From positions 1-61,811 of the forward strand of contig CANRBX010000009.1 in the NCBI GenBank assembly GCA_947628955.1: a stretch of 61,811 bases of DNA, in the 5' to 3' direction. The notes below the pieces were generated by a model. The model had not been told where the DNA came from and ran no database searches. It was given only the letters and a program-made list of their open reading frames with translations. Both the position numbers and the translations under genes were made by a program. Below are positions 1 through 61,811 of the stretch, piece after piece. Within the stretch, counting starts at the first letter, position 1. Every line of letters starts with the position of its first letter. The DNA comes from an uncultured Lachnospiraceae bacterium. GTDB taxonomy: Bacteria; Bacillota; Clostridia; Lachnospirales; Lachnospiraceae.

Positions 1-265
1 TCTGTCATGCCCGGATCTATCGGCTCGCTCTGCGATCCCTGCGGGTCATCAACGCTCGGATCTGTCGTCCCATCCGCCACGCCTGGATCTATCACCACAT
101 CCGTCATGCCCGGATCTATCAGTTCACTCGTCATACCCGGATTTATCTCTTCATTTGTCATGCCTGGATCCACCGACCCGTCCGCCACGCCCGGATCTAT
201 CTCTTCATTTGTCATACCCGGATCTATCGGCTCGTTCGTCATGCCTGGATCTATCAGCTCATTCT
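1..265 (-). repeat. 27-bp in-frame tandem repeats (PGMTNEPID-type)
   Basis: About eight to nine degenerate 27-bp units encode a nine-residue motif at the 3' side of the partial secreted protein. The unit length is a multiple of three, so spurious reading frames are also open on the plus strand. The array continues past the left edge. Confidence 0.75.
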
Positions 266-926
266 GCGGCTCCTGCGGGATGTCTTCTCCCTGCGGAGCG
301 GCTCCTTCCCCGTTTCCCTGAGCTTCTGTATCCGGGGCCTGTGTATCAGACTCAGGCGCCTGCAGAGGCTGATAGGAAGCAGTGATTTTTAATTTCTTCT
401 CCGGCATCTTCAGAGTCGTCTCCGCGCCGAGCGGATCTGCGACAGCAACGTCCTCAGCATCCACTTTCCATCCGGCGAATTCCATGCCCTCCTCAGGCAT
501 ATCCGCCTTCAGTTTCACTTCCGTATCGACCGGATAATATGCAACATCCAGTTTTTCTTCCTCTTCCGTATATTCTTTGTGTCCGCCGATTCCTTCCTCT
601 GCCGATGAAGTGCCTCCCTCCACCGTCAGTATATAACCGGCCAGAACAAGCTCCAGCGTACTGCCGTCCTCCGTCAGACCTGCCTGATATGCCCTGTCCT
701 CTGTCTCGTTCTTCCACGTCGTCGGATCCTCCAGCACGACCGGCTCCCCATCCAACGCGACTGCCGGAGCGGCGATATTAAACAGGCTGTCCTCCGGAAA
801 CAGCACCGTATCCGGTTCCAGCCCTGCCGCTGCATCGTAAGATATCGCAAGCGCCTGCAGTGCCGGAAGACAGACCATCATGCACGCAAGCAGAAATCCC
901 GATAACCTCTTCCATGTTTTCTTCAT
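1..926 (-). CDS. Secreted repeat protein, 3' end cut by window edge
   Basis: The ATG at 926 follows an AAGGAG-type site and opens a reading frame that runs without a stop off the left edge. The first 27 or so residues form a Gram-positive signal peptide (MKKTWKRLSGFLLACMM, then an A-x-A type end near LQALA). Residues about 100-170 contain a YYPVDTEVKL...FAGWKVD stretch resembling the InlB-type/Listeria-Bacteroides bacterial repeat found in surface proteins. A Pro/Glu/Gln-rich linker follows, then a 9-residue repeat of the form PGMTNEPID that continues to the edge. It is likely exported and cell-wall associated. No catalytic motif is visible and the C-terminal anchor lies outside the window. 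Its function is unknown. Confidence 0.8.
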   Translation of the reverse strand, partial: MKKTWKRLSGFLLACMMVCLPALQALAISYDAAAGLEPDTVLFPEDSLFNIAAPAVALDGEPVVLEDPTTWKNETEDRAYQAGLTEDGSTLELVLAGYILTVEGGTSSAEEGIGGHKEYTEEEEKLDVAYYPVDTEVKLKADMPEEGMEFAGWKVDAEDVAVADPLGAETTLKMPEKKLKITASYQPLQAPESDTQAPDTEAQGNGEGAAPQGEDIPQEPQNELIDPGMTNEPIDPGMTNEEIDPGVADGSVDPGMTNEEINPGMTSELIDPGMTDVVIDPGVADGTTDPSVDDPQGSQSEPIDPGMT

Positions 927-981
927 AGTCGACCCCTTCCTCTCCTTTTGTCTGTCCGACAAGATCACTCTCTGTATTGTG

Positions 982-1009
982 ATTATAGCACAGACTGTTT
1001 CAGAAACAA
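982..1009 (-). promoter_or_regulatory. Promoter of the partial secreted protein
   Basis: On the minus strand there is TTGTTT at 1004-1009, a 16-bp spacer and a perfect TATAAT at 982-987. The predicted start of transcription is about 50 bp upstream of the ATG at 926. Confidence 0.6.
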
Positions 1010-1105
1010 TGAATGGTTTCCGGTAGTTTTCTTAAGACTTTTCTAAGAAAATCAGTTAGAAACCGCCTCTCCGATTCAGGAATGGGAAAACGGAACTATA
1101 TGATA

Positions 1106-1199
1106 ACAGGAAGGGCTTTCATGCTCCGGCATGACAAGTTCCTTCCTGTCGTATCAGAAATGGCCGCCTGCACCGTTTCTCTGTGCAGGTTATTTTTGT
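1106..1199 (+). other. Two stable hairpins followed by a T-rich tract
   Basis: The first hairpin pairs 1106-1114 with 1143-1151 (nine base pairs) and has an inner CATGC/GCATG pairing. The second pairs 1169-1175 with 1185-1191 and is followed on the plus strand by TTATTTTT. That second hairpin reads as a plus-strand terminator, yet no plus-strand gene precedes it. It may end a small RNA, or simply shield the 3' end of copA. No clear plus-strand promoter is visible. Confidence 0.35.
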
Positions 1200-1207
1200 G
1201 CAGCGCC

Positions 1208-1417
1208 TCAGCGGATCGCGGTCACCTCATAGTCCTGATCCTCAACTGCCTTCTTCAGGACATCATCCGCCACCGCGGCACTCATCTTCACAACCGCAGT
1301 CCCTGCCTCATGACTAACGATCGCCTCATCCACCCCCTGCAGAGCCTCCAGGCACTTCTTCACGCGCGCCTCACAGTGTCCGCACATCATTCCCTTGATC
1401 TCCATTGTTTTTTCCAT
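1208..1417 (-). CDS. Possible internally initiated CopZ-like chaperone
   Basis: The segment from the ATG at 1417 to the copA stop encodes a self-contained 69-residue HMA domain ([15 protein letters not shown]...). The sequence just before it (AAAGGAGCAAAAGGAA) looks like a ribosome-binding site at normal spacing, and the linker coded upstream is basic and unstructured, like a former intergenic gap read in frame. Copper chaperones of the CopZ family are this size. Known copA genes in other bacteria produce a free metal-binding domain by recoding; here internal initiation is inferred, not shown. Confidence 0.45.
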
Positions 1418-3733
1418 TTCCTTTTGCTCCTTTCGCTTGTTATGTTTTATTTTTCTGTCTCTGGATGTATTATACATAGAAAACAGATTCAGACGCAGTG
1501 CATTTGTCACGACGCAGAAGCTGGACAGGCTCATCGCCGCCGCGCCGAACATCGGGTTCAGCTTCCACCCGAACAGAGGATACCACAGTCCCGCCGCCAG
1601 CGGAATCCCGATTATATTATAGAAGAAAGCCCAGAATAAATTTTCATGGATGTTGCGCAGCGCGGCGCGGCTCAGGCGGATGGCCGCAGGCACGTCAAGC
1701 AGGCGGCTCTTCATCAGGACCACGTCGGCCGCATCGATCGCGATATCCGTCCCTGCGCCGATCGCGATGCCGATATCGGCTCTCGTCAGGGCCGGCGCGT
1801 CATTTATTCCGTCGCCAACCATCGCCACTTTCCCGCGGCGGCTCAGGGAGCGGATCACGCTCTCCTTGCCATCCGGAAGCACCCCGGCTATCACCTCGTC
1901 GACCCCGGAAAGCGCGCCGATCGCCCGCGCCGTGCGCTCATTGTCCCCGGTCAGCATCACAACACGGATCCCCATATTCTGAAGCTCCCGAACCGCCTGC
2001 GCGCTGTCCTCCTTAATGACGTCGGCCACCGCGATAACTCCGAGCAGCTCCCCGTCCTCGCTGAAAAACAGGGGCGTTTTCCCCTCGGCGGAAAGCGAGG
2101 CGGCTTTCTCCTCCATCACGCCGGGAATCCCGGCCTTCGTGCGGATAAACGCCAGATTTCCTCCCGCCAGCAGATGCCCGTCGCAGCTCCCGCTCAGGCC
2201 GTTTCCGGGAAGCGCCCGGAAATCGCTGACCTCCCGCACAGGAACCTCGCGCTCCTGCGCGAGCGCAAGCACCGCCTTTGCCAGAGGATGCTCGCTTCTG
2301 CGCTCCAGGGCAAGCGCCGCGGAAATCAGCCGTTCCCCGCTTCCCCCGTCTGCCGGAAGAATGTCCGTAACCTTGGGTTCTCCGCTTGTGATCGTCCCCG
2401 TCTTATCCAGAGCGACGATTTCCACCTTTCCGGTCTCTTCCAGCGAGACGGCCGTTTTGAACAGGATCCCGTGTCTCGCACCCATGCCGTTGCCGACCAT
2501 GATCGCCACCGGCGTCGCAAGCCCCAGTGCGCACGGGCAGCTGATCACGAGCACCGATATTCCCCGGGCCAGGGCAAATCCGACGCTCTGTCCGGCCAGA
2601 AGCCAGACCACGATCGTCACGGCCGCAACCGCGATGACCGCCGGAACAAACACGCCGGATACGCGGTCTGCCACCTTGGCGATCGGCGCCTTTGTCGCGG
2701 CTGCGTCGCTGACCATCTGAATAATCTGCGAAAGCGTCGTATCCTCGCCCACGCGCGTGGCTTCGCAGGTGAGGAAGCCGGACTGATTCAGGGTTGCCGC
2801 CGAGACGCTGTCCCCCGCCGCCTTGTCGACCGGAATGCTCTCCCCCGTCAGGGCGGACTCGTTGACCGCGCTGCTTCCCTCGACGACAATGCCGTCCACC
2901 GGAATGTTTTCACCGGGACGCACCACAAAACGGTCTCCGATGCGTACCTGTCCGATATCCACCTCGGTCTCAGCCCCGTCGCGGATAATCGTGGCCGTCT
3001 TCGGCGCGAGCTTCATCAGCCCCTTCAGCGCATCCGTCGTCTTTCCCTTCGAGCGCGCTTCCAGCATCTTCCCGACCGTGATCAGCGTCAGGATCATCGC
3101 CGCCGATTCAAAGTAAAACTCATGCATGTAACCCATCGCCGCGGCGGAGTCTCCGCGCATCTGCGCATCTGTCATCGCAAACAGCGCATAGACGCTGTAC
3201 ACAAAGGATGCGCCGGAGCCCAGCGCCACAAGCGTATCCATGTTGGGGGCGCCGTGAAGCACTCCCTTCGTGCCGCTTATAAAAAATTTCTGGTTGATCA
3301 CCATGATCGCAATGGTGAACAGAAGCTGGATCAGACCCAGCGCAATGTGGTTATGCGCCAGCCGCTGCGGCAGCGGCCAGCCCCACATCATATGGCCCAT
3401 CGAAACGTACATCATCGGTATCAGCAGGCAAAGAGAGGCCGCCAGCCTGCGCTTCATCGCCGGTGTCTCATGGTCTGCCAGCGCGTCCTCCGCACCGGCA
3501 GACGCCGTGCTGCCCTGTGCCGCGCGCTTCGCCGCACCCTTAAGCGCGGCTCCGTATCCGGCGTCTGTCACCGCACGGATGACCGCCTCCGGGGAAGCGC
3601 TTCCCTCTACGCCCATTGAATTTGTCAGCAGGCTGACCGAACAGGCCGTCACCCCGGGCACCTTCCGGACCGCCTTTTCCACCCTGGCGCTGCAGGCCGC
3701 ACAGCTCATGCCCGTTACCGTATATTGTTCCAT
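1208..3733 (-). CDS. copA: Copper-exporting P1B-type ATPase with C-terminal CopZ-like domain
   Basis: This is an 841-residue membrane ATPase predicted to export Cu(I). In order it shows an N-terminal HMA domain with MSCAAC (Cys11/Cys14), TGES at about 296, the ion-site motif CPC at about 399-401, the phosphorylation motif DKTGT at about 443, and GDGINDAP further on. The last 69 residues form a second HMA domain with GMMCGHC, joined by a basic linker. The start at 3733 was chosen because AAGGAG lies eight bases upstream and the HMA domain starts at once; a frame extension upstream has no site. Inside the linker an AAAGGAG precedes an in-frame ATG at 1417, so a free CopZ-like chaperone could also be made. 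The gene lies alone behind a promoter with a CsoR-like operator. Confidence 0.95.
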
Positions 3734-3858
3734 CTGAACATCTCCTTCATCCAAAATGCTGCGCCCCGGCGGCGCAGGAGAGAAAATCCGAAAACTGCCG
3801 AAAGCGACGCCGTTTCCGGACGCTCCCGGAAAACCCAACGGATCCTCCGGGCCGCTAT

Positions 3859-3875
3859 ATACCCCCCATGGGTAT
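3859..3875. promoter_or_regulatory. CsoR-like operator
   Basis: A perfect inverted repeat, ATACCC-5 bp-GGGTAT, lies just downstream of the predicted copA transcription start. CsoR-family copper repressors bind G/C-tract inverted repeats of this type upstream of copA. No csoR gene is in the window, so the regulator would act from elsewhere. Confidence 0.65.
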
Positions 3876-3889
3876 TTTTCTCATTTCCT

Positions 3890-3918
3890 ATCATATACCT
3901 GCTCCGGACAGATTGCAA
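3890..3918 (-). promoter_or_regulatory. copA promoter
   Basis: The -35 is TTGCAA at 3913-3918, the spacer is 17 bp and the -10 is TATGAT at 3890-3895. Transcription would start near 3883, leaving a leader of about 150 nt before copA that contains the CsoR-like operator. Confidence 0.75.
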
Positions 3919-4013
3919 GTACTTTTTTTACATTTCCTTTATATTCCGGATGGAAGCTTTGCAGAGAACAAAGCAGGCAGGCCCGCTTCAGCAGGAAGGT
4001 CTTTTCCCGCCAA

Positions 4014-4040
4014 CAAAAAAAAGTGTGCTCTGCACACTTT
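4014..4040 (-). terminator. Terminator of the HPr-like gene
   Basis: A perfect stem (AAGTGTGC/GCACACTT, three-base loop) is followed on the minus strand by a run of seven or more T. It lies about 45 bp after the stop of the HPr-like gene. Confidence 0.9.
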
Positions 4041-4085
4041 CTGATACTCCTGCAATTCTGACGTCCGCCGGTTCAGCGGCTCAAC

Positions 4086-4313
4086 TCACGCAATCGCGTA
4101 CTTCTCCAACACCTTTCCAAAAAAATGATCCTCCGGCGAATAGATCACTGTCAGCGGCTTCGTCAGATCCATACTCATGACTCCAAGAAGCGACTTGGCG
4201 TCAACGATCACTCTGTTATAAAATATGTCAACGTCGAATTCGCATTTCGAAGCCTCCCTGACAAATTCTCTGACGTCATTGACCGCGCTGAGCCGGATTT
4301 TCTTCTCCAACAT
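4086..4313 (-). CDS. HPr-like protein lacking the phosphorylatable histidine
   Basis: This 75-residue protein resembles HPr of the phosphotransferase system over its whole length. The start at 4313 has AAGGAGG seven bases upstream; a longer frame starting at 4358 lacks one. The segment VDAKSLLGVMSM matches the region around Ser46 of HPr, the target of HPr kinase. The position where HPr carries its active histidine (HARPA) instead reads AVNDVREFV, so phosphate transfer between Enzyme I and sugar permeases is not expected. By analogy with Crh of Bacillus, which also lacks the histidine but keeps Ser46, a regulatory role in carbon control is plausible. It is a single-gene unit with its own promoter, palindrome and terminator. 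Confidence 0.75.
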   Translation of the reverse strand: MLEKKIRLSAVNDVREFVREASKCEFDVDIFYNRVIVDAKSLLGVMSMDLTKPLTVIYSPEDHFFGKVLEKYAIA

Positions 4314-4360
4314 TACAATTCCTCCTTGCATCAATACCAGAACATGACTTTTCTCCACAA

Positions 4361-4382
4361 CAGTATAAGTACTATTATACTG
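4361..4382. promoter_or_regulatory. Palindrome over the -10 of the HPr-like gene promoter
   Basis: CAGTATAA-6 bp-TTATACTG is a perfect inverted repeat that contains the minus-strand -10 TATAAT (4374-4379). A -35-like TGACAT lies 18 bp upstream. A repressor bound here would block the promoter; which one cannot be told. Confidence 0.55.
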
Positions 4383-4472
4383 CCTGTTTCTAAAATTATG
4401 TCACCCCCGCGTAAATCCGTCAAGGACGCATTTCACACATATTTCCGGGCCTTCCCGGCCATTTTTCTATGT

Positions 4473-4504
4473 TTTGCCTAATGACATTTCAGGTTTTAGG
4501 CAAA
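4473..4504. promoter_or_regulatory. Inverted repeat TTTGCCTAA...TTAGGCAAA
   Basis: Nine-base arms are separated by 14 bp, in the gap between the HPr-like gene and the DUF1858 gene. The half-site resembles those bound by DtxR/MntR-type metal regulators, but its distance from any start codon is large, so this is only a candidate. Confidence 0.3.
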
Positions 4505-4510
4505 TAAGCG

Positions 4511-4590
4511 AAAAAAGACCGCCGGAGAATTGCATTCATCTGGATTTTCCATACCAGACGGCAGCTCCGCGGCAGTCTCTCTTTCTTTTA
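4511..4590 (-). terminator. Probable terminator of the DUF1858 gene
   Basis: A long imperfect hairpin pairs around GACCGCCGGAG and CTCCGCGGCAGTC and is followed on the minus strand by TCTTTTTTCG. It begins just after the stop codon of the DUF1858 gene. Confidence 0.45.
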
Positions 4591-4599
4591 TTCAGAAGC

Positions 4600-4812
4600 T
4601 TATTTATCCATTGCTTCCATAAATGCGTTCAGTCTCGCCAGCAGCACCTCTGTATCAATGCCGTGTACCATGGCCGCCTCTTCCAGCGTCTCCATCTGTG
4701 AAGACGGACAGCCCACACAGTGCATGCCGCCTGCCATGAGAACCGGCGCAAGGCCCTGATTCAGATGAAGAATCTCGCCGATCGTCATGTTCCTGGTAAT
4801 CTTCTCCGCCAC
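4600..4812 (-). CDS. DUF1858 redox-disulfide protein
   Basis: This 70-residue protein matches the DUF1858/hybrid-cluster-associated redox disulfide family. It starts with GTG at 4812, eight bases after AGGAGG. The diagnostic segment is [11 protein letters not shown], a CxxC pair expected to form a redox-active or metal-binding disulfide; TIGEIL near the N-terminus is also typical. Members are often found with hybrid cluster proteins or other iron-sulfur enzymes in anaerobes. Here the neighbour is a divergently placed ferredoxin, which fits a role in cytoplasmic redox chemistry, but no substrate can be named. Confidence 0.85.
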
Positions 4813-4996
4813 CTTCTATCCCTCCTTCGTTCGTTCTGTTAATCATCCGGCTGTACCTGCAGAAAACGCATGGATCCGTTCCGTCAGTCTGCCTTCCCCG
4901 ACATTATAATACGTTTCCATTTTTTATGCAAGGTACAGTCCATTTTAATATTTCCAGTGTTTCCACAGAAATACATTGCAAAATAGATATTTCTGC

Positions 4997-5025
4997 TTGT
5001 TTATTTTTCAGTTTTGTATTAGAAT
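4997..5025 (+). promoter_or_regulatory. Ferredoxin promoter
   Basis: TTGTTT at 4997-5002, a 17-bp spacer and TAGAAT at 5020-5025 lie about 50 bp upstream of the ferredoxin ribosome-binding site (AAAAGGAGG). Confidence 0.65.
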
Positions 5026-5081
5026 AAAGCAAAGATTCCAGCCGGAATCTCCAATTCGTATTCTAAAAGGAGGATTATACT

Positions 5082-5252
5082 ATGGCATATGTAATTTCCG
5101 ATGAATGTGTAGCTTGCGGAACATGCGCAGGCGAGTGCCCGGCAGATGCTATCTCTGAGGGCGATGGAAAGTACGTTATCGACCCTGATGTCTGTCTTGA
5201 GTGCGGCACCTGCGAAGCGGCATGCCCGACCGGTGCTATCTCTGCAGAGTAA
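5082..5252 (+). CDS. 2[4Fe-4S] ferredoxin
   Basis: This 56-residue protein (MAYVISDECVACGTC...) has two CxxCxxCxxxCP clusters, CVACGTCAGECP and CLECGTCEAACP, separated by the usual acidic middle segment. It is the standard low-potential clostridial ferredoxin that carries electrons between pyruvate:ferredoxin oxidoreductase, hydrogenases and other enzymes in the cytoplasm. A strong AAAAGGAGG site sits before the ATG, and a good promoter and terminator flank it, so it is a highly expressed single-gene unit. The pattern of Cys and Pro residues leaves little doubt about the call. Confidence 0.97.
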   Translation: MAYVISDECVACGTCAGECPADAISEGDGKYVIDPDVCLECGTCEAACPTGAISAE

Positions 5253-5300
5253 TCTGTTACATACGCACGTTTCGTGCGGCAGAATCATTGTCATGGCGTG

Positions 5301-5362
5301 AAGGGCTGTCCCTGATCTTCTGCCGGTGTTCCGGCAGACGTCCGGTACGGCCCTTTATTTTT
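5301..5362 (+). terminator. Ferredoxin terminator
   Basis: AAGGGC at 5301 pairs with GCCCTT at about 5349-5354, with an inner CTGCCGG/CCGGCAG hairpin, and is followed by TATTTTT. Confidence 0.75.
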
Positions 5363-5379
5363 CGCCGCTTCTCCCGCTC

Positions 5380-5565
5380 CGGGCCCGGCCTGTTTATACG
5401 CACTTTCTCCGACGCCGCCCGGACGGCCTGTGTTCACTTTCTCCAGCCCCGTCTGGCCTGCCTGTGCACACTTTCTCCGGCACCGCCCGGACGGCCTGTG
5501 CGCACTTTCTCCGGCACCGCCGGCCTGTCCATACGCATCCCGGCATCGCCCGGCCTGTCCCGGCG
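5380..5565 (-). repeat. Degenerate ~34-bp tandem repeat after the MerR gene
   Basis: About five units of the type GTGCCGGAGAAAGTG...CACAGGCC occur on the minus strand directly after the MerR stop codon. The last codons of the MerR gene (GGGATGGGAGAAAAAAGACAG) look weakly like one unit, so the array may have grown from the gene's own 3' end. Open frames across it are by-products of composition. Confidence 0.65.
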
Positions 5566-5566
5566 C

Positions 5567-6457
5567 TTATCTTCCGCTGTCTTTTTTCTCCCATCCCGCG
5601 GGAAACAGCTTCTCCAGCATGCGCCTTAACCTGCCCGGACGCTTTCCGTTCGTCTCCAGCGCGGCCGCAGCCTCCTGCATCATCTGGTGATACTGCAGGC
5701 AGTAATCCTCCAGCTCTTCCTTCAGACGATCCGCAATCGCCTTCTCCAGCCTGTCGTTCTGCTCAGATACGACTTCCTCTATCAGGCGCCGCATAATCTG
5801 CTCAAACTGATATACCTTGTCCTGTTTCCCGGTCAGGACAACCTCGTAGCAGAGCTCCGGCGATTCCTCTGTCCCGGATCGGGCGCCGGGCGTCTCATGG
5901 GCCGGTGCCTCACCCGCTGAAGCTTCACGAACCGGCACTTCAGCAACCGGCGTTTCTCGAACGGATGCTCCGCCAACTGGTGCTTCATGAACCGGCACTT
6001 CAGCAACCGGCGTTTCTCGAACGGATGCTCCGCCAACTGGTGCTTCATGAACCGGTGCTTCACCAACCGACATTTCGCGAACGGATACTCCGCCAACTGT
6101 TTTTTCACGAACCGGCACTTCGCCAGCCGGCGCTTCACGAACCGGCGCTTCCTCCGCAAATTCCCGGATCTGCCGCTCCAGCTCCTGCTCCCGGGAAAGT
6201 GTCGCCGCGGCCCCGTCTTCAGAGCTGCCGCCCTTCTGTTCATCCAGCAGCAGGCGGATCGCCTTAAGCTGCAGGCCCCGCTCCTTCAGCTCCTTCGCCC
6301 GGCAGAGCGCGGAGATATTTTCTTCACTGTATATGCGGTGCCCCTGGGCATTCCGCCGGATCCCGAGCCCAAGCTCGTCCTCCCAGTAACGCAAAACGTG
6401 CGACTCAACACCTACGAGCCGCACTGCTTCGGAAACCGAATATTCCTTTTCACTCAT
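5567..6457 (-). CDS. MerR-family regulator with a repeat linker
   Basis: This 296-residue protein has an N-terminal MerR-type winged helix (YSVSEAVRLVGVESHVLRYW, then NAQGHRIYSEENI) that should bind DNA. Residues about 100-190 are a low-complexity linker of ten-residue units (VREAPVGGAS, VRETPVAEVP) coded partly by an exact 60-bp duplication. The C-terminal 100 residues are helical with coiled-coil character (FEQIMRRLIEEVV...) and end in basic residues. No ligand-binding motif is visible. The start at 6457 has GGGGGAG eight bases upstream and puts the HTH at the N-terminus; an upstream ATG at 6538 also has a GGGGAG site and would add 27 residues. It follows dnaB on the same strand with a gap of about 140 bp. 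Its target is unknown. Confidence 0.85.
   Translation of the reverse strand: MSEKEYSVSEAVRLVGVESHVLRYWEDELGLGIRRNAQGHRIYSEENISALCRAKELKERGLQLKAIRLLLDEQKGGSSEDGAAATLSREQELERQIREFAEEAPVREAPAGEVPVREKTVGGVSVREMSVGEAPVHEAPVGGASVRETPVAEVPVHEAPVGGASVRETPVAEVPVREASAGEAPAHETPGARSGTEESPELCYEVVLTGKQDKVYQFEQIMRRLIEEVVSEQNDRLEKAIADRLKEELEDYCLQYHQMMQEAAAALETNGKRPGRLRRMLEKLFPAGWEKKDSGR
5931..6050 (-). repeat. Exact 60-bp tandem duplication in the MerR gene
   Basis: Bases 5931-5990 and 5991-6050 are the same 60-mer and encode two copies of a 20-residue segment. More diverged copies flank it on both sides. Identity at all positions implies a recent duplication. Confidence 0.9.
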
Positions 6458-6596
6458 AACGGTTCTCCCCCTGTCTGCCGCGCCGTCCCCAGGCGGCAGC
6501 GCCATCCCGGTATGCCTCCGGCAAACCCTCCTGTGCATATATGCTCCCCTATTAATATATGACCCGGAGGGGCAAAAAAGAACCTTCTGAACTTTT

Positions 6597-7925
6597 CTAC
6601 TTTTTCATATTGGCAAATTTTGTAAACTGAGGCAGCCACACAAGCTCGATCGTCCCGATCGGGCCGTTCCTCTGTTTGGCGATGATCACCTCTGCGATAT
6701 CCTTCTTGTCCGTATCGTGATTGTAATAATCTTCACGGTAAAGGAACATTACCACATCCGCATCCTGCTCGATCGCCCCGGACTCTCTCAGGTCGGACAG
6801 CATCGGACGGTGATCCGGGCGCTGCTCCACCGCACGCGACAGCTGGGACAGCGCAACTACAGGCACCTGCAGTTCACGCGCGATCTCCTTCAGAGAGCGC
6901 GAAATATCCGAGATCTCCTGCTGCCGCGATTCAAAACGGCGGCCTCCCTGCATCAGCTGCAGGTAATCGATCACAATGATATCCAGATCATGCTCCAGTT
7001 TATACTTTCTGCACTTGCTGCGCAGCTCCGAGACAGAAATGCCCGGCGTGTCGTCGATGATGAGATTGGAGCGGCCGATCGTCCCTGCCGCCTCGATCAG
7101 GCTCGCCCAGTCGCTGTCCGAAAGGTTTCCCTTGCGCAGCACCTGCGAATCCACCCTCGATTCCAGAGAAAACAGACGGTTCATCAGCTGTTCCTTTGAC
7201 ATTTCCAGGCTGAAGACCGCCACGGTCAGGTTGTTTCGAAACGCCATATACTCGGCGATGTTCAGCGCAAAGGCCGTCTTTCCCATGGACGGACGCGCCG
7301 CGATCAGGATCAGATCGGACGGCTGAAACCCGGACGTCTTGTAATCGAGGTCGACAAACCCGGTGGCCAGACCGGTCACATTGCCTCTGGCGCGGCTGGC
7401 CGCCTCGATCTTGTCCAGTGTATTCAGCACGATCTCCTTGATCGGGGTAAAGCCTTCATAGGAATTTCTTCTGAGAACCTGGAAAATTTTCTTCTCCGTG
7501 TCCTCTATGATATCATTCACACTATCCCTGCCTGCATAGCATGCGGCGGCGATCTCCTCGTTCGTCTGTATCAGGCGGCGCAGCAGCGCTTTCTCAGAGA
7601 CGATCTCCGCGTAATAGCGGATGTTGGCGGAGGTCGGCACCGTCGTGATCATATCCCCGACAAACTCCAGACTGCTGATCTCGGGCGGGACGTCTTTTGC
7701 CCTCAGGCGGTTCTGAAGCGTGATCGTGTCGATCGGCCTGTCTTCATGATAAAGCTCCGTCATCGCCTCAAAAAGAACCGCGTACTGCTTCTGGTAAAAA
7801 TCATCCGGGACAAGCATCTCAGCTGCAACGATCACCGCATCGCGGTCCATGAGCATGGCACCGATCACAGACTGTTCCGCCTCCACACTGTGCGGCATCA
7901 CCCGTTTGAGCAACGACTCCTCCAC
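6597..7925 (-). CDS. dnaB: Replicative DNA helicase DnaB
   Basis: This 442-residue protein is the hexameric helicase that unwinds DNA at the replication fork. It has the N-terminal DnaB domain (PHSVEAEQSVIGAML), Walker A ARPSMGKTAF, Walker B IIVIDYLQLM, and the later motifs QLSRAVEQRP and DLRESGAIEQDAD. Its length is normal for the family. It starts with GTG at 7925, seven bases after AAGGAG. It lies 26 bp after rplI in the conserved Gram-positive order gdpP-rplI-dnaB, so the three are presumably one transcript. Confidence 0.98.
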   Translation of the reverse strand: MEESLLKRVMPHSVEAEQSVIGAMLMDRDAVIVAAEMLVPDDFYQKQYAVLFEAMTELYHEDRPIDTITLQNRLRAKDVPPEISSLEFVGDMITTVPTSANIRYYAEIVSEKALLRRLIQTNEEIAAACYAGRDSVNDIIEDTEKKIFQVLRRNSYEGFTPIKEIVLNTLDKIEAASRARGNVTGLATGFVDLDYKTSGFQPSDLILIAARPSMGKTAFALNIAEYMAFRNNLTVAVFSLEMSKEQLMNRLFSLESRVDSQVLRKGNLSDSDWASLIEAAGTIGRSNLIIDDTPGISVSELRSKCRKYKLEHDLDIIVIDYLQLMQGGRRFESRQQEISDISRSLKEIARELQVPVVALSQLSRAVEQRPDHRPMLSDLRESGAIEQDADVVMFLYREDYYNHDTDKKDIAEVIIAKQRNGPIGTIELVWLPQFTKFANMKK

Positions 7926-7951
7926 GATACATCTCCTTTCCTAAACGGCAG

Positions 7952-8398
7952 TCACGACGCTGTCACCTTCACCTGTATCTCCGTGGTCACTTTCGCGTGC
8001 AGCTTAATTGACACAGGCGTGACACCGAGCACTTTGATCGGCGCGTCCAGGAGGATCTTCTTCTTGTCCACTTCGAGGCCGAGCTGCTTCTGGATCTCTT
8101 CCGCGATCTCACGGGAGGAAACAGAGCCGAACACACGGCCGCCCTCCCCGGCCTTCACCGCGACCACGACTTCTTTTCCTTTTATCTTCTCTCCGAGCTC
8201 CTGCGCCGCCGCAAGCGTCTCTCTGGCGACCTTTTCCGCATTTGCCTTCTGCAGCTTCAGATCGTTCATGTTCCCGCTTGTGGCCTCTTTGCCGATCCCC
8301 TTCTTGAGAAGCATATTTCTGGCATAGCCCTCGCTGACGTCCACAACGTCGCCCTTTTTTCCCAGAGATTTTACATCCTGCAGTAAAATAACCTTCAT
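7952..8398 (-). CDS. rplI: 50S ribosomal protein L9
   Basis: This 148-residue protein has the L9 signature MKVILLQDVKSLGKKGDVV and the segment GYARNMLLKKG at the N-terminus, then the long helix and the C-terminal rRNA-binding domain. It binds domain V of 23S rRNA in the large subunit. The ATG at 8398 is preferred over an in-frame TTG at 8404 because it matches the family start and avoids overlap with gdpP, whose stop lies at 8401-8403. The AAGGAG site overlaps the end of gdpP, which suggests coupled translation. Confidence 0.98.
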   Translation of the reverse strand: MKVILLQDVKSLGKKGDVVDVSEGYARNMLLKKGIGKEATSGNMNDLKLQKANAEKVARETLAAAQELGEKIKGKEVVVAVKAGEGGRVFGSVSSREIAEEIQKQLGLEVDKKKILLDAPIKVLGVTPVSIKLHAKVTTEIQVKVTAS

Positions 8399-8400
8399 AA

Positions 8401-10464
8401 TCAAATCGCTCCTTCTTTCGTCATCTGTGTCAAAACTTCCTTGAGGCGTATCCTCGCCTCGTCAATGCTGACGCCGTCAAGCTGGGCGCCGGCAATGTTC
8501 ATATGGCCGCCTCCGCCCAGACGCTCCATGATGATCTGAACGTTCACCTCGTCGATCGCGCGCGCGCTGATGTAAATCTTCTGGTTGAACTCAGTCAGTA
8601 CGAACGACGCCTTCACCCCGATGATATTCAGCAGTTCATTTGCAGCCTGCGCTCCGACCACCGTCGGGCTCTCTACCTTCTCGCTCGGGCAGACGCTGAT
8701 CGCGTAGCATCCCATAAACGCTTCCGCATGCCGTACCGCCTCTGCCCGCGCCTTGTACGTGTCCATATCGTTGCGGAATGCCTTGCGCACGCGCGTCATG
8801 TCCGCACCGTTCCGGCGCAGGAAGGCCGCCGCCTCGAAGGTCCGCATCCCCGTCTTCGCCATGAAATTGTTGGTGTCAACGATCATTCCGGCATATATCG
8901 CGTCCGCCTCTGTCGGCTTCAGGCGGATCCCCTCGTCATAATACTGCAGGATCTCCGCGATCATCTCACACGCGGACGACGCGGACGGCTCGATATAGGA
9001 CAGGGCCGCATTTTCAATCTGGTCTGTCGCCTGGCGGTGGTGATCCAGCACCACGATCGTCCTCGTCAGGTACAGAAGCTCCTCGCATTCCACCATAGAC
9101 GGGCGGTTCGTATCTACCACGACCACCGCCGTATTGTAGTTTGTCATCTCGATCGCCTGCTCGTGGGTCAGGAAAAGCCTGTCGTCCTGGTTTTCGCCGC
9201 TCTGAAGACTGGTCACCCACGGGCGGATGCCGCTGTTGATATCCCCGAGTACAATATGCGCCGGCTTTCCCTCTACCTGGGCCGCCCGGCAGACGCCGAT
9301 GCTGGCTCCCAGGGAGTCGATATCCGTGATCTTGTGCCCCATCACAATGACGCGCTCCCTGGTGTTGATCAGCTCCCGGAGAGCCTGCGCTTTTACTCTC
9401 GCACGCACACGGGTGTTCCGCTCGTCGCGCTGCGTCTTGCCGCCGAAGAACGTGATCCTGTCATGATCCTTTACCACCACCTGGTCGCCGCCGCGGGCAA
9501 GCGCCATCTCTATCGCTCCGCGGGCCGCCTCATAATTCTGTGCATAATCGGGATTGTTAATGCCGATGCCGATGCTGATCGTCATGCGGATCGCATTGCC
9601 GATATTCACCATCTTCACATCTTCGAGAATGGAGAAGCGGTCCTCCTCCATCATCCCGATCCCCTTCTGGTTCATCACCAGAAGATACTTGTCTTTCTCA
9701 AGCTTCTTGATCAGGCCGCCCATCGACGAGACATACTTTGTGATCCGGCGGTCCGTCAGAGCCTCCAGCATGGATCTGCGCATCTCTTCAACGCTTTCTA
9801 CCGCCTCGTCGTAATTATCCATATACAGCAGGCCGACCACCGGCCTCTGTTCAAAATTCTCCAGCTTCAGCGCAGTCAGCTCGGTGACGTCAAAAAAATA
9901 CATCGCGATTATGCAGCATTCGTCTGCGGCAGATTCCACAACCGACAGCTTCCCGATCATGTTTTCCATGGCAATGCGCTTCAGTCCCACACGGTATTTT
10001 CTGTCATTGTAATCGACCTCAACGCTGCTCTCTTCCTCTGAAAGCGGAAAATGCGCCGCATTTATCTGCGGGAACAGGGAGGAAATATTCTTCCGGTAAT
10101 CTTTATGCTTCCCCGTCAGCTCCAGCAGCATGTCATTCATCCAGAGCACCCGGCCGTCCGGCTGCATGATCCCGTACGGGATAAGGAATTCCTTGAGTAT
10201 CTCCTTTTCAATACTTCCGTACTCGTGCGCAAACTCCACGAGCTCCCCCAGCACACGCGGCCTGTAATACAGGTCCAGAAGCAGAACAGTCAGCAGAACT
10301 GCCGCCGTAAAGCAGCCTACGATACAGCCGGCCAGGGTGTTCACATACAGCACCGCAGCCGTAAGTCCAAGCAGCAGAAGCGGAAGCAACACACACCAGT
10401 ACCAGTGCCGCATCAGTTTTCCACTGTACTTCAAATGTACCTTGTTCTTCATTCCATCCTTCAT
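8401..10464 (-). CDS. gdpP: Cyclic-di-AMP phosphodiesterase GdpP
   Basis: This protein of about 687 residues is predicted to hydrolyse cyclic di-AMP, thereby affecting osmolyte uptake and cell-wall homeostasis. It has two N-terminal membrane segments (WYWCVLLPLLLLG, TLAGCIVGCFTA), a PAS-like domain, a degenerate GGDEF domain, and the DHH-DHHA1 pair: DIDSLGAS, DTNRPS, the DHH motif LDHHRQ and the C-terminal GGGGHMNIAGA. Three possible starts lie close together: GTG at 10476, ATG at 10464 and ATG at 10452. The 10464 ATG was chosen for its spacing from a GGGGA stretch. It heads the gdpP-rplI-dnaB group; the region upstream is filled by repeats and hairpins and no clear promoter was seen. Confidence 0.95.
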   Translation of the reverse strand: MKDGMKNKVHLKYSGKLMRHWYWCVLLPLLLLGLTAAVLYVNTLAGCIVGCFTAAVLLTVLLLDLYYRPRVLGELVEFAHEYGSIEKEILKEFLIPYGIMQPDGRVLWMNDMLLELTGKHKDYRKNISSLFPQINAAHFPLSEEESSVEVDYNDRKYRVGLKRIAMENMIGKLSVVESAADECCIIAMYFFDVTELTALKLENFEQRPVVGLLYMDNYDEAVESVEEMRRSMLEALTDRRITKYVSSMGGLIKKLEKDKYLLVMNQKGIGMMEEDRFSILEDVKMVNIGNAIRMTISIGIGINNPDYAQNYEAARGAIEMALARGGDQVVVKDHDRITFFGGKTQRDERNTRVRARVKAQALRELINTRERVIVMGHKITDIDSLGASIGVCRAAQVEGKPAHIVLGDINSGIRPWVTSLQSGENQDDRLFLTHEQAIEMTNYNTAVVVVDTNRPSMVECEELLYLTRTIVVLDHHRQATDQIENAALSYIEPSASSACEMIAEILQYYDEGIRLKPTEADAIYAGMIVDTNNFMAKTGMRTFEAAAFLRRNGADMTRVRKAFRNDMDTYKARAEAVRHAEAFMGCYAISVCPSEKVESPTVVGAQAANELLNIIGVKASFVLTEFNQKIYISARAIDEVNVQIIMERLGGGGHMNIAGAQLDGVSIDEARIRLKEVLTQMTKEGAI

Positions 10465-10524
10465 AGCCGTCCCCACAAATCTGACATACCCTGTATCAAA
10501 ATACTGCCGCTGCCCCGGCTCTCC

Positions 10525-10730
10525 GCCGTGCCGACCTCGGCAAACCTCCGGTTTCCCTCGGTCACGGGCATTCGCCCTGCTCGCCGCCTCGGTTTCTGCG
10601 CCGTGCCGACCTCGGCAAACCTCCGGTTTCCCTCGGTCGCGGGCATTCGCCCTGCTCGCTGTCTCGGTTTCTGCGCCGTGCCGACCTCGGCAAACCTCCG
10701 GTTTCCCTCGGTCGCGGGCATTCGCCCTAT
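10525..10730. repeat. 75-bp tandem repeat, 2.7 copies
   Basis: Copies begin at 10525, 10600 and 10675 and are nearly identical. Because 75 is a multiple of three, the minus strand has an open frame spelling RMPATEGNRRFAEVGTA in each copy, but there is no start signal and no family resemblance, so it is treated as non-coding. The array lies between the stop of the giant surface protein gene and the start of gdpP. Confidence 0.85.
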
Positions 10731-10742
10731 AAAGCCACTGTC

Positions 10743-10775
10743 TGGCAAAATGACATGCAAGCAGTCATTTTGCCA
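10743..10775. repeat. 12-bp perfect inverted repeat
   Basis: TGGCAAAATGAC pairs with GTCATTTTGCCA across a nine-base loop. There is no T-run on either side, so it does not read as a simple terminator. Confidence 0.6.
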
Positions 10776-10884
10776 TCCACTGCCTTTGCACGGCTCATTA
10801 CTTTCGCGGACATGATACCCTCCGGGGGATGCGCACGGTTCGGTTCTGTGTCTTGTCTCGCTTTGCTCGACACCGAACCGGCGC

Positions 10885-10912
10885 TGATATAATCTCTGAC
10901 GAGATTATATCA
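10885..10912. repeat. 12-bp perfect inverted repeat near the end of the surface-protein gene
   Basis: TGATATAATCTC pairs with GAGATTATATCA across TGAC, about 25 bp after the stop of the surface-protein gene. It may stabilise that mRNA's 3' end or be a protein-binding site. A further GGTTCGGT/ACCGAACC pairing lies just beside it (about 10839-10879). Confidence 0.6.
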
Positions 10913-10937
10913 TACCCGGGGGCTTTATGAAAGACTT

Positions 10938-13900
10938 TTATTTGTTCTCTTCTTTTGGGCTCTTTGTTTGGGTCTTCTTCTTTCTGCAAAGGGCTGTCCC
11001 TGCCAGGATGCTCCCGGAGGCGGCCATGGCGAGAAGCACCCCTGCGATGTCTGTTTCATCTGCTGTTCTGGGGGATCCTGATGCCGCGGCCGGTTTTTCC
11101 GGTTTCTCCGGTTTTTCCGATTCCTCCGGTTTTTCTGATTCCTCCGGCTCTTCCGCCGGTTCCGGAGGCACTTTTTCATTTTCCGCCTCCAACAGATACT
11201 CTATGACCGGGATCCCGCCGTCCTCCCACTCGAATACGACCTCCTGCTCTGTCTCTTCCGTCAGATATCCGTCCGGCGCCTGTACCTCCCTCACCATATA
11301 GGTCAGCTCCTGTTTATACTCACCGTCCTCGAAAACCGCGATCGGGTAAAGCCCGGACTCAGCCTCCCCGTTTTTGTCTGTGACAAGCGTCTCCAGCAGT
11401 TTTCCTCTCTCATCAATGACCTCAAATTCCGCTCCCTTCAGCGCCTCCCCGGTCTCTCTGTCCGTCTTGTGGATCACAATTCTTCCCTGCGCGCACTCAT
11501 CCTTCATCTCCACCGACTGGATGTTTCCGGTGTTGCCGACCCGGAACGTGATCTCTTCTGCTGTCAGATATCCCTTCGGAGCAGATTCCTCCCTCAAGGT
11601 GTATTCTTCTCCAGCCTTCAGCTCGCAGATCATATGGGGCTCTTTCTCCGACACCCATTCGTCCACGATATTCCCCTCCCTGTCCGTCAGGCACAGCTTT
11701 GCCCCGGGAATTTCGTCCCCTGTCGTGATGTCCGTTTTCGTGAAGGCCGTCCGGGTCGCTTCATTTTCAAACACATACTCAAAGGAAACCGTCTCGGCCT
11801 CTCCGTCTTCGCACGTAAAAATGAAATCTCTCCGCTCTTCTGTCTCCACAAATCCCTCCGGCGCCTGCACCTCCTTCACATAATAAGCCCCTCCTGTCGG
11901 AAGGTCTGCCGCGAAGACAACCTTTCCGTCCTCCCCCGAGACTTTCTGTTCGATCACGGTATCTGCCCCGATCAGCACCTTTCCGGCGGCGGTTCTGATA
12001 TCCTCCCCGGCGCACAGTGCGAAGACCGCCCCCGGCAGCGCCCGTTCTGTTCCCTTTTCTTTTTTCAGCACCGTGATAAGGGCCTTCTGGCGCCTGTTCT
12101 GCCACTTCTCGTCATAGGTGACGAGCGGGGTATCCTGATCCCGGTAGGTCAGATCGACCTCCCGCCTCTCCCCGTCCAGAACGAAGCCCTGCGCGGTCTC
12201 TTTCTCTACGATATAATACTTTCCGAGCGGCAGATCCCCCGTCTGCGCGTAGCCAAGCGCATCCGTCGTGATCGTGGCGGCAAGCTCGTCCTTTTTCAGA
12301 TGATCTGCGCTCACTCCGTCGGCGGCCCTGATGTCCTCCGCCGCATACACTTCAAATGTGACCTGGCCAAGCGCTCCCCACAGATATCCAAATACCGACT
12401 CGATGATTCCAAAGGTAAGCTCACCCCAGGAGACAGACTCTGCAAACTCGCCCGTCTTGCTGATCATGATCCGTCCGACAGGTACCTCATCTTTCATCTC
12501 CACCTTCTGGGCTGCGGCCGTGTCCTCCACCGTAAACTCTACTTCCTCCGCCCGCAGATATCCGTACGGGGCCATCTTCTCACGCAGCACATACGTTTCT
12601 CCCACATGCAGCTCCCTGATTATATGCGGCCGTCCTTTTACAGATGTCCAGGAGTCCACCACATTTCCTTCCTGATCGATCACGCTCAGCACGGCGCCGT
12701 CAAGCTCCGTCCCCGTCGTAAAATCTGATTTTGTAAACTCCACAACCGTCGGCTCATTTTCAAAGACCGCCTTCAGCTGCACCGTGTCTGTGTCCTGCCC
12801 CGCATAGGAAAATGACAGCTCAGCGGTTTTCTCCGACAGGAGAAAGCCCTCCGGGGCCTCAAGCTCTCTGACATAATAGCTTCCAAACGGCAGATCTTTT
12901 TCAAAAACCGCCCTTCCCTTTTCATCCGACACCGCAGTCGCAAGCAGCGTATCCGCTTCAGCGATCGTCTCTTTTCCGACCGTGATATCTTCTCCTGCGT
13001 AGAGTCCGAATCTTGCTCCTGGAAGCACACCGCCGTCTTCGGCATCCCGCTTGACGACAATGATTTCTGCCCGCTGCCTTTTATCCACACATTCCAGCGT
13101 CTCCACCACGACCGGCGTATCCTGATCCACATATGCAAACCGCACTCTCTGACTCTCTTCTTCTCTCACGAAGCCATCCGGGGCAGTTTTCTCGGTCACG
13201 CGGTAGAGGCCCAGCGGCAGATCGCGCAGGACTGCCTCCCCCGATTCATCCGTGACAAGCTCTGCCACCAGGGCGTCCTGCGGATATTCCAGGATCCGTT
13301 TTCCCTCGCTGTCCCTCTGGAAGTCCGGCGTAAAGATATCCTCCGCTGCATAGACCTCATAGACCGCTCCCGCAAGCGGAGCTTCCCTATATATAAAATC
13401 ATCCTTATAGTCCTGCAGGGTCTCTCCTTTTTTGACCAGCCTCAGCTCCCCCTTCACCGGATGATTGGAGGCGACCGTCTCAATAATCACATCCCCTGAG
13501 AAATCGTCCATCCTGTAGGCTGCATTGCCGCTGACCTCTACCTCCGTAACACCCTCCCCGACCGTATATCCATCCGGGGCCGACACTTCTTCAATCCGGT
13601 AGCTCCCCATCGGCAGGCTCTGCGGCAGAATCAGATATCCTTCTTCATCCGTGCGGTACGACGTGTGCTTTACCTCGGTCGGATATGTAGTGACCTGCTC
13701 CACATAACTTCCCGAATCCATGTCAAACACCCGGAATTCCGTGTTCTCCCTCAGCACATTTTTCTGCGTCTCATCGTCGCTTTTAATGATCTTCAGCTTT
13801 GCCGAGAACACCTCATCGCGGATCACTCTCCATGCCTGGGGCTTCAGGGGATTGTTTTCCGAGATCCTCACCTCGAAATTCTCTGCCGGCGCATACCCCT

Positions 13901-16900
13901 TCGGGACGGTTGTTTCCCGGACCACATACGTGCCGAACGGCAGCGGGATCGAGACGGCATATCCGTTCTCATCCGTGAACAGTTCGGTGGCCCCGCCCTC
14001 CCCAATCACAACCGGAACGGCTGCGGAAAAATCGTAGGTTCCATCCGCGTTTACCGGCAGAGAGCTCGCGAGATAGGCGGAAAAGCCCGCGCCCTCAAGG
14101 ACATCCGCCTCTGTCCGGCCGTTCTCCGCAATCTTGATGATCTGGAAGGGCTGACGGATCACGGTCTCGGAAGATACGCACTCTGCCTCCACCACAGCCG
14201 TCTGTCCGTCAGAAGATGTGCACGATATCTCGTATTCCTGCTCATCGAGAAGATAGCCTCTGGACGGGCTGATCTCCCGGATATAGTAATTCCCGAGGTA
14301 GAGATCTTCCGCGGAGGCTTTTCCTTCTGCATCTGTTATAAGGGACGCGACCTGCTCTCCCCTGCGAAATACCGTTCCGCTCCGTCCGTCCGGATGCACA
14401 ATGTCTTCTCGCGCATACAATCCGTACACGGCATGCTCCAGCGTCGCGTCCCCCTGTGCCGTACCGTTCTGCGCGTCCTTTTTTACCAGGCGGATCCTGG
14501 CCGCAATCCGCTCATCCGCAAACACATGTGAAAAACTGACCTGCGCCTGATCCTCGCCTGCATACGCAAATGAGAAGCGGAAAACATCATCCCCATTCAG
14601 CACATATTTTTCCGGCGCCCGGAGTTCTTTTACATAGCAGCAGACGCCCGCCGGAATGTCCGCTGCGAATTTCGCGCTGCCGTCCGCCCCGCTCACAGCC
14701 TTCCCCAGCAGTGTGTCCTTCACGACCACCGCGGCGCCGTCCGCGTTCATGATATCTGCGTCTGCAAAAAGCCCGAACACGGCTCCCGAAAGCGGATTGC
14801 CGGTCTTTGCATCCTGCTTGAGCACGCTCACCTCCGCCTTCTGCCTCTCGTTAAAGAAGCCCGTCTCAAAAGCTGCCGTCGGATGCTCTCCGTCAGCTGA
14901 GACCTGCACAACCCTGCTCTCCTGTCCGTTGCAGTAATTTGCCGGGGCATGCACCTCGGTCACCCGGTAGCTGCCGAAGAAGAGTCCGTCCAGCGCTGTT
15001 GTTCCATCGGCTCCGGTGACAAGATCCCCGGCCACCAGGCTGCCGGCGGGATACACCGTATCCCCTCCCGCACTCACGATATCTGTCTCCGCATAAACAC
15101 TGTAAACGGCCCCGGCAAGCCGTCTCCTCTCATATTGAAAAACAGTCCCCTCATCTGTCACAGAGGCGCCGGTCAGAACCTCTCCTTCCTTATATATGGT
15201 CAGGCTGCCATGCTTCTCCGTGTTGGGTACCGTCTGACTGGATTTCTTCCCTGATGCAATCGTGACGGGATATACCTCCGTCCCTGCAAGATAGCCTGCC
15301 GGAGGCGTCAGCTCCTTCAGGTACACGGTTTTCCGGACCGCATCCAGCTTTACGCTTGCTTTTCCCTTCGCATCCGTCGCAGGCATCTGCGCGAGCAGTG
15401 TTCTGCATTCCGGCTCCGCATAAACGCCGAACACTGCGCCCGCCAGATTCTTTCCGGTTCTCGAATCGGCCTTCACAACCTCCACTTCCGCCTGCTCCAG
15501 CCACTTTACGGAAAAATCAATATATTTTTCGCCGTCCACGCCTTCCCCGAATACCAGGGCAAGATCCTGCGTCGTCGAACCCGTCAGAATTCTGTAGGCG
15601 GAATAGTCCTTCGTGACGCTGCCCTTCATATGGGCCGACCAGGACGGCGCGACATCGACCGCCTGCCGGATCGGGGCCGAAAGATAAAATTTTGTTCCCC
15701 CGCTGATCGTCACCTCTGCCCCTGCCCTGCTCGTATCTCCCGTCGTAACATTGTGGAGCTGTACTCCCTTCGGCAGTTTAAATGTCACGGACTGCAGAGG
15801 ATGGGCCTCAAACGTAACCTTTTCTGTCCTCTGCCGGTCTCCGTCCGCGTAGGCCGTCACCTTCGCCTTCGAAAATTCCATGTCCACCTCCGGTATCTCC
15901 GGCTGTCCCGCGCAGTAATTGTACAGTTCCATGGCAAGCTCCTGCGCCCTGCTGTTTGCCCCGTCGAACGTGTCCGGACTGCCATTTGCATACGCGGCCG
16001 CGATATGCGTAATGATAAATCGCTCCGGGCTTGTCATCTTCGGATAATTTTCAGCGAAAAACCCCTCGTCCCCGGCCGCCTTTGTGCCATAGTAGCAGAC
16101 CTTCGCGAGCATTCTGGCCCCTTTTATCTTCTGGACCGTATAGTTGTCGCTGCTGTCCGGCGAGTCCAGCGACGGGCGGATGCAGTACGCCATCGACGTG
16201 ATCCCGTTAAAGGTTACGGTATACATGTAGGTAAAGCGTGTCCCGAACCCATAATCCGCATACCAGAACGGCTCTCTGGCTCTTGTCACCCTGACCGCCA
16301 TAGCCGCAGCCGTCATAATCCCGTTATCCTGCGTGGGGGATACGTAAATTGTGGCAGACTCCCCGGGCGCCAGGCCAAAAGCATCAAACTGCTGCAATTC
16401 GCCCTCTTCCGTGATTTCATCCGTCATCTGTTCCGACTCTTCCTCTACCGGGAGCTCCGATTCCTCCTGAATTTCAGATTCGCCCTGAATTTCCGGATCA
16501 GCCTGTGCTTCCGACCCATCCGGCACTTCCGGTTCATTCTGGGGTTCCGGCGTCACCGGCATTTCCGATTCATTCTGGGTTTCGGACGTCTCCTGCACTT
16601 TTAAGCCATCCTGTACTTCCGCCCAGGTTTCCTGCATTTCCAGCGATTCCATGCCTTCCTGTGTCCCTGAATCTTCCTGTGCTCCTGATTCTTCCTGTGT
16701 TTCCGATCCCTCCGGCACTTCCGATTCATTCTGGCTCTCTTGCGTCTCCTGCGCTTCTGTACCATCCTGTACTTCCGCCCATGCTTCCTGCGATTCCATG
16801 CCTTCCCGTGGATCCGAATCCTCCTGTGCTTCCAGGTCTTTCTGCACTTCCGAATCCTCCTGTCCACCCGGCAAGCCATTTTGTGCTCCCGAATCCTTCT

Positions 16901-17291
16901 CTTCGCCCGGCAAACCATTTTGTGCTCCTGAATCCTTCTCTTCGCCCGGCAAAGCATCCTGTACCTCCGATGTCCCCGGCATCTCTGTGTCCTGCTGTGC
17001 TGCCGGAGCATCCTGCATTCCTGGCCCCTCCTGGGCCTCTGGTATCCCCTTAGCTTCCGATATATTCTGGGCTTCTGCGGCTTCCCGCCTTTCCAATCCT
17101 TCCAGTACTCCCGCTTCCCCCAAATCCCTTTTTCCGTCCTGGAGCTCCGTCAGGGACTCTACTTTTTCCTGAACCGCGGCTTCCCCCATATTTCCATTTC
17201 CCTGCACGTACGCGGCAGACAAAAACAGCATAAAAACCACACAGGCCAGCAGGAAAGCGCCTGTTCTCCGCAATCTTTTCAAAAAATCCAT
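10938..17291 (-). CDS. Giant cell-surface protein: thioester-like domain, 13 SpaA/CnaB modules, sortase anchor
   Basis: This 2117-residue protein has a signal peptide (residues 1-32), an acidic Glu/Gln/Pro repeat region (about 50-300), a thioester-type (TQXA-like) head domain (about 330-600), then about 13 SpaA/CnaB modules (601-2040). Each module carries the G-A-x-F-x-x-Y start, and many show PxGY loops and a strand-ending E typical of isopeptide-forming folds. The C-terminus has a Pro/Glu spacer, a sorting signal beginning SPRTAD (about 2073), a hydrophobic helix and a KKK tail. The head keeps the Cys (AYC, 370) but has THIA (His429) where active thioester domains have TQxA, so the bond may not form. 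Likely role: adhesin or surface stalk. The ATG at 17291 has AGGAG upstream. The sortase at 20.0-21.0 kb is a candidate anchor enzyme. Confidence 0.92.
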   Translation of the reverse strand: MDFLKRLRRTGAFLLACVVFMLFLSAAYVQGNGNMGEAAVQEKVESLTELQDGKRDLGEAGVLEGLERREAAEAQNISEAKGIPEAQEGPGMQDAPAAQQDTEMPGTSEVQDALPGEEKDSGAQNGLPGEEKDSGAQNGLPGGQEDSEVQKDLEAQEDSDPREGMESQEAWAEVQDGTEAQETQESQNESEVPEGSETQEESGAQEDSGTQEGMESLEMQETWAEVQDGLKVQETSETQNESEMPVTPEPQNEPEVPDGSEAQADPEIQGESEIQEESELPVEEESEQMTDEITEEGELQQFDAFGLAPGESATIYVSPTQDNGIMTAAAMAVRVTRAREPFWYADYGFGTRFTYMYTVTFNGITSMAYCIRPSLDSPDSSDNYTVQKIKGARMLAKVCYYGTKAAGDEGFFAENYPKMTSPERFIITHIAAAYANGSPDTFDGANSRAQELAMELYNYCAGQPEIPEVDMEFSKAKVTAYADGDRQRTEKVTFEAHPLQSVTFKLPKGVQLHNVTTGDTSRAGAEVTISGGTKFYLSAPIRQAVDVAPSWSAHMKGSVTKDYSAYRILTGSTTQDLALVFGEGVDGEKYIDFSVKWLEQAEVEVVKADSRTGKNLAGAVFGVYAEPECRTLLAQMPATDAKGKASVKLDAVRKTVYLKELTPPAGYLAGTEVYPVTIASGKKSSQTVPNTEKHGSLTIYKEGEVLTGASVTDEGTVFQYERRRLAGAVYSVYAETDIVSAGGDTVYPAGSLVAGDLVTGADGTTALDGLFFGSYRVTEVHAPANYCNGQESRVVQVSADGEHPTAAFETGFFNERQKAEVSVLKQDAKTGNPLSGAVFGLFADADIMNADGAAVVVKDTLLGKAVSGADGSAKFAADIPAGVCCYVKELRAPEKYVLNGDDVFRFSFAYAGEDQAQVSFSHVFADERIAARIRLVKKDAQNGTAQGDATLEHAVYGLYAREDIVHPDGRSGTVFRRGEQVASLITDAEGKASAEDLYLGNYYIREISPSRGYLLDEQEYEISCTSSDGQTAVVEAECVSSETVIRQPFQIIKIAENGRTEADVLEGAGFSAYLASSLPVNADGTYDFSAAVPVVIGEGGATELFTDENGYAVSIPLPFGTYVVRETTVPKGYAPAENFEVRISENNPLKPQAWRVIRDEVFSAKLKIIKSDDETQKNVLRENTEFRVFDMDSGSYVEQVTTYPTEVKHTSYRTDEEGYLILPQSLPMGSYRIEEVSAPDGYTVGEGVTEVEVSGNAAYRMDDFSGDVIIETVASNHPVKGELRLVKKGETLQDYKDDFIYREAPLAGAVYEVYAAEDIFTPDFQRDSEGKRILEYPQDALVAELVTDESGEAVLRDLPLGLYRVTEKTAPDGFVREEESQRVRFAYVDQDTPVVVETLECVDKRQRAEIIVVKRDAEDGGVLPGARFGLYAGEDITVGKETIAEADTLLATAVSDEKGRAVFEKDLPFGSYYVRELEAPEGFLLSEKTAELSFSYAGQDTDTVQLKAVFENEPTVVEFTKSDFTTGTELDGAVLSVIDQEGNVVDSWTSVKGRPHIIRELHVGETYVLREKMAPYGYLRAEEVEFTVEDTAAAQKVEMKDEVPVGRIMISKTGEFAESVSWGELTFGIIESVFGYLWGALGQVTFEVYAAEDIRAADGVSADHLKKDELAATITTDALGYAQTGDLPLGKYYIVEKETAQGFVLDGERREVDLTYRDQDTPLVTYDEKWQNRRQKALITVLKKEKGTERALPGAVFALCAGEDIRTAAGKVLIGADTVIEQKVSGEDGKVVFAADLPTGGAYYVKEVQAPEGFVETEERRDFIFTCEDGEAETVSFEYVFENEATRTAFTKTDITTGDEIPGAKLCLTDREGNIVDEWVSEKEPHMICELKAGEEYTLREESAPKGYLTAEEITFRVGNTGNIQSVEMKDECAQGRIVIHKTDRETGEALKGAEFEVIDERGKLLETLVTDKNGEAESGLYPIAVFEDGEYKQELTYMVREVQAPDGYLTEETEQEVVFEWEDGGIPVIEYLLEAENEKVPPEPAEEPEESEKPEESEKPEKPEKPAAASGSPRTADETDIAGVLLAMAASGSILAGTALCRKKKTQTKSPKEENK
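16380..17150 (-). repeat. Acidic repeat-coding region of the surface protein
   Basis: Degenerate units such as LPGEEKDSGAQNG (two near-identical copies near 16870-16960) and EAQEDSG/ETQEESG make up about 250 residues. The plus strand is open in several frames here because of the repeated composition. Confidence 0.75.
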
Positions 17292-17380
17292 AAACTCTCC
17301 TTTTCTGTCAGATATTCTTCTTTCATCAGAAAACATACAGGGAATATTTGGCGAATGCCGGGTCTTCAGATGTTATTGAC

Positions 17381-17409
17381 ATGATAACATAGTTTAAGTG
17401 ATATTTCAA
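17381..17409 (-). promoter_or_regulatory. Promoter of the giant surface protein
   Basis: TTGAAA at 17404-17409, a 17-bp spacer and TATCAT at 17381-17386. A small inverted repeat TGTTAT-7 bp-ATAACA (17371-17389) overlaps the -10 and could be an operator. The leader is about 85 nt. Confidence 0.7.
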
Positions 17410-17506
17410 TATGTTTTTGATGTTTTTATATGATATGACAAAAGCTGGCAGCCACGGTTCCATTTCCCGGCCCCTCACTCCAGAAGGACCTGCTCAGAAT
17501 GCGCAC

Positions 17507-17554
17507 AAAAAAGCCTCTAAACACCCGGTCTCCCAGAGTATTTAAAGGCTTTTC
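17507..17554 (-). terminator. rpsF-ssb-rpsR terminator
   Basis: AAAAGCCTTTAAATAC pairs with GTGTTTAGAGGCTTTTTT on the minus strand. It is a long stem with a T-tail about 30 bp after the rpsR stop. Confidence 0.9.
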
Positions 17555-17581
17555 CTGCTTCATGGTATGACGCTCAGTTCA

Positions 17582-17845
17582 TCAGTCCTGAACGTACGGC
17601 ATAATCGCAACGTGGCGTGCTCTCTTGATCGCTACCGTCAGAGCTCTCTGATGCTTTGCACAGTTTCCTGTGATTCTTCTCGGAAGGATCTTGCCTCTCT
17701 CCGACACATATCTCTTGAGCTTATTTACATCCTTGTAGTCGATCTCGTTGTTCTCTTTGCCACAGAAAACGCAGACTTTCTTTCTTCTACGGATCCCGCT
17801 CCTTCTCTTCATCGGAGCGTCGCTTCTATCTTTACTGAATGCCAT
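17582..17845 (-). CDS. rpsR: 30S ribosomal protein S18
   Basis: This 87-residue protein binds S6 on the platform of the small subunit. It contains the S18 core [17 protein letters not shown] and ends with the typical [10 protein letters not shown]. It is the zinc-binding (C+) form, with CVFC and a later CAKH. It is the third gene of rpsF-ssb-rpsR and is followed by a strong terminator. Confidence 0.98.
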
Positions 17846-17886
17846 CTTGATTCCTCCTTTTACGCATTATCCGTCCATGTACCGTT

Positions 17887-18348
17887 CTAGTTGAACGGAA
17901 GCTCTTCGTCGATTCCGTCCGGAATGTTTAAAAATCCTGCAACCGGGGAAGCCTGTCCCGGCGCCGGCATCGGCGCGGCCTGCATCGGCTGCGGCTGACG
18001 CGCCATTGCGCTCTCCGCGGCTGCCGCCTTGCTCTCTGCAAACTCCTGATCCTCCACTACCACATCGGTCGTATATACCTTCTGGCCGTCACGGTTCGTG
18101 TAGCTGCCGGTCTGGATGCGGCCAGTAACACAAATCTTTGTCCCCTGACGAAGATATTTCTCCGCAAACTCCGCGCTCTTGCCGAAAGCAACACAGCCGA
18201 TAAAATCAGCGGTCTGATCGCTCCCCTCGCGGCGGAACCTGCGGTCAACCGCCAGCGTGTATCTGGCAAATGCCGTAGAACTCTCTCCCGCAGAATAGCG
18301 CACCTCAGGGTCTCTGGTCAGGCGTCCCATTAATATTACTTTATTCAT
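17887..18348 (-). CDS. ssb: Single-stranded DNA-binding protein
   Basis: This 153-residue protein has the N-terminal OB-fold (MNKVILMGRLTRDPEVRYS, then FAEKYLRQGTKICVTGRI), a Gln/Met/Pro-rich disordered linker and the acidic tip DEELPFN that docks replication and repair proteins. It coats single-stranded DNA during replication, repair and recombination. It lies between rpsF and rpsR in the conserved order and is translated from its own site upstream of 18348. Confidence 0.98.
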   Translation of the reverse strand: MNKVILMGRLTRDPEVRYSAGESSTAFARYTLAVDRRFRREGSDQTADFIGCVAFGKSAEFAEKYLRQGTKICVTGRIQTGSYTNRDGQKVYTTDVVVEDQEFAESKAAAAESAMARQPQPMQAAPMPAPGQASPVAGFLNIPDGIDEELPFN

Positions 18349-18365
18349 TATATCTCCTTTTCTAT

Positions 18366-18653
18366 CTATGCATCCTGTCTAACGCACAAATATCTGATGA
18401 CATTTTCCATGATGCGGACACGTCTCTCAACTTCCGCAGGGCATGTAGCATCAGCCTCAAAACGAACAAAGTAGTAAAAGCCTTCACGCATCTTCTGGAT
18501 CTCGTAGGCAAGTCTCTTCTTGCCCCACTCCTCTACTTCTGTGACAGTACCGCCGAAACGGGTGATATGCTCTTTCACCTTTTCGATCACAGCGGCCCTG
18601 TCTTCGTCTTCGAGTTTTGCGTTGACCACTACTGCCAATTCATATTTGTTCAT
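18366..18653 (-). CDS. rpsF: 30S ribosomal protein S6
   Basis: This 95-residue protein has the S6 fold signature MNKYELAVVVNAKLEDEDR and GKKRLAYEIQKMREGFYY. It pairs with S18 in the 30S platform. The ATG at 18653 follows AAGGAGG. It is the first gene of the rpsF-ssb-rpsR operon, and the leader upstream holds a hairpin (CTCCTTTCTGAGAAAAGGGG) that could take part in S6:S18 feedback known for this operon in Firmicutes; that regulation is inferred. Confidence 0.98.
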   Translation of the reverse strand: MNKYELAVVVNAKLEDEDRAAVIEKVKEHITRFGGTVTEVEEWGKKRLAYEIQKMREGFYYFVRFEADATCPAEVERRVRIMENVIRYLCVRQDA

Positions 18654-18727
18654 GCTTCGCGCACCTCCTTATGGTCTCTGGCCCCTTTTCTCAGAAAGGA
18701 GCAAGGAAAAATATATCACGATTGCTT

Positions 18728-18756
18728 ATGATAACATAGAATTCTCCTGAATTCAA
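18728..18756 (-). promoter_or_regulatory. rpsF operon promoter
   Basis: TTGAAT at 18751-18756, a 17-bp spacer and TATCAT at 18728-18733, followed by a leader of about 70 nt. Confidence 0.7.
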
Positions 18757-18793
18757 GCATTTTTTCGCCCGATCCGCCCCTTTTCTGTCTCAA

Positions 18794-18967
18794 TCAGCGC
18801 AGTCCCCTGGTGTTCTTTTCCACCAGCCTGCGGGCAACCATGATCTGATGGCCGCAGCCCAGGCACTTCAGGCGGAAGTCTGCGCCCACGCGCAGGATCT
18901 CCCACTCCTGACTGCCGCAGGGATGTTTTTTCTTCAGTTTTACGATCTGTCCGACTTCGTAATCCAT
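18794..18967 (-). CDS. DUF951 family protein
   Basis: This 57-residue protein begins MDYEVGQIVKLKKKHPCGSQ and continues with WEILRVGADFRLKCLGCGH, the hallmark of the DUF951 family found across Firmicutes. The Cys17 and CLGC cysteines may bind zinc. The biochemical function is not known; family members are often next to genes for chromosome and translation upkeep. The start at 18967 has GGAGGTG eight bases upstream. It lies upstream of the rpsF operon promoter and may have its own transcript. Confidence 0.93.
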   Translation of the reverse strand: MDYEVGQIVKLKKKHPCGSQEWEILRVGADFRLKCLGCGHQIMVARRLVEKNTRGLR

Positions 18968-19027
18968 GTGCGCCGCACCTCCGCTCCCGGCGCCGTTCTC
19001 CGGCCTCCGGCATCCATACCTGATAAA

Positions 19028-19101
19028 AGTGTTTCAGAAGGCAGCACAGGAAACCTGCACAGTCTGGCTGCGCGTCCCTGCGGGCTGCTTCCGAAACACT
19101 C
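19028..19101. repeat. Long imperfect inverted repeat
   Basis: AGTGTTTCAGAAGGCAGC (19028-19045) pairs with GCTGCTTCCGAAACACT (19084-19100) across a GC-rich loop, with one bulge. It lies in the 297-bp gap between the sirtuin stop and the DUF951 start. No T-run follows. Confidence 0.6.
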
Positions 19102-19171
19102 TCACATCATGATGTTTGGGTTAAATGGTGCCATACGGATTGTTCCGTGCTTCGCTGTCTCCGCTCTGGTC

Positions 19172-19204
19172 GGTGCTGAACGAGCGCCGCTGGCGCTCAG
19201 CACT
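19172..19204. repeat. GC-rich hairpin
   Basis: GGTGCTGAACGAGCGCC pairs with GGCGCTCAGCACT, with one bulge, in the same non-coding gap. The rest of 18968-19264 shows no gene. Confidence 0.5.
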
Positions 19205-19264
19205 CCACAATCCCGGCATCATATCATAACACTGCTGCTCACTGCCCCGCACGCACGCGGCTCA

Positions 19265-19990
19265 TCACACACGGATCGCGCCGAGCACAGCCCCGATGCT
19301 GTCCTGGATCAGCAGATCCGCGTATTTGTCCCGCGGCGTCGCCGACCGGTTGATCACCACCAGATGGCTTCCCTGAAAATAATCGATGAGTCCCGCCGCA
19401 GGATAAACCGCCAGGGAGGTTCCCCCGATGATCAGCACGTCCGCGTGGGAAATGTAATAAACCGAATCCTGCAGCGTCTTCTGATCCAGCCCCTCTTCGT
19501 AAAGAACGACGTCCGGCTTGATCAGGCCGCCGCACTCGCAGCGCGGCACATCGCCGTCATACTCCAGCATATACCTTGCGTCATAGCTTTTGCCGCATTT
19601 CTGGCAGTAATTTCTGTGAACGCTTCCATGGAGCTCCAGAGCCGTCCTGCTGCCGGCCATCTGGTGAAGTCCGTCGATGTTCTGCGTCACAACCGCCTTC
19701 AGCTTTCCCTTCTGCTCCATCTCGGCAAGCTTGCGGTGCGCCGCATTCGGCTCCACATCCAGACAGAGCATCTTGTCCCGGTAGAAGCGGTAAAATTCCT
19801 TCGTATTGCGCATGAAAAACGTGTGGCTGAGGATTGTCTCCGGCGGGTAATCATATTTCTGATGATACAGCCCGTCCACACTCCGAAAGTCCGGTATCCC
19901 GCTCTCCGTAGAGACGCCGGCTCCCCCGAAAAACACGATATTATCTGTGTGATCCACGATCTCCTGCAGCTTTCTGACTGTTTCCTCCAT
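19265..19990 (-). CDS. cobB: NAD-dependent protein deacylase (sirtuin)
   Basis: This 241-residue Sir2-family protein removes acyl groups from lysines with NAD. Visible motifs are GAGVSTESGIPDFR (NAD binding), TQNIDGLH, the catalytic His in LELHGSVH, and the zinc ligands CQKC and CECGG. The start at 19990 (MEETVRKLQE) was chosen because the frame further upstream is Arg-rich and runs into the sortase gene. Its length is normal for bacterial sirtuins. It is 55 bp from sortase B on the same strand but need not be functionally linked. Confidence 0.93.
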   Translation of the reverse strand: MEETVRKLQEIVDHTDNIVFFGGAGVSTESGIPDFRSVDGLYHQKYDYPPETILSHTFFMRNTKEFYRFYRDKMLCLDVEPNAAHRKLAEMEQKGKLKAVVTQNIDGLHQMAGSRTALELHGSVHRNYCQKCGKSYDARYMLEYDGDVPRCECGGLIKPDVVLYEEGLDQKTLQDSVYYISHADVLIIGGTSLAVYPAAGLIDYFQGSHLVVINRSATPRDKYADLLIQDSIGAVLGAIRV

Positions 19991-20045
19991 TTTCCTGTTC
20001 ACTCCCTTCAAAAAATATCCTGCGGCGGGCACGCGGCCTGCCTTC

Positions 20046-21029
20046 TCATCCCTGTCCCTGCGTCTGCGGCTGCGTCTCAGACTGGGTCTGCGTTTCCTGC
20101 TGCGCCAGAGGAGACTGCCGCGACACATAGATCTGCACCAGCTTGCCCATCACCGTAAAACGTGTCGCATCGTCGCCCGTACACGTCGAGAGCGTCACAA
20201 TACGGTCGTCCTGCGTGACCTCCACCCCGGAAGTGTCCACCTCCGAATTGGTAAAGGCGTGCTCGATAAAAGCCCTGAATTCCTCGTCGTTGAATCCCGT
20301 CTGATAGGTAAGTCCCGTCTTGTCCACGACACACGCGGAAAAGATCCGGTATTCGTAAATGAAATCCGGTGCGAAGATCCAGAAATATTTGCTTTTTTCA
20401 AACGTTCCCTCCTCGCGGAACAGCTTGAGCTTGCCGAACATGGAGCCGTTTTTCATGTTATGGCCGTATATGACCGTATTCTGATCCGTCAGATCCGGGT
20501 TATTCTCGCAGTTGACAAAGAGGCAGCCCGCAAAGTTGTCTGTCTTCTCAAACGTGCGGTGCAGATAAAAATCATTGTCCTCGCTCTGCACAACCGGATA
20601 GGAGATATCCAGCGCGCGGATGCGCAGCCACCCGACAATATCGTCGTTGACCCGCTGCAGCTCCGTAAAGTCAATCGGGTTGGTCATCAGCGGCAGTGTC
20701 ATCTCCTGTCCGTTCTGGGAGATCGTTATTACCTCCCTGCCCTCCATTCCGTCCAGGTTTTCCAGCTCCTCCAGACCCTCGCTGTCCAGGAACCCGCCGG
20801 ACACCTCGCCGAACACCTCGTCGTTTTCCAGGACGTCAAAATTCTCGGTCTGTTCCGGAACAACATAGCTGCTCTCCAGATTGTCATACTCGTCCGAGCT
20901 CTTCTTGTATTCCTTATAAAATCCGAACAGAGAGTATCCTGCATAGACAAAAACGCAAAGTGCGACCACCAGCAGCAGCCCGCTCAGCACATCCACAAAT
21001 GTTCTTTTCTTTTTCTTCTTTCTGGCCAT
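20046..21029 (-). CDS. srtB: Class B sortase
   Basis: This 327-residue membrane transpeptidase has a basic N-terminus (MARKKKKKR), a single signal-anchor helix (residues about 10-32), an acidic spacer and the class B catalytic domain. The catalytic residues are the His in YGHNM, the Cys in TLSTCTGD and the Arg in TRFTVMG. It joins sorting-signal proteins to the cell wall or to pilin. The C-terminus is a Gln/Thr-rich tail (QQETQTQSETQ) not usual for sortases. The ATG at 21029 is eight bases after AGGAGG and is preferred over the GTG at 21038. The giant CnaB protein about 3 kb away with a SPRTAD signal is a plausible substrate. Confidence 0.95.
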   Translation of the reverse strand: MARKKKKKRTFVDVLSGLLLVVALCVFVYAGYSLFGFYKEYKKSSDEYDNLESSYVVPEQTENFDVLENDEVFGEVSGGFLDSEGLEELENLDGMEGREVITISQNGQEMTLPLMTNPIDFTELQRVNDDIVGWLRIRALDISYPVVQSEDNDFYLHRTFEKTDNFAGCLFVNCENNPDLTDQNTVIYGHNMKNGSMFGKLKLFREEGTFEKSKYFWIFAPDFIYEYRIFSACVVDKTGLTYQTGFNDEEFRAFIEHAFTNSEVDTSGVEVTQDDRIVTLSTCTGDDATRFTVMGKLVQIYVSRQSPLAQQETQTQSETQPQTQGQG

Positions 21030-21233
21030 CCAGGCCACCTCCTTTTTGCATTTCCGGCACGTGCTCCATGCTCATTTCTCTTTCACATCCGCGGCTTTAC
21101 GTATTCCATGGAACCGTGAATCATGCCTCGCACAAACCCCATCCGCATTCCGCTTTGCTTCATGTTCATGATATCAGGGCCCAATGATGCCACACGGATT
21201 TACGCAGACATGAATCCGACCGCATCTGGCTTG

Positions 21234-22622
21234 CTATTCACAATTCCCCACGGTTCTCGGATACGGGATCACGTCGCGGATGTTTGAAATACCGGTCAGG
21301 TACATCACACAGCGCTCGAAGCCGAGCCCGAAACCGGCATGGTGCGTCGTGCCGTATTTGCGCAGATCCATATAATAACGGTAGTCCTCCGCGCGCATGC
21401 CAAGCTCCCGGATGCGCGCCTCGAGCTTCCCGAAATCATCCTCTCTCTGGCTGCCCCCGATGATCTCCCCGATCCCCGGCACGAGGCAGTCCATCGCAGC
21501 GACCGTTTTGCCGTCGTCATTCAGCTTCATATAAAAGGCCTTGATCTCCTTCGGATAGTCCGTCACGAACAGCGGCTTTTTGAAGACCTGCTCGGTCAGA
21601 TAGCGCTCGTGTTCGGTCTGCAGGTCGCAGCCCCAGGATACCTTATATTCAAATTTGTCATTGTTCTTCTCAAGGATGCCGATCGCCTCCGTGTAGGTCA
21701 CATGGCCGAACTCGGAATTCAGCACATGGTTCAGGCGGTCGAGCAGGCCCTTGTCGATGAAGGAATTGAAGAAATTCATCTCCTCCGGCGCATGCTCCAG
21801 CACATAGCGGATGATGTACTTGATCATGTCCTCCGCAAGCCTCATGTCGTCCTGCAGATCTGCAAACGCGATCTCCGGCTCGATCATCCAGAATTCCGCC
21901 GCATGGCGCGCCGTATTTGAATTCTCCGCGCGGAATGTCGGCCCGAACGTGTAGACGTTGCGGAACGCCTGCGCGAACGCCTCGACGTCGAGCTGGCCGC
22001 TGACCGTCAGATTCGTCATCTTCCCGAAGAAGTCCTGTGTGTAGTCGATCTCGCCCTTATCATTCTTCGGCGGATTCGCGAGGTCCAGCGTCGTCACCTG
22101 GAACATCTCGCCCGCGCCCTCGCAGTCGCTTCCCGTAATCAGCGGGCTGTGCACATACACAAAATCGCGCTCCTGGAAGAACCTGTGGATCGCATACGCG
22201 ATCAGCGAGCGCACGCGGAACACCGCCTGGAACGTGTTCGTCCGCGGGCGCAGGTGGGGAACCGTGCGCAGGTATTCCATCGAATGCCGCTTCTTCTGCA
22301 TCGGGTAATCCGGCGTAGACCCGCCCTCCACCTCAACCGAGGCGGCCTGGATCTCGAACGGCTGCTTCGCATTCGGAGTCGCCACAAGCGTGCCGGTCAC
22401 GATGACCGCCGCGCCGACATTCAGCTTTGAGATCTCCGCAAAGTTAGGCAGGCTGTCCGAGTATACGATCTGAAGTGTCTCAAAAAATGTACCATCATGC
22501 AGCACGATGAATCCGAAGGTCTTTGAATCGCGGATGCTGCGCACCCAGCCGCCGACCCTGATCTCTTTTCCTGTATAGTTTTCACTGCAGCGGTATATTT
22601 CTCTAACAGTTGTAAATTCCAT
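21234..22622 (-). CDS. asnS: Asparaginyl-tRNA synthetase
   Basis: This 462-residue class II synthetase charges tRNA-Asn. It has the N-terminal OB-fold anticodon-binding domain ([16 protein letters not shown]-like), the class II motif region around [16 protein letters not shown], and the C-terminal motif 3 [19 protein letters not shown]. The ending PRTVGNCE is typical for AsnRS and separates it from AspRS and LysRS. It has its own promoter. The 200 bp after it (21039-21233) contain no gene. Confidence 0.97.
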
Positions 22623-22652
22623 GGCTGTTGTCTCCTTTACTATTTGTATCCT

Positions 22653-22681
22653 ATTATAGCTTTATTTTCCTGTTCCTGCAA
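22653..22681 (-). promoter_or_regulatory. asnS promoter
   Basis: TTGCAG at 22676-22681, a 17-bp spacer and TATAAT at 22653-22658. The leader is only about 25 nt, too short for a T-box. Confidence 0.75.
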
Positions 22682-22737
22682 GGCAAAAAAACGAAACGGC
22701 CCCCTCCTGCGGAAATGTTCTGTATTTTCAAAAAGGA

Positions 22738-22767
22738 TTGCCGTCCGCCGTCCGGTACGTTTATACT
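22738..22767 (+). promoter_or_regulatory. Possible promoter of the sigma-factor gene
   Basis: TTGCCG at 22738-22743, an 18-bp spacer and TATACT at 22762-22767. A perfect palindrome TGAAACGTTTCA lies at 22852-22863 between this and the start codon; it is shorter than a standard cre site and its binder is unknown. Confidence 0.45.
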
Positions 22768-22901
22768 GATACTGTCAGATTTTTTGAAAATTTTCTGCCC
22801 CGGCGCAACAATCCGGCCCGCTGACGGCACTATATATACAGAAACCATCCGTGAAACGTTTCATCAGGAAAACTTTCATGCTGCACAGGAAGGAGAGAAT
22901 T

Positions 22902-23402
22902 ATGAGCCCGACGAAAGAACTGGTAGATCAGGCCCAGTCCGGCGATGCGCACGCCTTTGCTCTGCTTTACGAAACCATTTACCGGGATCTGTACCGCTTT
23001 GCCCGCTGCACTCTGCGCAGTGAACAGGACGCGGAAGACGCCGTCAGCGAGACGGTGCTTGAGGCCTTCGCCCAGATAAAAAACCTGCGGGAGGCCGAGG
23101 CGTTCCATGCCTGGATCTTCCGCATCCTGACCGCGCGCTGCAGCCGCCGCATCCGCCAGTATTCCCAGGCCCCCGGCGAGCTGGACGACTCTGTCTGCGC
23201 ACCGGAAACAGATTTCAGCGAGCGCGCCGACCTCAGGCGGGCGTTTTTCTCCCTGCCCGGCGAAGACCGGCTGATCATCTCCATGAATATATTTGCCGGC
23301 TACTCCAGCCAGGAGATCGGCCTGCTGCTGCACATGAACCCAAACACTGTGCGCTCCCGGCAGAGCCGCGCGCTGAAGAAGCTGGAGCGGCAGCTCGCAT
23401 AA
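22902..23402 (+). CDS. ECF-type RNA polymerase sigma factor
   Basis: This 166-residue protein has sigma region 2 (ALLYETIYRDLYRFARCTLR, then DAEDAVSETVLEAF) and region 4 with the helix-turn-helix YSSQEIGLLLHMNPNTVRSR, and lacks regions 1 and 3. It directs RNA polymerase to a small set of promoters, usually in response to an envelope signal passed by an anti-sigma protein. The start at 22902 follows GGAAGGAGAG; the frame upstream is not conserved. It is followed after 122 bp by a single-pass membrane protein with an N-terminal cytoplasmic segment, the usual position for its anti-sigma factor. Confidence 0.93.
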   Translation: MSPTKELVDQAQSGDAHAFALLYETIYRDLYRFARCTLRSEQDAEDAVSETVLEAFAQIKNLREAEAFHAWIFRILTARCSRRIRQYSQAPGELDDSVCAPETDFSERADLRRAFFSLPGEDRLIISMNIFAGYSSQEIGLLLHMNPNTVRSRQSRALKKLERQLA

Positions 23403-23524
23403 GCAGATCCTGCAGGATCCGAACCCTGCAAAATCCGGATCATGAAAAATCCGGCGCATCATTTATATGTACCGGATGATTTCGAAGCCACGATTTATTC
23501 CGCTCATCGGAAAGGAGCCCTACT

Positions 23525-26194
23525 ATGGACGAAAAAGAAATCCTGAAAAGAATAAAAGAAAATTCCGAGACCATGGAACCGCCTGCTTCCCTGCAGCCGG
23601 ATGCCATCGAGAAACTGCTGACCGAAAAATCCGAGGCCGTTTCCCCCGCCGGCGGCAATTCCGGCAGCGGCCCGGAGCAGAGAAAAACCGACGGGACAAC
23701 CCCGTCACACACGCCGGCAGAGAAGACCCGGATCCGGCGATTCCGCCGCATCGCACAGTTTGGCAGCATCGCGGCCGTTTTCGCACTTGCCGTCCTCGCT
23801 TTCACGCAATCCGAGCGTATCCTGAAACACCAGGCGCAACTTGAGGCACAGGTGCCCCGCGGCCAGTCAGATGATGCAGAAGCATACGGTGATGCCGACG
23901 ACACCGACGCCGACGGCGCCGCTTCGGATGCGGCCCCAGCCGCCGAAAATCCCGAAACCACAACAGGAGAAAGTGGGGCAGAAAATCCCGGGAACATGAC
24001 GGCTCAAACTACAGCAGAGAGCCCTGAGACAGTGACGGCGCAAAGCGAGGCACAGGCGCCCCGCGGCCAGTCAGATGATGCAGAAGCATACGGTGATGCC
24101 GACGACACCGACGCCGACGGCGCTGCTCCGGATGCGGCCCCAGCCGCCGAAAATCCCGAAACCACAACAGGACAAAGCGGAACAGAAAATCCCGGGAGCA
24201 TGACGGCGCAAACTGCAGCAGAAAGCCCTGAGACAGTGGCGGCGCAAAACGAAACACAGGCCCCACGCGCCGAAAGCGCCACAGATCAGGATCTGCCCGG
24301 GGAATCCGGTACCGCAGCTTCCGCCGAGAACACCGCTACAGAGCCTGCCGCGCCCCTCACCTACGCCGCAAGCTATGAGGATGTCTATCACGCATTATAT
24401 GAGCGTTTCGGGCAGAATTACCTTGCCCGCAGCATAGCCTATGACGCCGGCGGAGCGCAGAGCGCCTTCGGAGTGTCATCTGACGCAGACGGCGCAGCCG
24501 AAGAAGCGCCCGAGGCTGAGATGGCTGTGGAGGACGCCGTCACATCCGCGGATTATGATGCGGCAGCGGAATCCGGCGCGGAAGACAGCACCGCCTATTC
24601 CCGGACCAACCTGCAGGAAGCAGGCGTCGATGAGGGCGATATCGTAAAGACGGACGGCAAATACATTTACACCCTGCGTCAGAATGGCTCGCTCGCGATC
24701 GTACAGGCAGATGCGGATCATCCCACAGTCGTCAGCACGACGGATTTTTCCGGGGCGGAAGACATCTCTGTCCACGAAATGTATCTCGATGGCGACAAGC
24801 TGAACATTATCTTCAGCCGCTATTCCTCTTCGCTTGCATCTGATCCGGATACAGAGGTATACTACACACGCTATGGCCGCGAGACCGTCCTCATGACTTA
24901 CGATATCAGCGACCGCTCAGCGCCGGCGCCGGCCGGCACCGTGACACAGGACGGCTCCTACGAGGATTCCCGCAAAAACGGGCCATACATCTACCTGTTT
25001 ACCTGCTACCATCCGACCCTCGCAGAGACCTACGCCGAGAGCATACTGATCCCTCTCGTCAACAAAACGCAGATACCTGCAGACCGTGTCTATCTGCCGG
25101 AATCGCCCGGCAGCAGCGACTACCTCGTGATCTCGTCTGTCGACACCGGCAGCCCGTCTGAGGCGCTCGACAGCAAGATCCTGGTCTCCGGCGCGTCGAA
25201 TTATTACGTCAGCACCGAAAATATCTACATCGCCAATGAGCATTACGGCGACAGCTTCACAGGCACAGTGACAGAACTGGTCAGATTCCATTATGCGGAC
25301 GGCGCGGTCTCCGGCGCGGCTGCCGGCACTGTCCGCGGCCGTCTCAACAACTCCTTCTCAATGAACGAGTATCAGGGAATGCTGCGCGTCGTCACCACGT
25401 ACTACGGCGACAGCCTGAACGCGGTGCGTGACTTCATCGGCGACCTGACCGGAACCGTCTACGAGGAAGACTGGACCGAGCACAACGGCCTGTACATTCT
25501 GGACGAAAACCTGCATACCGTCGGCTCCATCGAAGATCTCGCCGAGGGTGAGACCATCCGCTCCGCCCGCTTTCTCGGCGATACCGGCTATTTCGTCACC
25601 TTCCGCCAGACGGATCCGCTGTTCTCGGCCGACCTGTCCGACCCGGCGCATCCGCAGATACTCGGCGAGCTGAAGATCAGCGGTTTCTCCTCCTACCTGC
25701 ATTTTTACGGGGAAAACCTGCTGCTCGGCATCGGATATGAGGCCGACGAAGAGACCGGAAGCGTCTCCGGCCTGAAGCTCTCCATGTTCGACATCTCAGA
25801 TCCGGCCAATGTGCAGGAGGTCAGCCGTTTCGTCCTGCCCGGCATCACCTGGTGCCCCGCCATCGAAGACTACAAGGCCATCCTTGTCTCACCGGAAAAA
25901 AATCTGATCGGTTTTCTCTGTGACAATCGCTACATGGTCTTCTCCTATGACGCAGAGAACGGCTTCACCCGCGAGCTCCTCTACGACTTCTACTCAGACA
26001 TGCTCGCAGAACAGGCACAGTATTACAACATGCGCGGCCTGTACATTGAAGACACGCTCTATCTCGCAGGCGACACCTTCGTGATCGCCTTCGACATGAA
26101 CGACTCATTTCAAAAGAAAACTGTGCTGCCGGTCACGGACAGCACAGCAGAGCTCCCGCCGCAGACAGAATCCCCGGCGGAAGCCGAATCATAG
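23525..26194 (+). CDS. Membrane-anchored beta-propeller protein, probable anti-sigma partner
   Basis: This 889-residue protein has a short cytoplasmic N-terminus (MDEKEILKRIKENSETMEPP) like that of clostridial anti-sigma proteins, one membrane helix (about 77-96) and a long Ala/Glu/Thr-rich extracellular stalk that includes a 68-residue duplication (23843-24250). The large C-terminal part (about 340-870) matches the beta-propeller family related to WD40 (PF09826-type). It opens with AYSRTNLQEAGVDEGDIVKT and has repeated blades such as LMTYDISD, GLYILDENLH and LSMFDISDPANV. It sits right behind the ECF sigma gene. A role as sensor that holds the sigma factor is inferred from order and topology; the ligand is unknown. 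Confidence 0.85.
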   Translation: MDEKEILKRIKENSETMEPPASLQPDAIEKLLTEKSEAVSPAGGNSGSGPEQRKTDGTTPSHTPAEKTRIRRFRRIAQFGSIAAVFALAVLAFTQSERILKHQAQLEAQVPRGQSDDAEAYGDADDTDADGAASDAAPAAENPETTTGESGAENPGNMTAQTTAESPETVTAQSEAQAPRGQSDDAEAYGDADDTDADGAAPDAAPAAENPETTTGQSGTENPGSMTAQTAAESPETVAAQNETQAPRAESATDQDLPGESGTAASAENTATEPAAPLTYAASYEDVYHALYERFGQNYLARSIAYDAGGAQSAFGVSSDADGAAEEAPEAEMAVEDAVTSADYDAAAESGAEDSTAYSRTNLQEAGVDEGDIVKTDGKYIYTLRQNGSLAIVQADADHPTVVSTTDFSGAEDISVHEMYLDGDKLNIIFSRYSSSLASDPDTEVYYTRYGRETVLMTYDISDRSAPAPAGTVTQDGSYEDSRKNGPYIYLFTCYHPTLAETYAESILIPLVNKTQIPADRVYLPESPGSSDYLVISSVDTGSPSEALDSKILVSGASNYYVSTENIYIANEHYGDSFTGTVTELVRFHYADGAVSGAAAGTVRGRLNNSFSMNEYQGMLRVVTTYYGDSLNAVRDFIGDLTGTVYEEDWTEHNGLYILDENLHTVGSIEDLAEGETIRSARFLGDTGYFVTFRQTDPLFSADLSDPAHPQILGELKISGFSSYLHFYGENLLLGIGYEADEETGSVSGLKLSMFDISDPANVQEVSRFVLPGITWCPAIEDYKAILVSPEKNLIGFLCDNRYMVFSYDAENGFTRELLYDFYSDMLAEQAQYYNMRGLYIEDTLYLAGDTFVIAFDMNDSFQKKTVLPVTDSTAELPPQTESPAEAES
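23843..24250 (+). repeat. 204-bp in-frame tandem duplication
   Basis: Copies begin at 23843 and 24047 and differ at only a few positions. They encode two 68-residue copies of the extracellular stalk of the propeller protein. Confidence 0.9.
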
Positions 26195-26199
26195 CCAGA

Positions 26200-26335
26200 T
26201 AAATCAATACCCTCCGGCTAGAATCAATACCCGGCCGGAATCAATACCCGACTGGAATCAATACTCCGGTCGGAATCAATACCAGGCCGAAATCAGAACC
26301 CGGTCAGAGTCAACACATCCGGCCAGCAGCGCGGC
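26200..26335 (+). repeat. 17-bp tandem repeat after the propeller gene
   Basis: About seven units of the type CCGGCCGGAATCAATAC start within 10 bp of the stop codon. The last codons (GGAAGCCGAATCATAG) resemble one unit. No terminator-like T-run is seen after it. Confidence 0.75.
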
Positions 26336-26383
26336 AGACACCGGCCGAGCAGGCCGAAACACTATACGTAGATTTCTTTCAGA

Positions 26384-26659
26384 TCAGAGGGCCGCCTCAA
26401 ATGCGGCCTTCATTTTCTCAAGGCACTCCTCATAGCTCTCGCCCGGATGGGCCTCATAGAGCTTCGCCTTTTCCGCAAAAATTGTCGGGACATAATAATA
26501 ATCATACTGCTGCGCAATCTCCGGGCTGCGGCTCTCCTCGATCCATTCCACTTCGACCCCGCCGTATTCCGGGTGTTCCTCCAGAAGTTCCTTCTGCGCC
26601 CTGCGCGCATTATGGCAATAGGGGCAGTCCTCCAGATAAAATAATGTCAGTTTCTTCAT
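26384..26659 (-). CDS. Glutaredoxin/thioredoxin-like protein
   Basis: This 91-residue protein has the N-terminal motif LFYLEDCPYCHNARR with a CPYC active site, the glutaredoxin signature, and YYYVPTIF with the conserved cis-Pro. It should reduce or form disulfides in the cytoplasm. The start at 26659 has AAAGGAG upstream, and the longer frame overlaps the hydrolase gene with no site. It is the last gene of the run tatD-rsmA-hydrolase on this strand; its stop is close to the end of the plus-strand repeat array, with no clear terminator. Confidence 0.88.
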   Translation of the reverse strand: MKKLTLFYLEDCPYCHNARRAQKELLEEHPEYGGVEVEWIEESRSPEIAQQYDYYYVPTIFAEKAKLYEAHPGESYEECLEKMKAAFEAAL

Positions 26660-26720
26660 CGCTGATCTCTCCTTTCCTGTTCCCTGCGGATCCCTTCTCC
26701 GTCCCCGGCAGGATCCTCGC

Positions 26721-27656
26721 CTACAGAAGCTGCCGGCTCTCCATCCATCCGGCAATATCCTGGTACACCTTTTCCCTGTCCAGCTCGTTCAGGATCTCGT
26801 GCCGGTCCTCCGGGTACAGGATGCATTCCACATCCTCCATGCCCGCCTCGCGGAACATGCGCTCCACGCGCCGCACGCCCTTTCCGAAACTGCCGACCGG
26901 ATCCTCTGCACCGGAGACAAACAGCACCGGAAGCTTCTTCGGCATCCGCTGCAAATCCTCGCTGCGCAGGATCTTTGACATCCCGAGAAACATATTGTAG
27001 TATCCGTTCACCGTAAACGCAAACCCGCATCTCGTATCGCGGATGTACGCGTCCACAACCTCTTCGTCCCTGCTCAGCCAGTCGCAGAGCGTGCGGTGCG
27101 GGCGGAATTTCATATTGTAACTGCCAAATGACATGAAGCGCAGCAGCATGCTCCTGTACCTCCAGCCGAACAGGCATGCCTGCGCCCGGCTGATCGCCAT
27201 TCCCAGGCGCACCAGGACCATCGGCTGATATCCCGTGCCGCAGATCACGGCACCGTCCAGTCCGTCCCCATGCTCACACAGGTACTGTCTGGCAAGGAAG
27301 GAACCCATGCTGTGCCCGAACAGAATGTACGGAACATCAGGGCAGCGTTTTTTTGCCAGGCAATATACCCGGTGAATATTCTGAATCATGAGGGCGTTGC
27401 CGTTTTTCTCCGCAAAATATCCATATTCATCCTCAGAGTCCGCGGTCGCACCATGTCCCAGATGGTCGTGCCCCACGACAAAAACCCCGCGCTGTGCCAG
27501 AAACTGCGCAAACGCACGATAACGCTCAATGTGCTCCGACATCCCGTGCAGAATCTGCACCACGGCACATGCTTTTCCCTCCGGAATCCAGCACATCCCG
27601 TGGCTTCTGATCGTCCCGTTCTGAATCGTAAAATGAAAATGCTCTTCCCGGACCAT
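26721..27656 (-). CDS. Alpha/beta hydrolase (lysophospholipase-like)
   Basis: This 311-residue cytoplasmic protein belongs to the serine hydrolase S33/lysophospholipase group. It has QILHGMSEHIERY, the oxyanion-region GHDHLGHG, the nucleophile elbow GHSMGS, an acid in SGAEDPVG and the His in DRHEIL. Family members cleave monoacylglycerols or lysophospholipids; the natural substrate is not evident. No signal peptide is seen. It lies 58 bp from rsmA and 61 bp before the glutaredoxin-like gene, so it is probably co-transcribed with them. Confidence 0.9.
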   Translation of the reverse strand: MVREEHFHFTIQNGTIRSHGMCWIPEGKACAVVQILHGMSEHIERYRAFAQFLAQRGVFVVGHDHLGHGATADSEDEYGYFAEKNGNALMIQNIHRVYCLAKKRCPDVPYILFGHSMGSFLARQYLCEHGDGLDGAVICGTGYQPMVLVRLGMAISRAQACLFGWRYRSMLLRFMSFGSYNMKFRPHRTLCDWLSRDEEVVDAYIRDTRCGFAFTVNGYYNMFLGMSKILRSEDLQRMPKKLPVLFVSGAEDPVGSFGKGVRRVERMFREAGMEDVECILYPEDRHEILNELDREKVYQDIAGWMESRQLL

Positions 27657-27714
27657 AAAATCCCCCTTGTCCCTGTGTCTCTGTACTCACACCAGTTTTC
27701 CGCAGAAAATTTCC

Positions 27715-28602
27715 CTAAAAACATTCCCCCGGCTCTCCGGAATCCGGCGCCAGCGCATCCGCCAGCGCCGCAAACTGCGCAAGCGTCAGCGTCTCTCCGC
27801 GCACGTTCTCCGAAAGCCCGGCGCGCTCAAACGCACGCAGGATCTCATCCCGGTCAAGCTGCAGCTCCGGCGCATTTTTCAGCCCGTTCAGCAGCGTCTT
27901 GCGCCTCTGGTTGAACGACGCCCGGATCAGGGCAAACATCAGCCTCTCATCCTTCACCTGCACAGGGGGCTCCCGGTGCTGCGTCAGGCGGATCACGGCG
28001 CTCCCCACACTCGGGCGCGGGATAAAACAGTTCGGCGGCACGTTCGCGGCCAGATAGGGCTGCGCGTAGTACTGTACCGCCAGTGAGAGGGCCCCGTAAT
28101 CCTTCGTCCCGGGCACGGCCTGCATCCGCTGCGCGACCTCCTTCTGCACCATCACCGTGATGCTCTCCAGCGGAACATGGCTCTCAAACAGCCCCATAAT
28201 GATCGGCGTCGTGATATAGTACGGCAGGTTCGCGACCACCTTAACCGGCCTCCCGCCATTTTTCTCCCGGGCGATCGCCGCAAGATCCGTCTTCAGCACA
28301 TCCTGGTTGAGTACGGTGACATTGCCGTAATCCGCCAGTGTCTCCTGAAGGATCGGGATCAGCTTGCGGTCAATTTCGACCGCCGTCACCTCACGTGCCG
28401 CCTCCGCCAGATACTGCGTCAGCGTCCCGATCCCGGGACCGATCTCCAGCACAAAATCGTCCTTCGTGATCTCAGCCGCCGCGATGATCTTGTCCAGCAC
28501 ATGCGGGTCGATCAGAAAATTCTGCCCGAACTTCTTCTGAAAATCAAAGCCGTGCTTTCGGATGATCTCTATGGTTTTCTGCGGATTTGAAAGTCTGTCC
28601 AT
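27715..28602 (-). CDS. rsmA: 16S rRNA dimethyladenosine transferase
   Basis: This 295-residue protein (KsgA) dimethylates two adjacent adenosines near the 3' end of 16S rRNA late in 30S assembly. Motifs are KKFGQNFLIDP, the SAM site VLEIGPGIGTLT and the catalytic NLPYYITTPI. It follows tatD on the same strand, a pairing common in Firmicutes. The intergenic space of about 260 bp is filled by a 27-bp repeat array, so the promoter or linkage to tatD is unclear. Confidence 0.98.
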   Translation of the reverse strand: MDRLSNPQKTIEIIRKHGFDFQKKFGQNFLIDPHVLDKIIAAAEITKDDFVLEIGPGIGTLTQYLAEAAREVTAVEIDRKLIPILQETLADYGNVTVLNQDVLKTDLAAIAREKNGGRPVKVVANLPYYITTPIIMGLFESHVPLESITVMVQKEVAQRMQAVPGTKDYGALSLAVQYYAQPYLAANVPPNCFIPRPSVGSAVIRLTQHREPPVQVKDERLMFALIRASFNQRRKTLLNGLKNAPELQLDRDEILRAFERAGLSENVRGETLTLAQFAALADALAPDSGEPGECF

Positions 28603-28625
28603 ACTGCCTCCATTTCTGCCGGATC

Positions 28626-28868
28626 GAATTCATGCGCCATGCCGCTTCGCGCAGATTCATACGCTGTACAGCCGCGTGCAGATTCCTGCGGCACGCAGCT
28701 TCGCACAGATTCCTGCGACGCGCAGTTTCGCGCAGATTCCTGCACTGCGCAGCTTCGTACAGATTCATACGCTGTGCAGTCTCGCGCAGATTCCTGCACT
28801 GCACAGTTTCGTGCAGACTCCTGCGGCACGCAGCTTCACACAGGTTCCTGCATCGCGCAGATTCATGC
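28626..28868 (-). repeat. 27-bp tandem repeat, nine units, starting at the tatD stop
   Basis: Units begin at 28626, 28653, 28680, 28707, 28734, 28761, 28788, 28815 and 28842. On the minus strand each resembles the end of tatD (GCGAAGCTGCGCAGAGCATG plus a few bases), with the stop TGA usually changed to a sense codon. Because the unit is nine codons long, frames stay open on both strands, but the reading frame of tatD itself stops twice at the array's start. Confidence 0.9.
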
Positions 28869-29639
28869 TCTGCGCAGCTTCGCATAAACCTGGTGCGCGT
28901 TCTCCCAGACTGCGGATTCAACCTCCTGCGCCATCATTCCCCTGATACGTGCGATCTCTTCAATGACAAGCGGCAGATACAAAGAAGAATTGCGTTTGCC
29001 GCGGTTAGGGGCCGGCGCCAGATACGGGCAGTCCGTCTCCACGACAATCCGCTCAATCGGAACCGCCGCGGCCACTTCCTTCATGACCCGCGCATTTTTA
29101 AACGTCACCACACCGCCGATCCCGATATAATACCCCAGCTTCACATACTCCAGCGCCATCTGCGCCGACGAGGAAAAGCAGTGGATGATCCCTCCGGTGG
29201 TCCCGGCATGGTACTTTTTCATAATGTCAAAGGTGTCCTGCGCAGCTTCCCGGCTGTGAATATTGACCGGCAGCCCGGTGTCCTTCGCCATCTGAAGCTG
29301 CCGGATGAACCACTGCTTCTGAAATTCGTGCGCTTCTTTATCCCAGTAATAGTCCAGGCCGATCTCTCCGACCGCCACCGTCTTCGGCCGCCGGCACAGC
29401 TCGTACATCCACAGGAGCGTTTTCTCGTCCAGCGCCCCCACCTCGTCCGGGTGCACCCCGACCGCGGCATAGATAAACGGATACTGCTGCGCCAGCTCCT
29501 GGCTCGCGCGGATCCCCCGGACGGATGCGCCCACATTTACGATCCCTCCGATCCCTGCGGACCCCATCTGGCCGAGCAGCTCCTGCCGGTCCTTGTCAAA
29601 AGCCTCATCATCATAATGCGCATGCGTGTCGAAAATCAT
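28863..29639 (-). CDS. tatD: TatD-family metal-dependent hydrolase
   Basis: This 258-residue protein has a TIM-barrel fold with metal ligands FDTHAHYDD, GEIGLDYYW, HSREA, HCFS and ETDCPYLAP. TatD proteins are 3'-5' exonucleases/deoxyribonucleases acting in DNA repair and degradation. The start at 29639 is preceded by AGGGGAGG and overlaps the stop of the membrane Fe-S gene by ATGA, which implies coupled translation. Its own 3' end is the seed of the 27-bp array that follows. Confidence 0.95.
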   Translation of the reverse strand: MIFDTHAHYDDEAFDKDRQELLGQMGSAGIGGIVNVGASVRGIRASQELAQQYPFIYAAVGVHPDEVGALDEKTLLWMYELCRRPKTVAVGEIGLDYYWDKEAHEFQKQWFIRQLQMAKDTGLPVNIHSREAAQDTFDIMKKYHAGTTGGIIHCFSSSAQMALEYVKLGYYIGIGGVVTFKNARVMKEVAAAVPIERIVVETDCPYLAPAPNRGKRNSSLYLPLVIEEIARIRGMMAQEVESAVWENAHQVYAKLRRA

Positions 29640-30517
29640 GTTGTCCTCCCCTTTTGTCTTGTCTGTGGCCCGCATCTTCTTATCGCACTCTGTCTGCATG
29701 CCCTCAGGCAGGCGCCGCACCGGATACATTCTCTGCTGTTAGCCTCATCCCGGACGCACAGATCCATTCCGCAGGCCTCCCGGCATCTTCCGCACCCGGT
29801 ACATTTTTCTGCGTCTATTTCATATCGATAAAAAGCGATCGGATTAAGCAGCCCGTAAACTGCGCCGAGCGGACACAGATATTTGCAGAACGGCCTGTAG
29901 TAAAAAACCGCTCCTGCCACGCAGAAGAAAAGGATCAGCACTTTCCACCGGAACAGCCACCCCACCGCACTGCGCAGGGAGAGATTGGACAGTACCAGCG
30001 GGATTCCCGCCAGAAGCGTCCCGCTCGGGCATATGTACTTGCAGAACCAGGGCTGTCCCTGACCAAGGAAATCCGTCACAGCAATGGGCAGCAGAATCAC
30101 AAAGACCGCAAGTATCACATACTTTATCCGTACAAGCACACGATGTCCCGGCAGATTTTTCCTTTTGAACGGGACAGGGATCCGGTGCAGCAGATCCTGC
30201 ACAAGGCCGAACGGGCAGAGCCATCCGCAGACAAAACGCCCGAACATGGCCCCGATCACCATAAAAAAGCCCAACAGATAGAATGACACCCTGTAATTGC
30301 GGGAACCGAGAACCGCCTGCAGCGCTCCGATCGGGCAGGAGCCGAGCGCCCCCGGGCACGAATAGCAGCTCAGGCCGGGAACACACAGATTCTTCCATGG
30401 TCCCGTATAGATTTTTCCCTTCAGAAAGCCCGCCGCATACCCGTTTGTCACAGCGGCAAAGATCATCTGCACCCACAGGCGGATATTCTTTTTCAGGTCT
30501 CTGATCTTCTCAGCCAA
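29636..30517 (-). CDS. Membrane 4Fe-4S protein (NapH/YccM-like)
   Basis: This protein of about 293 residues has several membrane helices carrying the polyferredoxin motifs CGWLCPFG, CKYICPSG and CKYLCPLG, and an early SCYSCPG/SCPIGA region. Two soluble clusters close the protein: CTGCGRCREAC and CIRCGACLRAC. Family members move electrons from cytoplasmic carriers across the membrane. The proposed TTG start at 30517 overlaps the end of the CXXC peptide gene, ten bases after a GGAG; a longer frame to 30574 exists without a good site. With the TlpA-like protein and the CXXC peptide it forms a likely trans-membrane thiol-reducing chain. Confidence 0.85.
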   Translation of the reverse strand: MAEKIRDLKKNIRLWVQMIFAAVTNGYAAGFLKGKIYTGPWKNLCVPGLSCYSCPGALGSCPIGALQAVLGSRNYRVSFYLLGFFMVIGAMFGRFVCGWLCPFGLVQDLLHRIPVPFKRKNLPGHRVLVRIKYVILAVFVILLPIAVTDFLGQGQPWFCKYICPSGTLLAGIPLVLSNLSLRSAVGWLFRWKVLILFFCVAGAVFYYRPFCKYLCPLGAVYGLLNPIAFYRYEIDAEKCTGCGRCREACGMDLCVRDEANSRECIRCGACLRACRQSAIRRCGPQTRQKGRTT

Positions 30518-30656
30518 TTCCAATACACTCCAGACATATTCTTGTCGCCTTGAGGAACACCTCGGCCATTTCACCGCGTGCTATGCCGATTCCCAGAAAC
30601 AGAATACCGCCCGCGAGCAGCCCCAGCCGTACTATATTCCGCTGCGTCCTGTTCAT
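30510..30656 (-). CDS. CD1871A-type CXXC membrane peptide
   Basis: This 48-residue peptide has one membrane helix (LGLLAGGILFLGIGIARGE) and the C-terminal motif ICLECIGIG, matching the small CXXC family first annotated in Clostridioides as CD1871A. It is short enough to be missed by gene finders. It lies 72 bp after the TlpA-like gene and overlaps the start of the membrane Fe-S gene, so the three are one unit. The CXXC pair could relay electrons or bind a cluster or metal; this is inference. Confidence 0.85.
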   Translation of the reverse strand: MNRTQRNIVRLGLLAGGILFLGIGIARGEMAEVFLKATRICLECIGIG

Positions 30657-30728
30657 ATCCGTTTCCTTTCAGTTTGATTTCTCTTTAATCTCGATTCGAT
30701 TTCCGTCAATCTTATTTTTCTGTCCGGA

Positions 30729-31541
30729 TCACGATTCCTGCTCCGTCTCCGCTTCCTCCAGCAGCTCCCCGATGATCTGACTCCATGCCTCCCTGTCTCG
30801 GGCGCCTACGTAAATCTCCCCCACCTGATTTCCCTCATCGTCCACAAATACCGTGGTGGGAACCGCCTGTACCTCCTGGAGGTAACCATAATACAGATCC
30901 TCCGACAAAAGCAGATGCACATAGTCGGCCTTCGTCTCCTTGATGATCATCCGGGCGGCCTCCGCCGTATCACTCTCCGTATCCACAACATCCGAGATCA
31001 GGCCGATGATCTGAAGGCCCTCATCCTCATAGTCCTTTGCCAGCTCTCCGAGCTCCGGCATCTCCCGAATGCACGGCCCGCAGTAGGTCGCCCAGATATT
31101 CACCATATTCAGCCCGGCATCCGCAAATATACTCTGGTTCATGTCCCCGCCGTCCAGGGTCTTCGTTTCAAATGCTCCGAACACATCGCCGACAGCTGTA
31201 TCAGACGTATCCGCCGGATCATTCATTTCAGCAGGTTCGTTCGTTTCTGCAGGTTCGGCCTCTTCAGCCGATTTATCCGTTTCTGCAGATTCGGCCCTGT
31301 CAGCCGATTCATCCGTTTCTGCAGGTTCGGCCCCGTCAGCTGATTCGTCCGTTTCTGCAGGTTCGGTCTCTTCAGCCGATTCGTCCGTTTCTGCAGGTTC
31401 GGCCTCGTCGGTTATTTTAGTCGACACAGTTTCGCCTGTCCGCTCTGCGGCCAGACCGCGTGCACCGGAAATTAATGCACCGGATGCAGCCAGCATCAGG
31501 CACAGCCCGCACCCAAGTAATTTCATGTTCTCATATCTCAT
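30729..31541 (-). CDS. Secreted TlpA/ResA-type thiol-disulfide protein
   Basis: This 270-residue exported protein has an N-terminal signal sequence (KLLGCGLCLMLAASGALISG), then an acidic linker of about five 12-residue units (EPAETDESADxA), then a thioredoxin-fold domain of the TlpA/ResA type. The domain has VNIWATYCGPCIREMPEL with the CGPC active site and the cis-Pro in VQAVPTTVFV. A cysteine in LLGCG could act as a lipobox, so it may be a lipoprotein. It should reduce or exchange disulfides outside the membrane. It heads the operon with the CXXC peptide and the membrane Fe-S protein, which may recycle its active site. Confidence 0.9.
   Translation of the reverse strand: MRYENMKLLGCGLCLMLAASGALISGARGLAAERTGETVSTKITDEAEPAETDESAEETEPAETDESADGAEPAETDESADRAESAETDKSAEEAEPAETNEPAEMNDPADTSDTAVGDVFGAFETKTLDGGDMNQSIFADAGLNMVNIWATYCGPCIREMPELGELAKDYEDEGLQIIGLISDVVDTESDTAEAARMIIKETKADYVHLLLSEDLYYGYLQEVQAVPTTVFVDDEGNQVGEIYVGARDREAWSQIIGELLEEAETEQES
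31243..31410 (-). repeat. 36-bp in-frame tandem repeat in the TlpA-like gene
   Basis: Units start at 31243, 31279, 31315, 31351 and 31387 (the last partial) and encode 12-residue acidic repeats between the signal sequence and the catalytic domain. Confidence 0.9.
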
Positions 31542-31576
31542 CTTCTCATCTCCCGCATAGAAAGCTGTTGGTATGA

Positions 31577-31605
31577 ATTATACTATATTAATATTGTTCG
31601 CACAA
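31577..31605 (-). promoter_or_regulatory. Promoter of the TlpA/CXXC/Fe-S operon
   Basis: TTGTGC at 31600-31605, a 17-bp spacer and TATAAT at 31577-31582, about 35 bp upstream of the TlpA start. Confidence 0.65.
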
Positions 31606-31669
31606 TTCCAAATTCGCCTGCATTTCTAAATCTGTTTCCATATGCCTGCTATTTCCAGCTATGCTTTTC

Positions 31670-31815
31670 AGAATCCCAGGCGCAGCTATAATCCGTATCA
31701 GTTCTTATACTCTCGCCAATCGGTATAAGCAGTTTCTTCATCAAAGCAATTAAACCTTTCCGCCTGTGACTGCCTGATTCTTCAGCCTGTCCTTTACCGA
31801 TACTGCACTTGTCAT
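31670..31815 (-). pseudogene. Remnant of AbiEii-type toxin gene
   Basis: The ATG at 31815 overlaps the AbiEi stop as ATGA and begins MTSAVSVKDRLKNQA, the usual N-terminus of AbiEii nucleotidyltransferase toxins. After 21 codons the frame is closed by stops, yet in the same frame a further family-like stretch CLYRLARV is still visible before more stops. The rest of a normal toxin of about 250-300 residues is missing. The toxin is therefore dead, most likely by deletion plus point decay. Confidence 0.75.
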
Positions 31816-32396
31816 ACGAGCACCTCCAGATACTGCCGCATAGTCTTCTCACATTTCATAAGTTCTGCATACCTCAGAAGCCTGTTCAGGTTTCGGTCTT
31901 TTCTTCGCAGATACGTAACCAGAATTTCCTTTGTCTCTTCGGCCCCGATCTTTTCTCTGTAAAACACGATATCGACGACCGTTTTTTCCATATCGTAAAT
32001 CATGAATCCATTTTTTCCCTCTTCGACTTTCGTAACGCCCAGCTTATGTCGTTCATCCGTATAATGATGAACATTCATCTGCGGCCAGTCCGGTATTGTG
32101 GATATCCTGGCTTTTCGCGGTATTGCTACATCTACAGAATCCGGAATGAACGATGTCAGATTATAGTAAACCGCCGCGCTGAGCAGACAGATCACACCAT
32201 CCGGCGCATACGCCCCCATATAATAGAAGTCCGATTCTTCTCCGTGATACTCGGCATTCTCATAGTATCTCTTATTTAGTTTTATAAGTTTTCCATCACT
32301 GACCAGTTTACTGACCTTATATTGCGAGAAACCTTTCTTTTTAAGTTCCTGCATGGAAAAAATTTTCTGATCCTCAGGAAGCACTGCTGCATCCAT
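31812..32396 (-). CDS. AbiEi-type antitoxin/transcriptional regulator
   Basis: This 194-residue protein has an N-terminal winged helix (FSMQELKKKGFSQYKVSKLV, GKLIKLNKRYYE) and a C-terminal domain (LLSAAVYYNLTSFIPDSVDV, ending with RRKDRNLNRLLRYAELM) like AbiEi of type IV toxin-antitoxin systems. Such proteins repress their own promoter and counter a nucleotidyltransferase toxin. The ATG at 32396 follows GGGGATGG; the longer frame from 32444 is less likely. The frame is intact although the partner toxin is broken, so it may persist as an orphan regulator. AT content is higher than in the trp operon beside it, which suggests acquisition. Confidence 0.85.
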   Translation of the reverse strand: MDAAVLPEDQKIFSMQELKKKGFSQYKVSKLVSDGKLIKLNKRYYENAEYHGEESDFYYMGAYAPDGVICLLSAAVYYNLTSFIPDSVDVAIPRKARISTIPDWPQMNVHHYTDERHKLGVTKVEEGKNGFMIYDMEKTVVDIVFYREKIGAEETKEILVTYLRRKDRNLNRLLRYAELMKCEKTMRQYLEVLV

Positions 32397-32481
32397 CGTC
32401 TTTCCATCCCCTTTTCGCTCCGGACAAAACTGAACAGATGTCATTTGACCTGCACACCTCGATATAGATTTTTAATTTATT

Positions 32482-32506
32482 TTCGGCATTTTATACTTTT
32501 GCCGAA
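32482..32506. promoter_or_regulatory. Inverted repeat upstream of abiEi
   Basis: TTCGGCA-11 bp-TGCCGAA lies about 85 bp upstream of the antitoxin start in an AT-rich stretch. AbiEi antitoxins bind inverted repeats in their own promoter, so this is the best operator candidate. Confidence 0.5.
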
Positions 32507-32644
32507 TTTCAATTAAATAATATAACAAAATTACCTTCGTGTCAATTAAAATATAAGAATTTCTTCAAATAATCGAAAAAGCAAATAAAATCGCCTTCAC
32601 AAGTACCTGACTGTCCTTCAGCAGATCACACAGGGAATCTTGCA

Positions 32645-32677
32645 AAATACCCCGCTGCACAAAACAGCGGGGTATTT
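32645..32677 (-). terminator. trp operon terminator
   Basis: AAATACCCCGCTG pairs perfectly with CAGCGGGGTATTT across a seven-base loop, about 40 bp after the trpA stop. T-tracts on both sides are short, so it may act in either direction. Confidence 0.85.
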
Positions 32678-32718
32678 CTGTACTCTTTTATTCCTATATT
32701 CCTTTATTCCTGTATTTC

Positions 32719-33498
32719 CTATCCTGCCGAAACCGCGGCTTCTTTCATCGCCTTTACATACTCGGCCACGTGCGGCACGCAGTCCGCTCCGTACTGGCCG
32801 CACATCTTCACGATCGCGGAGCCGACGATGACTCCGTCCGCGAATCCGGCCATGCGCTTCGCCTGCTCCGGCGTCGAAATACCAAAGCCGATCGCACACG
32901 GCAGGCTGCTGTTTGCCCGGACGAGCTTTACCATCTCTCCGACATCCGTCGTGATCTCCGTGCGCACGCCGGTGACACCGAGCGATGAGACACAATAGAT
33001 AAATCCCGCCGCCGCCTGCGCGATCGTGGCGATCCGCTCATGGGACGTCGGCGCGATCAGGGAGACCAGCGCCAGACCGTACTGTTCGCAGACTGAGCTG
33101 AATTCTTCTTTCTCTTCAAACGGCACATCCGGCAGGATGATGCCATCCATGCCGATCTCGGCGGCCGTCTTCACAAACCGCTCCGTCCCGTAGGAATAAA
33201 CCACATTCGCATAGGTCATGAACACCATCGGGATCTGCGTGTTTTTGCGGATCCTGCGGACCATATCAAAAATCTTGTCCGTCGTCACGCCGCCCGAGAG
33301 GGCGCGCATGTTGGCCTCCTGGATCACCGGACCCTCCGCGGTCGGATCGGAAAACGGAATGCCAAGCTCGATCAGGTCTGCTCCGGCCTTTTCCATCGCG
33401 CAGACAAGCTGCTCCGTAACCTCCAAGGAGGGATCGCCGCACGTCACAAAGGGAATGAATGCCTTCCCGTTTTCAAATGCCTTCTGTATCTTATTCAT
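32719..33498 (-). CDS. trpA: Tryptophan synthase alpha subunit
   Basis: This 259-residue TIM-barrel enzyme cleaves indole-3-glycerol phosphate to indole. It has [11 protein letters not shown], the catalytic Glu in [14 protein letters not shown], the catalytic Asp in [12 protein letters not shown], and GFGISTPEQ for phosphate binding. The ATG at 33498 overlaps the end of trpB by eight bases, consistent with coupled translation of the two subunits. It is the last gene of the trp operon. Confidence 0.98.
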
Positions 33499-34672
33499 GG
33501 ATATCCTCCCCTCTGTAACGCGCGATCGCCGCACAGTCCTTGTCCCCGCGCCCGGAAATATTGATCACGATGATCTGATCCTTCCTCATCTGCGGCGCAA
33601 GCTTCATCGCATACGACACAGCGTGGGCGCTCTCGATCGCCGGAATAACGCCCTCCATTCTCGACAGATACTCAAATGCCTCTACAGCCTCGTCGTCTGT
33701 CACCGGCACGTACTCTGCACGCCCCTTGTCATACAGGTATGCGTGCTCCGGCCCGATACCCGGGTAATCCAGTCCGGCCGAGATCGAATACACCGGGGCG
33801 ATCTGCCCGTACTCATCCTGGCAGAAATACGATTTCATGCCGTGGAAGATGCCGAGCCGCCCGGTAGCGATCGTCGCCGCGGTCTCCGCCGTGTTGACTC
33901 CGCGCCCCGCGGCCTCGCAGCCGATCAGGCGCACGCTTTCATCCCCGATGAAGTGGTAAAACGCGCCGATCGCGTTTGAACCGCCTCCGACGCACGCCAG
34001 CACCGCGTCCGGAAGCTTTCCTTCCTTCTCCATGAGCTGCTCCTTGATCTCCTTTGAGATCACGCTCTGGAAATCGCGCACGATCGTCGGGAACGGGTGC
34101 GGGCCCATCACAGAACCGAGCACATAGTGGGTATCGTCGATGCGCTTTGTCCACTCGCGCATCGTCTCCGAGACCGCATCCTTGAGCGTCCCTGTGCCGC
34201 TCTTGACCGCGTGCACCTGCGCGCCGAGAAGCCGCATCCGGTACACGTTCAGCGCCTGGCGGATCGTGTCTTCTTCGCCCATGAACACTTCGCATTCCAT
34301 GTCCATCAGCGCCGCGGCCGTTGCCGTCGCCACGCCGTGCTGCCCGGCTCCTGTCTCCGCGATAACCCGGGTCTTGCCCATCTTCTTTGCCAGGAGCACC
34401 TGTCCGAGCACGTTGTTGATCTTGTGCGCGCCGGTGTGGTTCAGGTCCTCGCGTTTCAGATAAATCTTCGCGCCGCCCAGATCCTCCGTCATTCGTTTTG
34501 CAAAATAGAGCCGCGACGGACGGCCCGCATAGTCATTCAGAAGCTCCGTCAGCTCCCGGTTAAATTCCGGGTCGTTTTTATAATGATTGTATGCCTGTTC
34601 CAGCTCAATCACGGCGTTCATCAGCGTCTCCGGTATATACTGTCCGCCGTGAATCCCAAATCTTCCGCTCAT
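33491..34672 (-). CDS. trpB: Tryptophan synthase beta subunit
   Basis: This 393-residue PLP enzyme condenses indole with serine to give tryptophan. It has [10 protein letters not shown], the PLP lysine in [11 protein letters not shown], the phosphate loop GGGSNAIG and [14 protein letters not shown]. The start at 34672 ([10 protein letters not shown]) follows AGGAGG; the longer frame upstream lies in repeat-rich intergenic DNA. It is the standard TrpB1 type. The 219-bp gap before it inside an operon is unusual and carries duplicated trpF sequence. Confidence 0.98.
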
Positions 34673-34871
34673 CTCAATTCCTCCTAAACCTGCCTGCCCC
34701 GAAAGCGGGGCATCATTATATCCGGGCCAAAACACGCTGCGCAGGTTCCGGCCACTGCCGCCCGCGCACCCGGTCAGCTCTTGTATGCGCTTTCTTCTGC
34801 GCCGCGGCCATGCGGCCAGGTTCCACATAGCATTTTTCTTCACTTCGCTCCCGCGCCGCGGACAGCCTGCC

Positions 34872-35005
34872 GATTGCTGCGCGTCCCCGCCTCATTCCAT
34901 CTGCGAACGGCTTCCACTGCCGTCAGGAACAGTCTGCGGATCGCTGCGCGTCTCAGCCTCATTCCATCTGCGAACGGCTTGCACAGCGGCCAGAATCTTC
35001 TGCCG
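34872..35005 (-). repeat. 67-bp duplication of the trpF 3' end
   Basis: Copies start at 34872 and 34939 and share a run including CCTCATTCCATCTGCGAACG. As 67 is not a multiple of three, the duplication shifts the frame, and trpF now ends inside the second copy with a foreign tail. Confidence 0.85.
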
Positions 35006-35572
35006 GTCCTTCTTTCCGTCCGTCTCGAGTCCGCTGCTCATGTCCACAGCCCACGGATGCACCTGCTGCAGGGCCTGTGTCACATTATCCGGGCCGATTC
35101 CCCCTGCGAGGAAGAACGGCCGCCGGATCCCGTTCGTCAGAGTCCAGTCAAATGTCTCTCCCGTACCGCCCTCCCCGTTGTCGAGCAGTATATAGTCCGC
35201 GGCGCTTCCTTCGGCCTGATCAAAGGTCTTCTCATTAAACGCCCGGATCACGGTAAAATCTCCCCGCGATTTCAGCTCCCGGACATACGCCTCATCCTCA
35301 TGGCCGTGCAGCTGGGCCATGAGGATCATGCCCTCCTTCAGGAGGGCGGCCACGCTCTCAAGAGGTTCGTCGCGAAATACCCCCACCGGAATGATGCCCG
35401 GGGCAAGCTCCTTCACCAGCGCGCGCATCTGGTCCGCAGAGACGTTGCGGATGCTCTTCGGCACATTGATGACAAACCCGCAGAAATCCGGCATGGCCTC
35501 GTTGACATACGCGACATCCTCCGGCCTGCTCAGGCCGCAGATCTTGATCTTGATTCTGTTATTCCTGTCCAT
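34892..35572 (-). CDS. trpF: Phosphoribosylanthranilate isomerase
   Basis: This 226-residue TIM-barrel enzyme performs the Amadori rearrangement of phosphoribosylanthranilate. It has IKICGLSRPEDV with the catalytic Cys, VGVFRDEP, LLDNGEGGTGETFDW with the catalytic Asp, and FLAGGIGPDNV. The last 20 or so residues (EAETRSDPQTVPDG...) are not family-like and come from the 67-bp frame-shifting duplication. The enzyme core is complete, so activity is expected. It lies between trpC and trpB, with unusually long gaps of 196 and 219 bp. Confidence 0.96.
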   Translation of the reverse strand: MDRNNRIKIKICGLSRPEDVAYVNEAMPDFCGFVINVPKSIRNVSADQMRALVKELAPGIIPVGVFRDEPLESVAALLKEGMILMAQLHGHEDEAYVRELKSRGDFTVIRAFNEKTFDQAEGSAADYILLDNGEGGTGETFDWTLTNGIRRPFFLAGGIGPDNVTQALQQVHPWAVDMSSGLETDGKKDRQKILAAVQAVRRWNEAETRSDPQTVPDGSGSRSQME

Positions 35573-35589
35573 CGCACTGCACCCTTTTC

Positions 35590-35790
35590 TGAATCTTCAC
35601 ACACCGCAGGCGGAGCACCATGCACTTCTGCATTCCAGCCGCCGAACTGTGCGCTTCCCTGCCCCGCACACCGAGCCATGCACTTCTGCATTCGATACTC
35701 GGCGCCGCCGAATCATGCGCTTATTTACTCCCGCGCCGCGCCATGCACTCCTTTACCCTGGCGCCCGATCACACGCCTCTCCACTCCCGC
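35590..35790 (-). repeat. Degenerate repeats starting in the trpC 3' end
   Basis: Three diverged units of about 56-67 bp share GCGGGAGT...GCG...ATTCGGCGGC and AGTGCATGG. The first contains the last codons and stop of trpC (GCGGGAGTGGAGAGGCGTGTGA). They fill the gap to trpF. Confidence 0.7.
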
Positions 35791-36713
35791 AGCAGCCGCT
35801 CCTTTTCTTTGGAGCGCATCAGCGTTTCGCCGATCAGCACCGCATCCGTACCATTCTCGCGCAGATTCCGGATGTCCTCCGCCGTGCGGATTCCGCTCTC
35901 TGACACGAACAGGATCTCCGGCGGCACCAGGCGCCGAAGGCGCAGACTGTTATTGATGTCCACGGTAAAGGTTCGCAGATCGCGATTATTGACCCCGATG
36001 ATCCTCGCGTCGGCCCTCAGAGCGCGCTCCACCTCTTCCTCATCGTGCGCCTCCACCAGCGCCGACAGCCCCAGCTCCCGGGCAAGCTGCCCGTACGCCG
36101 CAAGCTGTCCGTCGTCCAGGATCGCGCAGATCAGCAGGACCGCCGATGCCCCCAGCGTCTTCGCCTGGTAGATCATATACTCATCCACCGTAAAGTCCTT
36201 GCGCAGCACCGGGATCTGCACCGCCTGTGCGATCTCCCGCAGATACTGATCCTGCCCCTGGAAATAGAACGGCTCTGTCAGACAGGAAATCGCCGCAGCA
36301 CCCGCGCGCTCATAGTCCTTCGCGGTCTCCAGGTACGGAAAATCCGGCGCGATCAGCCCCTTCGAGGGCGAAGCCTTCTTCACCTCGCAGATGAATGAGA
36401 TCCCCTCCCGGGCCAGAGCGCGCGCAAACGGGAATTTCCCCAGCCGCACGGCCGGCACATGCGGGCGGCCTCCCAGCCGCATGACACCTTCAGGCATCCC
36501 GGCGTCCGGGCTTTCATTTTCCCGGCCTTCCTCACCGCGTTCTGCCCGCAGCGTTTCCTCGTCCCAGCCTTCCTCACCGCGTTCTGCCCACAGTGTTTCC
36601 TCGTCCCGTGCGATCCGCTCCGCCTCCCGGCGCAGCCCGCTCAATGGCATCTGCTGCTTCTCCCGGACAATTCTCTCCTTTGTTTTATCTGCAATTTCAT
36701 TTAAAATATTCAT
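35769..36713 (-). CDS. trpC: Indole-3-glycerol phosphate synthase with repeat insertion
   Basis: This 314-residue enzyme closes the indole ring. It has FICEVKKASPSKGLI with the catalytic Lys, LRKDFTVDEYMIY, IGVNNRDLRTF, FVSESGIRT and DAVLIGETLM. It is about 50 residues longer than usual because the N-terminal part carries an acidic insertion with a 14-residue tandem repeat (DEETLWAERGEEGW/DEETLRAERGEEGR) before the barrel. The insertion precedes the catalytic core, which is intact. It lies 37 bp after trpD. The 3' end seeds the repeats that follow. Confidence 0.96.
   Translation of the reverse strand: MNILNEIADKTKERIVREKQQMPLSGLRREAERIARDEETLWAERGEEGWDEETLRAERGEEGRENESPDAGMPEGVMRLGGRPHVPAVRLGKFPFARALAREGISFICEVKKASPSKGLIAPDFPYLETAKDYERAGAAAISCLTEPFYFQGQDQYLREIAQAVQIPVLRKDFTVDEYMIYQAKTLGASAVLLICAILDDGQLAAYGQLARELGLSALVEAHDEEEVERALRADARIIGVNNRDLRTFTVDINNSLRLRRLVPPEILFVSESGIRTAEDIRNLRENGTDAVLIGETLMRSKEKERLLREWRGV
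36525..36608 (-). repeat. 42-bp in-frame tandem duplication in trpC
   Basis: Copies begin at 36525 and 36567 and encode two near-identical 14-residue acidic units inserted near the N-terminus of TrpC. Confidence 0.88.
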
Positions 36714-36750
36714 CGCTGTGATCCCTGATCCTCAAATCTGAATGCCGGCC

Positions 36751-37764
36751 TTACTCCTGGTTGCTTTCCTTTGCAAACGCCTCCAGTACGCCGAGCGCCG
36801 CACCGCTGTCAATCTGCTTCTCCGCCAGGCGCACGCCTGCCTCTATCGAATCAGCCCTGCCGGCGATGTACAGCGCCGCTCCTGCGTTCATGCAGACTGC
36901 CTGGCGCTTCGGCCCGTGGTCAGCGCCGCTCAGGATGGCCATCGTGATCTCCGCATTCTCCTGCGGGGATCCGCCCTTCAGGTCGTCCTTTTCGCATCTG
37001 GAATAGCCGAACTGCTCCGGCATGATCGTGTAGGACGTCAGCTTTCCGTCCCGGATCTCGCAGACAGAGGTCGGCGCACTCATCGAGATCTCATCCAGCT
37101 TATCCTGTCCGAATACCACCATTCCTCTGGTCACCCCAAGGTTCATCATGACCTGCGCAAGCGGCTCCACAAGCTCATCCTCATACACGCCCATGAGTTC
37201 CATATTGGCTCCCGCCGGGTTCGAGAGCGGCCCAAGGATGTTGAACACCGTGCGGATTCCCAGCTCCTTCCGCACCGGCGCCACATATTTCATCGCCGTA
37301 TGGTAATTCTGCGCGAACAGGAAGCAGATATTCAGCTTTTTCAGAAGCTCGAGGCTCTTTGCAGGAGACACCGTGATCTTCACGCCAAGCGCCTCCAGCA
37401 CATCCGCCGCCCCGCTCTTCGAGGACGCCGCGCGGTTGCCGTGCTTCGCCACCGGAACCCCGGCCGACGCGATCACCATCGCAGATGTCGTGGAGATATT
37501 GAAGGAATTTGCCCCGTCTCCGCCGGTTCCCACGATCTCCAGCACATCCATCTCGTGCAGCAGCCTCAGGCCGTGCGCCCGCATTCCGGCGGCCGACGCC
37601 GTGATCTCGTCAATCGTCTCTCCCTTCATCGCCAGTGCCGTCAGGTAGGAGGACATCTGAATCGTCGTAGCCTCGCCGCTCATGATCTCATCCATTACCG
37701 CTTCCGCTTCCTGGTACGTCAGATCCTGCTTCTTCGAAAGTTTGATAATCGCCTCTCTAATCAT
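36751..37764 (-). CDS. trpD: Anthranilate phosphoribosyltransferase
   Basis: This 337-residue enzyme joins anthranilate to phosphoribosyl pyrophosphate. Motifs are [15 protein letters not shown] (PRPP loop), [12 protein letters not shown], and GPLSNPAGA. It is a stand-alone TrpD, not fused to trpG. The start at 37764 overlaps trpG by eight bases, which points to coupled translation. Confidence 0.98.
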
Positions 37765-38335
37765 TTTTGATTACCTCCATAAAATTTTTGATTATCTGCA
37801 TCCCATCCGGCGTCAGTACCGACTCCGGGTGAAACTGTAGTCCGTATAAAGGATATTCCCTGTGCTCCACGGCCATCACCTCTCCGTCCGCCGTGCGCGC
37901 AGTGACCCGCAGCTGCGCGGGCAGCGTCTCCTCAAGTGCCGCCAGCGAGTGATAGCGCGCCACCTTCACCGGAGACTCCAGGCCCCGGAACAGCACGCAC
38001 TCCCTGTCGATCAGGGCCTCCGACTGCTTGCCGTGCATCAGCTCCTTCGCGTAGGACACCGTGCCGCCAAACGCCTGGCAGATCGCCTGATGCCCCAGGC
38101 AGACCCCGAGGATCGGGATTTTTCCTGCCAGCCGCCGGATCGCCTCGATACAGACGCCCGCATCCTCCGGCCTGCCGGGCCCCGGAGAGAGGATCAGCGC
38201 TTCCGGCTGCATCGCCTCGATCTCTTCCACCGTATACGCGTCGTTGCGGATCACCGTGATGTCCGGCCGAACCGCCCCCGCAAGCTGATACAGATTGTAG
38301 GAAAAACTGTCGTAATTATCAATCAGTAGGATCAT
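37757..38335 (-). CDS. trpG: Anthranilate synthase component II (glutamine amidotransferase)
   Basis: This 192-residue class I amidotransferase supplies ammonia to TrpE. It begins [17 protein letters not shown] and has the catalytic Cys in GVCLGHQAI and the His-Glu pair in [11 protein letters not shown]. The ATG overlaps the trpE stop (ATGA), so the two subunits are translationally coupled. In some bacteria the same subunit also serves folate synthesis; no pab genes are nearby. Confidence 0.98.
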
Positions 38336-39828
38336 TCTACTCCCTCCTCCGCCAGCCGAACCGCGTTCACAACCGCTCTGGCCTTGTTGCAGCACTCTTC
38401 AAATTCCCTGTCCGGCACGCTGTCCGCCACGATCCCGGCCCCGGAGCGGATCGTGATCCGTCCGTTTTTCTTAAAGGCCAGCCGGATCGCGATGCAGGTG
38501 TCAAGATTTCCCGTGAAATCAAGGTAGCCGATGGCGCCTCCGTAGACGCCGCGCTTCCTGCCCTCCAGCTCGTCGATGATCTGGCAGGCGCGCAGCTTCG
38601 GCGCGCCCGAGAGCGTTCCCGCCGGAAGGATCGCGTCCACCGCATCTACCGCGTCCCTGTCCGCCCGGATCCTCCCGGCCACGGTTGAACCGATGTGCAT
38701 GACGTGCGAATAGCGCTCGATCGTCATATATTTTTCTACGTGTACGCTGCCGATCTCGCTGATCTTTCCGATATCGTTGCGCCCGAGATCCACCAGCATA
38801 TTATGCTCTGCGAGCTCCTTTTCATCCGCCAGAAGCTCCCGCTCAAGCCGTTCGTCTTCCTCCGGCGTGAGCCCACGCGGCCTCGTGCCGGCCAGCGGAA
38901 AGGTGTGCAGCACGCCGTCCTCCAGCCTGACCAGCGTCTCCGGCGACGCGCCCACAAGCTCGATATCGTCACTCGTGAAGTAAAACATGTAGGGCGAGGG
39001 GTTTGTCGTGCGCAGCACCCGGTACGTGTCAAACAGGCTGCCCTCCGCCTGCGCCTCCATCGGGTTTGAGAGCACCACCTGGAAAATATCGCCCTCATAA
39101 ATATAGTGCCGGGCCTTCTCGACCATCTCCCCGTAGCGCTCCCGCGAAAAGCACGGCTCGATCTCGCCCCGGACGCGCAGCGGCGGGAAATACGCCTTCA
39201 CCCCGCTTTTCAAAAGCTCCGCCATCGCGTCCAGCTCCGACCTCGCCCTCTCATAGGACGCCTCCAGATCATCCGTCCGGACGCCGCAGACCAGGATCAC
39301 CTTCTGACGGTAGTTGTCAAACACGATCACCTTGTCAAACAGCATCAGATCCGCGTCCTGAAAAGCATCCGGATCCTCGCCCGTGAGCTTCAGCGTCGGC
39401 TCGCTGTAGCAGATATAATCATAGGCAAAATATCCGACCAGGCCGCCCGTGAATGTCGGCATCCCCTCAATCTTCGGGCTTCTGTTCTCCGCGAGCACCT
39501 CGCGGATCACGCTCTGCGGACTGTCCGTCCGGATCTCCTCCCGGATCTCGGCCCGGCCGCTGCAGATATCCTCCCCGCGGCGGATCCGCACCTGCCCGGC
39601 ACGGCACGTAATCTCCATCGTCGGCGCATATCCGAGAAACGAATACCGCCCCCACTGCTGATGCGCCTCCGCGCTCTCCAGCAGATAGCAGTGCGTGCTG
39701 GCTGCCCGCAGCGTGCGCATCACCTCGATCGGCGTGAAGCGGTCGGCGAGCAGCTCCCGGCAGACCGGAATCCTTCTGTACCGGCCCGAAGCCGCAATCT
39801 CCTTTGCCTGTTCCAATGTAGGATACAT
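38332..39828 (-). CDS. trpE: Anthranilate synthase component I
   Basis: This 498-residue chorismate-binding enzyme catalyses the first committed step to tryptophan. It has the N-terminal regulatory LLES motif (YLLESAE), which binds tryptophan for feedback control, and the core motifs PSPYMFYF, AGTRPRG, HNMLVDLGRNDIG and GAPKLRA. The start at 39828 follows AGGAGG. It is the first gene of the operon, about 250 bp after the T-box terminator; that 250-bp stretch has no recognisable gene. Confidence 0.98.
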   Translation of the reverse strand: MYPTLEQAKEIAASGRYRRIPVCRELLADRFTPIEVMRTLRAASTHCYLLESAEAHQQWGRYSFLGYAPTMEITCRAGQVRIRRGEDICSGRAEIREEIRTDSPQSVIREVLAENRSPKIEGMPTFTGGLVGYFAYDYICYSEPTLKLTGEDPDAFQDADLMLFDKVIVFDNYRQKVILVCGVRTDDLEASYERARSELDAMAELLKSGVKAYFPPLRVRGEIEPCFSRERYGEMVEKARHYIYEGDIFQVVLSNPMEAQAEGSLFDTYRVLRTTNPSPYMFYFTSDDIELVGASPETLVRLEDGVLHTFPLAGTRPRGLTPEEDERLERELLADEKELAEHNMLVDLGRNDIGKISEIGSVHVEKYMTIERYSHVMHIGSTVAGRIRADRDAVDAVDAILPAGTLSGAPKLRACQIIDELEGRKRGVYGGAIGYLDFTGNLDTCIAIRLAFKKNGRITIRSGAGIVADSVPDREFEECCNKARAVVNAVRLAEEGVE

Positions 39829-40076
39829 GATATCCCTCCTTGTCGCTGTATATACTTTTCTGAACCTGTGCAGGTTCATTCTCTGCTGCAGCATTCTGCA
39901 TTTCTTCCACTCGGGAAAACGCCTCCGCATTTCCCCTCGTTGTCATGACGGCCGCCGGATAAACCTTTACAAATCCATTTTCCGTCCCGCGCCAAATCAG
40001 CGGCACATCAGTATGCCTGCCCTGCCCGGGACCGGAGGCGAACGCTGCACATTCGCCCGGCCCGCTGCCGCGCACA

Positions 40077-40369
40077 CAAAAAAACCCTGACAGACCTGTC
40101 TTGTCTGCCAGGGACGAATTTATCCGCGGTGCCACCCTGATTCACAGAACACTGCTTCCGCAATGTACCATGCCCTTATGAGATACGACCATATCTCCGC
40201 AACTGACGTATGCCTCACGTCGCAGAATACTCGGCTGCATGCCTTTGACTGCGCCCTCGGCGGCCCATTTGACAGCCTGCTTCCCGATCCGGCTCCCACC
40301 TCCCCGGACTCTCTGTGCGTGCATAACTGCCTTTACTTCCGCTTCAACGGTTTGCTGTGTTAAATTTCT
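40077..40369 (-). promoter_or_regulatory. Tryptophan T-box leader
   Basis: The leader contains the T-box sequence AGGGTGGCACCGCGG (minus strand, 40124-40138), followed by a terminator stem CCCTGGCAGAC/GTCTGTCAGGG and seven T (40077-40114). Upstream lies a stem I region with AGAGAGTCC and GGTGGGAGCC. A likely specifier TGG is at 40265-40267. The variable T-box base is C, matching the G discriminator of tRNA-Trp. Uncharged tRNA-Trp should promote antitermination and switch on trpEGDCFBA. Confidence 0.95.
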
Positions 40370-40375
40370 TTACCT

Positions 40376-40404
40376 ATACTACTACACCCGAGTGGGATTG
40401 TCAA
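40376..40404 (-). promoter_or_regulatory. trp operon promoter
   Basis: Consensus TTGACA at 40399-40404, a 17-bp spacer and TAGTAT at 40376-40381, directly upstream of the T-box leader. Confidence 0.85.
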
Positions 40405-40464
40405 CGATTTTTTTCCATTTAATTAACGCGTTTTAATTTATTTGTAAATAATCACACTTTATTA

Positions 40465-40493
40465 TTGACATTCTCCGAAAAGTGCACTATATT
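40465..40493 (+). promoter_or_regulatory. Promoter of the PD-(D/E)XK nuclease gene
   Basis: TTGACA at 40465-40470, a 17-bp spacer and TATATT at 40488-40493. The leader of about 130 nt ends with an AAGGAG site. Confidence 0.7.
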
Positions 40494-40631
40494 AATCCTA
40501 TCAGGAAATCACCGGCGATTCTGCCACTCTTCCCATACAAATGACATCTATCACAAACAACACAAAATTAATTTGCAGAGCAATTCCTGCAGCATATTCT
40601 TTCACCAAACTATCTGCATAAGGAGCATTCT

Positions 40632-41540
40632 ATGGAAGAAATCAGAGAAATTTTTGACCGAACCTTCAAACGTATCTTTTCCCTCTCCAACGCCGCCATA
40701 CTCAGTCTGATCAACGGCCTGTTCGGCACAAACTACGCTCCGGACAGCAGCCTTGTTTATGCTAACCGTGAAGCCGTCGACGCTTCTCTGAAACGTCATT
40801 TTGCAGACGTTTTTCTTGTTGTCAACAATGAGTACCATTATCACCTCGAAGCGCAAATTTACTCTGACAGCGCCATCGTGATGCGTGTCTTTGAATATGG
40901 CTTTTATCATGCTCTGGAATCCCGTCCGGACGGCAGTTTTCAACTCAATTTTCCCGAACCCGTCGTCATCTACCTCGTAGATAATCCCGATATCCCTTCA
41001 GACAGCATTTTACAGATCAACTTTTCCGGGCAGGGAAGCTTCGATTACCATGTGCGCAACTTTGTATATCCCAGACAGACTCTCGCAGAACTGGAGCAAA
41101 AAAAGCTGATTGTTCTGATTCCCTTCCAGATGCTGCGTCTCCGTGCAATCCTCTATGACTGCAGGGAGCGGGTAAGATTCCCTTCCCAGAGCGAATTTCA
41201 GCAGTTGAAAGAGATTATCGCATCTGATATAATGGAAAGTATAAAAACGAACCTCTCTGTCGGCAACATCACCTACGCCGACGCGGCAAAGCTGATAGAG
41301 CTCACGAATAATCTATATGAACAGATTATTCTACATTACCAGAAACGAGGAGGCGATCAAACCATGGGAGTTATGCTGCCCGGCGCTATTGAACTGCCGC
41401 ACGACGATATCATTTTTAAACTTGAAAGACTTGAAGAGCTCGAGGAGAAAAATGCTGCCATGGCTGATGAAATTGCGGCTCTGAGCAGCGAAAACGAAAA
41501 ATTAAAGGCATATATTGCGCAGCTCAAAGCCTCAAAATAG
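40632..41540 (+). CDS. PD-(D/E)XK nuclease family transposase-like protein
   Basis: This 302-residue protein resembles the Rpn/PDDEXK group of recombination-promoting nucleases annotated as transposases. The N-terminal half has FKRIFS, the Asp in HFADVFLVV, and YHYHLEAQIY, which fits the nuclease core with Glu-x-Gln replacing the usual Glu-x-Lys. The C-terminal quarter is a charged coiled coil (LERLEELEEKNAAM). Such proteins occur in variable copy number in gut Clostridia. Inverted repeats marking a mobile element were not found. The gene has a good promoter and AAGGAG site. The low GC of the flanks suggests recent arrival. Confidence 0.75.
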   Translation: MEEIREIFDRTFKRIFSLSNAAILSLINGLFGTNYAPDSSLVYANREAVDASLKRHFADVFLVVNNEYHYHLEAQIYSDSAIVMRVFEYGFYHALESRPDGSFQLNFPEPVVIYLVDNPDIPSDSILQINFSGQGSFDYHVRNFVYPRQTLAELEQKKLIVLIPFQMLRLRAILYDCRERVRFPSQSEFQQLKEIIASDIMESIKTNLSVGNITYADAAKLIELTNNLYEQIILHYQKRGGDQTMGVMLPGAIELPHDDIIFKLERLEELEEKNAAMADEIAALSSENEKLKAYIAQLKASK

Positions 41541-41782
41541 CCTGCGAAAAGTAATCCTTGGGAAGACCGGGTTCTCCTTTATTATGACCCGGAACCTGTC
41601 AGAGGAAATACCCATATTCCCGGGAAAGAGCTGCGCATAGCGGTTCTCGAGCAATAAATTGAATCGCAAAGGTCGGAAAGGCTCCCGACACACTCGCAAG
41701 AGTACCTGAGATGATGGATACGCCGCCCATCTTGAGATTCAATCTAACGACAAGGTGTCTTCATTGCGAAGGCACCTTTTTA
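41541..41782 (+). ncRNA. Candidate structured RNA after the nuclease gene
   Basis: The 240 nt after the stop codon can form a compact multi-branched fold. Pairings are CCGGGT/ACCCGG (41567-41572 with 41587-41592), an eight-pair closing stem ATTGAATC/GATTCAAT (41658-41665 with 41736-41743) holding three hairpins (GTCGG/CCGAC at 41672-41689, ACTC-GCAA-GAGT at 41692-41703, GATGG/CCATC at 41713-41731), and then a terminator. The enclosed multi-loop with a GNRA tetraloop is what riboswitches and structured regulatory RNAs look like. I cannot assign it to a named family. It could be made from the nuclease promoter or its own. Confidence 0.5.
41752..41782 (+). terminator. Terminator of the nuclease gene or the structured RNA
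   Basis: AAGGTGTCTTC pairs with GAAGGCACCTT (one G-U pair) and is followed by TTTTTATT. Confidence 0.9.
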
Positions 41783-41823
41783 TTACAGCTTCCTGATTGT
41801 CAAAGAATCTTCTCATCCCCTCA

Positions 41824-42045
41824 TCATAACCCGAAGTCATATTGTAAGTACTCAGGAAACACCTGATCCATCCGCCAGCTCTGCCAGAGCAGGAATCCTG
41901 TCACCTCGCCATGTTCCGCCTGATATCTGGTCAACCCATATGTCAGCAAATCATCCACATATTCCCTCAGCTCAGCATCCTGGCAAACATTCAGCGAAGC
42001 ATTTCCGGCATCAACCGTCATAAACCCGCTCTGCTCCATGTACAA
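41824..42045 (-). CDS. Unrecognised fragment, possibly a gene remnant
   Basis: An open frame of about 73-80 codons (MEQSGFMTVDAGNASLNV...) with amphipathic, protein-like composition ends FPEYLQYDFGL. No good ribosome-binding site precedes the TTG or ATG candidates. It may be the C-terminal remnant of a larger protein broken when the adjacent accessory DNA arrived. I do not recognise the family. It sits between the structured RNA terminator and the end of the cell-wall-binding gene. Confidence 0.35.
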   Translation of the reverse strand: MYMEQSGFMTVDAGNASLNVCQDAELREYVDDLLTYGLTRYQAEHGEVTGFLLWQSWRMDQVFPEYLQYDFGL

Positions 42046-42102
42046 TAGCGCATGGGAAAATGCCTCATCCGAAGCATCTGGCAGGCGCAGTTTATATCAT
42101 TC

Positions 42103-43236
42103 TCACTCCGCCTTTTTCAGCCGCTGCTTCGCCAGCGAATACTCCTGCGCGTACCGGTTCCTGTAGAGCGGGAAGCTGCTCATCCTGCGCTGGTAGAGCT
42201 TCTTCAGGAACTGCGCGTCGGTCGTGGACTGTTTGATGCCGCACGCCTTTACCGCGTTGACCGCTGTCGTCTGGCCGTGCTGGATCGAGTAGCTGTAGAC
42301 TGCGCCCTTCACGACGTCCGAGCGGGTCCCAAGGTTTATTCCCGCCCTGGAGAGCGTTTTCTCCACCGGATCATAATAATTTTCTTTTGCAAATTTGTCC
42401 TGCAGCTCGGCGAACAGCTGCGGATTGCGCGCATAGATCTTTCTCCAGGCCTTGAAAAAGCCCTCATTGCTCTTCAGCTTCGTTCCGTTCGTATACTTCG
42501 CATAGTTTTTAAATTCCGCACAAAGTTCACTGTTTTTCGCGTATGCGTATTTCACAAACGGGAGCAGGGAGTAGCGGTTGTCAAACTGATACGCGCCGCA
42601 GGCATTTCCGTGGTCGCCGCCGGTCTGCTTGTAGGCTTCGCTTCCGGACTCGAACTGGAGGAAGAACAGCATGTCCTCACTCGGAGCGTCCGTACTTTTC
42701 TTCAGCGTGCACACGCCCTTCTCGTCGATCACATACTTCCGGCCCGCATATTTGACCGTCTTATCCTTCTGCATCACGCCGTTCGACGAAAAATAATACA
42801 GCTTCCCCTTGACCGCGTAAATGCCCGTCACCCTGGTCTTTGTGGTCTTGTCTATGTAATATTTCTTCTTGCCGACCTTCAGCCACCCGGTGACCATCTC
42901 GCCGCTGTCTTTGTAGTAGTAGTACTCTCCCTTGATCTCCTGCCAGCCTTCTTTAAAATTCTTGATCCATTTTCCGTCCTCCCGGGCAAACCCCCGGATC
43001 TTCAGGCCGTCCATCTCCCTGGTGAGCCATTTGTTGCGGTCCAGATAACCCTGCTTATTCAGGTGCCGGTTGCCGACCCACTCATTCTTCACCAGCCTGC
43101 CGTTCTTGTAGCACTGCCGCTCTCCGTTGGGCGCGGTCTTCCACGTATAGTCAGCCGCGTTTACCTTAACCGTCTTTCCTGCCAGGATCACAAGCAGAAG
43201 CAAAAGGAGCCCTGCCACTCTTTTCTGTCTCTTCAT
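42103..43236 (-). CDS. Secreted cell-wall-binding protein with putative lytic domain
   Basis: This 377-residue protein has a signal peptide (MKRQKRVAGLLLLLLVILAG), then about five or six choline-binding-like repeats rich in Trp, Tyr and Gly (GWQEIKGEYYYYKDSGEMVTG, GWLKVGKKKYYID, GKLYYFSSNGVMQ) that should bind the cell wall. The C-terminal 200 residues include MLFFLQFESGSEAY, DHGNACGAYQFDNR and SYSIQHGQTTA, which recall a lysozyme/transglycosylase-like fold with a Glu in FESGS. It could remodel peptidoglycan. The catalytic assignment is tentative. It starts at 43236 after GGGGGAG. Confidence 0.7.
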   Translation of the reverse strand: MKRQKRVAGLLLLLLVILAGKTVKVNAADYTWKTAPNGERQCYKNGRLVKNEWVGNRHLNKQGYLDRNKWLTREMDGLKIRGFAREDGKWIKNFKEGWQEIKGEYYYYKDSGEMVTGWLKVGKKKYYIDKTTKTRVTGIYAVKGKLYYFSSNGVMQKDKTVKYAGRKYVIDEKGVCTLKKSTDAPSEDMLFFLQFESGSEAYKQTGGDHGNACGAYQFDNRYSLLPFVKYAYAKNSELCAEFKNYAKYTNGTKLKSNEGFFKAWRKIYARNPQLFAELQDKFAKENYYDPVEKTLSRAGINLGTRSDVVKGAVYSYSIQHGQTTAVNAVKACGIKQSTTDAQFLKKLYQRRMSSFPLYRNRYAQEYSLAKQRLKKAE

Positions 43237-43284
43237 CGTCTTCTCCCCCAGTCATGTGATTTTCTTATGCATGAAGCGCGCCTC

Positions 43285-43310
43285 AAAAAAATTAAGATTT
43301 CCTTAATTTT
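43285..43310 (-). terminator. Terminator of the RNA methyltransferase gene
   Basis: AAAATTAAG/CTTAATTTT with a five-base loop and a T-tail on the minus strand, about 35 bp after the methyltransferase stop. Confidence 0.8.
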
Positions 43311-43343
43311 CGCATAAAATTCTTCTCATGTCAAAGGTAATAA

Positions 43344-44279
43344 TTACCGTGTCAGCTGCCAGAAGACGACCGCGCTCGCGGCGGCCACATTCAGCGAGTC
43401 CACATCATGCGCCATGGGAATCTTTACCGTGTAGTCGCAGGCCCGGATCGTCGCCGCGTCCAGACCCTCCCCCTCATTCCCGAGAAGAACAGCCAGCCTC
43501 TTTTCGCCTGCCAGGTTCGGATCGTCGATCCCCACAGAATCCTCTTCAAGCGCCATCGCCGCCGAGGCAAAGCCCATCTGTTTCAGCTTTCCGACGTACT
43601 CCGGCGGTGAGGCATCCAGATAAGTCCACGGGATCTGAAATACCGTTCCCATGCTCACACGGACCGCCCTCCGGTACAGCGGATCGCAGCAGCCGGACGT
43701 TAAGAGCACCGCGCCGAGGCCGAGCGCAGCAGCCGAGCGGAAGATTGCCCCGACATTCGTCGGATTCACGATATCCTCCAGCACGGCAATCCGTGACGCT
43801 CCGGCGCACACCGTTTCCGCCGCAGACAAAGCGCGCCTGCGCATCGCACAGAGCACTCCCTGCGTCAGATGATACCCGGTGATCCGCACGAGTACGCCCG
43901 GGTCCGCTGTATATACCGGGACATGCTCACAGCGCTCAAGGATTCTTCCAAGCAGTTCCGGATTCCGCTGGGACTCCTTCTGCCGCTGGGACTCCTCCCG
44001 CCGCAGGCTCTCTTCCCGCCGCCGGGTCTCTTCCCGCAGCTGGGATTCTTCTTGACGCAGGCCCATTCTCTCAAGGGCATGCGCAACAAGCCGCTCCTCT
44101 GCCAGCAGAGAGAGCGGCTCATAGCCTGCATCCAGCGCGCGGAGGATCACCTTCGGGCTTTCCGCGATGAAGATCCCGGGCTCCGGCTCAAAACAGCGCC
44201 GCAGCTGCACCTCAGACGTACATGCGTACATCCGCAGTTCCTCCGCATTTAAATTGTCAACAGGAATAATCTCCGGCAT
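43344..44279 (-). CDS. SpoU/TrmH-family RNA methyltransferase
   Basis: This 311-residue SPOUT enzyme has an N-terminal substrate-binding part and the knotted SAM domain: VLEDIVNPTNVGAIFRSAAALG, LLGNEGEGLD and KIPMAHDVDSLNVAAASA. It 2'-O-methylates rRNA or tRNA; the exact target cannot be read from sequence. Between residues about 72 and 110 there is a highly charged insertion of Arg/Glu/Ser repeats (REETRRREESLRREESQ), another repeat expansion in this genome. The ATG follows GGAGG. Confidence 0.9.
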   Translation of the reverse strand: MPEIIPVDNLNAEELRMYACTSEVQLRRCFEPEPGIFIAESPKVILRALDAGYEPLSLLAEERLVAHALERMGLRQEESQLREETRRREESLRREESQRQKESQRNPELLGRILERCEHVPVYTADPGVLVRITGYHLTQGVLCAMRRRALSAAETVCAGASRIAVLEDIVNPTNVGAIFRSAAALGLGAVLLTSGCCDPLYRRAVRVSMGTVFQIPWTYLDASPPEYVGKLKQMGFASAAMALEEDSVGIDDPNLAGEKRLAVLLGNEGEGLDAATIRACDYTVKIPMAHDVDSLNVAAASAVVFWQLTR

Positions 44280-44323
44280 TGCTTCCTCCCACGCATACCT
44301 TTCTCAGTGAAACAGAATGCGCA

Positions 44324-44692
44324 TCAGCGCACCGGCACGATCTCCAACCAGTATCCGTCTGGATCCTCGATGAAGTAAATGCCCATGGCCGGGTTTTCAA
44401 AGCAGATGCAGCCCATTTCCTGATGCTTTTTGTGCGCCGCCTCAAAATCCGCTGTTCGGAATGCCAGATGAAATTCGCACTCGCCAAGATCATATTTCTG
44501 CGGGTGGTCCCGCAGCCAGGTCAGCTCCAGTTCAAAATCGCTCTCATCATTGCCTACGTAAACAATAATGAAAGAGCCGTCCGCCGCGGCATTGCGGCGC
44601 TTTTCCTCCAGCCCGAGGGCCTCCCTGTAAAATTTCAGGCTCCGATCCAGATCCGAGACATTATAATTTTCATGAATCATCTGAAACTTCAT
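44324..44692 (-). CDS. VOC-family (glyoxalase I-like) protein
   Basis: This 122-residue protein has the VOC fold: FQMIHENYNVSDLDRSLKFY with the metal His, and ELELTW, HLAFRTADF and GIYFIEDPDGYWLEI with the other ligand positions. It may be a lactoylglutathione lyase or a related metal enzyme acting on a small substrate. The start at 44692 follows GGAGG. It lies alone between the methyltransferase gene and metI. Confidence 0.88.
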   Translation of the reverse strand: MKFQMIHENYNVSDLDRSLKFYREALGLEEKRRNAAADGSFIIVYVGNDESDFELELTWLRDHPQKYDLGECEFHLAFRTADFEAAHKKHQEMGCICFENPAMGIYFIEDPDGYWLEIVPVR

Positions 44693-44822
44693 AATTGATT
44701 CCTCCCGATATGCTGATAAGATGATAACGACTGCCAGACACCCGTCTTCCGTCGTCTGTTTCCACATTCATTTCTTCTGCTCAGGCGCAAAGTATCATGA
44801 AGCAGCCCTTCACCTTCAGTCC

Positions 44823-45485
44823 TCACGTCCGTCTCCGGTCAAATTTCCGCGAGAGCATCATCCCGATCCCCTGGAAGATCTGCACCAGCACGACCAGAAG
44901 CACCACAGTCACGATCATGATGTCGGCCTGATAGCGGTTATAGCCGTAGCGGACCGCGATCGCGCCAAGACCGTCCGCGCCCACGGTGCCTGCCATTGCG
45001 GAATAGCCGAGGATCGTGGCCGTCACGATCGTCGCATTGACGATCAGGGAGGTGCGCGCCTCCGTCAGGAGCACCTTGAAAACGATCGTCCATGTGCTCG
45101 CGCCCATGCTCTGCGCGGCCTCGATCACACCGTGGTCAACCTCCTTCAGGGAGGACTCCACCATCCGCGCTATGTAGGGAGCCGCCGCGATCGTCAGCGG
45201 CACGATCATCGCATTCGAGCCATAGCTCCTGCCGACGATCAGCCGCGTCAGCGGGATCAGCATGATCAGCAGGATCAGGAACGGGATGCTCCGGAAAATA
45301 TTTGACAGAAAATCGAGCACCTTATAGACCACCGCGTTCGGGCGGATCCCGTCCTTATCGGTCACGGTGAGCAGGATGCCGAGCGGCATGCCGAGCACAT
45401 AGCCCAGAAAAGTCGGCACCAGCGTCATGTACAGCGTCTCGCCGATGCCCTCAATGATCATTTGAATTACCTTCTCATCAAACAT
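44823..45485 (-). CDS. metI: Methionine ABC transporter permease
   Basis: This 220-residue inner-membrane protein has five or more helices and the permease EAA loop (EAAQSMGASTWTIVFKVLLTEA) that docks the ATPase. GTVGADGLGAIAVRYGYNRYQADIM near the end is typical for MetI. It overlaps metN by eight bases. With MetN and MetQ it imports methionine. Confidence 0.97.
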   Translation of the reverse strand: MFDEKVIQMIIEGIGETLYMTLVPTFLGYVLGMPLGILLTVTDKDGIRPNAVVYKVLDFLSNIFRSIPFLILLIMLIPLTRLIVGRSYGSNAMIVPLTIAAAPYIARMVESSLKEVDHGVIEAAQSMGASTWTIVFKVLLTEARTSLIVNATIVTATILGYSAMAGTVGADGLGAIAVRYGYNRYQADIMIVTVVLLVVLVQIFQGIGMMLSRKFDRRRT

Positions 45486-46485
45486 AATCTCTCAACTCCT
45501 CCACTGCAAGTTTTGCCCCGACCAGGTACGCGATCATCTTGTCTCCCAGGATCTCATCCTCCGGGAGCTGAAGGATCATCTCTCCCGCGGCCACGCCGTC
45601 CAGATCTCTTGTATTTGCATAAAGAATATTCACGGGCGTCTTGAAGGCCAGCACCATATTGCCGATCACCGGCTCGAAGGACGAATTTTCCGAGAACACG
45701 ATGCGCACACAGCGCTTTCCCTTCATCTCCGCGACCCGCTCATAGCCCTGATAGATCAGCCGCTTCGCCTCGCGGGATTTCGGCGCCTGGAAGATCTCCT
45801 CCACCGTGCCGTGCTCCACAAGACATCCGTGATCGATGATCGCCACATGACTGCAGATCTCCTGCACCACCGCCATCTCGTGCGTGATGACCACGATCGT
45901 GATCCCGTAGTCACGGTTGATCTGCTTCAGCAGCTGCAGGATGGACTTCGTCGTCTGCGGGTCCAGGGCGCTCGTCGCCTCGTCGCACAGAAGGATCTTC
46001 GGGTCTGCGGCGAGCACGCGCGCGATCGCCACACGCTGCTTCTGGCCGCCCGAGAGCTGCGCCGGGTAGGCGTGCGCCTTCTCCTCCAGGCCGACGATCC
46101 GCAGATATTCCATCGCCTTCTCCCGCGCATCGCGCTTTCGGATCCCCGCTATCTCCATCGGAAAGCAGACATTGTCAATGACGTTCCGCTGCATCAGCAG
46201 ATTGAAATGCTGAAAAATCATGCCGATGTTTTTGCGCGCCTCGCGCAGTTCCTTTTCAGAAAGCGAGGCAAGATCCTGCCCGTCCACGGTCACCCTGCCG
46301 CCGGTCGGGCGCTCCAGAAAATTCAGGCAGCGCACCAGGGTGCTCTTTCCCGCGCCGGACATGCCGATGATCCCATAGATGTCGCCCCGGGAAATATCCA
46401 GGGTAACGTCATTCAGCGCATGCACCTCCGCCTCTCTGCCGTTAAATTTTTTATCCAGATGTTCGATTCTGATAATCGGTTCCAT
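45478..46485 (-). CDS. metN: Methionine ABC transporter ATP-binding protein
   Basis: This 335-residue ATPase has Walker A GMSGAGKSTL, the signature LSGGQKQRVAIARVL, Walker B ILLCDEATSALDP and a C-terminal NIL domain (CVRIVFSENSSFEPVIGNM...) that senses methionine and inhibits transport. The ATG at 46485 sits after GGAGG; a start 12 bases upstream is possible. A terminator-like hairpin between metQ and metN probably lowers its level compared with metQ. Confidence 0.97.
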   Translation of the reverse strand: MEPIIRIEHLDKKFNGREAEVHALNDVTLDISRGDIYGIIGMSGAGKSTLVRCLNFLERPTGGRVTVDGQDLASLSEKELREARKNIGMIFQHFNLLMQRNVIDNVCFPMEIAGIRKRDAREKAMEYLRIVGLEEKAHAYPAQLSGGQKQRVAIARVLAADPKILLCDEATSALDPQTTKSILQLLKQINRDYGITIVVITHEMAVVQEICSHVAIIDHGCLVEHGTVEEIFQAPKSREAKRLIYQGYERVAEMKGKRCVRIVFSENSSFEPVIGNMVLAFKTPVNILYANTRDLDGVAAGEMILQLPEDEILGDKMIAYLVGAKLAVEELRDYV

Positions 46486-46578
46486 ATGTTCCTCCAAAGG
46501 CGCGCTCCCGCGCCATACATTCTGCCGCTGTATCCCGGCATCCTGCGTTCCGTCAGTTCACATTCCTGAGTATAATAT

Positions 46579-46618
46579 AAAAAGAGAGCTGTTGCAAGAA
46601 CGAACCTGAACAGCTCTC
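46579..46618 (-). terminator. Terminator/attenuator between metQ and metN
   Basis: A perfect ten-base stem GAGAGCTGTT/AACAGCTCTC with a 15-base loop is followed by TTTTT on the minus strand. It lies about 45 bp after the metQ stop and 94 bp before metN. Confidence 0.8.
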
Positions 46619-46663
46619 ACATTATTGACATTTCCGGAAGCTTCTGCGGGCAGAGAGATTTCG

Positions 46664-47566
46664 TTACTCGGTAACGGCCTCAGTCTCTGCCGGGGTCAGG
46701 GCCTCAGACGCAGCCTCTGTCTCCGCCTCAGCTTCGGCGTCGTCCTCGAACGGGATGACAGCGCCGTCATACGTCTCATTGATGAAGTTCTTGATTTCAT
46801 CCGACTTCAGCACAGACACCAGAGCCTGGATGCCCTCGTTGTTCTCGTTGCCCTCTTTTACGGCGATCACATTCACATAGGTCTTCGCCGCCTCAGAATC
46901 GGAGGACTCATACGCGATGGAATCTTTCGCAACAGAGAAGCCTGCGTCCAGCGCATAGTTTCCGTTCATAACCGCGAATGCGACTTCCTCCACAACACGC
47001 GGAACCTGAGCCGCCTCGAGCTCCTGGATCTCGATGTCATATGGATTCTCTTCGATATCATTTACAGTAGCGGTCAGGCCCGCGTCCTCAGCCAGCGTGA
47101 TCACGCCGTTGTCCTGCAGGAGCAGAAGCGCTCTCGCCTCGTTCGTCGTATCATTCGGAACCGCGATCACATCGCCCGCCTCCAGCTCATCAAGGCTGGA
47201 CTTGGTGCCCGGATAGATGCCGAACGGCTCATAGTGGATGCCGCCCGCATTCACCAGATGTGTGCCCTTCTCCTCATTGAAGCTCTCCAGGTACGGAATA
47301 TGCTGGAAATAGTTCGCGTCGATCTCTCCGCTCTCAACCACCTCATTCGGCAGAATATAGTCGTCAAACTCTTCCACCTCAAGCGTCCATCCCTGCTCTT
47401 CAAGGATCTTCGCCGCCTCTGCAAGGATCTCGGCGTGCGGCGTCGGAGACGCTGCCACGGTAATCGTCTTGTCCTCTTCAGCTCCGGCAGTGCCGGTCAC
47501 GCAAAATGACGCCGCTGCAGAAAGTGCCAGCGCTGCTGTCAGTACTCTTGATAAGTTCTTTTTCAT
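46664..47566 (-). CDS. metQ: Methionine-binding protein
   Basis: This 300-residue exported protein belongs to the NlpA/MetQ family: VAASPTPHAEILAEA, YFQHIPYLESF, GIYPGTKSSLDEL and VPNDTTNEARALLLLQ. It captures methionine for MetNI. The signal region (LSAAASFCVTGTAGA) has a Cys preceded by Phe, not a regular lipobox, so it may be released by signal peptidase I or be a poor lipoprotein; Gram-positive MetQ is usually a lipoprotein. The C-terminus carries an acidic Glu/Ala/Thr tail (DAEAEAETEAASEALT) not usual in the family. No S-box or other riboswitch is visible upstream. Confidence 0.93.
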   Translation of the reverse strand: MKKNLSRVLTAALALSAAASFCVTGTAGAEEDKTITVAASPTPHAEILAEAAKILEEQGWTLEVEEFDDYILPNEVVESGEIDANYFQHIPYLESFNEEKGTHLVNAGGIHYEPFGIYPGTKSSLDELEAGDVIAVPNDTTNEARALLLLQDNGVITLAEDAGLTATVNDIEENPYDIEIQELEAAQVPRVVEEVAFAVMNGNYALDAGFSVAKDSIAYESSDSEAAKTYVNVIAVKEGNENNEGIQALVSVLKSDEIKNFINETYDGAVIPFEDDAEAEAETEAASEALTPAETEAVTE

Positions 47567-47672
47567 AATACCTTTCCTCCTTTTTCAGATCAAGACCGGT
47601 GCGGTCTCTCTGGATTTCCATCCGTAATCATACCACCCGCCCGGCCAAAATGCAACGATTTCTTAAAGAAAG

Positions 47673-48056
47673 CCCGGTCTCCATGCAGGGGCAGGCGGCA
47701 GGCTCGCCTGCCAGGCTGGCCATGCATGAGAGACGCTATATGTATGAGCAATACAGCAGCACGAACGAATGTGAGTGCTGCGATTTGCGAATACATACAG
47801 GAGCGCGGGAGTGCGAAGCACGGAGCGATCCGTCGGGCTTTCTCCCAGTACAGGTGCCCGGTCTCCATGCAGAGACAGACGGCAGGCCCGCCTGCCGGGC
47901 TGGCCATGCATGAGAGACGCTATATGTATGAGCAATACAGCAGCATGAACGAATGTGAGCGCTGCGATTTGCGAATACATACAGGAACGCGGGAGTGCGA
48001 AGCACGGAGCGATCCGTCGGGCTTTCTTTTAGTACAGGCAGACCCGGTCTCCATGC
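47673..48056. repeat. ~185-bp tandem intergenic repeat
   Basis: Copies begin at 47673 and 47857, with a third partial copy at 48043. They share long identical runs including a GGCAGG...CCTGCC hairpin segment, TATATGTATGAGCAATACAG and GCGATTTGCGAATACATAC. Frames on both strands are open in places but start signals are absent. It occupies nearly the whole gap between cysK and metQ. Confidence 0.9.
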
Positions 48057-48065
48057 ATAAACCCT

Positions 48066-48998
48066 TTAATCTGTAAACAGCGGGGTGGAATAGTATCTGT
48101 CGCCCGAATCCGGGAGCAGCGCCACTATCGTCTTCCCCTTATTCTCCGGGCGCTTCGCAAGCGTGATGGCCGCGGACAGGGCCGCGCCGGACGAGATCCC
48201 GACCTGGATCCCATCCTTTTTCGCCAGAAGCTTCGCCGCTGCAAAGGCATCCTCATTCTCTATCGCGATGATTTCATCATAGACGGAGGTGTTCAGGGTC
48301 TTCGGCACAAAACCGGCGCCGATCCCCTGCAGCTTGTGCGGACCCGGCTTGCCGCCCGAGAGCACCGGCGAACCTGCGGGCTCGACCGCCACGATCTTCA
48401 CTTCCGGCTTCTGCGCCTTCAGGTACTCGCCGACCCCGGTCAGCGTTCCGCCCGTGCCGACTCCGGCGACAAAAACATCCACCGCACCGTCCGTATCGTC
48501 CCAGATCTCCGGGCCGGTCGTCGCTCTGTGGACTGCCGGATTGGCCGGATTTTCAAACTGTCCCGGAATAAACGCGCCCGGGATCTCCCGTGCCAGCTCG
48601 TCAGCTTTCTCTATCGCGCCGCTCATCCCCTTTGCACCGTCCGTCAGAACCAGCTCTGCGCCGTACGCTTTCAGGATATTCCTGCGCTCAACGCTCATCG
48701 TCTCCGGCATCGTCAGGATGATGCGGTAGCCCTTCACAGCGGCGATCGCCGCCAGGCCGATCCCGGTATTGCCGGACGTCGGCTCTATGATCACAGAACC
48801 GGCCTTCAGAAGGCCCTTTTCCTCCGCGTCCTCAATCATGGCCTTCGCAATGCGGTCCTTCACACTCCCCGCCGGATTGCGGTACTCCAGCTTCACCAGA
48901 AGTCTGGCCTCCAGCCAAAGCTCTTTCTCCAGGTTCACGGCCTCCACCAGCGGAGTGCCGCCAATCAGCCCCAGAATTCCCTGATAAATCTTTCGCAT
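48066..48998 (-). CDS. cysK: Cysteine synthase A
   Basis: This 310-residue PLP enzyme makes cysteine from O-acetylserine and sulfide. It has LIGGTPLV, the PLP lysine in [22 protein letters not shown], and [10 protein letters not shown]. The ATG at 48998 follows AGGAGG and lies behind a consensus promoter. It is next to the methionine transporter, giving a small sulfur amino acid cluster. Confidence 0.98.
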
Positions 48999-49050
48999 TT
49001 TTCCTTCCTCCTATATTGCCTATCTGTTTAATATGTTTTTGCATGACGAT

Positions 49051-49079
49051 ATTATATTCCTGCTCCGGGCACTTGTCAA
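49051..49079 (-). promoter_or_regulatory. cysK promoter
   Basis: TTGACA at 49074-49079, a 17-bp spacer and TATAAT at 49051-49056: both hexamers match consensus exactly. No T-box or S-box is seen in the short leader. Confidence 0.9.
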
Positions 49080-49129
49080 CACTTTTTTCGTCCTGATGTC
49101 TGACGCCGATCACACCCATTTTTATCTCT

Positions 49130-49240
49130 GCGCGCCGCCCGGCCTCCGCACGAATCACATCCATTCCTTATACCTGCGCGTCAGGCGGCCTCCGCACAGA
49201 CCGCGTCCATTCTCCATACCCGCGCGCCGCCCGGCCCCTG
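49130..49240. repeat. 46-bp degenerate tandem repeat
   Basis: Units start at 49130, 49176 and 49222 (partial) and share GCGCG...GGCCTCCGCAC and TCCATTC. They fill much of the gap between udk and the cysK promoter. Confidence 0.7.
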
Positions 49241-49296
49241 AATCACTTTCTTACGGCCTCAGCAGCAAATGCTTCGGCCTGGTCTGAACGGCCCCT

Positions 49297-49917
49297 TCAT
49301 TCCTCGTGCAGATGGTTCCAGATCTGGTTGCGGATCATCTCCATCGCGGCCTGATTATAGCCGCCCTCCGGCACGATGATGTTGGCATTCTTCTTGCTCG
49401 GCTCCACAAACTGCTCGTGCATCGGCTTCACCGTATTCAGGTACTGGCTGATGACCGATTCAAGGCTGCGCGCGCGCTCCAGCACATCCCTCTGAATCCT
49501 GCGGATAATGCGCAGGTCAGCGTCCGTGTCCACAAAAATGCGGATATCCATCAGATCGCACAGCTCCCGGTTCTCAAAGATCAGGATTCCTTCTATAATA
49601 ATGACCTTTTCCGGCTTGATGATCGTCGTGTCCCTGCTGCGGTTGTGCACCGTATAGTCATAGACCGGGCATTCCACCTGCCTGCCCTCCTTCAGCTCAC
49701 GGATATGTTCGATCATCAGCTCCGTGTCGAATGCATTCGGATGGTCATAATTCAGCCGGCAGCGCTCCTCATACGTCATGTCGTCATGCGACTTGTAATA
49801 ATCATCATGCTTTATGATCGTCACGCCCTCATGAAACTGCGCGGCGATCTGGTTCGTCAGTGTCGTCTTGCCGCTTCCGGAACCGCCCGCGATCCCGATT
49901 ACCAGTACCTTACCCAT
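49297..49917 (-). CDS. udk: Uridine kinase
   Basis: This 206-residue kinase phosphorylates uridine and cytidine in pyrimidine salvage. It has Walker A GIAGGSGSGKTTL, IIKHDDYYKSHDDM, NYDHPNAFDTELM and VIIIEGILIFENREL. The length and order of motifs are normal. It is transcribed away from the DUF1294 gene. Confidence 0.97.
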   Translation of the reverse strand: MGKVLVIGIAGGSGSGKTTLTNQIAAQFHEGVTIIKHDDYYKSHDDMTYEERCRLNYDHPNAFDTELMIEHIRELKEGRQVECPVYDYTVHNRSRDTTIIKPEKVIIIEGILIFENRELCDLMDIRIFVDTDADLRIIRRIQRDVLERARSLESVISQYLNTVKPMHEQFVEPSKKNANIIVPEGGYNQAAMEMIRNQIWNHLHEE

Positions 49918-50041
49918 CCTGTCTCCCTCCTGTGTTTACATAATTCTGATTTTTTCTCTTTTCCGCAAAAAATTTTTCACATGTTTTTGTCATATTTTGC
50001 ATTCCTATCACATAAAATAGTAATAAAATTACATATATCAT

Positions 50042-50070
50042 TTGACAATAACATATTTTTCGATTAAAAT
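50042..50070 (+). promoter_or_regulatory. Promoter of the DUF1294 fusion gene
   Basis: TTGACA at 50042-50047, a 17-bp spacer and TAAAAT at 50065-50070, about 30 bp before the ATG. Confidence 0.75.
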
Positions 50071-50103
50071 ATTTAAGAACTGGCACTTATTATCGGAGGA
50101 CAT

Positions 50104-51429
50104 ATGAAGACAATTCTCATAGTATACATCATCGTGATAAACCTGACCGGCTTCCTCATCATGGGAATCGACAAATCCAGGGCGAAGCGGAACCGCTGGC
50201 GCGTGCAGGAAAAGACGCTCTTTCTGATCGCGTTTCTTTTCGGCAGCATCGGCATTCTGACCGGTATGTATGTGTTCCATCACAAGACCCGGCATCTTTC
50301 CTTCCGGCTGGGGATCCCTGCCATTCTCGTCCTGCAGATCGCGCTGGCCTGCTTTTTGTGCGCCCTCCACAGCCGCTATGCAGGCAGTCCCTCGCAGACC
50401 GTCCGGCGCGAGCTGGATCTGATACGCAATCTGGACGACGACACCATCCAGTCGTACGTCTCGTACGGCAGCCTGCTGAATTCCCGCCTCTCATCCGGAG
50501 AGACCGGCAGCGACTCTGCAGAAGCAGTCACCCTCTTTTTTAAAAATTTCAAGTACCATATTCTTGACGAACAGATTGACGGCGCGCAGGCCGTCGTCAA
50601 TGTCAGTATCACAAATATCGATATGCACCAGCTGGCGCAGGATCTCTGCACCAGGCTTCTGCAGGAATCTGTCTCCCTCTATCCCCAGAACGAAGCCTCC
50701 ACTACCGGTGATTACTACCGTCTGCTGCGCGATACCCTCGCGGGCAATACCTACAGTACGGTTACAACGACGGCGTGCTTTCACCTTCAGAAGGGAGATT
50801 CCGGCTGGGAGATCCTCTCAGACGAAAAGCTGGAGGATGAGCTTGTGAGCGGCTTTATCTCATCTGTCAATGACCCGTACATCCTGCCCGCCGTCAAAGT
50901 CCTCTCGCTTCATCTGGACGCGCTGAAAGCGCTGACCCCGGAACAGTGGGCGGAATATCTGTCGATTGATGATGTGTTCGCCACCTGCAACACGGATTAC
51001 AGCGGCCTGATCGACGAAGAATACATCCGCCAGCTCGCGACCGATTTCGACTATGAGATCCTCCGCTGTACGGAAAACGGAGACACCGCCGAAGCCGCCG
51101 TCAGAATCACGAGCATCGATATGTCAAATGTGCTCACAGCCTACCGGAAGCATCTGGTTGCCTACGCGGCGACGACCCGTTCCCTGCGCGACAGTGAGGT
51201 CGAGTTCTCCAACACGACCGCCCGCCTGCTGCTGCAGTCCCTGCAGGAAAACGACAGATCTGCTTCGACTGACATCAATATTATCTTCCATAACAACGGC
51301 TCCGTCTGGGAGATCACCTTCGATAATGAATTTACAAATGCCCTGATGGGCAATATGTCCGGGGCGATCGACAAATTTAACCTCGTCTCCCCGGAGGACA
51401 ACTCATGGATCGTCGCCCCCGCAGGCTGA
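50104..51429 (+). CDS. DUF1294 membrane domain fused to an extracellular duplicated domain
   Basis: This 441-residue protein begins with a DUF1294 domain (residues 1-90): three helices with GIDKSRAKRNRWRVQEKTL and HHKTRHLSFRLGIP. DUF1294 proteins usually end there at about 85-100 residues. Here about 340 residues follow on the outer side, with two related halves: IQSYVSYGSLL...FKYHILDE...AVVNVSITNIDMHQL, and YIRQLATDFDYEILRC...AAVRITSIDMSNVL. They resemble the lipocalin/NTF2-like lumenal repeats found in clostridial surface proteins. The function is unknown. The promoter and GGAGG site are good. Confidence 0.8.
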   Translation: MKTILIVYIIVINLTGFLIMGIDKSRAKRNRWRVQEKTLFLIAFLFGSIGILTGMYVFHHKTRHLSFRLGIPAILVLQIALACFLCALHSRYAGSPSQTVRRELDLIRNLDDDTIQSYVSYGSLLNSRLSSGETGSDSAEAVTLFFKNFKYHILDEQIDGAQAVVNVSITNIDMHQLAQDLCTRLLQESVSLYPQNEASTTGDYYRLLRDTLAGNTYSTVTTTACFHLQKGDSGWEILSDEKLEDELVSGFISSVNDPYILPAVKVLSLHLDALKALTPEQWAEYLSIDDVFATCNTDYSGLIDEEYIRQLATDFDYEILRCTENGDTAEAAVRITSIDMSNVLTAYRKHLVAYAATTRSLRDSEVEFSNTTARLLLQSLQENDRSASTDINIIFHNNGSVWEITFDNEFTNALMGNMSGAIDKFNLVSPEDNSWIVAPAG

Positions 51430-51614
51430 CCTGCCATGAACCCGGCAGGAAAGCTTCTCTTCCTGAGCGCTGCGGGGCGGCCTTCTTCTGCACATCATCT
51501 GTGCGCAAAACACTTCTGCGCGGCATACAAAAGCTTTCACGCATCAGCATGATACGGCCTTCCCTGCCGCAGGACAAAGTGAACCGGCTCATTTATTTTG
51601 GCCTGCCGGCCGCA

Positions 51615-51656
51615 CAAAAAAGAGACATAACCTTTCCCTTTCCGAAGGTCATGTCC
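51615..51656 (-). terminator. Terminator of the eutS-eutS-eutP group
   Basis: GACATGACCTT pairs with AAGGTTATGTC (one mismatch pair type G-T) and is followed by TCTTTTTT on the minus strand. The stem begins in the eutP stop codon. The rest of 51430-51614 shows nothing recognisable. Confidence 0.85.
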
Positions 51657-52176
51657 CATTTGCGTCCCCATAAGCTGCCGGGAGCGGATCCCACTCATTG
51701 AGGCCGAGACTCTGCTTCTGCATCGCCTGCTCCAGGCTCAGCTGCTCCGGATCATCCTCCAGATACTCCATCAGCTCTTCTATGCCCTCCCGGTTCACAT
51801 TATTCACATGGAAAATGCGGATGCAGCCGGCATTGACCATCCACTGCTCTACCATAGGGATATTGGCATAGGGCGAATCCGTCTTCGTGATGATCCCGAT
51901 CAGCGGCCGCAGGATAAAAGAGCGCAGGCAGGGGCTGAACAGATTGTATGGTTCATCTGCTGCCTGAACGATCGCCACCACATCGGCCTCAAAGGAAAAG
52001 CAGGCCAGACCGACGCTGAAGCGCTTTGACTCTGCATATTCTCCCGGGGTATCGATGACGTCCTCATCCGAATTTGTATACTGGGTCTTCACATAGTGAA
52101 GCTCTTCTCCCCTGAGTACCTGCGTGAGGGAAGTCTTGCCGGCTTCACTCCTTCCCATTAAGAATAATTTTTTCAT
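51649..52176 (-). CDS. eutP: EutP/PduV-family GTPase-like protein
   Basis: This 175-residue protein has a P-loop GMGRSEAGKTSLTQ-like start (MGRSEAGKTSL), the DTPGEY switch motif, and the guanine-recognition ITKTDSP. EutP/PduV proteins are Ras-like and linked to bacterial microcompartments, where some act as acetate kinases or guide compartment placement. It follows two shell-type genes on the same strand but no ethanolamine or propanediol enzymes are present, so the true role here is open. Confidence 0.85.
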   Translation of the reverse strand: MKKLFLMGRSEAGKTSLTQVLRGEELHYVKTQYTNSDEDVIDTPGEYAESKRFSVGLACFSFEADVVAIVQAADEPYNLFSPCLRSFILRPLIGIITKTDSPYANIPMVEQWMVNAGCIRIFHVNNVNREGIEELMEYLEDDPEQLSLEQAMQKQSLGLNEWDPLPAAYGDANGT

Positions 52177-52200
52177 ATGGCACAGTCCTGTTCTGTTTTG

Positions 52201-52629
52201 CTAGCTTTTATGGATCTCACAGGTCCGAAAGCCCAGATCCTCGCCAAAGGAGCGGACGACCTCCCGCACGGCTGTCTCTACCTGCGGCAGCCCCCCGGTG
52301 ATGATCAGGGAACCGCAGAACCGATCCATAAAGCCGATTTCGACGCCCGCGCTTTTGATCGCGATGTCCGCCGCGGCCACCACAGCCTCCCACGGGGTAA
52401 AGCGCATCAGTCCGATCGCCTCGCCCGTGTGGTCCTCCCCCTCATGGACGCCGATGTGCAGGCTGAGATTCTGGTATACGCACTGGCGGGAGGAACCGAT
52501 GATGTGGGCCAGGCAGACTTCCTTTCCCGGAACGCGCACACGGGTCATGCGCAGTCTTTTCCCCTTCAGATGCTCATAATCATCGTGAAACAGCTTTTCC
52601 AGCAGCTGTTCTCTTGTTATGCTGCTCAT
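52201..52629 (-). CDS. EutS-like BMC shell protein with N-terminal extension
   Basis: This 142-residue protein belongs to the EutS/PduU group of circularly permuted BMC-domain proteins: RVRVPGKEVCLAHIIG, GEAIGLMRFTPWEAVVAAADIA, GFMDRFCGSLIITG and the ending FRTCEIHKS. Such proteins form hexagonal tiles with a small beta-barrel over the pore. Compared with its upstream paralogue it has an extra N-terminal segment of about 25 residues (SSITREQLLEKLFHDDYEHL). It lies between eutS and eutP, with gaps of 12 and 24 bp. Confidence 0.88.
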   Translation of the reverse strand: MSSITREQLLEKLFHDDYEHLKGKRLRMTRVRVPGKEVCLAHIIGSSRQCVYQNLSLHIGVHEGEDHTGEAIGLMRFTPWEAVVAAADIAIKSAGVEIGFMDRFCGSLIITGGLPQVETAVREVVRSFGEDLGFRTCEIHKS

Positions 52630-52641
52630 GACCGCACTTCC

Positions 52642-53007
52642 TTATCTCTTTGTTATATTGCAGACCACATATCCCATGGTGTCCCGGAAAAAGTCCACGA
52701 CCTCCGTCAGGGCGGACATCACATCCGAGATCTCGCCCGTGATGATCAGCGTCCCCGTAAAACGGTCTGCAAACCCCAGGTATACATTCCCGCTCTTAAC
52801 CGCAATGTCCGACGCGATCACCGCAGACTCCGGCGGAGTCATGTTCATGATCCCGATCGCGGAAGAACGGTAGTCCACCTGCGGATTCAGGCCAAGCTTC
52901 TGATATACGATCGGAGCAGGGCCGCCCATCACATGCGCGAACGTGATCTCCTTTCCGGCCACCGTCTCCTGCACAATTCTGATCTGTTCTTCATGATTAT
53001 CTGACAT
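52642..53007 (-). CDS. eutS: EutS-family BMC shell protein
   Basis: This 121-residue protein matches EutS along its length: IRIVQETVAGKEITFAHVMG, SAIGIMNMTPPESAVIASDIA, VYLGFADRFTGTLIITG and VVCNITKR. EutS is a minor shell hexamer of ethanolamine microcompartments. The start at 53007 was chosen from spacing to AAAGGG. It has its own promoter and leads the eutS-eutS-eutP transcript. Confidence 0.9.
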   Translation of the reverse strand: MSDNHEEQIRIVQETVAGKEITFAHVMGGPAPIVYQKLGLNPQVDYRSSAIGIMNMTPPESAVIASDIAVKSGNVYLGFADRFTGTLIITGEISDVMSALTEVVDFFRDTMGYVVCNITKR

Positions 53008-53037
53008 TTTCACAGACCCTTTCTCTAAGATAAATAA

Positions 53038-53066
53038 ATCATACTATTTTAAAATTTGCGTGTCAA
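53038..53066 (-). promoter_or_regulatory. Promoter of the eutS-eutS-eutP group
   Basis: TTGACA at 53061-53066, a 17-bp spacer and TATGAT at 53038-53043. Confidence 0.8.
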
Positions 53067-53077
53067 TACCATGTATT

Positions 53078-53665
53078 CTATTTCTGATCCTCCCGGAACA
53101 CGATTTCTCCGGTTTTCTCATCCATGCTCTCGATGATCGCCAGGGATTCCAGATGGATCCCCTTTCTGCGGATCATGTCGCCTCCGGACTGAAAGCCCTT
53201 CTCGATCGCGATCCCCGCGCCGACCAGCTCCGCCCCTGCTGCCTGTACCAGCTCCGCCAGGCCTTCCAGCGCATTTCCGTTTGCCAGAAAATCGTCGATC
53301 AGGAGCACCTTATCGCCGCTGCCCAGAAATTCCTTCGCCACAATGACGTCATACACCGTCCCGTGGGTGAACGACTCCACCTTCACCGTGTAGACGTCCC
53401 CGGCTATGTTCTTCGTCTTTGTCTTCTTGGCGAACACCACCGGAACCCCGAACTCCTCCGCGACGGCACAGGCGATCCCGATGCCGGAGGCCTCGATCGT
53501 CAGGATCTTGTTGACCCCTTCTCCCTCAAAACGTCTCTTGAACTCTCTTCCCATCTCCCGAAACAGCGCGGTGTCCATCTGATGATTCAGAAAGCTGTCC
53601 ACCTTCAGCACATTCCCTTCCCGCACTTTTCCGTCCCTGCGGATCCTGTCCTTCAACAACTGCAT
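53078..53665 (-). CDS. xpt: Xanthine phosphoribosyltransferase
   Basis: This 195-residue salvage enzyme converts xanthine to XMP. It has [25 protein letters not shown], the PRPP motif [14 protein letters not shown] and [11 protein letters not shown]. In many Firmicutes xpt lies behind a purine riboswitch; none is visible here, and the region upstream is a tandem repeat array. No pbuX-type permease is adjacent. Confidence 0.97.
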
Positions 53666-53720
53666 GGCTGCTTCCTCCGTCCTGTAATTTTTCTCCCTCC
53701 CTGATGTTCCGGAAATTCTT

Positions 53721-53960
53721 TTGCCTCTGGCACTCTCCTTGCCTCAGAGCACCGAAAAACCCTTTGCCCTCCGGCTCTCTCCAGCCTCTGAGCGCCGAAA
53801 TCTCTTTTCCTCTCTGGCACTCTTACTCTCTGGCACTCCTGCCTCAGAGCACCGAAATCTCTTTACTCTCCGGCTCTCTCCTGGCTCAAAGCACCGAAAT
53901 CTCTTTACTCTCCGGCTCTCTCCTGCTTCAGAGCACCGAAAACCCTTTCGCCCTCAGGCA
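53721..53960 (-). repeat. ~42-bp tandem repeats grown from the 3' end of the ACT gene
   Basis: Five to six units on the minus strand follow the form GAGAGAGCCGGAGAGTAAAG + AGATTTCGGTGCTCTGA. The first is the coding end of the ACT gene itself (GAGTGCCTGAGGGCGAAAGG, then GTTTTCGGTGCTCTGA), with stop codon included. Later units keep the TTTCGGTGCT core. The array ends near the xpt start. Confidence 0.88.
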
Positions 53961-54332
53961 CTCTTCTACCTCGACCGTATCCTCGACGTGCATGACCATG
54001 ATCGGGCTGGCCTTGTCACGGTCAAAGGAAAGATACAGGTAGTCCACGCTGATATTGCTCTCATCGAGCGCACTGAGCAGGTGGTTCAGCGCGCCGACAC
54101 GGTCCTCACACTCTATGCCCAGAACATCCGTCATTTTGCAGATATACCCGGCATCCTCCAGAACCTGAAGCGCGCGCGGCGGATCGTTCACCAGCATGCG
54201 CACGATCCCGTACTCCGCGCTGTCGTTGGTGACAGAGCCCAGAATATTGATGTCATTGCGCGCCAGAATATCCGTGATCCTGTGCATGGCCCCCTTCTGA
54301 TTTTCTGCAAAAATTGCAATCTGGTCTAACAT
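53928..54332 (-). CDS. Tandem ACT-domain protein
   Basis: This 134-residue protein consists of two ACT domains: LDQIAIFAENQKGAMHRITD with NDINILGSVTN, then KMTDVLGIECEDRVGALNHL with NISVDYLYLSF. ACT domains bind amino acids and regulate enzymes or act as free sensors. The start at 54332 follows GGGAGG; the frame further upstream is not conserved. The C-terminus ends ECLRAKGFSVL, whose codons are repeated after the stop. Its ligand is not known. Confidence 0.9.
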   Translation of the reverse strand: MLDQIAIFAENQKGAMHRITDILARNDINILGSVTNDSAEYGIVRMLVNDPPRALQVLEDAGYICKMTDVLGIECEDRVGALNHLLSALDESNISVDYLYLSFDRDKASPIMVMHVEDTVEVEECLRAKGFSVL

Positions 54333-54426
54333 ATATGCATCCTCCCGGTTATACTGATTTGTCAATGCACCTATTATAGTGTATCTGCGGCAAATTTGCC
54401 ACAGAAAATTTAGCATATCTGTCCTT

Positions 54427-55932
54427 TTATATCTTTTTCCTGAGGACGTCCAGGATCGTCAGCCGTTCTGCGGGGATCTTTTTCCCGGCCGCGTTCAGGG
54501 TGCCGGCCGCGATCGTCTTGTTCGCGCCGTGGTAATCGCTGCCGCCCGAGATCAGCATGCCGTGCTTCTCTGCCTGCCCTGCCAGCCAGGCGCACTGTTC
54601 CATCGTGTATCTGGAGTAGTAGCACTCCAGGCCCCTCAGCCCGAAGGACAGCAGTTCCTCCAGCATGCGCGCAAATGTATCCCTGTCCGTCTCTGATTCG
54701 CCCTCGCCGCCAAGGGGATGCGCCCAGACCGGGAGGCCTCCCGACTCCAGGATCGCCCCGACCGCAGTCCGGGCCGGGATGCGGCTCTCCCCCGTCCGGC
54801 ACCGGTCAAGCGTGTTCCGGATGGCCTCGTCCTTACCGGCGGCATAGCCGTATTTCACCATCAGATTGGCCAGATGCGGCTTGCCCGCGGCCGGGACCCT
54901 GCGCAGCCGCTCAAGCTCTTCCTCCGGAAAACAGACGCCGCATTCCTCGCGCAGAAAGGTGATCCGCGTCTCCAGCTTCGCTCTGCGCAGCCGCTCGCCC
55001 TCCCCAAGCGCGGCCCGGAAAGCCGGCGATGCAAAATCGCAGCCATAGCCAAGGATATGGCATTTCCCGGACGCCATCCTGCAGGAAAACTCGATCCCCG
55101 GGATGAAGAAAATTCCCTCCGGGGGCTGTGCGCGCAGCTGCTCCGCCCCGTCCACCGTGTCGTGATCCGTCAGCGCAAAGACGCGGATCCCCACATCCCG
55201 CAGCCTTCCGGCGAGCTGATCCGGGGAATCCGTCCCGTCTGAAGCTGTGCTGTGCATGTGGAGATCGGCGTCGGACACCGCTCTTTCCGGGCCGCCGGGC
55301 GCTTCGCCGGACGCCCCGCGCGGAAGCTTTTTGGGTATCCCGAGGATGCCTCCCCTGTTCTCCACCGTGTATATCTCGCAGTTTCCTATGTACCTGGACC
55401 AGTAGCTCCCGCCGGAATCCGGAGTCAGGTACTCCAGGAGCCCCTTCATCGCGATCGCGTGCGTGGAAATCAGGATATTTCCGCTCTGATTCCGGATCTC
55501 CTCCAGAAAGGCCCCGGCCCTGTCCACGACAGAGGAAAGCTGCTCCATCCCCTTCGGCGCCGGATTATGCACAAAGTCGCTGAAAAATTCGAGGATCTCC
55601 GGCGGCGGATTTCTCAGATCCGTACCCTCGTACGGGCCGTAATCCATCTCGATCAGCCTGTCGTCGATCCGGATATCCGCGCCCGGAGCCGCAAGCTCCG
55701 CCGTCTGCACCGCCCGCACCAGCGGGCTGGAATAGACCTGCGAGAAGGTGATCCCGTGTTCCCGCAGCCAGCTGCCGGCCTCCTGCGCCTGACGCATGCC
55801 GTTCTCATTCAGCGGGGAATCGCTTCTCCCCTGCAGCGCGCTCGCATGGTTCAGCCTGGTCTGTCCGTGCCGGATAATATAGATCGTGCCCCCGGCGGGG
55901 ACATTCCCCGCGCAGTTATCGCCGGCTCCCAT
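54427..55932 (-). CDS. Histidine phosphatase-PHP phosphoesterase fusion
   Basis: This 501-residue protein joins two hydrolase domains. Residues about 15-200 are a phosphoglycerate-mutase-like histidine phosphatase with IYIIRHGQTRLN, YSSPLVRAVQTAEL and the second His in STHAIAM. Residues about 230-495 are a PHP domain with metal motifs DLHMHSTASDG, TDHDTVDG, IPGIEFSC, WAHPLGG and GGSDYHG. PHP proteins of this kind include nucleoside 3',5'-bisphosphate phosphatases. The ATG at 55932 follows the stop of the upstream remnant by one base. The fusion suggests two steps on one phosphorylated substrate, but none can be named. Confidence 0.9.
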   Translation of the reverse strand: MGAGDNCAGNVPAGGTIYIIRHGQTRLNHASALQGRSDSPLNENGMRQAQEAGSWLREHGITFSQVYSSPLVRAVQTAELAAPGADIRIDDRLIEMDYGPYEGTDLRNPPPEILEFFSDFVHNPAPKGMEQLSSVVDRAGAFLEEIRNQSGNILISTHAIAMKGLLEYLTPDSGGSYWSRYIGNCEIYTVENRGGILGIPKKLPRGASGEAPGGPERAVSDADLHMHSTASDGTDSPDQLAGRLRDVGIRVFALTDHDTVDGAEQLRAQPPEGIFFIPGIEFSCRMASGKCHILGYGCDFASPAFRAALGEGERLRRAKLETRITFLREECGVCFPEEELERLRRVPAAGKPHLANLMVKYGYAAGKDEAIRNTLDRCRTGESRIPARTAVGAILESGGLPVWAHPLGGEGESETDRDTFARMLEELLSFGLRGLECYYSRYTMEQCAWLAGQAEKHGMLISGGSDYHGANKTIAAGTLNAAGKKIPAERLTILDVLRKKI

Positions 55933-55933
55933 C

Positions 55934-56206
55934 TCAGGCCCCCATTTTCCGGGCAAAGTCCGCCATGGCCTCGGAGATCTTAATCTGCTGCGGACAGACC
56001 TTTTCGCAGGAACGGCAGCCGATGCAGGCAGACGGATGCTTTTCCTCCGGGACAGCCATCAGCGCCATCGGGGCGATAAAGCCGCCTCCCGTGAAGCTGT
56101 GCTCGTTGTACAGATCCAGAAGCCTGGGGATATCCAGTCCCGGCAGGCGCATGGCGCCCATGCCGAGGGCAGACAGCTTCAGATCCTGAAAATTCCGGTA
56201 AATCAT
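55934..56206 (-). pseudogene. Aldo/keto reductase with large in-frame internal deletion
   Basis: The 90-codon frame begins like a 4Fe-4S-type aldo/keto reductase (MIYRNFQDLKLSALGMGAMRLP) and jumps directly to the family's C-terminal region (GLDIPRLLDLYNEH, then ACIGCRSCEKVCPQQIKISE). Full-length relatives have roughly 370 residues; the TIM barrel and first Cys cluster are gone. The ribosome-binding site (AAGGAGG), start, frame and stop are intact, so a small ferredoxin-like product could still be made. Enzyme activity is impossible. It is one base upstream of the phosphatase-PHP gene and may serve only for coupled translation. Confidence 0.8.
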
Positions 56207-56336
56207 AACAGGCTCATCCTCCTTTGGTTTCAGATAATGTTATTTCTGGATACTCGATGGCATACCTAATTACAATCGTTACAGTTTAAATCATCGAACC
56301 CGGCCGATTTTCTCTGCCGGCACATTTACCCGGGCA

Positions 56337-56738
56337 TTATCCGGGCATATCGTATTTTTTCATCGTCTCTGCAGAGCGGTATTCGTGCTTTTCGTAATAG
56401 CCGATCAGTCTTCCATCCTCCCGCAGCGCCACCATGTAAATATCCTTGTTCTGCTTTTCATTGTGAGATGTGTACACGATGTTGTGGCTCTCGTCCGCGG
56501 CGAACCAGTCCGTCACCCGCTTTATCTTTTCCGCAGATTCCGGGTTATGGCACGCCAGCAGGCTTCTCCCGATCAGCTCCTCTCCGCCCCGCTTTGCATA
56601 ATTTTCTATCGCCGCCGGATTCATGTAAATGATCTCATGCTCCAGATTGCAGATGACAACCGGGCTGCGGTCCTGATCGACAATACTCCTGTAAAAGCTG
56701 CCGTAAGATCTGAATTTTTCCTGATTTTCCTTCTCCAT
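56337..56738 (-). CDS. PAS-domain protein
   Basis: This 133-residue protein is essentially one PAS domain: FYRSIVDQDRSPVVICNLEH, IIYMNPAAIENYAKRGG, and a C-terminal strand set MVALREDGRLIGYYEKHEY. No output domain follows. Free PAS proteins like this are common in gut Clostridia and may bind a small molecule or heme, but no ligand is evident. It is a single gene. Confidence 0.85.
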   Translation of the reverse strand: MEKENQEKFRSYGSFYRSIVDQDRSPVVICNLEHEIIYMNPAAIENYAKRGGEELIGRSLLACHNPESAEKIKRVTDWFAADESHNIVYTSHNEKQNKDIYMVALREDGRLIGYYEKHEYRSAETMKKYDMPG

Positions 56739-56848
56739 GATATTTTCACTCCTTATCTGTCCGCCTGACGGTTTGATCCTTCTGTTAAAAGCTGTTTTTT
56801 ATCAGCCACTGCTCGGCAGCGCGGATTTGCGGCGCGCAGGCGCGCCTT

Positions 56849-56879
56849 TTATCGGAATCTGCTTCGCGCATTCCGATAA
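56849..56879. repeat. 10-bp perfect inverted repeat in non-coding DNA
   Basis: TTATCGGAAT/ATTCCGATAA across an 11-base GC-rich loop. The 250-bp stretch 56739-56989 between the PAS gene and the AAA gene otherwise shows nothing. Confidence 0.6.
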
Positions 56880-56989
56880 GATACATTATAAGCCGGTTTT
56901 CCAGTATAATCAAATAGTCATTTTCTATGAGTTTCCATGCCATAGCTGAATGGAAATTTCAAAAAAAGGGAAGCAGTTCTCCGATCATT

Positions 56990-58243
56990 TTATATTTCAA
57001 GACTGTTTTCATTAAGGAGAAAGTCAAATACACCCATAACCAATATCCCATCTTCGCTGTACAATGGGGCGAGGGCATCTTTTGTGATGATGATCTTTTT
57101 GAATCCATCCTGGGTCAGCAGCAGAGACCGCTGTTCCTGTTTTCTCTTGTTCTCATCAGGGAGAGCCAATGCCGACTGGATGTAATACCTCTTTGATCCT
57201 TTGTTGCAGACAAAGTCGATTTCCCTCTGTTTGCGGATCTTCTTTCCTGCTTTATCTACCTCATTTGTTATCACGACACCGACATCGACATTAAAGCCTC
57301 TGACTTTTAATTCGTTGAAAATGATATTCTCCATGGCGTGCGTTTCTTCAGCCTGCCGGAAGTTTAATCTGGCATTCCGAAGGCCCATATCAGTAAAATA
57401 ATATTTTAATGGGGTATCTATATACTTTTTTCCTTTAATGTCATATCTGTATGCGCTGTCAATCAGGAACGAATCCTCAAAATATTCGATATACTTCTTA
57501 ATCGTATTCGGACTTATCTTCTTGTTCTTTACGCTCTTAAATGTATCAGAAAGCTTGCTTGGATTTGTAAGCGACCCTATGGCTGATGAGAGAATGTTAA
57601 GCAATTCTTCCAGTTCAGACTTGTTTCTCACCTTATTTCTGCCAACGATATCTGAAATATAGGTTTCTTCAAAGAGGTTTTTCAGAAAATCCACTTTTTG
57701 TTCTGATGCAGAGAATTCGAGAACTAACGGAATCCCGCCATAAAGGACATACTCTTTCCATCCTGTCTCCTTATCGCCAGGATACACACTCATGAATTCC
57801 CTGAATGTGAGCGGATACATATGGACTTCATCTCCCCGCCCTCTGAATTCGGTTATAATATCCTTTGAGAGGAATTTCGCATTGCTTCCGGTTACATAAA
57901 CATCCACGTTTTTCATCCGTGCCAGACTATTCAGCACAGCTTCAAAATCCCCCAACAGCTGTACTTCATCCAAAAGGACATAATACGGTTCCTTATCTTT
58001 AATCCGAGCTTTAACATGAGGGAAAAAGACTTTTGGGTCCCGATATTCTATATTCTCGTACAGATCGAACGCCATCTCAATAATATGGTCATCTGGAATA
58101 CCCTCCGACGCCAGATGGTCCCGGAATAAATTGAACAAAAGATATGACTTTCCACATCTTCGAATTCCAGTGATAACTTTGATCAATCTATTATGTTTTT
58201 GGGAAATCAGCTTATTCAAATAAGTATCTCTGCGGATCTCCAT
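56990..58243 (-). CDS. AAA ATPase with DUF4143 domain
   Basis: This 417-residue protein has an N-terminal AAA_14-type ATPase (Walker A GIRRCGKSYLL, Walker B YYVLLDEVQLL) and a C-terminal DUF4143 domain with a nuclease-like core (IIFNELKVRGFNVDVGVV, then QREIDFVC). These proteins are frequent in Bacteria and Archaea, often several per genome, in variable regions; the cellular role is unclear. The base composition is AT-richer than the rest of the window. It starts the accessory block that runs to the right edge. Confidence 0.93.
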   Translation of the reverse strand: MEIRRDTYLNKLISQKHNRLIKVITGIRRCGKSYLLFNLFRDHLASEGIPDDHIIEMAFDLYENIEYRDPKVFFPHVKARIKDKEPYYVLLDEVQLLGDFEAVLNSLARMKNVDVYVTGSNAKFLSKDIITEFRGRGDEVHMYPLTFREFMSVYPGDKETGWKEYVLYGGIPLVLEFSASEQKVDFLKNLFEETYISDIVGRNKVRNKSELEELLNILSSAIGSLTNPSKLSDTFKSVKNKKISPNTIKKYIEYFEDSFLIDSAYRYDIKGKKYIDTPLKYYFTDMGLRNARLNFRQAEETHAMENIIFNELKVRGFNVDVGVVITNEVDKAGKKIRKQREIDFVCNKGSKRYYIQSALALPDENKRKQEQRSLLLTQDGFKKIIITKDALAPLYSEDGILVMGVFDFLLNENSLEI

Positions 58244-58363
58244 TTCACACCTCCCGTCTATTGCAGCTTTCTATTTCAATTTGATGCGGAATTCCGCATT
58301 TTTCTTCAATAATATTATATGGCATTTCTTCAGTCAGGGCAATACCATTCTGTGCCCTCCCGA

Positions 58364-58867
58364 TCAGGTCAGTTTCCTTTCCGCCACCAATTTAGTCCAT
58401 CCGTTGACATCAGCCTCCGAGATTACCTCAAAACCGTTCTTCTTCCAGAAATGTGCGGACTGAGGGTTCCCTTTATCTATCGCAAGCCGGACCGATGTTT
58501 TCCCTGTGCTCCGCAAATAATTTACAACCTCATCAATGATAGCCGTGCCAATCTGCCTGCCCTGATACTGAGGATTTATCATAAAAAAACCAATGTATGC
58601 AGTTTCCGCCTTCGGATACCCGTCAATCAGATCCATAATAGCCACCATCTGCCGGTCATCAAAGAATCCAAGATAGTATTTTGCAGACAGATCAATCCCA
58701 GGCGGAACAGCCTGCATATCATCAAGAATGTTTTCTCTGGTCGGACGTGCCTCGGTATATTTGTAAAAGATTGTATTCTGCTCACAGATTTCCCTGATCA
58801 TATCTACATCGGACTGTCCCAGGATACGAACCGAGCAGCATCTGCTGAGCTTTGAAATATCTATCAT
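58364..58867 (-). CDS. GNAT-family acetyltransferase
   Basis: This 167-residue protein has the GNAT fold with the acetyl-CoA loop QYQGRQIGTAII and the strands AYIGFFMINP and VRLAIDKGNPQSAHFWKKNGF. It acetylates an unknown amine substrate. The ATG overlaps the stop of the short upstream frame as ATGA, which suggests coupled translation. Confidence 0.9.
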   Translation of the reverse strand: MIDISKLSRCCSVRILGQSDVDMIREICEQNTIFYKYTEARPTRENILDDMQAVPPGIDLSAKYYLGFFDDRQMVAIMDLIDGYPKAETAYIGFFMINPQYQGRQIGTAIIDEVVNYLRSTGKTSVRLAIDKGNPQSAHFWKKNGFEVISEADVNGWTKLVAERKLT

Positions 58868-59001
58868 AATGTATACAGCTCCCCTATAAAATACTGTTCC
58901 TGAAAATTGATGGCATCCTTGGGGGCGATCGCATTGTAGATTGCCACACGAATGGCCTCTCTGGCAATAAGGATATTCTTCGATATTTCTATCATGTTCA
59001 T
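58864..59001 (-). CDS. Short protein of unknown function coupled to the GNAT gene
   Basis: This 45-residue frame begins MNMIEISKNILIAREAIRVA and ends QYFIGELYTL. It ends in an ATGA overlap with the acetyltransferase start, which argues for translation. The ribosome-binding site is weak. It could be a small regulator or the C-terminal remnant of a larger protein; its amphipathic helix (AREAIRVAIYNAI) is all that can be said. Confidence 0.45.
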   Translation of the reverse strand: MNMIEISKNILIAREAIRVAIYNAIAPKDAINFQEQYFIGELYTL

Positions 59002-59395
59002 AGCTGATTTTTGCTTTCAGCTACATCAGATAAATCAATCACTTTACTGGCATTTACCAGAAGCGATTCTCCCTTTTTCGTCAAGCTTTCCGACAGACAT
59101 TTGTACCGATGTTCTAATTAAACGTACCGAACTCGATACGTTTAACGCTATAGAAATATGAAACTCTTTCACAGCATCCGGACGGCGAACACCATAACGC
59201 TGTCTGGAACAATGAGGGAGGCGGCTGTGCGGCCCTGCTGATCTCCTTTCTGTCCGGGCAGGCCGCCGATCTGGCATGCAGCTGTGGGGAATATGTATTA
59301 CTTTTTGGGAGCGAAGCAGTTGCGGGAGAAAAAAGTCCTTTCATGGGGGCATCGAAAAAACAGTTTTCACAAGTTTCAAACGCAACAACTTTATT
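59002..59395. other. Non-coding or decayed region
   Basis: No convincing gene lies between the short frame and the AIPR gene. A plus-strand frame of about 60 codons (containing CAALLISFLSGQAADLAC) has protein-like residues but no start signal and may be decay of a former gene. Confidence 0.4.
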
Positions 59396-61144
59396 TTAGT
59401 CTGCACTCCAGCGAGATTCAAAATCATCATTTGACATTTTGAGACCCGTATTCAGCTTGTCGAGTATATCCTTCCCACCGGGTGTCATTCTCACAGTCAT
59501 CAGATACTGCTTTACGGCAGTACGGATATCACGTAAGGAGGCTTTTGCCTTAGCCCAGTTCGGAGGGCTGAACACTTTGTTGTTCTGGCCTGCATCATCA
59601 AATGCAATTTCAAATCCCATATTCAAACACTGACCGGCGAGTTCAATAACCGTGCCGAGGAGGTCGTTGTCCCTGAGCTTCTGCATTGCTACTGCCGGAT
59701 TCGGAACAAGATCCTGCATCTTATTGATCTCGCAGAACAAAACAGAAACAGCGAAAAGATGATGGTACGAAACGTATGCCTTAAGAGCTACCAAGGCCTC
59801 GTTCAATCCAAGCGGATTATCATTGCCCCAATTTTTATAAACCTCTTTATAGAGATCAGAAAGTGCCTGAACATTTTCAGGACTATATTCCCTATGGAAC
59901 AGCTGCTCGAAATACTTATCGAATATTCTGCTCTCGCTGTAGGAAATGGTAGGTCTCTGGGAATGCCATGCGATTAGTTGTTTGCCGAGCGATGTCAGAT
60001 CCACGACATGCGCCGTGTTGTATTTAACCGGATCAGCATTCTCTCCGCGTTTTGTAATGAAGTATCCGTCGGTAAAGTGTTGTTCGTAAGCCTTCTTCAT
60101 TGCAAGAACGTATTTGTCATTGCTCCTCAAGTCACGAGCTTTTACAGCACTCTGAGAGTTAGTGCATGTGCTGATTTCATCTGCACGCTCTGCATTGCTG
60201 ATCTCATAGAAGCGGAACATTATATAAGCGTCGCTGACATTGCGGACGGATTCACTGCAATTAAAGATCGTACTCAGGGATTGGCAGCCATTCACCACGT
60301 TTAATTCCTTTACGCTCATGGTTCCGTTGACAATTTTGATAGACGAGCAAATTGCTGTTATTCCATTGTGAAGGAAAAAGAACTCCTCCGGATTATTCCG
60401 CAGTGTACGGGCGATCCCCTTATTAACCTTATTCCCGCTACCGAGAGACTGACGTACATTTTTTCTGAAAAGCGTCCCGTCCTTGATGCCGGGAATCTTT
60501 ATACACTCCTTCAATGGAATGGCTGCGATAACAGCTCTGGTCGCGCCGATCTGCATCTCCATATACTTTCCCTGCTCAATGAAAAACTCATAATTGATAT
60601 ATGGACGATTTCGATTCAGTGCTTCGTCATATCGAGCCTGAAGAGTTTCATTGTCAACAAGCACAAGATTCGCACTCAAAGTTTCGCTCTCCGCAAGCTC
60701 CGCCTGAAAAGCAGTCAGATCGGCCTTAGCAGAATCCGTCAAACCTGATGTAGTAATCAGTTCAAAACAAACCTCATAGTCATCCTCTAAGGCTGTAGCA
60801 ATTTCACTGATTTTTGCCTGCAGCTTTTCATTAGCCGCCTCCTGCAACTTTGCAAGATTCTTAATTTGAATCCACGACGATGTTACCTCACGAAGAGGTT
60901 CTGCATCCACAGTGTCGCCTTTGTAAAACTTTCCCTGAATGATGTAGATCGTCGAAGACTGGTCATCAATATAAACCGCATCAATCTGCTTGTCACCGGC
61001 TCCATCGGTTATGCAGGCCCTGGCCTCAAAAGTATCAAGGTTATGAATATTACGAAGATACCAGGCGACAAACCGCTGCCCATCGTTGGGATAGTTCTTC
61101 ACATAGTATTCCTGCGCTATGTCCTTCTTTATTTTCTCGTACAT
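59396..61144 (-). CDS. AIPR-family abortive infection protein
   Basis: This 582-residue protein matches the AIPR family linked to phage resistance. The N-terminal part has a nuclease-like core: DGAGDKQIDAVYIDD, then TIYIIQGKFYKG, a PD-(D/E)XK pattern with Gln in place of Glu. The central AIPR part has NPEEFFFLHNGITAICSS, LNVVNGCQSLSTIF and STCTNSQSAVKARDLRSND. Family members are found in defence islands and with restriction systems. It lies 34 bp after the Mrr gene, so the two are probably one operon. Confidence 0.9.
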   Translation of the reverse strand: MYEKIKKDIAQEYYVKNYPNDGQRFVAWYLRNIHNLDTFEARACITDGAGDKQIDAVYIDDQSSTIYIIQGKFYKGDTVDAEPLREVTSSWIQIKNLAKLQEAANEKLQAKISEIATALEDDYEVCFELITTSGLTDSAKADLTAFQAELAESETLSANLVLVDNETLQARYDEALNRNRPYINYEFFIEQGKYMEMQIGATRAVIAAIPLKECIKIPGIKDGTLFRKNVRQSLGSGNKVNKGIARTLRNNPEEFFFLHNGITAICSSIKIVNGTMSVKELNVVNGCQSLSTIFNCSESVRNVSDAYIMFRFYEISNAERADEISTCTNSQSAVKARDLRSNDKYVLAMKKAYEQHFTDGYFITKRGENADPVKYNTAHVVDLTSLGKQLIAWHSQRPTISYSESRIFDKYFEQLFHREYSPENVQALSDLYKEVYKNWGNDNPLGLNEALVALKAYVSYHHLFAVSVLFCEINKMQDLVPNPAVAMQKLRDNDLLGTVIELAGQCLNMGFEIAFDDAGQNNKVFSPPNWAKAKASLRDIRTAVKQYLMTVRMTPGGKDILDKLNTGLKMSNDDFESRWSAD

Positions 61145-61178
61145 AATATTCCTCCGATTTATTGTCTATGCGAGAACG

Positions 61179-61811
61179 TCACTCATCCTGATATTCAGCC
61201 AAAGCATCCGTATCGATTGCCTTAATTTCAAACGTTTTCCTTGTTGACACACAGAAGTTATACTCAATCATCAGATTTGCAAGTCTCTCACCATCAATCA
61301 GAATAATGTGATGAGTATTTGCGTAATCCTTAGCCTTCTGCGAGAATTTAGCTGTTGTAACAAAAAGTCCATCACCGTGCTTCCCGGCAATCGCACCTAC
61401 AAAGCTCTGAATGTCCGGCTGTCCAACAACTCTATCCGGCGCCCATTCCTTAGCCTGCATATAAATCAAAGAGAAGCCAAGTTTGTCCTCCATGATAACA
61501 CCATCAATTCCGTCATCACCAGAAGCGATTGTTGCATGACTTCCGTAAGCCACAGTTCCATACCCCATTTTCGAAAGAAGATCAACAACGAGCTTTTCAA
61601 ATGTGTATGGCGAGATTTTCAGAACCTCACTCAACAAATCAGATGCAAGGCTCGCATTAATCTGCTTATATGCATCTTCAAGCTGATCATCAGGTGTAAG
61701 ATCTGCCGGCTTTGAAATCGCAGGTACCGGATCATCTCCATTTGCAGGATCAGAGGCAGATGCAAAATCTACAAATGAAGGAAACTGCTCCAGATATTTG
61801 GAGTCTATTTT
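61179..61811 (-). CDS. mrr: Mrr-type restriction endonuclease, 5' end cut by window edge
   Basis: The frame is open to the right edge; at least 210 residues are present. The visible part begins in a linker (SKPADLTPDDQLEDAYKQIN) and carries the Mrr catalytic domain: FEKLVVDLLSKMGYG, the metal-binding GDDGIDGVIMEDKLG and the D-QxK motif IYMQAKEW, then DIQSFVGAI and GLFVTTAKFS. Mrr is a type IV nuclease that cuts modified or foreign DNA. The N-terminal winged helix would lie beyond the window. The TTG at 61637 is internal, not the true start. It probably forms a defence operon with the AIPR gene. Confidence 0.92.
   Translation of the reverse strand, partial: KIDSKYLEQFPSFVDFASASDPANGDDPVPAISKPADLTPDDQLEDAYKQINASLASDLLSEVLKISPYTFEKLVVDLLSKMGYGTVAYGSHATIASGDDGIDGVIMEDKLGFSLIYMQAKEWAPDRVVGQPDIQSFVGAIAGKHGDGLFVTTAKFSQKAKDYANTHHIILIDGERLANLMIEYNFCVSTRKTFEIKAIDTDALAEYQDE

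Follow-up and report, generated by a model that had tools for sequence, protein, structure and literature searches.

Three genes on the minus strand of the window, by which we mean the whole 61,811-nucleotide stretch of Lachnospiraceae DNA analysed here, encode in this order a TlpA-like thioredoxin-fold protein, a short CXXC peptide and a 4Fe-4S membrane protein. They raise the question of whether the three together carry electrons across the membrane to reduce disulfides on its outer side, as the original prediction proposed. We lean towards the view that they do, and that they form an outward transmembrane thiol-reduction system that is not homologous to CcdA/DsbD. This core idea has good support in its anatomy and its evolution, not in its function; the direction of electron flow, the donor, the client and the ligation of the clusters are points that we infer.

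The locus and its three proteins

All three open reading frames were present and all three proteins had profile matches, which bears out the three-gene observation (Table 1). The TlpA-like protein scored above the gathering score with the Redoxin and AhpC-TSA models (41.4 bits for the Redoxin-type PF08534, gathering score 26.6) and carries a CGPC motif, which places it in the TlpA-like fold; with the ResA model NF002854 it reached 50.9 bits, below the cut-off of 170. Its nearest solved relative by sequence in the PDB is Etrx2 of S. pneumoniae (4HQZ, 2YP6), which is placed after CcdA2, in the CcdA2-Etrx2-MsrAB2 pathway, in the part of PMC3914529 available to us. The peptide belongs to the CD1871A family, scoring 52.5 bits with NF040920 (NCBIfam; cut-off 32), and in a protein search it turned up once in the window's own genome, at this locus. 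This family was said to have no known function, and we likewise found only a name for NF040920 and no described function in the literature searched; the term CD1871A had no match in open-licence literature. The membrane protein matched Fer4_5 and Fer4 above the gathering score (Pfam), and its 62.2 bits with the NapH/MauN model TIGR02163 lie below the cut-off of 213.05. We refer to it as NapH-like.

Table 1. Genes, motifs and signals of the locus, with positions in the window
Feature	Position	Strand	Basis or remark
TlpA-like thioredoxin-fold protein, 270 aa; acidic repeat linker; CGPC active site; N-terminal signal/anchor by eye	30729..31541	-	
CGPC active-site codons of the TlpA-like protein	31071..31082	-	read from sequence
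CD1871A-family peptide, 48 aa: single hydrophobic helix, then ...KATRICLECIGIG-COOH	30510..30656	-	NF040920, E 3.3e-14
CLEC (CXXC) codons of the peptide tail	30525..30536	-	read from sequence; tail conservation
NapH/MauN-like 4Fe-4S membrane protein, 293 aa from the favoured TTG start	29636..30517	-	start read from sequence
Four-Cys motif C-x5-C-x2-C-x6-C of loop 1, probably extracytoplasmic; not present in E. coli NapH	30335..30385	-	alignment, topology prediction
CX3CP after helix 2, predicted cytoplasmic side; common to E. coli NapH	30212..30229	-	alignment, topology prediction
CX3CP in loop 3, predicted extracytoplasmic; not present in E. coli NapH	30026..30043	-	alignment, topology prediction
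CX3CP after helix 4, predicted cytoplasmic side; common to E. coli NapH	29870..29887	-	alignment, topology prediction
C-terminal 2[4Fe-4S] ferredoxin domain of the NapH-like protein, predicted cytoplasmic	29696..29803	-	
Promoter-like match 5' of the TlpA gene	31582..31611	-	weak, 9/12 consensus
Next gene after the NapH-like gene	28863..29639	-	its ATG at 29639 overlaps the NapH-like stop by 4 nt

The genes had been described as overlapping and as served by one promoter, and each statement holds in part. The longest NapH-like frame begins with GTG at 30574, but most likely the gene starts at the TTG listed in Table 1, which would let it overlap the peptide gene by 8 nt at that gene's end; between the TlpA gene and the peptide gene lie 72 nt. 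Upstream of the TlpA gene there is a single, weak promoter-like match, and the promoter scan gave 4 matches on both strands of the region, with 1.9 expected. Because the NapH-like stop overlaps the start of the next gene, the transcription unit may run on into that gene, which we take to be tatD-like and which we do not think is part of the system.

The peptide and the NapH-like protein occur together

In the 391 genomes of the window's class, the NF040920 profile search found the peptide in 71; in the phylum sample it was present in 60 of 398 genomes, 45 of these over the cut-off. The class search yielded 72 places besides the window, 73 in all, from which we removed the locus of G168, whose peptide hit lacks both cysteines, and that of G270, where the peptide is cut by a contig end and the NapH-like gene lies on another contig (this genome was kept among the 70 counted below). 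In each of the remaining 71 usable loci the NapH-like gene lies at most 259 nt downstream of the peptide or is fused to it, and the two genes mostly overlap when the longest frame is taken. A second set of named loci comprised the best 80 of 589 relatives listed in a search from the NapH-like protein and is biased to close relatives; it includes spirochaetes such as Treponema berlinense. The peptide was found within 500 nt of the NapH-like gene in all 80 (71 by our first pattern and the other 9 on inspection; a relaxed pattern finds all 80).

The reciprocal count agrees. A NapH-like subfamily profile built from 26 rows matched 72 of the 391 genomes at the threshold of 1e-40 or better, 70 of them at 5e-73 or better and two (G201 and G242) near 1e-50; the latter two were dropped. 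The 70 genomes are exactly those with the peptide minus G168, so that, apart from G168, G201 and G242, no genome carries the peptide or the NapH-like protein without the other. TlpA is a looser companion: within 1.4 kb on the same strand it was found in 63 of the 71 loci (36 upstream, 24 downstream and 3 fused to the NapH-like protein), and within 1.4 kb in 67 of the best 80 of 589 relatives listed. It was not found nearby in 8 and 13 loci, respectively; some of these are cut by contig ends (L034 among the 8), and in the 13 the search covered TlpA genes with an uninterrupted frame. The linkage that had been predicted is thus conserved across genomes, and genome-wide co-occurrence holds for the pair of peptide and NapH-like protein, TlpA being usual, not obligate. 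The core is the pair, with TlpA as its usual outlet.

Because the linkage extends over 71 of 71 and 80 of 80 loci, it is not due to chance. We therefore give almost no credence to the reading that these are linked but unrelated redox genes without a joint function, against which stand the co-occurrence, the adjacency in every usable locus, gene fusions of two kinds and repeated copies of the set within one genome; the linkage has already gone far to refute it. Another alternative is that electrons flow differently, the NapH-like protein taking them from outside thiols or feeding a non-thiol acceptor, with TlpA as one partner of several. The constancy of the pair and the 8 of 71 and 13 of 80 loci (the 80 being the best of 589 relatives listed) in which no TlpA lies nearby speak for such a scheme. 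However, TlpA-, ResA- and Etrx-type proteins of known role act as reductants, and a clostridial-type 2[4Fe-4S] donor has a low potential, and we consider the scheme unlikely. Etrx2 is a case in point, as described in the available part of PMC3914529.

Clustering of the neighbours of 153 loci revealed no client gene. Four clusters occurred in at least 7 of the 153 loci, namely ABC ATPases, response regulators, histidine kinases and antisense frames of the NapH-like gene, the last of which is an artefact. We also rejected the idea that the set is a mobile element, as one plasmid hit is insufficient. By eye, the longer TlpA-like proteins have lipoprotein-like starts and varied N-terminal parts, and one has two thioredoxin-like halves; no obvious MsrAB was seen among them by eye.

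Conserved cysteines and topology

The original prediction counted at least four cysteine clusters in the membrane protein, with which our alignments are compatible: 18 cysteines are conserved. In the alignment of 26 rows, 17 of them are invariant and the remaining one is nearly so; in that of 79 rows, all 18 are invariant. Two CX3CP and two Fer4 motifs align in register with E. coli NapH. The CX3CP cysteines predicted to lie on the inner face are C103/C107 and C217/C221 (here and below in the 299-aa numbering of the 79-row alignment). Six further conserved cysteines, C51, C57, C60, C67, C165 and C169, are predicted to lie outside and are absent from E. coli NapH, the one NapH compared. Two features count against an outside position of loop 1, as its net charge is positive (+3.1 on average) and helix 1 falls below the hydropathy threshold; the confidence of the predicted model is lowest at loop 1. 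Foldseek and VIA searches with the model of the window's NapH-like protein yielded no hit with an E-value of 0.001 or lower, and coverage was essentially of the ferredoxin domain only; we therefore do not propose a new fold.

The peptide tail reads KAxx[ILV]CxEC[IV]G[IL]G in nearly all loci, with CxxCxGxG forming the exact C-terminus in 67 of 71. A mixed alignment of peptide-only and NapH-like rows was discarded, since it mis-aligned the peptide tail to the cysteine motif in loop 1 of the NapH-like protein.

Gene fusions are informative about topology. In two genomes of one genus of the window's own family (L069 and L070), the peptide forms a C-terminal extension of the NapH-like protein. In three genomes of two genera of one other family (L052, L056 and L066), the NapH-like protein is followed by a linker, one hydrophobic helix (by eye) and TlpA, and the peptide forms the C-terminus of a longer membrane protein. 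By eye, the TlpA-like proteins of the set begin with signal- or lipoprotein-like sequences. Because a single helix separates the ferredoxin domain from TlpA and TlpA proteins have signal-like starts, the ferredoxin domain is placed inside, and by the same logic the CXXC of the peptide would lie outside. The fusions may reflect about two events only. The likely topology would suit electron transfer to the outside.

UGA codons at active-site cysteines

In six loci (L032, L044, L089, L098, L099 and L100), an in-frame UGA interrupts TlpA where the first active-site cysteine would stand, in contexts such as WTTT-U-PSC; L096, from the same genus as three of the six, has a cysteine at that position. 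In L046 a UGA takes the place of the first cysteine of the peptide. SelB was found over the cut-off in 10 of the 20 genomes tested (out of the 70), including all seven with a UGA, and the 10 tested genomes without SelB, among them the window's own, had no such UGA. Three SelB-bearing genomes (G054, G178 and G243) lack the UGA; the contig of G178 does not include TlpA. Because UGA stands for the first cysteine in SelB-bearing genomes, the CXXC positions look like redox sites. A second UGA peptide was not found in the class, in the phylum sample or in a family search around the first (96 genomes), and the hairpin at the UGA peptide did not stand out from shuffled sequences (z -0.33). Among the entries of the selenoproteome review PMC13188914 is a UGC-containing TlpA family; in the part available to us, no entry for a CD1871A-type peptide was seen.

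These codons bear on a further alternative, in which the peptide would be a subunit with a role in structure or assembly, for example by helping to load the outer cysteine site, TlpA keeping those cysteines reduced during assembly and not receiving electrons from them. It would agree with the observation that the short peptide with the conserved CXXC tail was never found without the NapH-like protein. The UGA at the first cysteine of the peptide in one SelB-bearing genome points instead to redox chemistry, and the conserved free C-terminal tail would suit a mobile arm; we consider a pure assembly role quite unlikely.

Electron donor and distribution of CcdA/DsbD

MenD was over the cut-off in none of the 70 genomes with the set; eight match below it, and the match in G384 is full-length with 156 bits against a cut-off of 244. 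An MqnA-like protein and ResB each occurred in 1 of the 70, ResB not in the window's own genome. As these genomes have hardly any menaquinone markers, the donor is more likely to be ferredoxin, which would fill that place in our scheme. The same counts make a quinol donor or a role in cytochrome c maturation unlikely in most hosts. The similarity to NapH (62 bits with TIGR02163) and to ResA (51 bits) speaks for a quinol-linked module of the NapH type, in which TlpA would act in cytochrome c maturation as ResA does, and a quinone might come from outside uptake or another route of synthesis. Since both scores are far under the curated cut-offs of 213 and 170 and the marker genes are nearly absent as described, we regard this reading as very improbable.

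The membrane domain of CcdA/DsbD (PF02683) was found over the cut-off in 21 of the 70 genomes with the set versus 174 of the 321 without it (odds ratio 0.36, Fisher p 3e-4, a statistic that ignores phylogeny); of 197 matching genomes, we took the two weakest by E-value, G000 and G088, as the two below the cut-off. No DsbD_TM match over the cut-off was obtained in 49 of the 70 genomes, and the window's own genome has one weak PF02683 match (E 8e-4). Because phylogeny is uncontrolled, the comparison shows depletion only. CcdA/DsbD is depleted in set-bearing genomes and not excluded from them, so that the expectation that these genomes lack ccdA/dsbD was right in tendency but fails for 21 of the 70; since these carry PF02683 as well, the module does not simply replace CcdA.

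Proposed mechanism

In the mechanism that we favour, reduced ferredoxin or another cytoplasmic donor would load the 2[4Fe-4S] domain of the NapH-like protein, from which electrons would pass to the CX3CP cysteines of the inner face and then cross to the six cysteines predicted outside. The outer cysteines would reduce the disulfide of the peptide's C-terminal CXXC tail, which may act as a mobile arm anchored by one helix, and the tail would in turn reduce the TlpA-like protein. The latter would reduce clients in the cell envelope, typical examples of which would be methionine sulfoxide reductase or sulfenylated proteins. Such a system would do the work of CcdA/DsbD by a chemistry resembling that of ferredoxin-thioredoxin reductase (FTR); it belongs to neither family.

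A more general statement seems to us evenly balanced. It holds that the module is a further non-homologous transmembrane thiol-reducing route driven by low-potential Fe-S centres and not by NADPH with thioredoxin. The peptide of ~48 residues would serve a NapH-derived membrane protein, which has a cysteine site on its outer face, as an electron-transfer arm that is always present. The module would be upgraded with selenocysteine in some SelB-bearing lineages and would occur in many Clostridia and some spirochaetes, often without CcdA or quinone synthesis.

Significance and comparison with known systems

The system would make testable the question of how anaerobes without quinones of their own keep proteins outside the membrane reduced. 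If the mechanism holds, the CD1871A peptide family gains a role, and a transmembrane electron route is added that is neither CcdA/DsbD nor VKOR/DsbB. It would also offer a mechanism for an operon that the preprint PMC12637426 (November 2025), in the part available to us, links to immune side effects of cancer therapy. There, an operon called 'previously uncharacterized' is reported whose three genes encode a 4Fe-4S protein, TlpA and a CxxC protein; the contigs that carry it were assigned to six species of Clostridia and to one taxon at the Firmicutes level. The 4Fe-4S gene is stated always to adjoin TlpA, and with a single exception the CxxC gene lies between the two; the possibility is raised that the operon reduces extracellular targets. 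By this description, the operon has the same three-gene make-up as the set in the window. The available part of the preprint contained no fusion, selenocysteine, genome-wide co-occurrence evidence or detailed mechanism. The system had been predicted to be undescribed; this applies to its mechanism, which we did not find in print in the open-licence literature, but no longer to the operon itself. We rate transmembrane thiol reduction as a known kind of process and the non-homologous means as what is new here.

In FTR, electrons pass from an Fe-S centre to a disulfide and from there to a thioredoxin fold. The proposed path from Fe-S centre to disulfide to thioredoxin fold is alike; unlike FTR, the module would be membrane-bound and outward-facing. 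The Pfam and NCBIfam libraries contain a model of the FTR catalytic chain, and no FTR family was among the matches of the three proteins to E 0.01 in these libraries. DsbD_TM (PF02683) was likewise absent from the Pfam matches of all three to E 0.01, where no DsbD/CcdA family was listed.

Like NapH, MauN, NosR and RdhC, the NapH-like protein has a membrane module with two CX3CP motifs, and its C-terminal 2[4Fe-4S] domain is as in NapH and NosR; the basis for this comparison is the alignment with E. coli NapH together with the available part of PMC5928378. It differs from NapH (that of E. coli, the one compared) in the six extra conserved cysteines and from all four proteins in its constant CXXC peptide partner and in hosts that are nearly without menaquinone markers. 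Like CcdA/DsbD and the CcdA2-Etrx2-MsrAB2 pathway of S. pneumoniae, the nearest physiological parallel, the module is proposed to supply a protein of the TlpA/Etrx type on the outer side with reducing power from across the membrane; unlike CcdA/DsbD, its proposed carrier is an Fe-S membrane protein together with a CXXC peptide.

Copies and variants of the three-gene set

The set of TlpA-like protein, CD1871A-family CXXC peptide and NapH-like 4Fe-4S membrane protein was found five times in one sampled genome, G815 (loci L204-L208), where every copy has its own TlpA-like frame and one, L206, has shortened NapH-like and TlpA frames. Two copies are present in at least three further genomes, namely G781 and G833 (L209-L212) and G354 (L039-L040), and the individual copies of such multiple sets may serve different clients. 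The plasmid collection searched yielded a single match, an 809-kb Peptoclostridium acidaminophilum replicon that carries the NapH-like gene together with the peptide.

At seven loci with flanking sequence present on both sides (L036, L037, L041, L046, L055, L063 and L094), no TlpA was found near the peptide and the NapH-like gene. Three genomes of one family (loci L052, L056 and L066) have a NapH-like/TlpA fusion, and there the peptide forms the C-terminus of another membrane protein, 273-303 aa long. The peptide reading frame of L213 (G798) contains an apparent frameshift, and the adjoining NapH-like gene is a full-length match.

Coordinates of the plasmid-collection match and of window features in and near the set
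Feature	Sequence	Position	Strand	Remark
NapH-like gene and CD1871A peptide	NZ_CP007453.1	781426-782244
Small CPYC glutaredoxin-like protein	window	26384-26755	-	judged by eye; a few genes from the set
Acidic repeats ETDESAE / EPAETDESAD	window	31200-31410	-	TlpA-like protein, between signal and thioredoxin domain
Protein presumably similar to AbiEi-type antitoxin regulators	window	31812-32444	-	upstream of the set

Regulators near the set

By raw count, 16 of the 153 loci have a response regulator, often divergent, within 430 bp of the set (L035, L040, L068, L079, L082, L085, L087, L090, L091, L095, L103, L137, L145, L146, L179 and L180), and histidine kinases also occur in the vicinity of some loci. 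The set may be under envelope-stress control.
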